Shown one piece after another: positions 1 to 35,013 of a stretch of 35,013 nucleotides of DNA. The translations under genes were made by a program, and so were the position numbers. The notes under the pieces are model-generated. The model had not been told where the DNA came from. It worked only from the letters and a program-made list of their open reading frames with translations, and made no database searches. Within the stretch, counting starts at the first letter, position 1. Every line of letters begins with the position of its first letter. The DNA is from Anaerolineales bacterium (GTDB lineage Bacteria; Chloroflexota; Anaerolineae; Anaerolineales; UBA6668): positions 1 through 35,013 of the forward strand of contig JAHDIM010000016.1 in NCBI GenBank assembly GCA_020630805.1, written 5' to 3'.

Positions 1-997
1 CCTGCGCGAGTGTCGAAAGAAAGGCAGTGTTGTTACTCGACTTGACGGAATCTGCTGCTTGCTGTGAAAGCGTTGGCAAAATTGCTACTGCAACAGCCGT
101 TGAAGTTAGCCCAAGCGGAAACTGCATCAATGTTGTCGCATATCCCATCCACGCGACACTTTGGTCTCCAGTGCCGGTTGCCAATCGGTAAGATAGCGTG
201 CGACTGACAATATCCACAATCAGGCCGAGTAAGATCGGCCAGTACAGGCGCGCTATATTCCGTAAGGCTGGATGACGCCAATCAAAGACTGGGATTAGTC
301 TTGCGTCACGGAGACCAGGTAGTTGCAATATCACCTGTAGCACTGCCCCACTTAGCAAACCAATGGCCATTGCATGAATGCCAAGTGTGCGTGCAAACGC
401 AAAGGTCGCAATCACAATCCCAAGATTGAATATCGCCGAATTGAATGCTGGTAACGTAAAGCGTTTTAGCGCATACAGCAGTGCAGACAAGATGCCTGCC
501 AAATTGAGAAAGACAATTGCTGGGAGCGTGATGCGCAGCAATTGCGTGGTGAGTTGCAGCGTTTCTTCATTCAACCCACCACCGATGATGTACGCAATCT
601 GCGGCGCAAAGACCTCACCAATTAGCGTGAGTACGGTTAGGGCAATCACCCCGATGCTCAGCAGGAAACTGGCAACCCGCCAAAGTTCATCGCGGTTTTC
701 TGGCTTGCTGTATTCGCTGAATACTGGCACTAAGGCCGAACTGACCATGCCCCCGACCAAGAGGTCGAAGAACATCATCGGAACTTTGGTCGCTAAGTCA
801 AACGCGCTGACCAAACCGGTTGCGCCAAAGAAGAACGACTTGACGGTATCTCTGACCAGTCCAAGTACCCGTGACGTAATATTGCCAACTGCCACAATAC
901 CCGCAGCACGAGCAATGCGTTGCATTTCGGCCGTCTCTAAACGATCAGGCGGATCTGCCGCAATATAATCATCGGGGGTTTGTGGTTTAGTGGTCAT
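1..997 (-). CDS. murJ: MurJ/MviN-family lipid II flippase, C-terminal part cut off by window edge
   Basis: The product would flip lipid-linked peptidoglycan precursor (lipid II) across the cytoplasmic membrane. Reading the minus strand from the ATG at 997 gives an open frame of 332 codons that runs off the left edge. It begins MTTKPQTPDDYIAADPP, and the first family-like stretch is RAAGIVAVGNITSRVLGLVRD, followed by a long hydrophobic series with FFGATGLVSAFDLA and VGGMVSSALVPVFSEY. These match the N-terminal half of MurJ/MviN proteins (MATE-like fold, 14 helices in the family). There is no Shine-Dalgarno sequence. A TACAAT box lies 12 bases upstream, so the message probably has a very short or no leader. 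The neighbouring lipoprotein gene is divergent, with only 58 bases between the start codons. The family call is firm; the precise role within it (MurJ or a polysaccharide-linked relative) cannot be settled from half the protein. Confidence 0.85.
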   Translation of the reverse strand, partial: MTTKPQTPDDYIAADPPDRLETAEMQRIARAAGIVAVGNITSRVLGLVRDTVKSFFFGATGLVSAFDLATKVPMMFFDLLVGGMVSSALVPVFSEYSKPENRDELWRVASFLLSIGVIALTVLTLIGEVFAPQIAYIIGGGLNEETLQLTTQLLRITLPAIVFLNLAGILSALLYALKRFTLPAFNSAIFNLGIVIATFAFARTLGIHAMAIGLLSGAVLQVILQLPGLRDARLIPVFDWRHPALRNIARLYWPILLGLIVDIVSRTLSYRLATGTGDQSVAWMGYATTLMQFPLGLTSTAVAVAILPTLSQQAADSVKSSNNTAFLSTLAQ

Positions 998-1009
998 AAA
1001 AACGGGCAG

Positions 1010-1015
1010 ATTGTA
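1010..1015 (-). promoter_or_regulatory. -10 box of murJ
   Basis: The minus strand reads TACAAT, with 12 bases to the murJ ATG. No good -35 hexamer is present at 16-18 bases. The position implies a transcript start within a few bases of the start codon. Confidence 0.45.
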
Positions 1016-1037
1016 CCCTAGTCTTTGGTCCTGCACC

Positions 1038-1046
1038 TGTTAGAAT
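1038..1046 (+). promoter_or_regulatory. Extended -10 of the lipoprotein gene
   Basis: TGTTAGAAT fits the extended -10 pattern TGnTATAAT with one mismatch. It ends 9 bases before the GTG at 1056, so the transcript should start at or just before the start codon. It sits back to back with the murJ -10. Confidence 0.5.
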
Positions 1047-1055
1047 CCGCACACT

Positions 1056-1958
1056 GTGCCATACACGCTGTGCAAACGTTTATTTCCGATTTTTTTACTT
1101 AGCGGGCTAAGCATCTTTCTGGTTGCTTGCCAAGCGGCAACCTCCTCTACCCGGATCACGCCCGTTACGCGCACCCTCGAACTGCCGTTTCCTTATGTGT
1201 CATGGGAACAAGACCCTCAAGAATTACTACTTTTCAACGAACGTGACCTCACCGTCATGCTGTATAACGTTGACACTGAAAAGCGTCGCGAACTGCCCAT
1301 TTTAGGGATGCAAAAAGACTCGCGCTTAGTGCGTTCAACGGCCAAAAATCAGTTTGCGTTTACCCGTGAAGACGTGATCTACATCTATGACATGCGGGAA
1401 AATGTTGAATACCCCTTCTTAGAAGGGCTCATGCCCGCGTTTTCTAATAATGAAGATCAACTGGCATTTTTCGCTCACAATGGTGAGTTGCTGACTGTGG
1501 ACCGGAGCGGTGAGGAATGGTCATTTATCAATTTAGCAGGCGTTTTGTGGTGGCAGCAGCCGTGCTGTACCACGTGGCAACCCAATGGGGATATGCTGCT
1601 GTTTTTCCTACAGAACCCAGGGGCTACGCGCCAAATCGTTGGTGTCGATACGATTACTCACGAAAAGTTCAACCTTGTCGAAGGTAACCTGATTAGTGCA
1701 GCTAGCTGGTCACCAGACGGGAAGTACTTCGTATATCGCGATGGCATCTACGATACGTTGAGCGCCAAAATATTTCATCTGGATCAACGCTGCGTTGTCG
1801 CTGAGATTCCAATGGATCATGTTGCACCGCTCAGTTGGTCACCAGATGGCAAGTACATTGTGGTCAAACGCAATGAGTTAGCCATTCAACTGATTGATAT
1901 TGACGCAACGTTACAGGCGCCGCTAGATGCTTACGCCGCGACTAGTTGCGGACAATAG
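1056..1958 (+). CDS. Lipoprotein with TolB/WD40-like beta-propeller repeats
   Basis: This is a 300-residue exported lipoprotein. The N-terminus has a basic start, a hydrophobic stretch and a lipobox ending LVAC at about residue 25, so it should be lipid-anchored outside the membrane. The C-terminal half contains two clear propeller strands, SWSPDGKYFVYRDG and SWSPDGKYIVVKRN, of the PD40/TolB type. Earlier segments (for example WEQDPQELLLFNERD and FAFTREDVIYIYD) look like degenerate blades. Such propellers usually bind proteins or ligands, and no catalytic residues can be named. The start is GTG, chosen because it immediately precedes the signal peptide and an extended -10 lies 9 bases upstream. 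The TAG stop directly abuts the stop codon of convergent lysA with no base between them. Function unknown. Confidence 0.8.
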   Translation: MPYTLCKRLFPIFLLSGLSIFLVACQAATSSTRITPVTRTLELPFPYVSWEQDPQELLLFNERDLTVMLYNVDTEKRRELPILGMQKDSRLVRSTAKNQFAFTREDVIYIYDMRENVEYPFLEGLMPAFSNNEDQLAFFAHNGELLTVDRSGEEWSFINLAGVLWWQQPCCTTWQPNGDMLLFFLQNPGATRQIVGVDTITHEKFNLVEGNLISAASWSPDGKYFVYRDGIYDTLSAKIFHLDQRCVVAEIPMDHVAPLSWSPDGKYIVVKRNELAIQLIDIDATLQAPLDAYAATSCGQ

Positions 1959-3206
1959 TTACTGCAAACGGACCAAATCTGCATATGTCTCTCGTTCGCG
2001 GATCATAGTGACTTGGTCGCCATTGACCAAGACTTCTGCAGCACGTAAGCGTCCATTGTAATTCGAAGACATCGCAAAGCCATACGCACCAGCCTGCAAG
2101 ACACATAACAAATCGCCCTGCTCAACTTTCGGCAAGACATACCCTTTTGCTAAGAAATCACCACTTTCACAGATTGGACCAACAACATCGTACAAAACAG
2201 TTGCATTGTTTGACTGCTGAACTGGAAGCAAAGGATGCTTCGCTTGATACAACGTCGGTCGCAGTAAATCATTCATCCCGGCGTCTGCAATGGCGAATTG
2301 CTTATGCCCATTGTCCTTGACATACGTGATTTCCGTGAGCAATGCCCCTGCTGGGCCAACCAAAGATCGTCCTGGTTCCACTGCTAGTGAAAATCCGGCC
2401 TCAGCAATTGGCGCTTTTATCGTATTGATCCAATCGGTCAAAGGAATTGGCTCCTGTCCAGCATAGCTAATGCCGACGCCCCCACCAACATCTACATACT
2501 CCAGGGCAATCCCCATTCCGGTCAGTTCACTTGCCAAACCTGCCAAGAATTCAGCAGCCGCAGCAAATGGCTTGAGAGACATAATTTGAGACCCAATGTG
2601 ACTCGCAATCCCAACAGGGTTGAGCCAAGGTGAGAGCTGGGCCTGCATTAGCAACTGCACTGCTTCCGTTGGCGGCACGCCAAACTTATGCTCTTTTGCG
2701 CCTGTGCTAATGTAAGGATGTGTTGGCACATCAATGTCTGGATTGACGCGAACACCAATATTGACAACTCGTTGGTATTCCGCGGCTAGCGTTTCAATTC
2801 GCTGCAACTCCGGCACCGACTCCACATGAATTGCGCGAAGACCCGTCTCAATTGCAAAACGCAGTTCAGTCTCCGTTTTCCCAACGCCAGAGTACAGAAT
2901 ATCTTGGGGAGCAAAGCCAGCGTGCAACGCTAAGTACAATTCGCCGCCACTGGTCACATCGGCACCCAAACCGTTTTCTGCAAACAAACGCAAAATTCCA
3001 AGTGTTTGGTTGGCTTTTACCGCATAACAAGCGTGCCCACTATTACCAAGCGCTTGACGCAGTTCTGTGACTCGCGCCTGTAATGCTTGCTGGCTATAAA
3101 CATATAACGGGGTTCCATATGTCTTTACCAGTGCCGCTAGCGAAACATCTTCGCAATGTAATTGCCCCGCTCTATAGTGATATTGCGTAACATCTGTAGG
3201 GATCAT
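1959..3206 (-). CDS. lysA: Diaminopimelate decarboxylase
   Basis: This PLP enzyme converts meso-diaminopimelate to L-lysine, the last step of the pathway. The 415-residue protein has the fold-III decarboxylase hallmarks in order: the PLP lysine in YAVKANQ (about residue 64), SGGELYLAL, the HIGSQ motif, the glycine-rich phosphate loop DVGGGVGISY, EPGRSLVGPAG, and the active-site cysteine motif GPICESGDF from the partner subunit near the C-terminus. I chose the ATG at 3206 (MIPTDVTQYHY) because the frame open upstream of it overlaps the end of the CPBP gene and has no family similarity. It begins 2 bases after the CPBP stop, so the two are co-transcribed. There is no obvious Shine-Dalgarno sequence, and translational coupling to the upstream gene is likely. 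Confidence 0.95.
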   Translation of the reverse strand: MIPTDVTQYHYRAGQLHCEDVSLAALVKTYGTPLYVYSQQALQARVTELRQALGNSGHACYAVKANQTLGILRLFAENGLGADVTSGGELYLALHAGFAPQDILYSGVGKTETELRFAIETGLRAIHVESVPELQRIETLAAEYQRVVNIGVRVNPDIDVPTHPYISTGAKEHKFGVPPTEAVQLLMQAQLSPWLNPVGIASHIGSQIMSLKPFAAAAEFLAGLASELTGMGIALEYVDVGGGVGISYAGQEPIPLTDWINTIKAPIAEAGFSLAVEPGRSLVGPAGALLTEITYVKDNGHKQFAIADAGMNDLLRPTLYQAKHPLLPVQQSNNATVLYDVVGPICESGDFLAKGYVLPKVEQGDLLCVLQAGAYGFAMSSNYNGRLRAAEVLVNGDQVTMIRERETYADLVRLQ

Positions 3207-3208
3207 GT

Positions 3209-4030
3209 TTAGAAGCTCCAGCCGAAATAGAGCGCAGCAAACCCTACTGCCACGCCTAGAGTGTTCTGTGCCATGTGCATCAAAATAGCAGTCCACACTG
3301 AGCCACTGTATTCGTAAACCAGAGCCAGTATGGCACCAATCAGCGCCACACCAATGGCAACTGTGAACTCCACGCCATAGACATGTTCAGTGCCAACGCT
3401 AATATGCAAGCTCCCAAATACCAGCGCACTCACAACAACGCCAACGGTAACACCCCACGTGTCCCGCAGCCAGCGATACAAAATACTGCGAAACATTATC
3501 TCTTCGCCAATCGGCACTAAAACGCCCAGCACTAACACTGAAACCAATGCCAATGACCAGCTAAAGTCCTCCGGTAAGAACAACTCCATTTGCCACGAAT
3601 CAAGGCCGCCATACAGCAGTGTTTGCAGGCCCGTCACAACCAAATTGACTAACGGATACAAGACCGCAAAGATAACGGGCAGTATGGCCAGCCACCATAA
3701 TTTGAACTGTTTGAAGCCGAGCAACTCCCAACTTAGCTTTCCTCTGATGAGCATGGCAATTGGCACGACCAAGACAACGACAAAAAAATTGAGCGATGCC
3801 AAGGCGACCACTGCCCAAGTATTGCCAAGTAATGCAGCGCTATCAATTGCGCCATTTCGAATATCGGCCAGTGGTGGCATTTCGCCGGTAGCAGCTAACA
3901 CCAAGAGAATGACTAAGCTCGAAGCGATGGTCATCACAATCAAAATCGCTGAGGTAATTAGGAGCAGATCCCAAATATCCCACCGTAGTTTAGGCAAAGA
4001 CGTCTGGTTATTTATGTTTGGAGTTTGCAT
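3209..4030 (-). CDS. CPBP-family (Abi/CAAX-like) intramembrane metalloprotease
   Basis: This is a 273-residue polytopic membrane protein. The three CPBP motifs are all present: EEIMFRSILYRWLRD (EExxxR), FGSLHISVG (FxxxH) and LMHMAQN (HxxxN). Together these form the glutamate/histidine metal site of this intramembrane protease family, which includes Rce1. Six to eight hydrophobic segments are visible, starting at about residues 20-45. Bacterial members act in peptide processing, bacteriocin immunity or protein-protein contacts, and the substrate cannot be inferred here. It forms a two-gene unit with lysA. The region just upstream holds a terminator hairpin whose T-run ends about 14 bases before this start codon, leaving little space for an ordinary promoter. 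Confidence 0.9.
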   Translation of the reverse strand: MQTPNINNQTSLPKLRWDIWDLLLITSAILIVMTIASSLVILLVLAATGEMPPLADIRNGAIDSAALLGNTWAVVALASLNFFVVVLVVPIAMLIRGKLSWELLGFKQFKLWWLAILPVIFAVLYPLVNLVVTGLQTLLYGGLDSWQMELFLPEDFSWSLALVSVLVLGVLVPIGEEIMFRSILYRWLRDTWGVTVGVVVSALVFGSLHISVGTEHVYGVEFTVAIGVALIGAILALVYEYSGSVWTAILMHMAQNTLGVAVGFAALYFGWSF

Positions 4031-4042
4031 AAAGACATGACA

Positions 4043-4079
4043 ATAAAAAAGCGACTTACCCGTATTGGCAAGTCGCTTT
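4043..4079 (-). terminator. Rho-independent terminator after the zinc-knuckle gene
   Basis: A 10-base stem (4048-4057 with 4070-4079, core AAAGCGACTT) is followed on the minus strand by six T residues. It lies between the small gene ending at 4213 and the CPBP gene starting at 4030. Confidence 0.8.
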
Positions 4080-4113
4080 ATGATACTTCGGAAAGCTTAG
4101 GGCTTTATAAAGT

Positions 4114-4197
4114 TAGGCCTTTCGCTCACTGAGCTTGTCAAAGTAACAATGCCGCATTTCGACAGGCTCAATGCTCTCTGACAAGCAAAGGTCCTAA
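4114..4197. repeat. Imperfect palindromic element, about 84 bp
   Basis: The outer arms are TTAGGCCTTT (4114-4123) and AAAGGTCCTAA (4187-4197). The inner arms are CACTGAGCTTGTCAAAG (4127-4143) and ATTTCGACAGGCTCAATG (4156-4173). The inner arms resemble the GACAAGCTCAG-type interspersed palindromes common between bacterial genes. It occupies nearly all of the gap next to the terminator. Confidence 0.6.
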
Positions 4198-4212
4198 ATA
4201 TGTGTTTCTAAA

Positions 4213-4599
4213 TTAGTGGCGTCGAAACCGTTCGGCAATTTCTTCTGTGCGCTCTTCAACAGCCAGTTTGACATATTCTGAGACGCCTTCCCAAGTGTCT
4301 TGGTCAAATAGTTCGCCCACGGCCGTTTCGTCGATTTTGGCACGCACAGTGTGCCAGACATCCTTTGGCGGTCGCATATTGATGCGAGACTGCCAAGGGG
4401 TCATATTTTTCTCTAAATTCGACGTAAATGAATTGAGTTCGCCCACCAAGGCTTGCAATTCATTTTGTAAATTCACTTTTCGCGCATCCCAATCGTGCTG
4501 GACATGATGCACGCGACAATATTGTCCGTCGTTTACAGCCTTATTGCGGCACTGCGTGCCACGCTTTGTTGTCGCTTCACATTGAATCCGATCTTCCAT
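4213..4599 (-). CDS. Small protein with an N-terminal Cys/His zinc-knuckle
   Basis: A 128-residue soluble protein. Residues 8-32 hold the pattern C-x8-C-x10-C-x3-H (CEATTKRGTQC ... YCRVH), which resembles the short zinc-binding motif of the DUF5763 type, found near the ends of many bacterial proteins of unknown role. The rest is charged and mostly helical (LQNELQALVGELNSFTSNLEK, then EYVKLAVEERTEEIAERFRR), possibly a coiled coil or dimer interface. A GGAG sequence precedes the ATG at a suitable distance, which supports the start. It is a single-gene unit: its own terminator follows, and the upstream gyrase-domain gene ends 85 bases away. The zinc site is seen in the sequence; the function is unknown. 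Confidence 0.8.
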   Translation of the reverse strand: MEDRIQCEATTKRGTQCRNKAVNDGQYCRVHHVQHDWDARKVNLQNELQALVGELNSFTSNLEKNMTPWQSRINMRPPKDVWHTVRAKIDETAVGELFDQDTWEGVSEYVKLAVEERTEEIAERFRRH

Positions 4600-4684
4600 T
4601 ACCTACTCCACTTACAAATGACATTAGCGCCACGGTGTTGATCATGCACCAGCGCTGGTCTTAAGTTTATATACGGATAGACAC

Positions 4685-5710
4685 CTATTCAGTTGCAGGA
4701 GGCACACTTGTGACTGTAAACGCGACACACTCATCTGATCGCAACGCCATACAATTGACACCCTGGACCACACCTTCTTTTTGTGGGATCTCTGCACCTT
4801 GGAACCGAATCAACTTACTTTGGCGAGAGATGATGAATATATCATCTTTGTCACCGGCACGCATTGCCCCGACAAGTCGCTCGGCTTTCAGCGCAACTTT
4901 CCCACCAGCACCGGGGGCTTTATTGGCAGCAAACCCAGTCATGAGCCGAATGGTGCCTTTGCCATCTTCAGCTAGCAGCATCACACCTTCTTTCGGCCCA
5001 CACGGTGTTACTGAGATCACTTTGTCTTCACTCGTGAGCCGCAGCCCCTGAGTGCCAAACGCGGGTACATTGCGTGCCGCAAAACGGATTGCTTTAGCTT
5101 CCCGTGTCGCAATGAATAACGATTCATCACCGTTGTTACGACAAGCAGCAGCCGCGGGACCACCTTCGCGCATGTTATACAAGACCATTCCCGGCTGCAT
5201 TCGGTCGCTGACGAGGTGCTTAGGCAATGAGCGTACAAATCCACGTTCGCTTACGACAGTGAAATATGCTCCCGGTCCTTCGGGGACTAAAGCAACGACG
5301 ATTTCGTCATCGAGCATTGGCAGCAAGTCGCGCATAGAAGCTCCTCGCGCTCGTACCTCTGCGCTGGCAATTTCAGCAACCGGCAATCGATAGGCCTTTG
5401 CTTGAGACGTCACTACAATTAGCGTTGACGCTTCATCCGCGACGGTCAACAGTTTAGGAGGATCATTTTCATCGGTATCAATGTCAAAAATCCCCATGCC
5501 AGCGCGTCGCTGGCGACCATATAAATGGCGCGCTGTTCGTTTTGCAACGTCATGCTGCGTCAACGTAATGACCTGCATTGTCGTTGGCGGTTCTGAAGGC
5601 TCAAGTGCTGGCGCAGGCGTTGACTTTTTAGATTTTGTGGCACTCGATTCCAAGTATTCGATGTAAGCCAAAATTTGCGGATCAACGTTCGATAAATCTG
5701 GTCGTTCCAT
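4685..5710 (-). CDS. Stand-alone DNA gyrase/topo IV A-subunit C-terminal beta-pinwheel protein
   Basis: This 341-residue protein resembles only the C-terminal DNA-wrapping domain of GyrA/ParC. Residues 1-45 form a short helix (DPQILAYIEYLES) and a Pro/Ser/Lys-rich linker. Residues 46-335 carry about six blade-like repeats, including LTVADEASTLIVVTSQAKAYRL, YFTVVSERGFVRSLP, LFIATREAKAIRF and IFIISRQSKLIRF. The segment QRRAGMG at 67-73 resembles the GyrA-box (consensus QRRGGKG) but has Ala and Met in place of Gly and Lys. No catalytic tyrosine, winged-helix or ATPase domain is present. I chose the ATG at 5710 because the frame upstream has no domain similarity. Inference: a DNA-wrapping or nucleoid-associated protein, or an accessory to a separate gyrase A subunit. 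The fold assignment is strong; the role is open. Confidence 0.8.
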   Translation of the reverse strand: MERPDLSNVDPQILAYIEYLESSATKSKKSTPAPALEPSEPPTTMQVITLTQHDVAKRTARHLYGRQRRAGMGIFDIDTDENDPPKLLTVADEASTLIVVTSQAKAYRLPVAEIASAEVRARGASMRDLLPMLDDEIVVALVPEGPGAYFTVVSERGFVRSLPKHLVSDRMQPGMVLYNMREGGPAAAACRNNGDESLFIATREAKAIRFAARNVPAFGTQGLRLTSEDKVISVTPCGPKEGVMLLAEDGKGTIRLMTGFAANKAPGAGGKVALKAERLVGAMRAGDKDDIFIISRQSKLIRFQGAEIPQKEGVVQGVNCMALRSDECVAFTVTSVPPATE

Positions 5711-5750
5711 AGTGCTGCGTAAAGTTGTTGTTGAATTTAGTTTAGCGGAC

Positions 5751-5763
5751 GTCACTTTGTGAC
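5751..5763. promoter_or_regulatory. Small palindrome upstream of the gyrase-domain gene
   Basis: GTCACTTTGTGAC is a perfect 5-base dyad with a 3-base centre, about 40 bases before the ATG at 5710. It could be an operator, but nothing else supports this. Confidence 0.25.
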
Positions 5764-5892
5764 TCTTTTTCCATTGTACGACGAAATTACATGCAATTTC
5801 CACAACGCCATCTCAACCGTCATGCATATAATGAATGTTGGGAACCACAATTGGGGCGGCGCGTATTAATCTGACCGTTTACTGCTGACTAT

Positions 5893-8604
5893 ATGGAATT
5901 ATCCGAAATTATCCGCTTATTAGGTGACACCCTTGGCGATGTCATCTCTGATCAAGAATCAAAGACTCTGTTTCAAACCGAGGAACGTATTCGCAAGCTT
6001 GCTAAGGCCAGACGGGCCGGTGAAGCTGGCGCGTCAACGCGTTTGACCAGCGCCGTTCGCGCACTATCTGCTGAAGACGCGCGCGCTGTATCTGCCGCGT
6101 TTGCGTTGTATTTTGATCTCGTCAACTTGGCCGAAGATCATCATCGTATCAAGCGTTTGTCACAGCGTGAAATGGACCAACATCCAGCGCCTGTTGCCGA
6201 ATCCATTCCGGCCGCAATTGAGCTTTTGAAAGCACGTGGATTGTCTGACGCCAAAATGGCGTATTTATTACGCAGCCTCAATATTGAGCTTGTGCTGACT
6301 GCGCACCCCACCGAAGCAAAACGACGGACAATTCTGAGTAAACTCAACCGGATTTTCAATCTGCTTGAAGAGCTCAGCAGTAATCAACTCACACCACGCG
6401 AAACAGACCTCGCTAAGCAAGCCCTATTTGCCGAAATTACGGGGGTCTGGATGACCGGGCGACAGCGCGTTGCCAAACCAGAAGTCACCGACGAAGTTCG
6501 GACAGGGTTGTTCTTTGTCGACTCCGTGTTTTGGGATGTTATTCCAGACATTTACCGCATCTTAGACGAAAGTCTTGCGCAATCCTATCCGGGGTTACGC
6601 GTGTCGCACCCATGGCTGCAAATTGGCTCTTGGATGGGCGGAGATCGGGATGGCAACCCTTTTGTCACGCCTGAAGTTACTGCAGAAACCTTACGGTTGC
6701 ATCGTGGTCTAGCCGTTGAAAAACATCGCCGTTCCTTGCAAGATCTAGCACGCCGATTGAGTATGGCAACTAGACGTTTAGACCCACCAACCGAGCTTAA
6801 AGCATGGTTAGACTCTCGACGCCCCTTTCCTGAACACGTTGCGTTTATGGAAGCGCGTTATCCAAATGAGCAGTTCCGCTTAGCGATTGCTTTACTCGCC
6901 CAAGATCTTGTCGAAGCTAGCAAAGTCAGCATGCGCGCAAACCTGCTGTCTGACGATGTCGTCGAAACCAAGGTCAATGCTGAAGAGTTCCGCCGCATCT
7001 TGGCTATCATCCATGATGCCTTGCCAAAGCAGATTGCGGAACTACAAGTCAGTCCGATTCAAAAACAATTCGACATTTTTGGTTTGCATTCTGCTAAGTT
7101 GGACATGCGCGAAGATTCGAGCGTGGTCAACGAAACCGTGGCAGAGTTATTCCGCGGGTTAGGCATTTGCAACGACTTTATGGCGCTGTCTTCCAGTGAA
7201 CGCCAGGCGTTGCTGATTGAACAGTTAGAAGGTGAAACTCCCGAAATCGCCCGCAACGCTGGCATTACACCAAATACCACTAAAACCTGGCGTTTATTTG
7301 CATTGCTGGCACGCACCCGTGAGCTCTATGGCCGTGAATTAACTGGCCCATTCATCATTTCGATGACGCAAACCGTCGCCGATCTGTTGGCAGTCATGTT
7401 GCTGGCGAAATGGAACAACTGTCTTGAAGGACAGCAAATAGTGCCCTTATTTGAGACTATTCAGGACCTCATCAATGCGCCTGAGGTTTTGACGGAGTTG
7501 TTCAATTTACCGTTGTATCGGAAGCATTTAGAAAGCTGCAATAACGAACAAATGGTAATGATTGGTTATTCCGACAGCAACAAAGACGGTGGTTTTCTGA
7601 CTGCAAATTGGGGGCTGTACAAAGCCCAATCTGCAATTGCAGAAGCTTGTTACAGTGAGAACGTCAAACTGACTTTGTTCCACGGTCGCGGTGGCACCAT
7701 TGCCCGTGGTGGTGGGCCTGCCAATCGCGCCATCCTTGCGCAACCGCCTGGCAGCATTAGCGGACGTTTCCGCGTCACCGAACAAGGTGAAGTGATCAGT
7801 GCAAGGTATGCCACACCAAAACTAGCTCGTCGTCATCTTGAACAAATTGTGAATGCAGTGTTGCTGAGTCCAATGTATAACCCGGACACAAATGACATTG
7901 AGGCGGTTTGGGCTACCGCAATGGAAGGAATGGCCAGTAAAGCCCGTGAGGTTTATCGCAGTTTAGTGTATGACACACCGAGCTTTATGGAATATTGGCA
8001 ATACGCCACGCCACTGCTTGAAATCAATCGCCTGCATATTGGGTCCCGCCCTGCCAAGCGTGGTACAGACAGCAAGCTAAAAGTCACCAACATTCGCGCT
8101 ATTCCATGGGTCTTCTCTTGGATGCAAAGCCGTTACAACCTGCCTAGCTGGTATGGCTTAGGCAGTGGCTTAAACAACAATGTTTCGCTGGACTTGCTAC
8201 AAGAAATGTATGCCGGTTGGCCTTTCTTCCAAGCAATTCTGGATAATGCCGAACTATCGTTATTGCAAGCCGACATGGGGATTGCCAAGCTATATTCAAG
8301 TCTGGTGCCAGACCAAGAAATGGCGCAAGACACATTTGCCCGCATCAAAGCCGAATATGATCTCACCAAAGAGATGGTGTTGAAAATTACTGGTACGGAG
8401 CGTCTGATGGATCGTGATCCGGGGCTACAGCGGAGTGTGGAATTACGGAACCCATATGTGGATCCACTGAATTATATTCAAGTGGAGTTGCTGCGTCGTT
8501 TGCAGAATATTGAGGATGAAACTAGTGCGAAAGCACTCAAAATCCGCAATGCGATGGTGTTAACCATCAATGGGATTGCAGCAGGGTTGAAAAATACAGG
8601 ATAA
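5893..8604 (+). CDS. ppc: Phosphoenolpyruvate carboxylase
   Basis: The enzyme adds bicarbonate to PEP to give oxaloacetate, the anaplerotic entry to the TCA cycle, in the cytoplasm. The 903-residue length is typical. Catalytic landmarks are present in order: LTAHPTEAKRR with the catalytic histidine at residue 138, GSWMGGDRDGNPFVT (about 242-256), the HSAKLDMREDS segment, FHGRGGTIARGGGP (about 597), GSRPAKRG and the conserved C-terminal end, here GLKNTG. The start ATG gives the expected N-terminus; no Shine-Dalgarno sequence precedes it, although a TATTAAT box lies about 22 bases upstream. The gene is transcribed alone, divergent from the gyrase-domain gene and convergent with the glycosyltransferase pair, from which it is separated by a heptamer-repeat palindrome. 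Confidence 0.97.
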   Translation: MELSEIIRLLGDTLGDVISDQESKTLFQTEERIRKLAKARRAGEAGASTRLTSAVRALSAEDARAVSAAFALYFDLVNLAEDHHRIKRLSQREMDQHPAPVAESIPAAIELLKARGLSDAKMAYLLRSLNIELVLTAHPTEAKRRTILSKLNRIFNLLEELSSNQLTPRETDLAKQALFAEITGVWMTGRQRVAKPEVTDEVRTGLFFVDSVFWDVIPDIYRILDESLAQSYPGLRVSHPWLQIGSWMGGDRDGNPFVTPEVTAETLRLHRGLAVEKHRRSLQDLARRLSMATRRLDPPTELKAWLDSRRPFPEHVAFMEARYPNEQFRLAIALLAQDLVEASKVSMRANLLSDDVVETKVNAEEFRRILAIIHDALPKQIAELQVSPIQKQFDIFGLHSAKLDMREDSSVVNETVAELFRGLGICNDFMALSSSERQALLIEQLEGETPEIARNAGITPNTTKTWRLFALLARTRELYGRELTGPFIISMTQTVADLLAVMLLAKWNNCLEGQQIVPLFETIQDLINAPEVLTELFNLPLYRKHLESCNNEQMVMIGYSDSNKDGGFLTANWGLYKAQSAIAEACYSENVKLTLFHGRGGTIARGGGPANRAILAQPPGSISGRFRVTEQGEVISARYATPKLARRHLEQIVNAVLLSPMYNPDTNDIEAVWATAMEGMASKAREVYRSLVYDTPSFMEYWQYATPLLEINRLHIGSRPAKRGTDSKLKVTNIRAIPWVFSWMQSRYNLPSWYGLGSGLNNNVSLDLLQEMYAGWPFFQAILDNAELSLLQADMGIAKLYSSLVPDQEMAQDTFARIKAEYDLTKEMVLKITGTERLMDRDPGLQRSVELRNPYVDPLNYIQVELLRRLQNIEDETSAKALKIRNAMVLTINGIAAGLKNTG

Positions 8605-8615
8605 GAAGTAAATAG

Positions 8616-8678
8616 GTTGAAGTGGATAGTAGTGAAGTTTTTCTCGTTGCTATCCACTCTTCACTCTTCACTCACAAC
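8616..8678. repeat. Inverted heptamer-repeat cluster (AGTGAAG class)
   Basis: Read on the minus strand, the right arm contains consecutive 7-base units AGTGAAG, AGTGAAG, AGTGGAT. The left arm on plus has GTTGAAGTGGATAG and AGTGAAG, so the two arms are inverted copies. It fills the gap between convergent ppc and the GT26 gene and includes the last codons and stop of the latter. Confidence 0.6.
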
Positions 8679-9407
8679 TTTTACGCTGTCTTTGCCAAAG
8701 ACCACACGCAGCGCAAAATTTGGTAGTGCCAACATCCGTCGCCAGCGCCAAGGTTCTTTTATCAGGCGATGCAACCACTCTAAGCCTAGATTTTGGACCC
8801 ACTCCGGCGCGCGCGTCGCGACCCCTGCCACAAAATCAAAGCTTCCCCCGACGCCCATCATGACGGGTACTTTCATTTCATTCCGATATTTGTAAATCCA
8901 TAAGTCTTGTTTTGGCGCACCGTAGGCGACCAACAAGACTTGCACTCTAGACTGTTTGATCAGTTGCACAATCCCTGGGGCATCTTCATCAGAGGGGCTC
9001 CCACTCCAAGTGCCCACAACATTGAAACCTGGATAACGGTCTTCCAAAATAGAAGCTGTTTTACCAGCCACACCATCAGCGGCGCCTAATAAAAACACAC
9101 GCCAATTTTCTTTGGCAGCCCGTTCTGCCAGCTTGTACATCATTGTGGAGCCAGCCACCCGTTCCTGTAGCGTCTGACCTTTCAATTTAGCGCCCCACAG
9201 TAACCCTTGGCCGTCTGGCAGGCATAAGTCTGCACTCTGGAGCACATGCATAAACTCTGGCCGCTGATTGGCCTTCATCACAAATTCTGGATTGACAGTA
9301 CAAATCTGATGGATCTGGCCAGAGGCAATGTAGGCACCAAACAGGTCAAGCGTTTGGTCATAGGTGACGTCATGCACTGGCACATTGAGGATTGAGAGCG
9401 TTTTCAT
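8661..9407 (-). CDS. WecG/TagA/CpsF-family (GT26) glycosyltransferase
   Basis: GT26 enzymes transfer an N-acetylmannosamine-type sugar to a lipid-linked acceptor in cell-surface polymer synthesis. The 248-residue protein shows the family landmarks NPEFVM (about 41), SADLCLPDGQGLLWGAKL with the conserved aspartate, VFLLGAADGVAGKTA, GAPKQDLWI, GVGGSFDFVAG and the C-terminal helix APEWVQNLGLEWLHRLIKEP. I chose the ATG at 9407 (MKTLSILNVPVHDVTYD) because it matches the usual N-terminus; the longer open frame overlaps the upstream gene. It starts 11 bases after the GT4 stop, so the two form an operon. The last residues VVSEE and the TGA stop are encoded by the heptamer-repeat cluster. Family assignment is strong; the sugar and acceptor are unknown. 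Confidence 0.92.
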   Translation of the reverse strand: MKTLSILNVPVHDVTYDQTLDLFGAYIASGQIHQICTVNPEFVMKANQRPEFMHVLQSADLCLPDGQGLLWGAKLKGQTLQERVAGSTMMYKLAERAAKENWRVFLLGAADGVAGKTASILEDRYPGFNVVGTWSGSPSDEDAPGIVQLIKQSRVQVLLVAYGAPKQDLWIYKYRNEMKVPVMMGVGGSFDFVAGVATRAPEWVQNLGLEWLHRLIKEPWRWRRMLALPNFALRVVFGKDSVKVVSEE

Positions 9408-9418
9408 TCGACGTAATT

Positions 9419-10519
9419 TTACTTGTTTAGGCGGAATGTCTGCTCCAATATTTGCAGTGTTTCTTGCGCTGCTTTTTGCCATGTAAATTTTTGCATCTGC
9501 TTTTTACCATTTGCCACTAACTGCGCTTGCAACTGAGGTGTACTCAGTAAATGCAAGATGGCTTCAACTAACGCATCTTCATCTTCTGCAGGGAACACCA
9601 ATGCAGCATCACCAACAACTTCAGGTAAGGACCCGCCATCTGAGCTGATCACAGGCACACCGCTCGCCATGGCCTCCAACGCTGGAAAGCCAAAGCCTTC
9701 GAATAGCGAGGGAAATACATAAGCCGTCGCGTTCTGATACAGCGCCGCTAGATCTTCATCACGGACGTAGTCTAGCAATTGAATATGATTTTGCAGCTTC
9801 AAGTCATCAATCTGCTGCAAGATAGGTTCGCTTAACCAACCCTGCCGACCGGCAAGCACTAATCGCGGCAAGTCTGGGTGCTGACGCAGGCGGTGGATGG
9901 CGTTGATCAGACGGCTCAGGTTCTTACGCGGCTGAATAGTCCCGACATGCAACAAATAACGCGCCGGTAAATTCGGCAAGATTGGCAGGTTGTCTACTGC
10001 CTCAAAGGCGCCTGAATCAAACCCCGGATAGACCACACTGATTTTGTTTTTGGGCGTTTTGTAGAACTGTTGCAAGTCTAACTTCGTTGCTTGTGAATCT
10101 GCGAGTAAGTGTTGCGCTTTGTCTGCATTGCGGCGCGTTGACCAGTCTAAGTAGCGCTGTTGGCGCTTGGGATGTGCGTCTGGAAAATGCAAATAGCCAA
10201 GGTCATGCACCGTCACTACTGATGGGACAGGACAAAAATATGGTCTGACATGCGCTGGAATGAAGATACCTTTGGGCTTATCACGCTGAAGCGCCCGCGC
10301 TAGACTAAGGTGCGTCCACAGTCGCGCTGGTGTTTCTACCTTGATGCTGTAATTGTCAGTTGTTGGAAACAAGTCTGGGGCGGGCTGATCTCGAAAGTAG
10401 AGCAGCCAGTGATGCGCCGAATCAAGTGCTAGTAACGCACGCGTAAGCTGTAAGGCGTAATTCTCAGTACCAGTACGGCGGGCGACCGTTGTCCGGCTAG
10501 CATCAATAGCAATTTGCAT
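9419..10519 (-). CDS. GT4-family (GT-B) glycosyltransferase
   Basis: This is a 366-residue GT-B enzyme that likely adds a sugar from a nucleotide donor during extracellular polysaccharide or glycolipid synthesis. The N-terminal acceptor half has the DASRTTVARRTGTENY loop. The C-terminal donor half has HVGTIQPRKNLSRLINA, LVLAGRQGW and the donor-binding segment FPSLFEGFGFPALEAMASG with its E-x7-E pattern, followed by PEVVGDAALVF. I chose the ATG at 10519 (MQIAIDASRT) because the family N-terminus starts here and a CATAAT box sits 6 bases upstream, consistent with a leaderless message. It is the first gene of a two-gene unit with the GT26 enzyme. The donor sugar cannot be read from the sequence. 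Confidence 0.92.
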   Translation of the reverse strand: MQIAIDASRTTVARRTGTENYALQLTRALLALDSAHHWLLYFRDQPAPDLFPTTDNYSIKVETPARLWTHLSLARALQRDKPKGIFIPAHVRPYFCPVPSVVTVHDLGYLHFPDAHPKRQQRYLDWSTRRNADKAQHLLADSQATKLDLQQFYKTPKNKISVVYPGFDSGAFEAVDNLPILPNLPARYLLHVGTIQPRKNLSRLINAIHRLRQHPDLPRLVLAGRQGWLSEPILQQIDDLKLQNHIQLLDYVRDEDLAALYQNATAYVFPSLFEGFGFPALEAMASGVPVISSDGGSLPEVVGDAALVFPAEDEDALVEAILHLLSTPQLQAQLVANGKKQMQKFTWQKAAQETLQILEQTFRLNK

Positions 10520-10525
10520 GGGGAC

Positions 10526-10531
10526 ATTATG
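10526..10531 (-). promoter_or_regulatory. -10 box of the GT4 gene
   Basis: The minus strand reads CATAAT, with 6 bases to the ATG at 10519. No Shine-Dalgarno sequence is present. This fits leaderless transcription. Confidence 0.45.
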
Positions 10532-10574
10532 CCTTATTTTTGTTGTGCCATGACCCAACGCCGTCTTAAATACA

Positions 10575-10618
10575 AGGCGGGTTCCTCGCGACCTACGGTC
10601 GCCTTAAGGAACCCGCCT
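10575..10618 (-). terminator. Long hairpin after aapP, probable terminator
   Basis: The outer arms are AGGCGGGTTCC and GGAACCCGCCT, and the inner arms GCGACC and GGTCGC. On the minus strand the hairpin is followed by TTGTATTT, a weak T-run. Its sequence template matches the palindrome at 20817-20869. Confidence 0.65.
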
Positions 10619-10634
10619 CGTGAATAGAAAACGT

Positions 10635-11396
10635 CTAGTGGTTGAGAATTTGAGAGAGGAACAGCTTGGTGCGTTCTTCTTTCGGGTTTGTAAAGAAGTT
10701 TGCTGGCGTATTCTCTTCCACAATTTTGCCTTCGTCGAAGAACAAAATGCGGTCTGCTACAGACTGCGCAAAGCCCATTTCGTGGGTTACCGCCATAATG
10801 GTATAGCCTTGGCGGGCCAAGTCTCGCATTACGTCAAGCACTTCCTTAATCATTTCAGGATCAAGCGCCGAGGTTGGTTCGTCGAACAACAGGATCTTTG
10901 GTTCCATTGCTAGCGCACGGGCAATCGCCACACGTTGCTGCTGCCCACCAGACAATTGACCAGGATATTTTTGTGCTTGTTCTGGAATACCGACGCGGTC
11001 TAGCCAGCGCATGGCAACTTCTTCGGCTTTTTCACGTGACCACTTCCGCACATTGATCGGTGCCAAGGTGACGTTGTCAATTACGGTCAGGTGTGGGAAC
11101 AAGTTGAACTGTTGGAACACCATCCCCACTTCGCGCCGAATTTCTTGAATGTTGCGAATGTCGTGGGTGAGTTCGGTGCCATCGACAACAATTTGACCTT
11201 GTTGGTGTTCTTCCAAACGATTGATACAGCGAATAAACGTTGATTTCCCAGACCCAGATGGTCCCAGAATAACAATCACTTCCCCTTCACGCACTGTCAC
11301 GTCAATGCCTTTCAATACGTGGAAGTCTCCGTACCATTTGTTGACGTCTTTACATACGACCATTTCTGGTCCGAGTTCTTTTTCTGCTACTGTCAT
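10635..11396 (-). CDS. aapP: Amino-acid ABC transporter ATP-binding protein
   Basis: This ATPase powers the Aap polar amino-acid importer. The 253-residue protein has every ABC motif: Walker [10 protein letters not shown], the Q-loop in [13 protein letters not shown], the signature LSGGQQQR, Walker [13 protein letters not shown] and the switch histidine in [10 protein letters not shown]. It closely follows the GlnQ/AapP (PAAT) subfamily pattern. An AGGAG sequence precedes the ATG. It is the last gene of the aapQ-aapM-aapP unit, 104 bases after aapM; that gap contains an inverted heptamer-repeat cluster. A strong hairpin follows the gene. Confidence 0.95.
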
Positions 11397-11422
11397 TGAA
11401 TGTCTCCTCTTTAGGAGCTTTC

Positions 11423-11495
11423 AGCGATCAGCGTTCAGCAATCAGCTTGGTAATTTCACACCAAGCTGACAGCTGATGGCTGACGGCTGATCGCT
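11423..11495. repeat. Inverted heptamer-repeat cluster (TCAGCNN class)
   Basis: The arms AGCGATCAGC (from 11423) and GCTGATCGCT (to 11495) enclose units of the form TCAGCNN on one strand and their inverted copies on the other. The cluster lies in the aapM-aapP gap and could form a long hairpin in the mRNA. Confidence 0.65.
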
Positions 11496-11500
11496 AAACT

Positions 11501-13642
11501 CTATCGTTCTCCAACGCCTAACTGTGCTTCGAGGCGTCGGCTATATCCTGCCATGACGGCGCTACCGAAGAAGAAGATTACTGCAAGTAGCAGGTATGGT
11601 TCGGTACGCACGTTAATCCAGTCTGGCTGACCACTAATGTTATTGGCAACCGCCAACAAGTCAAACAGACCAACCAAGAATACAAGGGATGTATCTTTGA
11701 ACAACCCGATGAATTGCCCCACAATCGCTGGAATTACAGCGCGTAGCGCTTGGGGCATAATGATATATGCATATTTTTGGAAACCGCTCAGCCCGACAGC
11801 ATCTGCGGCTTCATATTGACCTTTGCTGAGTGCTTGCAGCCCACCACGCACATTTTCTGCCAAATATGCGGCAGAGAAGAACGTAAACCCAGCCATTACC
11901 CGCCAAGTCTGATTGATTTCAGTTCCAGGTGGCAAGAATAGTGGCACGAAAATGATCGCGAAGAAAATGATCGTAATCATCGGAACGCCACGCACCATTT
12001 CGATAAACATGGTGCTGAATGCTGCAAGAACGTTTCCATCAAAGGCGCGCTGTAGCGCAAACGCCAGCAAAATGATAATGATTGGCCAGAATGCCAACAC
12101 ACTCTCAAACCAATTACGCGATGTTGCCAATAGGCCGGGAGTCGACGTGGCGAAGAACCAGATTGCAGCCAACCCCGCTAATGGATAGGTAATCCACCAA
12201 GGAACACCATTGATTTCACTACGACGTCCCATGGCAAGCAAAATCCCCATTGGGAATGACACCACAATCGCAAACAACGCAATGATCACACTCAAGAGCA
12301 ATCCACCCCAGGTTTGGTCTGGGTCTACAACTTCAATTGCTTCATAATCAATGAAGAAAATTGCTTGGGCAATTTCTGGCGTGAATTGGCGTAACGCTAA
12401 CACGAACAGCCAAGCCAAGATTAGCCAGCCGCCATTCCCAAGCTTGAATTCTGGGCGCGGCCCACCTCTGAAAAGCGGCAAGACAAAATTGTAGAGAAGC
12501 AACAAGCCAAATACTGCGTGCCCAAAGATCACAAGCCCTGTCGTAACGTTGATGCTCGCCAACAGACCCATGCCTGCACCTTGAAGCAGACCACGCAACG
12601 CAATTGAAAATAGCGGTGCAATCAGCAGCCCAAAGATCAACCAACCACTGACAATCCAACCGAGTAAGGTTACATTGATTGTTTGTCGGCGATATAGCAC
12701 GATGTAAAGCGTCACAAATAACATAATCGCGCCAGCAATGATGTTAATCATTCCGGACATCGTTGAACCCAGCAGCAGCTTCCAAATCACAAACGGCGAT
12801 AACAGCCATAGGTAATTCATGAGCAGACGCCAGATTGACAGTTGCTGCGAATTTTGACCAGGGACATAAATTTCGGTAACGTCATCGTCTGGGATGACTT
12901 CTGGATCTAACACGCGGGTGACCAGAACCGAGAAGACCGCCAGCACGGCAATAATTGCCAGCGCAGTCCACAAGCGTGGCGAGTATTCTTTGAACCGGAA
13001 GACCATCAGGTTCGCAAAATTGTCACGCACTGCACCCCAGTTTGCCCCCGCTTCATCGCCGAACAGGTTACGCCCTAAGTAGACATACTCTTCACTTCGG
13101 ATCACGACATCAGGATTGGCGCTGTCGATCTTGTACTTGTATTCGCGAATATCTGTGCCAAGACCGTTTTGCTCAAATGGAATACTGACGCTTTCGCCAG
13201 CTTCCAAAAGTGCCAAGTCTACGCCTTCAACATTGAACTCTTCAACAGGAATTCGTTCGTCAATACCAAGGGGAACATCTGTCCAAGATGCCCGTACAAC
13301 GCCATAATTCCAAAACTGAATGATGATCGCTGACAACATGAGCACAATTAGCAATGACACCAACACATTGGTGACAGAGTTGTACATGTTTTCTTTCAGC
13401 CAATATGTACGCGAATTATGGTTACGATTCAGATCCGCATTGATCATCCAGCCCAGTGTCCCGAGCCAAATAAGCAAAATAACAATGGTCGCAATTGGCG
13501 CAATAGCCAACCGATTAATGGCAAACCTGAAGGTAACGTACGCTAAGAACGCAAGCCAAACTGGTAAGAACCAATTGCTAAAGAAATATTCTCGGACAAA
13601 CATGCCGAGATCAAAACGACGTGGTGGTTTAGTAACAGTCAT
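11501..13642 (-). CDS. aapM: Amino-acid ABC transporter permease, AapM type, enlarged
   Basis: This is one of two permease subunits of the Aap importer. The C-terminal ~250 residues form the transport domain, with EMVRGVPMITIIFF and the EAA loop NVRGGLQALSKGQYEAADAVG followed by PQALRAVIP, which contacts AapP. The protein is 713 residues, whereas family members I know are roughly 350-400. The extra part lies in the N-terminal two thirds: a soluble loop of about 110 residues (roughly 115-225, acidic, predicted outside) and several additional hydrophobic segments between about 270 and 395. The segment TYWLKENMYNSVTNVL at about 79-94 matches the start of normal AapM proteins. An AAGGAG sequence precedes the ATG, and the gene begins 12 bases after aapQ. 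Confidence 0.9.
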   Translation of the reverse strand: MTVTKPPRRFDLGMFVREYFFSNWFLPVWLAFLAYVTFRFAINRLAIAPIATIVILLIWLGTLGWMINADLNRNHNSRTYWLKENMYNSVTNVLVSLLIVLMLSAIIIQFWNYGVVRASWTDVPLGIDERIPVEEFNVEGVDLALLEAGESVSIPFEQNGLGTDIREYKYKIDSANPDVVIRSEEYVYLGRNLFGDEAGANWGAVRDNFANLMVFRFKEYSPRLWTALAIIAVLAVFSVLVTRVLDPEVIPDDDVTEIYVPGQNSQQLSIWRLLMNYLWLLSPFVIWKLLLGSTMSGMINIIAGAIMLFVTLYIVLYRRQTINVTLLGWIVSGWLIFGLLIAPLFSIALRGLLQGAGMGLLASINVTTGLVIFGHAVFGLLLLYNFVLPLFRGGPRPEFKLGNGGWLILAWLFVLALRQFTPEIAQAIFFIDYEAIEVVDPDQTWGGLLLSVIIALFAIVVSFPMGILLAMGRRSEINGVPWWITYPLAGLAAIWFFATSTPGLLATSRNWFESVLAFWPIIIILLAFALQRAFDGNVLAAFSTMFIEMVRGVPMITIIFFAIIFVPLFLPPGTEINQTWRVMAGFTFFSAAYLAENVRGGLQALSKGQYEAADAVGLSGFQKYAYIIMPQALRAVIPAIVGQFIGLFKDTSLVFLVGLFDLLAVANNISGQPDWINVRTEPYLLLAVIFFFGSAVMAGYSRRLEAQLGVGER

Positions 13643-13654
13643 TTCTAGTCTCCT

Positions 13655-15280
13655 TTAGCGCTCGACCAACTTCACGCGTTGGTTGTACCAGTTCAAGAAC
13701 GCAGAAATAATTAGGCTCAGGGTGAGGTAGAACAGCATTGTCAACAACATCCCTTGCATCGCGCGGCCCGATTGGTTGATGGTCGTAAAGATCACCGTCC
13801 AGAAGTCTGGGAACGCCACAATCTGCGCCAGAGTCGAGTTCTTCGCTAGGTTGAGATAACTACTCGTAAGCGGCGGGATAATGACCCGCAGCGCTTGTGG
13901 TAGCACAACTAAGCGTAAGCGTTGGCCCTCCGTCAGCCCAATAGCACGAGCAGCTTCTGTCTGCCCTTTTGAAACCGCTTGGATACCCGCACGGACAATT
14001 TCACCAACACTGGCACCAGTGTTGAGCACGAGACCAATCAGAATTGCAGCGAACTCTGGGGTCATCTTGCCGCCGCCAGCGAAGTTCAAGCCTTCCAATT
14101 TTGCGAGAGAAAGCCGCAGTGGCCGTTCCGGGATACCAACAATTGAGAAAGAACTTCCGTCTTCAAGCGTTGCGCTCATTTCGTTGATAAAGCCTTGCTC
14201 TGCAACTAACAAATCACATTTTCCAGCAGCATAGTCTTGGAACGCTTTGTCAGCATCTTTCACGCGTGAAATACTGTATGGGATGCCTAACGCGCGCAAT
14301 TCAGAATCAATGTTGGCAGCCTCTAAAGATTGTCGCTCAGCACAAACATTGAGACGCGAGTCTTTATATGTTTTCTGATCAATATCACCAGCGTCAACCA
14401 GGGCCTGAATGCCTGCTAAATCGGCGATGTCGACCTCAAAGCGTTCAGCCACAACCTGTGGAATATTTTCGAGACCGGTAACTCCGCTCGCATTATTGAC
14501 CAACATCACTTGGTTTCCGGCTGCTGACGCATTGGCGACAAACCAACCTACAACAGTCAAGAGTACCAATGCAATTGGGGCCCAGATGCCACGGTTTGTT
14601 GTTCCGCCTAAGCGCTCTTCACGCCGCCCCAAAATGATCCAAATTGCATATGCCAACACGAGGCCAATCCCAATAAAAATGGCCAGAACTTGAAAAGACA
14701 CAGTTGGAACAAGTGACGGGTAGTTAATGCCCCGATTGCTCAGAAAAACAAAGTTACTGTTTTCAGCAGCCTCTTTGATACTGGGAAGCGCTAAGAAGAA
14801 AGAGAAATAGATGAAGACCAATTGCAATACAAGCGGCGTATTGCGGAAAAGGTCAACATACCACTTAGATACATTGGCAACTAACCAATTCTTAGAAAGT
14901 CGCGCAATCCCAACAAGTGTCCCAAGAATGGTGGTGAGAATACAGCCAATAATGGTGACGCGAATTGTATTTACCGCAGCTACACCAATTGCACGCCAAT
15001 ACGAGTTGCTATTGTCATAAGACATCCCAAAGGATGTTTCAGCAACGTCAAATTGAGCCGCAGAGTCCATAAAGTCATATGCACAGCGGTAAGCGACAGT
15101 CCCATCTTCACAAATGAACTGCGCCTCACCCAGCGACTCTAGATTTCCAGCAACATTGCCTATAAACCAAGAGAATGTCAGCGCCACAACAATCGCGCCA
15201 ACAATTTGTGCAATAACCCCTAATACGCGAATATCAAATAATTTCGCAAATATATTAGAAATACCTGAATTACTTTCCAT
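13655..15280 (-). CDS. aapQ: Amino-acid ABC transporter permease, AapQ type, with a binding-protein-like insert
   Basis: This is the other permease subunit. Numbered from an upstream TTG at 15292, the C-terminal transport domain (about 405-540) has the EAA loop EIVRAGIQAVSKGQTEAARAIG and PQALRVIIP; DLFRNTPLVLQLVF (147-160) is the typical N-terminal permease motif. Normal AapQ proteins pass from a hydrophobic helix almost directly to a GFNFxGG segment. Here about 140 residues (257-400) intervene between the helix ending FVANASA and GLNFAGG. Part of this insert resembles AapJ: QVMLVNNASGVTGLENI here against QGMMVRADSGIASLEDM in AapJ, then the VC...RALGIPY...AAGKCDLLV pattern. I take the ATG at 15280 as the start; the TTG at 15292 is an alternative. 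A separate promoter lies about 145 bases upstream. Confidence 0.92.
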   Translation of the reverse strand: MESNSGISNIFAKLFDIRVLGVIAQIVGAIVVALTFSWFIGNVAGNLESLGEAQFICEDGTVAYRCAYDFMDSAAQFDVAETSFGMSYDNSNSYWRAIGVAAVNTIRVTIIGCILTTILGTLVGIARLSKNWLVANVSKWYVDLFRNTPLVLQLVFIYFSFFLALPSIKEAAENSNFVFLSNRGINYPSLVPTVSFQVLAIFIGIGLVLAYAIWIILGRREERLGGTTNRGIWAPIALVLLTVVGWFVANASAAGNQVMLVNNASGVTGLENIPQVVAERFEVDIADLAGIQALVDAGDIDQKTYKDSRLNVCAERQSLEAANIDSELRALGIPYSISRVKDADKAFQDYAAGKCDLLVAEQGFINEMSATLEDGSSFSIVGIPERPLRLSLAKLEGLNFAGGGKMTPEFAAILIGLVLNTGASVGEIVRAGIQAVSKGQTEAARAIGLTEGQRLRLVVLPQALRVIIPPLTSSYLNLAKNSTLAQIVAFPDFWTVIFTTINQSGRAMQGMLLTMLFYLTLSLIISAFLNWYNQRVKLVER

Positions 15281-15292
15281 AGGCAACAACAA

Positions 15293-15575
15293 ACCTTTTG
15301 AATTAAATACGGGAGAAAACGAGTGGAAGCCCCAAAAGATGGCGCAACATGTCCTTTCCTTTACGCTTACCCCATTGATGACGCACGGTCAGCCTGTGAA
15401 ACCAAACCATAACCGCGGACACAGAATAGTACACCGACTGCACGATAGACACAAGTTAGAAGTCGATTGCGTTGGTTATTTTGACTAATTTACAAACCAA
15501 ATGACGCTTGAGGCTGACGAAATCACAGTAATTTTGTTAACTATCCGACAGTTGGAAACGCCAACCTCAAGTTAA
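15293..15575. other. Intergenic leader region of aapQ
   Basis: No gene is seen here. The region carries the probable aapQ promoter (15426-15454) and borders the aapJ terminator. The remaining sequence, including about 130 bases of untranslated leader, shows no strong structure to my eye. Confidence 0.5.
15426..15454 (-). promoter_or_regulatory. Promoter of aapQMP
   Basis: The minus strand has TTGTGT (15449-15454), a 17-base spacer and TACTAT (15426-15431). It lies downstream of the aapJ terminator and upstream of aapQ, so the membrane genes can be expressed apart from aapJ. Confidence 0.55.
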
Positions 15576-15612
15576 AAGAAACGGCCCAGCAACGTCTGGC
15601 TGCTGGGCCGTT
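15576..15612 (-). terminator. Terminator after aapJ
   Basis: A perfect 12-base GC-rich stem (AACGGCCCAGCA with TGCTGGGCCGTT, 15580-15591 and 15601-15612) is followed on the minus strand by TTTCTTTT. It separates aapJ from aapQMP and should lower read-through, giving more binding protein than permease. Confidence 0.85.
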
Positions 15613-15654
15613 CTTAGTCAATTTTGTCTGACAATGTCAGACAGCGCTAATGGT

Positions 15655-16878
15655 TTAGCGGAATGGTGGAGCGTAGATCAAACCACCATCGTAGTATTGG
15701 GCGTTAGGACCACGGCCAAGACCCAATGGAGTGTCTGGACCCAAGTTGCGGTCGTAAATTTCGCCGTAGTTACCAACTTGTGTGATGACTTGGTAGCAGA
15801 AGTCGTTTGCAAGACCCAATGCTTGAGCCAATTCACCTTCAACACCCAACAGGTTCAAGTGACCTGGGTTGTCGCTGGTCAAGAAGTCATCTACGTTAGC
15901 GGAGGTGATACCGAATTCTTCAGCTTGGATGGTGCAGTTCACAACCCACATCACGATGTCGCCCCAGTTGTTGTCGCCGTGGCGGGTAACTGGACCGAGT
16001 GGTTCCTTAGACATGGTTTCGTCCAAGATCATGTGTGCATCGCCGTCGCTCAATGAGGTTGCCTTGATTGAAGCCAAACCTGACTTGTCAGTGGTCAAAC
16101 CGTCACATGAACCTTCGTCGTATGCTGCGGTGGTTGATGGATTGTCTGGGAAGACCTTAGCTTCATAGGTGATGCCCTTAGCGCGGAATACATCAGCCAA
16201 GTTCTTTTCAGTGGTGGTACCAGCTTGCACACAAACTGTACCGCCTTCCATGTCTTCCAAGCTAGCGATGCCGCTGTCAGCGCGGACCATCATACCTTGA
16301 CCGTCAAAGAAGGTGGTTGGTGCAAAGTCAAAACCAAGGCTGGTGTCACGGCTGATCGTCCAGGTCGTGTTACGGATCAGAACGTCAACTTCACCACTTT
16401 GCAGGGTTGGGAAGCGGGTGGTACCGGTGGTTGGGGTGATTTCAATAGCTGAAGCGTCGCCCAAAACTGCTGCTGCGACTGCGCCACAGTAATCTACGTC
16501 GAAACCGCTAAATTCGTTGGTGTCTGGATCCAAGAAACCGAAACCTGGCAAGTTAGCGTTACCGCCACACTTCAAGGTACCGCGAGCTTGAACAGCTGCC
16601 AATGTGTCGCCACCACCTTCAAAGGTAACAGCTACTGGGTCTGCATCTGCTGCTGCGGTAGCTGCGTCTGCAGCTGCTGCAACTGCGTCTGCTGCTTCTG
16701 CTTTTGCTGCTTCGATCATGCCGTTAGCTTCTTCAACTTGGGCTTGAGCAGCTTCCAATTGACCTTGTAGGTCAGCAACTTGTGCTTGCAATTCTGCTGC
16801 AGCGCCACCGCCACAAGCAGTTAGGACGACTGCAAATGCTGCAGCGACCATAACAAAAAGAATTGACTTGCGATTCAT
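15655..16878 (-). CDS. aapJ: Amino-acid ABC transporter substrate-binding lipoprotein
   Basis: This captures polar amino acids outside the membrane and delivers them to AapQM. The 407-residue protein has a signal peptide with lipobox LTAC (Cys22). Residues 26-80 are an Ala/Gln/Glu-rich heptad region (ELQAQVADLQGQLEAAQ, then AADAVAAAADAATAAA), a predicted coiled-coil spacer not usual for AapJ. Residues 90-390 are the type 3 binding domain: GTLKCGGNANLPGFGF, GFDVDYCGAVAAAVLG, the ligand segment VLIRNTTWTISRD, and the C-terminal IYDRNLGPDTPLGLGRGPNAQ that typifies AapJ. A strong GGAGGAG sequence precedes the ATG and a good promoter lies at 16964-16992, so high expression is expected. Its own terminator follows before aapQ. 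Confidence 0.95.
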   Translation of the reverse strand: MNRKSILFVMVAAAFAVVLTACGGGAAAELQAQVADLQGQLEAAQAQVEEANGMIEAAKAEAADAVAAAADAATAAADADPVAVTFEGGGDTLAAVQARGTLKCGGNANLPGFGFLDPDTNEFSGFDVDYCGAVAAAVLGDASAIEITPTTGTTRFPTLQSGEVDVLIRNTTWTISRDTSLGFDFAPTTFFDGQGMMVRADSGIASLEDMEGGTVCVQAGTTTEKNLADVFRAKGITYEAKVFPDNPSTTAAYDEGSCDGLTTDKSGLASIKATSLSDGDAHMILDETMSKEPLGPVTRHGDNNWGDIVMWVVNCTIQAEEFGITSANVDDFLTSDNPGHLNLLGVEGELAQALGLANDFCYQVITQVGNYGEIYDRNLGPDTPLGLGRGPNAQYYDGGLIYAPPFR

Positions 16879-16963
16879 ATTTATCTCCTCCGAGGAATTT
16901 ATTGATCACAAATAGTTAACAAACGGGAATACAAACGTATAAAGTCCGTATACCCACCGCAGC

Positions 16964-16992
16964 ATTATATGGAAACTATACCGTTTCGACAA
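16964..16992 (-). promoter_or_regulatory. Promoter of aapJ
   Basis: The minus strand has TTGTCG (16987-16992), a 17-base spacer and a perfect TATAAT (16964-16969), about 86 bases before the aapJ ATG. The leader contains the imperfect dyad GTATACGGACTTTATAC, a possible operator. Confidence 0.65.
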
Positions 16993-17037
16993 CCCAATAC
17001 TTACCTTATCTCTACAAAGTTATTGTCTAATTTCGGC

Positions 17038-18003
17038 TCAATTCGCAATTTCTTCCGCAACTGGAAGCGGATTCGACGAATTTGCCCCTAAATTACGCTC
17101 ATATATATCGGTATATGTCCCAATCTTAGAGATTATGGTGCTACACGTCGTTTCAGTAAGACCAACGTTAGAAAAGTCAATTTCGGCATCTGGCTGATTT
17201 AAACAGTCAATGACAGCATTTACCAGCTCGATCCAATTGGGGTCTACTGTCCACACAATTGGCCCAACAGGTTGCAGGTCAAAGGTTAGGGGCAAGACGC
17301 GGCTAGGCCTGTCTGAGGACATTTGTCGCCGAGCCTCAATTAGCATCGGTCTTGGCAAGATCAACGCTTGACACTCACCTTGGTTGTAACGCTCATATAG
17401 ACGTGGCCAAGCAGGTTCATATTCAAGATCTAAGTCCTGATCTCCAGCCGCAACAAAGAGCGGATCAAGCTGAGGTTCAAAATCACCAATCGGCAACGCA
17501 CACGTTGGCACATCATGAAGACTATGCCAACCGGCAAAATCATCAGCGACAAGCAGTCCTGCGCCTGTCGTATAGGTCGCCTTGGCATACCCCAGGTTTG
17601 GATTTTCAATGCCAAGCTGTGGGCGTGGCGAATGCATCACCACGTCCACCGTATTTGCCTCTAAAGCAGCGGACACCTCAGCCATGACAAAGCCGTCAAA
17701 TACGGTCGCGTCTACATTGTCAAAAATTGCGACTGCTAGGGCTCGACAAATATCCATATCAAGCCCCGCATAGGTTCCGTTGTAGTCAATATGTGCAAAT
17801 CCTGGGTAGTCCAAATAGACCCCACAGCGCACCGCTCCGTTGGTTTGAATTTCCTCTAGCTTCGTTTCTGGAACAACAGGTGTTGCAGTTTTAGTCGCTG
17901 GAATCTCAGTCGGAACGCTTTGCTCTGGCACCGTACAGGCCAGCAAACTAAACACAAAGCCAGACAGTGCAACTGTCCGAAGCCACCACAATTTTTGAGC
18001 CAT
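17038..18003 (-). CDS. Diverged AapJ-like substrate-binding lipoprotein
   Basis: This 321-residue lipoprotein has lipobox LLAC near residue 23, followed by a Pro/Thr-rich linker. It is a paralogue of AapJ: GAVRCGVYLDYPGFAHID matches GTLKCGGNANLPGFGFLD, GLDMDICRALAVAIF matches GFDVDYCGAVAAAVL, and the end IGTYTDIYERNLGANS matches VGNYGEIYDRNLGPDT. The ligand-contact segment differs: AapJ has VLIRNTTWTISRD, while this protein has VVMHSPRPQLGIE. It should therefore bind a different ligand or none. It follows nadD by 5 bases, so it is the third gene of an obg-nadD unit, with no permease genes attached. It might share AapQMP, sense a ligand, or be decaying. The fold is sure; the role is not. Confidence 0.85.
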   Translation of the reverse strand: MAQKLWWLRTVALSGFVFSLLACTVPEQSVPTEIPATKTATPVVPETKLEEIQTNGAVRCGVYLDYPGFAHIDYNGTYAGLDMDICRALAVAIFDNVDATVFDGFVMAEVSAALEANTVDVVMHSPRPQLGIENPNLGYAKATYTTGAGLLVADDFAGWHSLHDVPTCALPIGDFEPQLDPLFVAAGDQDLDLEYEPAWPRLYERYNQGECQALILPRPMLIEARRQMSSDRPSRVLPLTFDLQPVGPIVWTVDPNWIELVNAVIDCLNQPDAEIDFSNVGLTETTCSTIISKIGTYTDIYERNLGANSSNPLPVAEEIAN

Positions 18004-18008
18004 GTTGT

Positions 18009-18614
18009 TTATTCTTGGGCGTACAGCGCGAAGTCTGTAATGAGTAGGCGTACAAGTTCCGGAACGTAGTAACGAATAGTCTTGTTCTGAGCCGTACGGC
18101 GACGCAGATTTGTCGCGGAGATTTCAATCAGAGGGGCGTCAATCCAACTAAGCCGCTGTTCAAGTGCAGGCAATAGTTCTGTCAATGCCGCCAACGGAAT
18201 GTCATCATCTGGCCTGCGCATCACGCCTAACTGCGCGACGTTGATGATTTCGTCAGGTGCGCGCCAGCGCGCGAAGCTAGCAAGCGAGTCGCCTCCCATC
18301 AGAAATACGAGTTCAGCATTGGGATATTGCGTTTGAATAATGCGCAATGTATCAATGGTGTAATGTGGTGCGGGGCGTTCAGTGTCTACCGTACACAATG
18401 AAAACATATCATTGTTACTAATCGCAGCACCGACTAGCCGCAAGCGTTGCGCAACCGACGTAATATTCTTGCCAGCTTTGAGTGGGTTTAGGCCAGCAGG
18501 CACCCACAGCACATGGTCTAAATTGAGTTGTTCTGCCGCTGTTTGCGCCAAGATGAGATGGCCATAATGTGGCGGGTCAAATGTGCCGCCAAAGACCCCA
18601 ATGCGTTGCGTCAC
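18009..18614 (-). CDS. nadD: Nicotinate-nucleotide adenylyltransferase
   Basis: The enzyme joins nicotinate mononucleotide and ATP to give deamido-NAD, a late step of NAD synthesis. The 201-residue protein has the nucleotidyltransferase signature GVFGGTFDPPHYGHL with the HxGH motif, the FLMGGDSLASFARWRAPDEI segment, and the C-terminal ISATNLRRRTAQN and VRLLI elements. The start is a GTG that overlaps the obg stop as GTGA (4 bases), a standard arrangement for translational coupling. The obg-nadD pairing is common in bacteria. Confidence 0.94.
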   Translation of the reverse strand: MTQRIGVFGGTFDPPHYGHLILAQTAAEQLNLDHVLWVPAGLNPLKAGKNITSVAQRLRLVGAAISNNDMFSLCTVDTERPAPHYTIDTLRIIQTQYPNAELVFLMGGDSLASFARWRAPDEIINVAQLGVMRRPDDDIPLAALTELLPALEQRLSWIDAPLIEISATNLRRRTAQNKTIRYYVPELVRLLITDFALYAQE

Positions 18615-19891
18615 TCAATCCACTCAAGTTCGTATTCATCAATGACAACGGTGTCGCCATTTTGAATGCCTGCTTTTCGTAATTCTTTGTGAACCCCAAT
18701 GGCTTCAAGAATACGCTGGAAATAGCGTACAGCATCGCCGTGTTCCCAATAGGTCATGCGCGCAGCTCGCTCGACACGATCCCCTCGTACGCGGAAGATG
18801 CCTGGTTCTTCTTCTTCGACTTCAAACCAGTCTGGGGCTTCAACAGGTGAGTAAACTGGCGCTGGCTCAAACTTGATTGGGTCTGGCGCGTCTTTGAGCA
18901 ATTCATTGGCTTTGAATAGCACTTCCCGAATGCCTTTTTGCGCAATTGCAGACATTGTCATGAAGTCATAGCCCATCTTTCTGATAGCCGCTTCCAAATC
19001 AGGTGCCATTTCTGCGACTTCAGGCATATCGGTTTTATTGAGAACGACAACCTGAGGCTTGTCAGCGAGGTCTTCATCAAACAAGGCCAACTCCGTCATG
19101 ATCTGGTTGAAGTCCAACAGCGGATCTGCCGACCAACCATCCAATACATGGATGAGCACCCTAGTACGCTGAACATGACGCAGGAATTCAAAGCCTAGAC
19201 CAATCCCTTGATGCGCGCCTTCAATGAGTCCGGGAATGTCAGCTAAGACCATTGTCTTGTAATTCCCAAGGTCAGCCACGCCGAGATTTGGCACTAGCGT
19301 TGTAAATGGATAATTTGCAATTTTTGGCTTGGCGGCACTTACTACGCTGAGAAAAGTAGACTTCCCAGCATTCGGCACGCCAACAATCCCAACATCTGCG
19401 ACAAGCTTCAGTTCTAATTCAGCTTCAAATGCTTCACCTGGTTCGCCTTTCTCAGCAATATAAGGTGTTTTGCGGCGTGAGTTGGCAAAATGCTGATTCC
19501 CACGACCGCCCTGCCCGCCACGGGCAATCAGGACGCGGTCGCCAAGCTCAGCCAAGTCAGCAATAATCTTGCCAGTTTCAACGTTGCGGACAATGGTGCC
19601 AACAGGCACCTTAATGTCTACATCTTTACCGGTCTTACCGGTCTTGTTATTGCTCCCGCCGTGCATGCCACTGGGTGCCGAGTAACGCCTTCTGTGCTGG
19701 AAAGGAAGAAGCGTGTTGAGGTGTGGATCTGTTACAAAGTAAACAGAACCACCATGGCCGCCATCTCCACCGTCTGGTCCGCCTTTCGGGACGAACTTCT
19801 CACGATGGAAGTGCACCATGCCATTGCCGCCATCACCAGCAGCAATTTGGATCGTTGCGATATCAAAGAAACGGGTATTATTTCTGCCCAT
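18611..19891 (-). CDS. obgE: GTPase Obg/CgtA
   Basis: Obg is a ribosome-assembly and stress-linked GTPase. The 426-residue protein contains the glycine-rich Obg fold (GDGGNGMVHFHREKFVPKGG, then GGDGGHGGSVYF), the G domain with G1 GVPNAGKS, G3 DIPGLIEGA, G4 NKTD and a G5-like MSAIA. A C-terminal OCT-type domain, VRGDRVERAARMTYWEHGDA to TVVIDEYELEW, completes it. The ATG gives a slightly long N-terminus (MGRNNTRFFDIATIQI). It is supported by an extended -10 only 7 bases upstream, which implies a leaderless message. It is the first gene of obg-nadD-binding protein. A Rex-like operator lies about 55 bases upstream. Confidence 0.95.
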   Translation of the reverse strand: MGRNNTRFFDIATIQIAAGDGGNGMVHFHREKFVPKGGPDGGDGGHGGSVYFVTDPHLNTLLPFQHRRRYSAPSGMHGGSNNKTGKTGKDVDIKVPVGTIVRNVETGKIIADLAELGDRVLIARGGQGGRGNQHFANSRRKTPYIAEKGEPGEAFEAELELKLVADVGIVGVPNAGKSTFLSVVSAAKPKIANYPFTTLVPNLGVADLGNYKTMVLADIPGLIEGAHQGIGLGFEFLRHVQRTRVLIHVLDGWSADPLLDFNQIMTELALFDEDLADKPQVVVLNKTDMPEVAEMAPDLEAAIRKMGYDFMTMSAIAQKGIREVLFKANELLKDAPDPIKFEPAPVYSPVEAPDWFEVEEEEPGIFRVRGDRVERAARMTYWEHGDAVRYFQRILEAIGVHKELRKAGIQNGDTVVIDEYELEWIE

Positions 19892-19898
19892 TCGAGCG

Positions 19899-19907
19899 AT
19901 TATATCA
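19899..19907 (-). promoter_or_regulatory. Extended -10 of obg
   Basis: The minus strand reads TGATATAAT, a perfect extended -10, with 7 bases to the obg ATG and no Shine-Dalgarno sequence. This indicates leaderless transcription. Confidence 0.6.
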
Positions 19908-19945
19908 CTGTGAAACTGATGCTTACGCTATGCCATTAGTACATA

Positions 19946-19963
19946 TTGAGAAATATTTCACAT
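19946..19963. promoter_or_regulatory. Rex-like operator between obg and rex
   Basis: TTGAGAAATATTTCACAT agrees with 16 of 18 positions of TTGTGAAATATTTCACAA, the symmetric Rex site. It lies 55 bases before obg and abuts a possible rex promoter (19968-19996), so it could control rex itself, obg, or both. Confidence 0.55.
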
Positions 19964-19967
19964 ACGC

Positions 19968-19996
19968 TTGATCTGCATTGTATTTAATGCTAAATT
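19968..19996 (+). promoter_or_regulatory. Possible rex promoter
   Basis: TTGATC, a 17-base spacer and TAAATT lie just downstream of the Rex-like operator. Each hexamer matches consensus at four of six positions. A leader of about 150 bases would follow. Confidence 0.3.
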
Positions 19997-20149
19997 AGCC
20001 ATGTTTTGAGAATAATTTCTGGCTGAAATGTGTCTATTTTCAGTGTAATTTACTCTAACTAAATACCGCGACATTCCGCGATAATTTTTAGCACAGTATA
20101 CGCTTTCGGTTCATCAAATATATTCGAAAATCGGTAACCCCACGCAACG

Positions 20150-20800
20150 ATGAGCGACAACCCAATTCCTAAAATTGTTATTAGCCGTTTGCCTGTTTAT
20201 CTCCGCGCCCTAAGCCGGATGGTGAGCAAAGGCCAATTGGTAACCTCTTCCCATGAACTTGGCAAAGCCCTAGGCATTAGTTCAGCGCAAATTCGCAAAG
20301 ACTTGTCTCACTTTGGCGAATTTGGCAAGCAAGGCACTGGCTATCAAGTCGAATTTCTAATTTCACAGCTCAGCCAGATCCTAAATTTGGATCGTGAATG
20401 GGAAGTTGCTGTCATTGGCTCTGGGGATATTGGTCACGCTATTGCACGTTATCAGGGGTTTTCAGACCGCGGGTTCCGCGTTTCAGTTATCTTTGATAGT
20501 GATCCCCACAAGGTTGGGTCGTTCATCAATGGCTTAGAAGTTCTACCATCTGACAAAATTATTGAAGTGCTCACGCAGCGCAATATTCAAATTGCAATGC
20601 TGGCTATTCCAGCCGAATACGCGCAAAAGGTTACTGATACTGTCGTTGAAGCAGGCGTCCGCGCAATTTTGAGCTACGCCCCAATTAGCTTGAATGTGCC
20701 AGACCATGTACGTGTTAGTTATATTGATCCGGTGACCCACTTGCAGTCCATGACTTACTACCTGTCAACTGAAGCAGATTTGATGTCACAACCGTTGTAA
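20150..20800 (+). CDS. rex: Redox-sensing transcriptional repressor Rex
   Basis: Rex represses genes of respiration and fermentation and leaves DNA when NADH rises relative to NAD+. The 216-residue protein has the N-terminal winged helix (ALSRMVSKGQLVTSSHELGKAL, then GISSAQIRKDLSHFGEFGKQGTGY, the family signature). The Rossmann domain follows with AVIGSGDIGHAIARY and VIFDSDPHKVG, then a C-terminal domain-swap helix (MTYYLSTEADL). The ATG matches the family start and no Shine-Dalgarno sequence is visible. The gene is divergent from obg and shares a 258-base gap with it. A perfect 24-base bidirectional hairpin follows. Confidence 0.95.
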   Translation: MSDNPIPKIVISRLPVYLRALSRMVSKGQLVTSSHELGKALGISSAQIRKDLSHFGEFGKQGTGYQVEFLISQLSQILNLDREWEVAVIGSGDIGHAIARYQGFSDRGFRVSVIFDSDPHKVGSFINGLEVLPSDKIIEVLTQRNIQIAMLAIPAEYAQKVTDTVVEAGVRAILSYAPISLNVPDHVRVSYIDPVTHLQSMTYYLSTEADLMSQPL

Positions 20801-20816
20801 AAATCAAGACGTAAAC

Positions 20817-20869
20817 AAAAAGCGGGGTTCTTCTTACGACTTCAGGTCGTAAGAAGAACCCCGCTTTTT
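20817..20869. terminator. Perfect bidirectional terminator between rex and the lipoprotein gene
   Basis: A perfect 24-base stem, core AGCGGGGTTCTTCTTACGAC (20821-20840) with its exact complement at 20846-20865, has a 5-base loop and A/T flanks on both sides. It can serve both convergent genes. It shares the GCGGGTTC ... CGACC/GGTCG ... GAACCCGC template with the hairpin at 10575-10618. Confidence 0.85.
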
Positions 20870-20871
20870 AG

Positions 20872-21348
20872 TTAATGCCCCTGAGCATGGCTACCGTGAT
20901 CCATTAGCTGGGCATCAAACCAGATATGAATAGCAGCAATTAGCTCTTCGTCTGTGGCCGTATACGTTATCTCCGCTCCATCTGCTAATTCTCGAAACTT
21001 CAACTCCACATTTGCATAATCTGTGCGTAATGCGTCCAATCCTGGCATATTATGCCCATGGATTTTAGCTGGGTCAGAAAAGTCTCCGTGCTTGAACTTT
21101 TCAAATTCCTCTTCTAAATGAAGTTGAATTAGATTTATCTGTTCAGCATCATTGTCATCTGAAAGCACTTGCTGCACTCCGCCAAATTCAGTTTTATCAA
21201 AGATATGAGTTGTACGCTCAAGGTCAAACGGCATCACCATTTCACCTCGCTCGGCGACTTCTGCTTGCCGATCTCCGTGTGGTTGCCCACCACAGCCAAC
21301 CACAACGAATAAAATAAGAAACATCCAAAGTAACTGTGTTTTTTTCAT
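20872..21348 (-). CDS. Small lipoprotein of unknown function
   Basis: A 158-residue exported protein with a lysine start, a hydrophobic stretch and lipobox VVGC. The mature part, beginning VMPFDLERTTHIFDKTEFGGVQQV, matches a conserved uncharacterised family that I recall as sometimes carrying a misleading 'aspartate carbamoyltransferase' label. It lacks every feature of that enzyme. Histidines cluster at HGDFSDPAKIHGHNMPG and at the end (DHGSHAQGH), which could bind metal; this is inference. I chose the ATG at 21348 (MKKTQLLW) as a normal signal-peptide start. A TTG at 21354 that overlaps the marR stop is an alternative. It is co-transcribed behind marR and is likely controlled by it. Confidence 0.75.
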   Translation of the reverse strand: MKKTQLLWMFLILFVVVGCGGQPHGDRQAEVAERGEMVMPFDLERTTHIFDKTEFGGVQQVLSDDNDAEQINLIQLHLEEEFEKFKHGDFSDPAKIHGHNMPGLDALRTDYANVELKFRELADGAEITYTATDEELIAAIHIWFDAQLMDHGSHAQGH

Positions 21349-21350
21349 AA

Positions 21351-21800
21351 TCAATTTACCTCTTCCACTTTGGTTGCTGTTACCAACGTTTGCAGCGCAG
21401 ACAGGACCGCCGGTATTTCAGCCTCAGGGATTTTGCTTAGTAAGTGCAAAAATTTTTGTTCACGTGCAATTGCAATTTGAGAAGCTAAACGTTCACCATC
21501 TGGCGTTAATGACCAAACCCATGCTCGTTGATCTTTGCTGTGCTTTTCACGTCTTAGCCAGCCGCGCTTTTGCATAATGTTCAGCATGCGGCTTACTGTG
21601 CTTTTTGCGAGTCGTAGCTTTACTACCAAATCAGATTGAGGAAGCTGCGCAACTTGAGATAGCTCAAATAAGATATACGCTTCACCCACAGCTATAGACT
21701 GACCACATGGAGTCACATTCGGCTGATGTAACCCAAAGCCACGCACAAATGCCATTAGGTGTTGTTGAAGTTGCTGAGAAGTTGTACTGCCGTTGCTCAT
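21351..21800 (-). CDS. MarR-family transcriptional regulator
   Basis: A 149-residue dimeric winged-helix regulator. The DNA-binding region is clear: QLPQSDLVVKLRLAKSTVSRMLNIM is the helix-turn-helix, and RGWLRREKHSKDQRAWVWSLTPDG the wing with the conserved DxR. N- and C-terminal helices would form the dimer interface. Members usually bind a palindrome near their own promoter and release it on binding a small molecule or on oxidation. Here a 46-base nested dyad covers the -10 box and the start codon, so autoregulation is likely. The lipoprotein gene follows directly. The inducer is unknown. Confidence 0.92.
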   Translation of the reverse strand: MSNGSTTSQQLQQHLMAFVRGFGLHQPNVTPCGQSIAVGEAYILFELSQVAQLPQSDLVVKLRLAKSTVSRMLNIMQKRGWLRREKHSKDQRAWVWSLTPDGERLASQIAIAREQKFLHLLSKIPEAEIPAVLSALQTLVTATKVEEVN

Positions 21801-21844
21801 TTAGTTCGATTATACAACTAAGTAGTTGCAATTTCGAACTAAAT
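21799..21844. promoter_or_regulatory. Nested 46-bp dyad, probable MarR operator
   Basis: The outer arms ATTTAGTTCGA (21799-21809) and TCGAACTAAAT (21834-21844), and the inner arms CAACTA (21815-21820) and TAGTTG (21823-21828), share the same centre at 21821.5. The dyad spans the marR -10 (21809-21814) and reaches its ATG. Confidence 0.65.
21809..21814 (-). promoter_or_regulatory. -10 box of marR
   Basis: The minus strand reads TATAAT, 8 bases before the ATG at 21800, inside the dyad. No Shine-Dalgarno sequence is present. This implies a leaderless transcript repressed by operator occupancy. Confidence 0.55.
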
Positions 21845-21860
21845 TGGGTTATCTCAAAAC

Positions 21861-21900
21861 AAAAAATGCGCCGTAGACAGTTACGCTACGACGCATTTTG
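21861..21900 (-). terminator. Terminator after the YceI-like gene
   Basis: The stem AAAATGCG with CGCATTTT is extended by CCGTAG with CTACG around a 9-base loop. A run of T follows on the minus strand. Confidence 0.75.
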
Positions 21901-21998
21901 ATTCGCAGACGCTAGTAGAAAGCATTTCTTGATGACTGCTTTCCAGCGCCAAATGTTATGGCAATCCCATTTAAGACTACTAAATGAATTGCGACTCG

Positions 21999-22856
21999 TT
22001 ATTCATTTACCGCTCTAGCGACAAAGTCAAAACTTACATCTACATTCTCAAAGACTCCATGATACGCCTCAACTAACAACCCATAGTCACTGCGAGTCAC
22101 AACAGTCGTTGCACGGCCGCTCAACGTATTTTCATCAGTAACGGTTACTGTGACATCAAATGTGGCAGGCTTAGTTGTCTCCAATAGCGTTAGATCCCCC
22201 ACCAATTGAAAAACAACTGTCTCACCTACAGTTATTGTCTCAGGCAACCCAATGATCTGCGTTGGCACAAAGTCTGTAAATTCGTAGCGATCTTCTACTG
22301 TTTTTAGCACACAGCAACGAATAGAAGAGTCACGGTCGGCGTCATCCGTCTGCAACGTCCGCAAGTTGATCCGAATAGTACCAACCTGAGAATTCGCAGG
22401 ATTGCTGAAGTCCACCAAAATATCACCAGCAATCTGGTTTGTTGTCCCTACCGCAATTCCGGCTGGAAAGGTCTCTTCTACAGCAAATTGCGCCTGCGAC
22501 TCTTCCGGCACAATCCGATACAACACTGGAGAGGGAGTTGGTTCCGGCGTTTCTGTTGGCACTTCTGTTGCCGGTGCCAATGTTGCTGTAGGGTCTATCA
22601 CTGCGGTCGGCTCCGCTACAGCCACTACCTCTTCAGTCGCCGTAGGCTCTTCAGCAACGTCAGCTACGGTTGGTAATGCCAATGTAGGAGCAGAAATTGG
22701 AACGCTTGGCTCCGCTGTTCCACCAGTCGTACGGATAAATAGGAAGATTCCAGAAACCGCGCCAATCATGCCTCCGACGAGTGCGCCTGCTAAGAACGCT
22801 ACAATCACTGGCCAAAGCAAAATTTGGCCTTTCTGTTTAGATGTTTTCATAGTCAT
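21999..22856 (-). CDS. Membrane-anchored YceI-like domain protein
   Basis: A 285-residue protein with a lysine-rich N-terminus and a membrane helix (about residues 13-40, rich in Gly/Ala). A Pro/Thr/Glu/Ala linker of about 70 residues follows, including a PTETPEPTPSP segment. The C-terminal ~170 residues resemble YceI/lipocalin-like domains: YRIVPEESQAQFAVEE, VGTTNQIAGDILVDFSNP, VGTIRINLRTLQTDDADRD, then alternating beta strands. YceI proteins bind isoprenoid-type lipids in a beta-barrel; the ligand here is unknown. The ATG at 22856 or the one at 22850 (MKTSKQKG) could be the start; no clear Shine-Dalgarno sequence is present. It is a single-gene unit with its own terminator. Confidence 0.82.
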   Translation of the reverse strand: MTMKTSKQKGQILLWPVIVAFLAGALVGGMIGAVSGIFLFIRTTGGTAEPSVPISAPTLALPTVADVAEEPTATEEVVAVAEPTAVIDPTATLAPATEVPTETPEPTPSPVLYRIVPEESQAQFAVEETFPAGIAVGTTNQIAGDILVDFSNPANSQVGTIRINLRTLQTDDADRDSSIRCCVLKTVEDRYEFTDFVPTQIIGLPETITVGETVVFQLVGDLTLLETTKPATFDVTVTVTDENTLSGRATTVVTRSDYGLLVEAYHGVFENVDVSFDFVARAVNE

Positions 22857-23066
22857 ATTTTTCTAGTTTCTTGATCAGGAGGCATCATATTGCGTTTTCT
22901 GACATTCTTGTGTGATGGTTTCTACATTCATCGAAAACTATTCACTCACTCTTTAAGCATGAGAAACAATGGCCCAAACCTTGAATGATCTCAAAGCATT
23001 GGACATTTTAGATGCTTTCGAAAATGGAAGTGTGAGTTCCCCAGTCTGAGACACCAGAGTATCCTT
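22857..23066. other. Intergenic region upstream of the YceI-like gene
   Basis: No firm gene is present. A short plus-strand frame (22969-23049, 26 codons, MAQTLNDLKALDILDAFENG then SVSSPV) has protein-like composition but no ribosome site and a stop just upstream. The rest shows no clear structure. Confidence 0.3.
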
Positions 23067-23103
23067 AAAAAAACAAGCCTTGTTGAGAGCTTCAACAAGG
23101 CTT
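23067..23103 (-). terminator. Terminator after mreB
   Basis: A perfect 12-base stem (AAGCCTTGTTGA with TCAACAAGGCTT, loop 5) is followed on the minus strand by a run of seven T after TG. Confidence 0.88.
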
Positions 23104-23141
23104 ATCAGACTTCATAACTAGACTTGGTTCAAAAAGAAAAA

Positions 23142-24152
23142 CTAGCCCACGCGTGGCAGCATTGGCCGCAGGGTTTCGTACATTTCTAGGGCTTTCCCAG
23201 CACCAATTGCCACTGCAGCCAGTGGATTATCAATCAGATAAGCCGGTACACCGGTTTCACGGGTAAGCAAGCGGTCGATATTACGCAACAGCGAACCACC
23301 TCCCGTCAGTACCATGCCACGATCGATTGCGTCTGCGGCAAGTTCAGGCGGTGTGCGTTCAAGCACAGACTTCGCAACGCCAACAATGGCATCTAGCGGC
23401 TCACGCATCGCTTCTGAGACTTCGTCACTAGTGATGGTAACCGCGCGCGGCAACCCTGAGACCTGATCACGCCCATTGATTTCCATCGTTTCTGGATCTT
23501 CAGGCGGAATTGCATAACCAATGGCTAGCTTGATTTCTTCAGCCGTGATTTCACCAATCACTAGGCCATATTTTTTACGGATGTAAGACGCAATTGCTTG
23601 GTCAATTTTCAACCCGCCAATGCGTTCAGACTCAGCCGTTACCACCCCATTCATTGAAACAATTGCAGCTTCGGTAGCGCCACCGCCAATGTCAATGACC
23701 ATGTTACCAGAGGGCGTCCCTACAGGCATCCCTGCGCCAATTGCAGCCGCTAAAGGCTCTTGAATGAGGTAAGCCGTTCCAGCACCTGCTGCCAATCCAG
23801 CTTCGTGTACAGCGCGACTTTCAACGCTGGTCACACCATAGGGCACACCAATCATGACGGTTGGGCGGAATAAGCGGAAGCGACCACTAATTTTTTGAAT
23901 GAAGTAGCGCAGCATTGCAGTCGTCACTTCATAGTCAGCAATTACCCCATCTTGAATGGGTCGCATGACTTCAATAATTTCTTCAGGCGTCCGCCCGTAC
24001 ATTTCGCGTGCTTCCTGCCCCACTGCCACGATCTTTTGTTCATCGACATGAATCGCAACAATCGACGGCTCGTGCAACACGATTTCACCGCCCTCATAAA
24101 TGAGGATGTTCATGGTACCAAGATCGATACCGAGTTCTTTTCCTAACGCCAT
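23142..24152 (-). CDS. mreB: Rod-shape actin-like protein MreB
   Basis: MreB forms membrane-bound filaments that guide peptidoglycan synthesis in elongated cells. The 336-residue protein has the actin-fold nucleotide motifs [14 protein letters not shown] (phosphate 1), [16 protein letters not shown] (phosphate 2) and [15 protein letters not shown] (adenosine), plus the MreB segments [14 protein letters not shown] and [15 protein letters not shown]. No mreC or mreD follows, so it is a single-gene unit with its own terminator. No Shine-Dalgarno sequence precedes the ATG. The 5' region contains weak heptamer-type repeats. Confidence 0.95.
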
Positions 24153-24158
24153 AATGGA

Positions 24159-24275
24159 TAGCGGTCAACGCTCAACTGTCAGCGAATAAGTAGCTTACAG
24201 TAAACGCTCTTAGTAAGTTTGAAGTAGTCCTTTCACTAGCACGCGTCAGTGTGATAGCTGATAGCCCTGAATTAT
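24159..24275. repeat. Degenerate heptamer-type repeat region upstream of mreB
   Basis: TCAACGC, TCAACTG and TCAGCGA follow each other near 24165-24185. Inverted relatives (GTGATAGCTGATAGCCCTGA) lie near 24251-24270. Similarity to the TCAGCNN class is weak. Confidence 0.3.
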
Positions 24276-24304
24276 AAAAACAGGCGTCCCTGACGAGACG
24301 CCTG
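24276..24304 (-). terminator. Terminator of the F1-ATPase genes
   Basis: The stem CAGGCGTC with GACGCCTG (24281-24288 and 24297-24304) is followed by five T on the minus strand, about 90 bases after the atpC stop. Confidence 0.85.
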
Positions 24305-24391
24305 CAAATATAGCACACTTAGGTGGCTAGTTTTGCGCAATTTCGCCGCGAATGAACCATTCTTTGGCAATGCGCAGCTTGTGCAAAAGGC

Positions 24392-24829
24392 TTAGTTTTG
24401 GAACCGGTTGCCGCTTCCGCCGCGTTTCTTGACAGTGCTCAAGCGCAGATTCGCACGTTGCAATGATTCCATCAAGCGCATATATTCATCAGGATCGGTG
24501 GTCTTGTCGACACCTTCAGCAAGCAAGCGTTCTGCTTCTTCCTTTGCGCGGGTAGCACGTTCCTGATCAATTTCGTCACTGTGTTCAGCAACGTCTGCCA
24601 ACACAGTCACTTTGGTTGGGCCTACATCTAGCACACCGCCGCCAATGGCAAAGGTTTGCTCAGCACCATTTTGCTTAATTACAAGTTCACCAACTGACAG
24701 TGTTGTCAACAGCGGCGCGTGGTTAGGCAAAATGCCCATGCGGCCTTCGACTCCCGGCACATTGACTGAGTCAACTTCTTCCGAGAACACTAAGCGTTCT
24801 TGCGTGACGATTTCACACAAAATAGGCAT
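24392..24829 (-). CDS. atpC: ATP synthase F1 epsilon subunit
   Basis: This central-stalk subunit couples rotation to catalysis and can inhibit ATP hydrolysis. The 145-residue protein has the N-terminal beta sandwich (MPILCEIVTQERLVFSEEV, then VPGVEGRMGILPNHAPLLTTL, VLADVAEHSDEID) and a C-terminal helical part (ERATRAKEEAERLLAEG to MESLQRANLRLSTVKKR). It begins 5 bases after the atpD stop and is the last gene of the cluster. The C-terminal tail RGGSGNRFQN is poorly conserved. Confidence 0.93.
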   Translation of the reverse strand: MPILCEIVTQERLVFSEEVDSVNVPGVEGRMGILPNHAPLLTTLSVGELVIKQNGAEQTFAIGGGVLDVGPTKVTVLADVAEHSDEIDQERATRAKEEAERLLAEGVDKTTDPDEYMRLMESLQRANLRLSTVKKRGGSGNRFQN

Positions 24830-24834
24830 CAGAT

Positions 24835-26301
<1,467 letters not shown>

Positions 26302-27213
26302 TTAGCTGTTGTTCAGCGCTTCTACACCACCGACGATATCCAACAATTCGCTGGTAACGGCCAACTGACGCGCTTTGTTGTAGGTCAAGCGCAAGCCTGC
26401 GGCCAGATCGTTAGCGTTGTCGGTTGCGTTCTTCATTGCAACCATACGTGCGCTGTGTTCACTGGTAATCGATTCCAAGACTGCTTGGTACACCTGCACT
26501 TGCGTAAAGCGAGGCAAGATCGTCTTCAGCAGTTCTTCTGGCGATGGTTCATAGATGTAACCTGCGGCATTTGCATTCGTTGCCGTTTGGGTTTCATCAA
26601 TATGTTCTGCCATTGCTTGTTCGCTAGCATCGGTGGTGCTTGACATTGGAAGCAAGCGCGTCACTCGTGCGTCTTGGCGAACTGCATTGATGTAGTCGGT
26701 GTAAGCCAAGTAGACTTCATCAACATCACCTGACAGATAGGCATCCATCGCAGCGCGGGCAATTGGTGAGACTTCAATAAATGAAGGCGTCCCGCGGTAG
26801 TTATCAAATGCAGATTCAATTTCAGCGCCCAACTGGTACAGCACGTCACGACCTTTGCGACCCACAGTCATATATTTGACTGAAGCGCTAGAGTTCTTCG
26901 CGAACTGCGTTGCAGCGTTGATGACATTGACGTTGTAAGACCCAGCCAGACCACGATCACTCGAAATCAAAATGACCAAAATCTTTTTGACTTCTTCGCG
27001 CTCTTCCAGCAATGGGTGCAATGCGCCCCCACCACCTTGTCCAGCCAAGCTGTTCAAAACGCCAAATGCTTTACTTGAATATGCGCGTGAAGCAGTAACA
27101 GCTTTTTGTACTTGTCGCAGGCGGGATGCACTCACTGCTTCCAGCGCGCGCGTTACCTGCGAGATATTCTTGACGGTTTTGATCCGTCTAAGTACGTCGC
27201 GTGCACCTGCCAT
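26302..27213 (-). CDS. atpG: ATP synthase F1 gamma subunit
   Basis: The gamma subunit is the rotating central shaft of F1. The 303-residue protein has the typical N-terminal helix (MAGARDVLRRIKTVKNISQV, then TRALEAVSASRLRQ), the ISSDRGLAGSYNVNV motif and the C-terminal helix with SEHSARMVAMKNATDNA and LTYNKARQLAVTSELLDIVG. It starts 3 bases after the atpA stop. It is slightly longer than common gamma subunits, the extra residues lying around 205-225 (MAEHIDETQTATNANAAG). Confidence 0.95.
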   Translation of the reverse strand: MAGARDVLRRIKTVKNISQVTRALEAVSASRLRQVQKAVTASRAYSSKAFGVLNSLAGQGGGGALHPLLEEREEVKKILVILISSDRGLAGSYNVNVINAATQFAKNSSASVKYMTVGRKGRDVLYQLGAEIESAFDNYRGTPSFIEVSPIARAAMDAYLSGDVDEVYLAYTDYINAVRQDARVTRLLPMSSTTDASEQAMAEHIDETQTATNANAAGYIYEPSPEELLKTILPRFTQVQVYQAVLESITSEHSARMVAMKNATDNANDLAAGLRLTYNKARQLAVTSELLDIVGGVEALNNS

Positions 27214-27216
27214 GGG

Positions 27217-28875
27217 TTAGCTCCAAGAACCTGTAAAGCTTTCCAGTGCTTCCTTCATCATGCTAACGGTGCTGTCATCCAGCTTACCGCTGCTTGCAAG
27301 ATTGCCACCAACGTCTGGGTAGCTGCTGTTGATGTAGCGAATAACACCTTCTTGCCATTCACCCATGCGTTCCACTGGAACTTCATCAGCATAGCCGTTT
27401 ACTGCCGCGTAAATAACCATAACTTGGTCTTGAACGTTCATTGGCATGTATTGCGCTTGTTTCAACACTTCTTGCAGACGATAACCACGATCAAGTTGTG
27501 CTTGCGTATTCTTGTCCAGACCAGAACCGAGCTGAGCAAATGCAGCCAACGCGCGGAAAGCAGCCATATCAAGACGCAAGTTACCAGCAACCTTCTTCAT
27601 TGCTTTGGTTTGCGCATCACCACCTACGCGAGACACTGAAAGACCCACGTTGACAGCTGGGCGAACACCAGCGTAGAAGAGATCACCATCGAGGTAAATC
27701 TGACCGTCTGTAATTGAAATCACGTTGGTTGGAATGTATGCAGATACGTCACCAAGCAAGGTTTCAATAATAGGAAGTGAAGTTAGCGACCCACCTGAAG
27801 TTGAGGTGATTGCCAGTTCATAGTCATCACTGTTGTCCATGGCAGCGAGTGCGTGTTCAGCAGCTTCGAAGCCCATGGTCCCAGCGTACAATTCACCATT
27901 GACACCTTGGTCACCGTGATCTGTATCGCCTTTCTTGACAATGATGTAGTCAGATGCCAATTGCGCAGCGCGTTCCAACAAACGTGAGTGCAAGTAGAAA
28001 ACATCTCCTGGATATGCTTCGCGACCTGGTGGGCGGCGCAGCAACAGAGACACTTGGCGGTAAGCGTAAGCGTGCTTTGAAAGATCATCATAAATGACCA
28101 AAGCATGCTTACCTGTTTCCATATATTCCTCACCGATTGCACAACCGGTGTATGGAGCGATGTATTGGAGAGCAGCAGATTCGTCAGCAGATGCAGAAAC
28201 GATGATCGTATGATCCATTGCACCTTCGCGTTCCAAAATTGCTACTGTTTGCGCGATAGAAGATTTCTTTTGACCGACTGCAACATAGATACAGACAACA
28301 TCTTTACCTTTTTGGTTGATGATGGTGTCAATACAAACAGCGGTTTTACCCGTTTGGCGGTCACCAATGATCAACTGACGTTGACCGCGACCAACAGGGG
28401 TCATCGCATCAATAGATTTGATACCGGTTTGAAGTGGGGTGTCCACATCGCGGCGGCGGATAACGCCTGGAGCAATGCGTTCAATTGGGCGGTATTCGGT
28501 CGCATTGATTGCGCCCTTACCGTCAATTGGTTCACCAAGTGCGTTTACAACGCGACCAGCAAGGGCTTCACCCACTGGTACAGATGCAACGAAACCAAGA
28601 CCGCGTACGGACATGCCTTCGTCAATCCCGTCGTATTCACCCATAATGATGATACCGACGTTGTCTGCTTCAAGGTTGAACACAATCCCGCGGACGCCAT
28701 TGTCGAATTCGACCAATTCAGCGTTGCGGATGCCGCTCAGACCTGAGACACGTGCGATCCCGTCACCAGCTTCGATAACGGTACCGACTTCTCTGGCATC
28801 CAATGCTGGCGCATCGAATGCATCGATTTGTTTTTGCAGTTCAGCTGCAATATCGGGCAAGCGAATATCTGTCAT
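27217..28875 (-). CDS. atpA: ATP synthase F1 alpha subunit with a long internal insertion
   Basis: This is the non-catalytic nucleotide-binding subunit of F1. The 552-residue protein has Walker A GDRQTGKT (171-178), [32 protein letters not shown] and the ISYIPTN-type segment [20 protein letters not shown]. Most alpha subunits pass within a few to about 20 residues from LLERAA to GSLTALP. Here about 50 residues (307-360) intervene, including [20 protein letters not shown] and [15 protein letters not shown]. The reading frame through the insert is intact. A GGGAG sequence precedes the ATG by 7 bases. It is the first gene of the cluster; a Rex-like operator lies about 120 bases upstream. Confidence 0.95.
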
Positions 28876-28970
28876 TTGAACTCCCTACATTAGTAGTCAG
28901 CTAGCCAAAGTTTTTTCCAAGTTACTAGAACTCGTTTTAAATACAATTTCAATGGTTTTTCAACTTGTGG

Positions 28971-29001
28971 ATAATACTAGAAGCAAGGTCGATTGTCCAG
29001 T
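28971..29001 (-). promoter_or_regulatory. Possible atpA promoter
   Basis: On the minus strand TGGACA (28996-29001) matches the -35 consensus at five of six positions. It is followed by TAGTAT at 16 bases (28974-28979) or TATTAT at 19 bases (28971-28976). Spacing is not ideal for either choice. The -35 lies inside the Rex-like operator. Confidence 0.4.
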
Positions 29002-29012
29002 ATTTCACAAAC
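28995..29012. promoter_or_regulatory. Rex-like operator upstream of the F1-ATPase genes
   Basis: TTGTCCAGTATTTCACAA agrees with 15 of 18 positions of TTGTGAAATATTTCACAA, with both outer tetranucleotides TTGT and ACAA intact. It overlaps the candidate -35 of atpA, the position expected for repression. Confidence 0.5.
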
Positions 29013-29111
29013 GAAACTCTACCTCTTAAAGGGAGGCTTTCTAAAACTTATTATCAGAATGAGTTTACCGCTATTTAGGACAACTTATGCAGCGTAATGC
29101 AGTGAAATTCG

Positions 29112-30236
29112 CTACCGGGACGGGACTACGAATGAGTCGAGTTGCTGGGAACCAGCAAAGGGAATGTAGCCGTGCGTATACGCCCAAGTGTAAAAGTCGC
29201 TGACTATTGCTGCATCTGATGTGTAATACAGCGCAAAAAGTTGCGTTTCGCTCGTTGATAAATGTAGTGGCACCTGTGGGGATGTCACCGCTGACGTGAA
29301 CGCACCTGCCGATTGCGCCCTAACCTGCCAGACCACACCGTCTACAAGCTGTATGTACGCTTGACTGGTAAACAACTCAAAGCCATTTTGGGGAATAAGC
29401 AGGAAATCGGGCTGCCCACGCGTGATGCGCGCATGCAGAGCAATTTGCTGAATCAGGGCAATCATTTCACTCTGCAGAAACGATTGATTGGTGGCGTTAT
29501 CAAAAAAGGCATATGCCTCCACGGCATCTAAGTAGACGCCGTCAAACCCAGCATTCAAAATCAGATTCAACTGCGACTCTGGGCCAGACACAAGTAACTG
29601 CTGCCATTCTGGATGCCAGTACTGCACGGGATAGCGGCAATGCCCAGCACTGTTACACTCACCAACTTCGCCTCGTTCAAGCCAGTCTGGGGCATCAGCA
29701 GACAAGGCGTCAGTGGCCTCACTATGCCATTCTGGTCGCCAATACTGCCGCTGATTCTCTGCCGCTCCAACACTCATATAAGCCAATACAAGTCGACGTG
29801 ACCCATCAGGTTTGACCTGCATGCGCTGCACCTCAGCACGCAGCACATCTGGGGTGATCCCGGCAGACAACAGGTCATCGATGACAACAATGTCATAGTC
29901 AGACGCAGCAATCCTGCTTACCTCTATATTCTGGCGCTGATACAGCCAGCCATCGGCCCTTTCAATAATAGAGTGGACATCGTCTTGGGTTGCAACAACG
30001 GCCTCACTAGCAGAGCGGTGGTCGTACTGTGCGCTGGCGATTTGCGTATCATCAATTACGCTAGGCTGCTTGGGATCAATCGTGGTCACTGCAATCGGCT
30101 CAACAGCAGAAGAGTTTCCCCACCTTAGCCAAAGCAGGGCAACAAAGGTCACAAAGCCAATTAAGAGCGCCAACGCGGTAAAAGCACTCCCGAAACAGCC
30201 CCATGATCTCAAGTGTTCACGATCTAATGCAGTCAT
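29112..30236 (-). CDS. Membrane-anchored GH114-like (TM1410-type) glycosidase-family protein
   Basis: A 374-residue protein with an N-terminal membrane helix (about residues 14-38) and an extracellular part. Residues 105-360 match the GH114/TM1410 TIM-barrel pattern: DYDIVVIDDLL, LVLAYMSVGAAENQRQYW, APDWLERGEVG, PVQYWHPEWQQLL and NAGFDGVYLDAVEAYAFF with the conserved aspartates. Characterised GH114 members cleave galactosaminogalactan (endo-alpha-1,4-polygalactosaminidase). Whether this one is active, and on what polymer, is unknown. A TATATC sequence lies 9 bases before the ATG. It is a single-gene unit, placed between the sigma-factor gene and atpA. Confidence 0.85.
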   Translation of the reverse strand: MTALDREHLRSWGCFGSAFTALALLIGFVTFVALLWLRWGNSSAVEPIAVTTIDPKQPSVIDDTQIASAQYDHRSASEAVVATQDDVHSIIERADGWLYQRQNIEVSRIAASDYDIVVIDDLLSAGITPDVLRAEVQRMQVKPDGSRRLVLAYMSVGAAENQRQYWRPEWHSEATDALSADAPDWLERGEVGECNSAGHCRYPVQYWHPEWQQLLVSGPESQLNLILNAGFDGVYLDAVEAYAFFDNATNQSFLQSEMIALIQQIALHARITRGQPDFLLIPQNGFELFTSQAYIQLVDGVVWQVRAQSAGAFTSAVTSPQVPLHLSTSETQLFALYYTSDAAIVSDFYTWAYTHGYIPFAGSQQLDSFVVPSR

Positions 30237-30496
30237 TTTGAATTGGATATAGCTTCAACGCTATGCAATCATTCAACCTAGCGCTTGCATTTTGTTTATA
30301 GCGTCCCCGCGCCTAATGATCAATAAAGACGCCATATGCATTTGGATAAAAATAGGTTTGAATGCGCTTTGCAGATACTCAAGTGTTTCGCAACAAAAAC
30401 TCAGAAATAAATGCGACGATTGCGTGAAAAACCTTCAGTAAAAACCTGATCGGTCGCCCATTTTATTTCTGAAAACGTTCTGGTTTTTACATAAAT
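30237..30496. other. Intergenic region between the sigma-factor gene and the GH114-like gene
   Basis: No gene is seen. A small dyad (ATAGC ... GCTAT, 30249-30264) lies near the GH114-like start. The remainder is AT-rich and without clear repeats. Confidence 0.4.
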
Positions 30497-30521
30497 CAAA
30501 AGAGCGCTCCTCTGAGCGCTC
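30497..30521 (-). terminator. Terminator after the sigma-factor gene
   Basis: Two copies of the palindromic octamer GAGCGCTC (30502-30509 and 30514-30521) pair around CTCT, followed by TTTT on the minus strand. The two copies are also part of a 12-base direct repeat. Confidence 0.7.
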
Positions 30522-30549
30522 CTCTAAATTTCAAAATCTATTTTCCGTT

Positions 30550-30578
30550 GCTTAGCGCACGTATGCTTAGCGCACGTA
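30550..30578. repeat. Tandem duplication at the sigma-factor stop codon
   Basis: GCTTAGCGCACGTA occurs twice with a 15-base period (30550-30563 and 30565-30578). The second copy encodes the last codons and TAA of the sigma factor, and the first repeats them just beyond the stop. Confidence 0.75.
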
Positions 30579-31490
30579 CTCTTGCAGTCCAGTTGAGTAT
30601 TCTGAGCGACGGATCTTGTCTAGTGCCCGATTAGCGACTTGACGCATCCCCTCGCGTGATAACCCATAACGGCGAGCTAAGTCACTCAGTGGATGCATTT
30701 CACCATCTTCAAAGCCAAAGCGCATTCGCAAGATACCAGCTTCCCATTCCCCAAGGCTGTCAATTGCCTTTTGGATTTCGCTAGACATCAAATAGTCTTC
30801 TGCCTCGTCTTCTGGCTGTTGCACAGTTTCATCTGGGAGCAGTTCTTGAAGTTCAGTGTCAGCTGAGTCGCCAGGACCAACCAGCTTTTCAAGCGACGTA
30901 ACGTTTACGACCGCACCTTGAACGTTTGTGACTTGTTCAGGCGTCCACTTGAGCTTAATTGCGATTTCATCTGTCGTTGCTTCGCGCCCAAACTCTTGTT
31001 GAAGTTGCACTTCTGTGCGGCGGACTTGCATTACCTTCTGACCAAGGTTTACTGGAAGGCGCACCATGCGCCCTGTGTTTGCAACTGCACGGCCAATGGC
31101 TTGGCGGATCCACCAAACTGCGTAAGTAGAGAAACGTGTGCCGCGCTGAGCATCATAACGGTTTGCCGCTTTGATAAGCCCAATTTGGCCTTCTTGCATG
31201 AGATCTTCAAAGGTAAGACCTGTGTCGAAATAGCGGCGCGCCACCTTACCCACTAAGCCTTGATTCCGCAAGACCAATTCGTCACGGGCTGCACGCCCTC
31301 GTGCACATGCGGTTTGCCAGACGGCTTTATCTGCTGCAGAGCCCTGTCCGGTTTCCAAACATTCTTCAGCTTCATGCCAAGCTGTAATAATTTTTGCCAA
31401 GGCGATTTCTTCATCGTGCGTGAGAAGTTCGTCCGGAGAAGCTGGAATTCGGATGGGTAGTGGTTCGAAGTTGATGACTGTGCCTAACAT
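30567..31490 (-). CDS. Sigma-70 family RNA polymerase sigma factor (primary-like, group 2)
   Basis: A 307-residue sigma factor with regions 2, 3 and 4. Region 2 contains RDELVLRNQGLVGKVARRYF, FEDLMQEGQIGLIKAANRYD and the -10-recognition part GTRFSTYAVWWIRQAIGRAV. Region 3 has VRLPVNLGQKV. Region 4 has ILRMRFGFEDGEMHPLSDLA and the -35-binding helix YGLSREGMRQVANRALDKIRR. It lacks the long region 1.1 and non-conserved insert of housekeeping RpoD, so it is likely an alternative sigma with RpoD-like promoter preference. A GAGGGG sequence precedes the ATG. Confidence 0.92.
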   Translation of the reverse strand: MLGTVINFEPLPIRIPASPDELLTHDEEIALAKIITAWHEAEECLETGQGSAADKAVWQTACARGRAARDELVLRNQGLVGKVARRYFDTGLTFEDLMQEGQIGLIKAANRYDAQRGTRFSTYAVWWIRQAIGRAVANTGRMVRLPVNLGQKVMQVRRTEVQLQQEFGREATTDEIAIKLKWTPEQVTNVQGAVVNVTSLEKLVGPGDSADTELQELLPDETVQQPEDEAEDYLMSSEIQKAIDSLGEWEAGILRMRFGFEDGEMHPLSDLARRYGLSREGMRQVANRALDKIRRSEYSTGLQEYVR

Positions 31491-31745
31491 TGCGGGATCC
31501 CCTCTGGAAACTAGATCTGTCTAGGTATGCACACATTGTACAGTGTTTGCACAAGTTTTGTAAGGGCTACCGACGCAATATGTCTAGGTTTTAAGACTCT
31601 ATTTATCCAAAAATTGCTACAAAATCTGTACAAAGCATGTAAAAACTACCAGATGGATGCAATAATGAGCCGATTCTGGCACTTATTAGACACGAGTCTG
31701 TGTTTAATAATTTTCTGTACAGGTTTAAACATTAATCTAACTTAA
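31491..31745. other. Upstream region of the sigma-factor gene
   Basis: No convincing gene is present. The palindrome TGTACA occurs at 31537, 31626 and 31716, nearly evenly spaced at 89 and 90 bases. TGTCTAGG occurs twice, near 31517 and 31580. These could be regulatory sites for the sigma-factor gene. Confidence 0.35.
31535..31563 (-). promoter_or_regulatory. Possible promoter of the sigma-factor gene
   Basis: The minus strand has TTACAA (31558-31563), 17 bases, then TACAAT (31535-31540), about 45 bases before the ATG. The -10 lies within a TTGTGC ... GTACAA inverted pair. Confidence 0.4.
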
Positions 31746-31747
31746 AC

Positions 31748-31805
31748 AAAAATACAGCTTTTTGTCGAGATTTGACGAGCAAACCTACGCACAAAAAGCT
31801 GTATT
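31748..31805 (-). terminator. Terminator after proC
   Basis: A perfect 15-base stem (AATACAGCTTTTTGT with ACAAAAAGCTGTATT) has a 25-base loop, with a T-rich run after it on the minus strand. Confidence 0.75.
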
Positions 31806-31873
31806 CCTCAAGATTATCTGAACAAACGCTTTAAATATCTAGATTTTCAATGACGCCTAAGGCTCAGGTTAGA

Positions 31874-32689
31874 CTACTTCTTGCCAAGATATTGCGCTTG
31901 TTTGAATGCCGCTTCCACAGCCTGATCGATCGCGGTTCGTAATCCATTCGATTCTAATGCTGCAACTGCAGCGGCTGTTGTACCGCCTGGCGATGTCACC
32001 TGATGACGCAATGTTGAAACTGTCGTGTCAGATTGAAACGCATATTCGGCAGCGCCCCGAACCGTTTGTTTTGCTAATCGTTCGGCCTGCGGTCGTGGTA
32101 GCCCCATTCTTACACCAGCATCTATAAATGCTTCGATGAATAAAAAGGCATAAGCTGGACCAGAGCCATTCATAGCTGTCGCCATGTCAATATAGGGCTC
32201 ACCCGGCAATTCCATCTGTTCCCCTAACGCACCTAAGATTGCCTCCGTTTGCGCACGTTGCAGTTCAGACACGCCTTCACCGGCTGTCCATGCGGTCATG
32301 CCCATTCCAATTTGTGCTGGAGTGTTGGGCATCGAACGCACAATACGGTCATGTCCAGTTAGTGCGCCAAGTGTTTCCAGCGTTGCGCCTGCCATAATGG
32401 AGAGCAGTAATGCATCATGCGCAATTAGTCCGCGCAGTTCCGGCAATGCTAACGGTGCAATTTGAGGTTTCACTGCTAGCACAATCACCGTTGCGCCCTG
32501 CACTGCCTCGCCATTCCCGGCAACGGCATTGATGCCATACTGCGCATCTAATTCAGCGCGCCGCTCCGCACGTGGTTCGGAAGCCGTAATTTGATCAGGC
32601 GAGACTAACCCTTGCTTGATCAGCCCACCGATAATGGCACCTGCCATTGCGCCAGCACCAATAAATGCAATTTTTTGATTTTCAAACAT
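31874..32689 (-). CDS. proC: Pyrroline-5-carboxylate reductase
   Basis: The enzyme reduces pyrroline-5-carboxylate to L-proline with NAD(P)H, the last step of proline synthesis. The 271-residue protein has the Rossmann motif IAFIGAGAMAGAIIGGL, VIVLAVKPQ, the SIMAGATLETL segment, RSMPNTPAQIGMGM and the C-terminal dimerisation signature GSGPAYAFLFIEAFIDAG, with HQVTSPGGTTAAAV. A perfect TATAAT lies only 5 bases before the ATG, so translation of a leaderless message is expected. It follows ruvA by about 90 bases with its own promoter. Confidence 0.95.
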   Translation of the reverse strand: MFENQKIAFIGAGAMAGAIIGGLIKQGLVSPDQITASEPRAERRAELDAQYGINAVAGNGEAVQGATVIVLAVKPQIAPLALPELRGLIAHDALLLSIMAGATLETLGALTGHDRIVRSMPNTPAQIGMGMTAWTAGEGVSELQRAQTEAILGALGEQMELPGEPYIDMATAMNGSGPAYAFLFIEAFIDAGVRMGLPRPQAERLAKQTVRGAAEYAFQSDTTVSTLRHQVTSPGGTTAAAVAALESNGLRTAIDQAVEAAFKQAQYLGKK

Positions 32690-32694
32690 GGAGA

Positions 32695-32700
32695 ATTATA
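32695..32700 (-). promoter_or_regulatory. -10 box of proC
   Basis: The minus strand reads TATAAT, with 5 bases to the ATG and no good -35. The transcript would start on the start codon. Confidence 0.5.
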
Positions 32701-32777
32701 GAGAAAGAATAGAGAGACAGAATCACCGCACTAGAGGGTTGTCCGCCAGACAGACTCGGCCTCAGATTTGAAAAGCC

Positions 32778-33359
32778 TTACGCAAAATACCCCAGCGCCA
32801 ACCGGATTTTCGTTTCAACATCATCAGGCGCATCATTTGGAATGTTTTGTAATGCAGTTTGCGCCTCAACCAAACTGTAGCCAAGCGCTGTCAATGCAGC
32901 AATAACTTCGGTGTCCGTTTCATCTACAAGCGGCGAACTACCAGAGCCCATGAAGTCCGTTTGCAATTTGTCACGCAAATTGAAGATGATCTTTTCAGCC
33001 GTCTTTTTGCCAACACCTGGCACCCGTGAAATGATGCCTGCTTCTTCAGTTGCGACAGCTTGTCGAAGCAAATCTGGTGATAGCGTTGAGATAATCGCCA
33101 AGGCCATCTTTGGCCCGACCCCTGAAATCCCGAGACAGGTTTCGTACATCGTGCGCTCTTCTTCGGTCTTGAAGCCATACAGCGTCAATGAATCTTCGCG
33201 CACCACGAGATGTGTAAACAAACTAATCTGCCGTCCAATTCCAACTGATCCATCAAACACAGAGGATGGCACCAGCAAACGCAAGCCAACGCCACCAACT
33301 TCAACAATTACAGTGTCATTATCAAAGCTAAGTACAGTTCCACGGATTGAGGCGATCAT
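32778..33359 (-). CDS. ruvA: Holliday junction branch-migration protein RuvA
   Basis: RuvA binds Holliday junctions and loads the RuvB motor. The 193-residue protein has the OB-fold domain (MIASIRGTVLSFDNDTVIVE, LRLLVPSSVF, FTHLVVREDSLTLYGF), two helix-hairpin-helix motifs (LGISGVGPKMALAIIS and VPGVGKKTAEKIIFNLRDKL) and the C-terminal three-helix domain III that contacts RuvB (DTEVIAALTALGYSLVEAQTAL). It lies downstream of ruvC with a heptamer-repeat element in the gap. No ruvB is in the window. No clear Shine-Dalgarno sequence is seen. Confidence 0.96.
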   Translation of the reverse strand: MIASIRGTVLSFDNDTVIVEVGGVGLRLLVPSSVFDGSVGIGRQISLFTHLVVREDSLTLYGFKTEEERTMYETCLGISGVGPKMALAIISTLSPDLLRQAVATEEAGIISRVPGVGKKTAEKIIFNLRDKLQTDFMGSGSSPLVDETDTEVIAALTALGYSLVEAQTALQNIPNDAPDDVETKIRLALGYFA

Positions 33360-33391
33360 GAGTAGTTTCGGTAAATGTTAGTGAGTATTTA

Positions 33392-33500
33392 GAATTCGTA
33401 AGGTGTAATGCGTAATTTTGACTTGGGCGCGGAAGGTAACGCTGAAATGCTATATCCTAGAACGCGCTTACGAATTACACATTACGCATTAAGTAATTCG
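33392..33500. repeat. Inverted heptamer-repeat element, copy A (GTAATNN class)
   Basis: The plus-strand left arm has consecutive units GTAAGGT, GTAATGC, GTAATTT. The right arm read on minus has TTAATGC, GTAATGT, GTAATTC, GTAAGCG. The middle (about 33421-33467) resembles that of copy B at 34858-34960. The right arm encodes the last eight codons and stop of ruvC. Confidence 0.75.
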
Positions 33501-33975
33501 TCTGCATACTATGCAAATGGCAAATCGCTACCGCCAAACCATCTGCCGCATCATCCGGGCGCGGGATTTTTTGCAGGCCCAACAACGTTTTCACCATTTG
33601 CTGGATTTGCGGCTTCTTGGCACCCCCATATCCACACACGCTTTGCTTGATCTGCATCGGCGTATACTCTCCTGGTGCTAGCCCATTATCGGCCATCGCA
33701 AGAATTGCCACGCCCCGCGCTTGTGCAACGGTTATTCCAGTAGTCACGTTCTTTGAAAAGAAAAGCTTTTCAATGCCAGCACTTACTGGCTTATATTCCT
33801 TGATAAGTTCGTCCAACTCACGATAGATAACCTGCAGCCGCTCATGCATCGGCATTTTTGCAGATGTCGAGACAACTCCGTAGGCCACTGGCTTCAACGA
33901 ACTGCCAACTTGTTGGACAAAGCCATAGCCAGTGGTGGCGGTGCCGGGGTCGATTCCTAGGACGATATCGGACAT
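33475..33975 (-). CDS. ruvC: Holliday junction resolvase RuvC
   Basis: RuvC cuts Holliday junctions symmetrically as a metal-dependent dimer. The 166-residue protein has the acidic catalytic set: Asp9 in VLGIDPGTATTGYG, Glu69 in AGIEKLFFSKN, and Asp142 and Asp145 in RPDDAADGLAVAICHLHS. The conserved PMQIKQSVCGYGGAKKPQIQ segment is also present. The family-like sequence ends at about residue 157. The last residues (TNYLMRNV) and the TAA come from the right arm of repeat element A. The ATG directly follows a TCAGCNN heptamer cluster, with no Shine-Dalgarno sequence. Confidence 0.96.
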   Translation of the reverse strand: MSDIVLGIDPGTATTGYGFVQQVGSSLKPVAYGVVSTSAKMPMHERLQVIYRELDELIKEYKPVSAGIEKLFFSKNVTTGITVAQARGVAILAMADNGLAPGEYTPMQIKQSVCGYGGAKKPQIQQMVKTLLGLQKIPRPDDAADGLAVAICHLHSMQTNYLMRNV

Positions 33976-34031
33976 GCTGATGGCTGATGGCTGACTAGTA
34001 ATAGTAATCAGCCGATCAGCAATTACGCATT
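33976..34031. repeat. Heptamer-repeat cluster between yebC and ruvC
   Basis: Read on minus, TCAGCCA, TCAGCCA and TCAGCAT lead directly into the ruvC ATG. The other arm has inverted TCAGC units and joins a GTAATTG unit. The sequence AATGCGTAATT at its far end encodes the end of yebC. Confidence 0.6.
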
Positions 34032-34778
34032 CGCAACCGCTTCTAACACCGCATCAGTCAACTCAAGGTTGTGATACACATTCTGCACATCATCAACGTC
34101 TTCGAGTTTTTCGATGGTGTTCAAGACTTGCAACGCTTGTGACGGGTCTAGTTCCATGGTGTTCTTCGGCTCCATGCGCAGCATTGCGTCTTCTGGGGTG
34201 TGCCCCGCTTCCGCAAGCCCAGAGGCAATTTCACCGTAGGCAGACACAGGCCCCGTAATTTCGATCATTTCTGCATCCCAAGCGACGTCTTCTGCGCCAA
34301 TTTCAATCGCCAGTTCAAAAGCTGCATCTTCGTCTAGATCGCCAGTCGGAATTGTGAAGTAAGACTTGCGTTCAAACTGCCAACCCACTGAGCCATTTTC
34401 GCCCAGACTGCCGCCATATTTGTTAAAGACAGCACGCACGTCTGACACAGAACGGCGCTTGTTGTCCGTCACGCACTCCACCATCACTGCAATGCCGTGA
34501 TTAGCGTAACCTTCGTAGCTGACTTCTTCAAATGCAGCCCCGTCTTTATCTTCACCTGTCCCACGCTTGATGGCGCGTTCGATGTTGTCTTTCGGCATAT
34601 TCGCCGCACGCGCCTTATCGACCGCAAGTCGCAAGCGAATGTTAGTGTCTAAATCGCCGCCGCCTTCGCGGGCAGCAATCACCACGTCTTTTGCCAGCTT
34701 GGTAAACAACTTACCGCGCTTTGCATCTTGTGCACCTTTGCGATGCTTAATGTTGGCCCATTTACTATGTCCAGCCAT
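34023..34778 (-). CDS. yebC: YebC/PmpR (TACO1) family protein
   Basis: YebC-family proteins bind DNA or ribosomes; recent work on the family links it to translation through proline-rich stretches, and older work to transcription. The 251-residue protein has the hallmark start MAGHSKWANIKHRKGAQDAKRGKLFTK, with RLAVDKARAANMPKDNIERAIKRG, EEVSYEGYANHGIAVMVECVTDNKRR and NKYGGSLGENGSVGW, in that order. It precedes ruvC by 47 bases, a common order. A TGAGG sequence lies about 12 bases before the ATG, and a TATAAT at 34817-34822. The last codons and stop overlap a repeat unit. Confidence 0.96.
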   Translation of the reverse strand: MAGHSKWANIKHRKGAQDAKRGKLFTKLAKDVVIAAREGGGDLDTNIRLRLAVDKARAANMPKDNIERAIKRGTGEDKDGAAFEEVSYEGYANHGIAVMVECVTDNKRRSVSDVRAVFNKYGGSLGENGSVGWQFERKSYFTIPTGDLDEDAAFELAIEIGAEDVAWDAEMIEITGPVSAYGEIASGLAEAGHTPEDAMLRMEPKNTMELDPSQALQVLNTIEKLEDVDDVQNVYHNLELTDAVLEAVANA

Positions 34779-34816
34779 GAATAAATAACCTCAGAGTTTG
34801 AAATTTCTTTTTATGA

Positions 34817-34822
34817 ATTATA
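34817..34822 (-). promoter_or_regulatory. -10 box of yebC
   Basis: The minus strand reads TATAAT, about 38 bases before the yebC ATG, leaving an ordinary leader with a TGAGG ribosome site. A TTCGAA lies 17 bases further upstream, a weak -35. Confidence 0.45.
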
Positions 34823-34857
34823 GGGGATGTGAAAGGGAATTCGAAAGAAGTGATTTT

Positions 34858-34960
34858 GAATGCGTAAGGTGTAATACGTAATTTGGTCTTAAGCGCGCGG
34901 AACAGTGCAACTTCGTTCTAAAACTAGAGCGCGTTACGCATTACATTTTACGAATTACAC
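34858..34960. repeat. Inverted heptamer-repeat element, copy B (GTAATNN class)
   Basis: The left arm has GTAAGGT, GTAATAC, GTAATTT. The right arm read on minus has GTAATTC, GTAAAAT, GTAATGC, GTAACGC. Size, arm order and the middle segment parallel copy A about 1.4 kb away. The right end includes the stop codon of the gene at the window edge. Confidence 0.75.
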
Positions 34961-35013
34961 AAACAACTCATCCACCGCTGCCGCCAGCTCTTTCAAATTC
35001 CTTACCTGATACA
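34955..35013 (-). CDS. C-terminal tail of an unidentified gene, cut by window edge
   Basis: A minus-strand frame entering from the right edge encodes YQVRNLKELAAAVDELFV and stops with TAA at 34955-34957. The sequence is helix-like and plausible as a protein C-terminus. The stop lies within repeat element B. Too little is visible to name the family. Confidence 0.45.
   Translation of the reverse strand, partial: YQVRNLKELAAAVDELFV

Follow-up and report, generated by a model that had tools for sequence, protein, structure and literature searches.

The analysed window, a stretch of 35,013 nucleotides from an Anaerolineales contig, carries on its minus strand a set of genes consisting of a divergent substrate-binding protein (SBP) gene, aapJ, aapQ, aapM and an ATPase gene. 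The features relevant to the analysis are as follows.

10635-11396, minus strand: ATPase subunit of the AapP/GlnQ type
11501-13642, minus strand: AapM partner permease, enlarged (713 residues, compared with approximately 400 in AapQ non-carriers)
13655-15292, minus strand: AapQ permease subunit of an amino-acid importer, bearing the insert, with HEQRo_perm_3TM above cut-off
14093-14518, minus strand: the insert (AapQ residues 259-400), a domain resembling SBP lobe II, located in the extracytoplasmic loop that precedes the core helix towards the EAA motif
14216-14218, minus strand: Cys359, invariant in 32 inserts, as is the Cys of GSCDGLTTD with which it aligns in AapJ
14342-14344, minus strand: Cys317, invariant in 32 inserts, as is the Cys of VCVQAGTTTE with which it aligns in AapJ
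14357-14461, minus strand: extra helical segment of the lobe (approximately residues 278-312, some 35 residues), with no counterpart in AapJ or in the short insert of G003
15655-16878, minus strand: AapJ, a complete substrate-binding lipoprotein whose lobe II (QGMMV to SKEPLG) is homologous to the insert

The open frame of AapQ encodes 545 residues from the TTG at 15292 and 541 residues from the ATG at 15280, which is the point where all relatives align. The protein belongs to the HEQRo/AapQ permeases: TIGR01726 (3TM domain) scores 56.1 bits against a cut-off of 42.2, and BPD_transp_1 (EAA core) scores 59.9 bits against 26.4. AapQ/BztB-type permeases (HEQRo 3TM) share with it all permease features and the operon order J-Q-M-P. 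However, ordinary AapQ proteins of the Chloroflexota and of proteobacterial plasmids, which are approximately 395-435 residues long, have only a short loop at the site that the lobe occupies here. The matches of more than 100 related AapQ proteins without the insert end near residue 250 and restart near residue 383, and approximately 135 of the residues between FVANASA and GLNFAGG are extra in comparison with these relatives. The insertion noticed in the first-pass annotation is thus real, and its bounds move only slightly, from residues 257-400 to 259-400 (approximately 142 residues). For query residues 70-545, most of the best AapQ matches among the collected plasmids (mostly of Rhizobiales) cover no more than approximately 1,000 bases, which indicates that the plasmid AapQ proteins also lack the insert. 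In the N-terminal extracytoplasmic loop of AapQ, a Cys pair (ICEDG...YRC; window 15083-15112, minus strand) is present in most carriers and absent from L033.

In an alignment with the Art permease 4yms, AapQ residues 164 and 408 fall on its residues 77 and 82. One short loop of 4yms, on the side opposite the EAA loop, therefore holds two added helices in addition to the lobe in AapQ, which places the lobe outside. The lobe comes after the helix that follows the basic stretch GRREER, with a linker of a few residues only, and the two hinge strands that lead to lobe I in AapJ run into membrane helices in AapQ. The extra helical segment is located between the first strand of the lobe and the VC motif; the longest insert (207 residues, L161 of G1005) contains an Ala/Glu-rich expansion of this segment. 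A different enlargement is present outside the carrier clade at L099:2791-4524 (G620), where AapQ has approximately 200 extra residues of predicted membrane helices and no lobe; the AapM frame at this locus is 868 residues.

A comparison of insert and AapJ profiles confirms that the insert is a homologue of lobe II of AapJ-type binding proteins and that lobe I is absent. The alignment of a profile of 13 inserts with a profile of 23 AapJ proteins by hhalign gives a probability of 98.8% and E=7.5e-17, and the match covers AapJ 118-212 only, from hinge to hinge, as expected for the single lobe that had been proposed to lie in the extracytoplasmic loop of the permease. An HMM built from the 13 inserts matches every intact AapJ among frames on which it had not been trained, mostly with E values of 1e-15 to 1e-9, and the best PDB profile match, to the Brucella AapJ-like protein 4z9n (E=1e-8), is likewise restricted to lobe II. 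The two stretches that the first-pass annotation had paired with AapJ are correct (7 identities over 17) and collinear; the pairwise similarity is weak (25%; BLASTP E=5e-4 in a single comparison), whereas the profile matches are far beyond chance. The proposed correspondence with AapJ stands for the lobe-II part of the insert but not for the helical segment at residues 278-312, which has no AapJ counterpart.

The search against family profiles gave a divided result. Pfam SBP_bac_3 does not match the insert, but TIGR01096 (NCBIfam) matches the insert alone over profile positions 117-201 (E=4.8e-6) and matches 10 of the 13 inserts; the score of 26 bits falls below the family cut-off of 256, as expected because the insert is half a protein. 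The insert is therefore related to the SBP_bac_3/TIGR01096 proteins by homology and lobe-II topology and lacks their two-lobed clamshell. YfiR/HmsC (DUF4154) was considered as a source of the insert and rejected, since only two or three members match, at best with E 0.002-0.004. The insert profile has no good match (E 0.04) to the second, very divergent SBP_bac_3 gene upstream of aapJ (window 17038-18003, minus strand), which scores 24.2 bits with Pfam against a cut-off of 26.4 and also adjoins aapJ in G001 and G002.

The structural check agrees with the profiles. In the AlphaFold2 model of the insert, computed from thin alignments (4 rows, taken from the window and its related loci), the core folds as β-α-β-α-β; pLDDT is 48 overall and 65-80 in the core, which is the only part that carries weight. 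The model aligns to lobe II (residues 110-209) of the Glu/Asp-binding proteins 2vha/2ia4 with a VIA Z of 11.5 and 2.4-2.6 Å over 88-90 residues, and to the isolated domain 2 of TmArgBP (6gpm), likewise a lone lobe II, with Z 9.9. The weak pairwise similarity and the absence of a Pfam match are what a chance or convergent resemblance would produce, but an hhalign match of this significance, the recovery of every intact AapJ and the confinement of both PDB and structure matches to lobe II make such an origin scarcely credible.

The insert was read in 32 AapQ proteins from 7 families of the class, and an assembly artefact is ruled out by its presence in many genomes, long contigs included. Carriers were found in 10 of 400 genomes of the order, in 2 more in the phylum sample and in 35 of 396 genomes in the class sample. 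The carriers of the class sample cluster in families f20 and f135; the three samples overlap. In a tree of the 32 carrier AapQ proteins, with the insert removed, and non-carriers, the carriers alone form one clade (support 0.992). In the tree of lobes the inserts are monophyletic (support 0.904) and lie beside AapJ, not beside other SBP_bac_3 proteins of the same genomes; one AapJ lobe (J_L152), which was mis-cut, is placed outside the AapJ group. Against the AapJ lobe profile the inserts mostly reach 24-59 bits, compared with at most 24 for other SBPs. The simplest reading is that the lobe was acquired once, from an AapJ-type protein, and then retained. Insert length ranges from 114 to 207 residues, and the basal carrier G003, whose placement is weakly supported (0.447), has the shortest insert and lacks the helical segment.

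The positions that are conserved in the insert differ in kind from those that are lost. The two Cys residues and the Asn of TTTExN are present in 100% of the 32 inserts, as in 41 AapJ lobes, and the insert and lobe II of the AapJ/BztA-type polar amino acid binding proteins have in common the β-α-β-α-β lobe, the Cys pair, the hinge strands and a TExN...R...I.Y helix-strand motif. GTTTE and TTDKS, which carry the amino-acid contacts of AapJ lobe II, are invariant or nearly so in the 41 AapJ lobes and are lost in the 32 inserts, so that the lobe-II contact motifs of SBP_bac_3/TIGR01096 (GTT, TTD) are missing. The alignments show that the insert lobe has lost these ligand-contacting residues and has retained the predicted fold, the Cys pair and the hinge strands. 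Overall, the insert differs from AapJ/BztA proteins in the loss of lobe I and of the ligand residues, in being embedded in a permease and in its extra helical segment. The ligand gating that the first-pass annotation had envisaged is thus unlikely to operate through the canonical contacts.

The insert dN/dS is 0.03-0.13 in pairs of the window lineage, in which synonymous sites are saturated, 0.108 in the single unsaturated (least saturated) pair and 0.57 in the pair L097-L098. These values indicate that selection on the insert is purifying but weaker than in the permease core, and the insert evolves approximately 2-5 times faster than this core. Selection has kept the lobe in the clade despite the lost amino-acid contacts.

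In each of the 31 loci whose neighbourhood is visible, AapQ is adjoined by an AapJ that is complete and has every ligand residue of lobe II. The lobe is therefore not a substitute for AapJ, and the earlier suggestion of a replacement for half the binding protein is not supported. The predicted co-occurrence with a long AapM holds: AapM frames, measured from stop to stop in a set with a few outliers, are 498-774 residues in carriers of the AapQ insert and mostly 397-440 residues in non-carriers. AapM in the carrier clade is extended by an N-terminal region and, internally, by a helical insertion. A second SBP lobe in AapM was considered and rejected, since the insert profile matches no AapM and the extra parts consist of helices and, in the window lineage, a different loop. 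This loop of approximately 95 residues (RASWTDVPLG...NLMVFRF; window ~12998-13294, minus strand) is accompanied by several extra helices in the window-lineage AapM (713-720 residues) and has no Pfam or NCBIfam match.

The function of the lobe may be considered in light of these results. Trees and profiles show that a copy of an AapJ-type lobe II entered AapQ once, in an ancestor within this Chloroflexota class, at the extracytoplasmic loop directly preceding the core helix to the EAA motif; it was kept afterwards, while its contact residues were lost. From there the mechanism that we tentatively prefer, at somewhat less than even likelihood, proceeds as follows. The entry of the two hinge strands into membrane helices over a short linker would fix the lobe in a rigid position where the translocation path begins, its former cleft face presumably turned towards the membrane. 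The lobe, now ligand-blind, may then serve as a built-in platform for the docking and gating of the complete AapJ, in a role like that of the MalF P2 domain. The homology, the single origin and retention, the purifying selection, the intact AapJ in all visible loci, the loss of the ligand motifs beside fully conserved Cys, Asn and Cys, the location in an extracytoplasmic loop and the enlargement of AapM in the same clade are consistent with such a platform. Against it, a mirror-tree comparison with the permease tree removed gives no contact signal between insert and AapJ distances (partial r of -0.14 with lobe I and of -0.29 with lobe II), the insert evolves faster than the core, and the full-length AapQ model (pLDDT 42) is too poor to place the lobe. 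The same lack of co-variation would be expected if the lobe never touches AapJ and just stabilises an enlarged AapQ-AapM membrane assembly as a structural cap, and the helices gained by AapM in the same clade and the restriction of conserved positions to fold-core residues and the Cys pair agree with this; however, a simple cap needs no SBP lobe and the lobe lies on the extracytoplasmic, SBP-docking side, and this explanation is somewhat unlikely. The permease may also stand in the topological place of lobe I, with lobe II, hinged straight onto two membrane helices and its cleft face turned to the pathway, as a moving lid that would open and close the entrance in step with AapJ docking, which we regard as unlikely; half of the clamshell motion would then have been shifted into the membrane subunit.

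Direct homology to AapJ lobe II and the loss of ligand residues are also what would be expected of a mimic that competes with AapJ for the docking site and lowers idle ATPase activity until loaded AapJ displaces it, but the short linkers limit such movement; autoinhibition of this kind is decidedly unlikely. The faster evolution and the variation in length could suggest a decoration that is tolerated without function, an improbable explanation given that every sampled member of the clade, across 7 families, carries the lobe, that some of its residues are invariant and that its dN/dS is mostly much lower than 1. It is highly improbable that the lobe acts as a sensor or as a second binding site by taking up its own ligand, either alone or in a composite cleft formed together with the membrane domain: the topology suggests that the cleft face should point to the pathway entrance, but GTTTE and TTDKS are lost throughout, and of the TmArgBP domains only D1 binds arginine, which D2 in isolation does not (PMC7589609). 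The arginine-blind D2 fits a ligand-blind lone lobe. The isolated domain 2 of TmArgBP folds autonomously (PMC11328109); this domain is an engineered fragment, whereas the AapQ lobe is a natural fusion.

Importers in which whole SBPs are fused to the permease are known, e.g., OpuA (PMC11065425). GlnPQ and OpuA resemble AapQ in that the membrane subunit contains a domain derived from an SBP. However, in these systems the permease chain is fused to a complete, functional ligand-binding domain of two lobes, whereas AapQ has a ligand-blind single lobe inside a loop and a separate complete AapJ. The MalF P2 loop of the maltose importer is also a folded extracytoplasmic domain in a permease loop near the docking face and is not known to derive from a binding protein. 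MalF P2 contacts MalE; for the AapQ lobe, contact with AapJ is a proposal. In agreement with the first-pass annotation, which considered the arrangement new, no earlier description of a single SBP lobe inside a permease loop was found in the open-access literature searched. The AapQ lobe gives a familiar transporter family a built-in accessory part of a new kind, and it is evolutionarily stable. As a ligand-blind single lobe in a permease loop, it amounts to a natural experiment in what one half of an SBP can do at the docking face, and it bears on docking sensing and pathway gating in type I importers and on the reuse of SBP parts. Its single origin in a clear clade with insert-free sisters leaves its effect open to a test by removal.

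Several further features were observed in AapJ. An alanine-rich, coiled-coil-like spacer (window ~16645-16797, minus strand) lies between the lipobox and the binding domain, and a second AapJ paralogue is encoded on another contig of the same genome as the window (L110:149-1396, G000:C165). An extra C-terminal Cys pair at approximately residues 315 and 361 (within window 15655-16878, minus strand) is present in 84% of carriers and in 0 of the 10 non-carriers compared.
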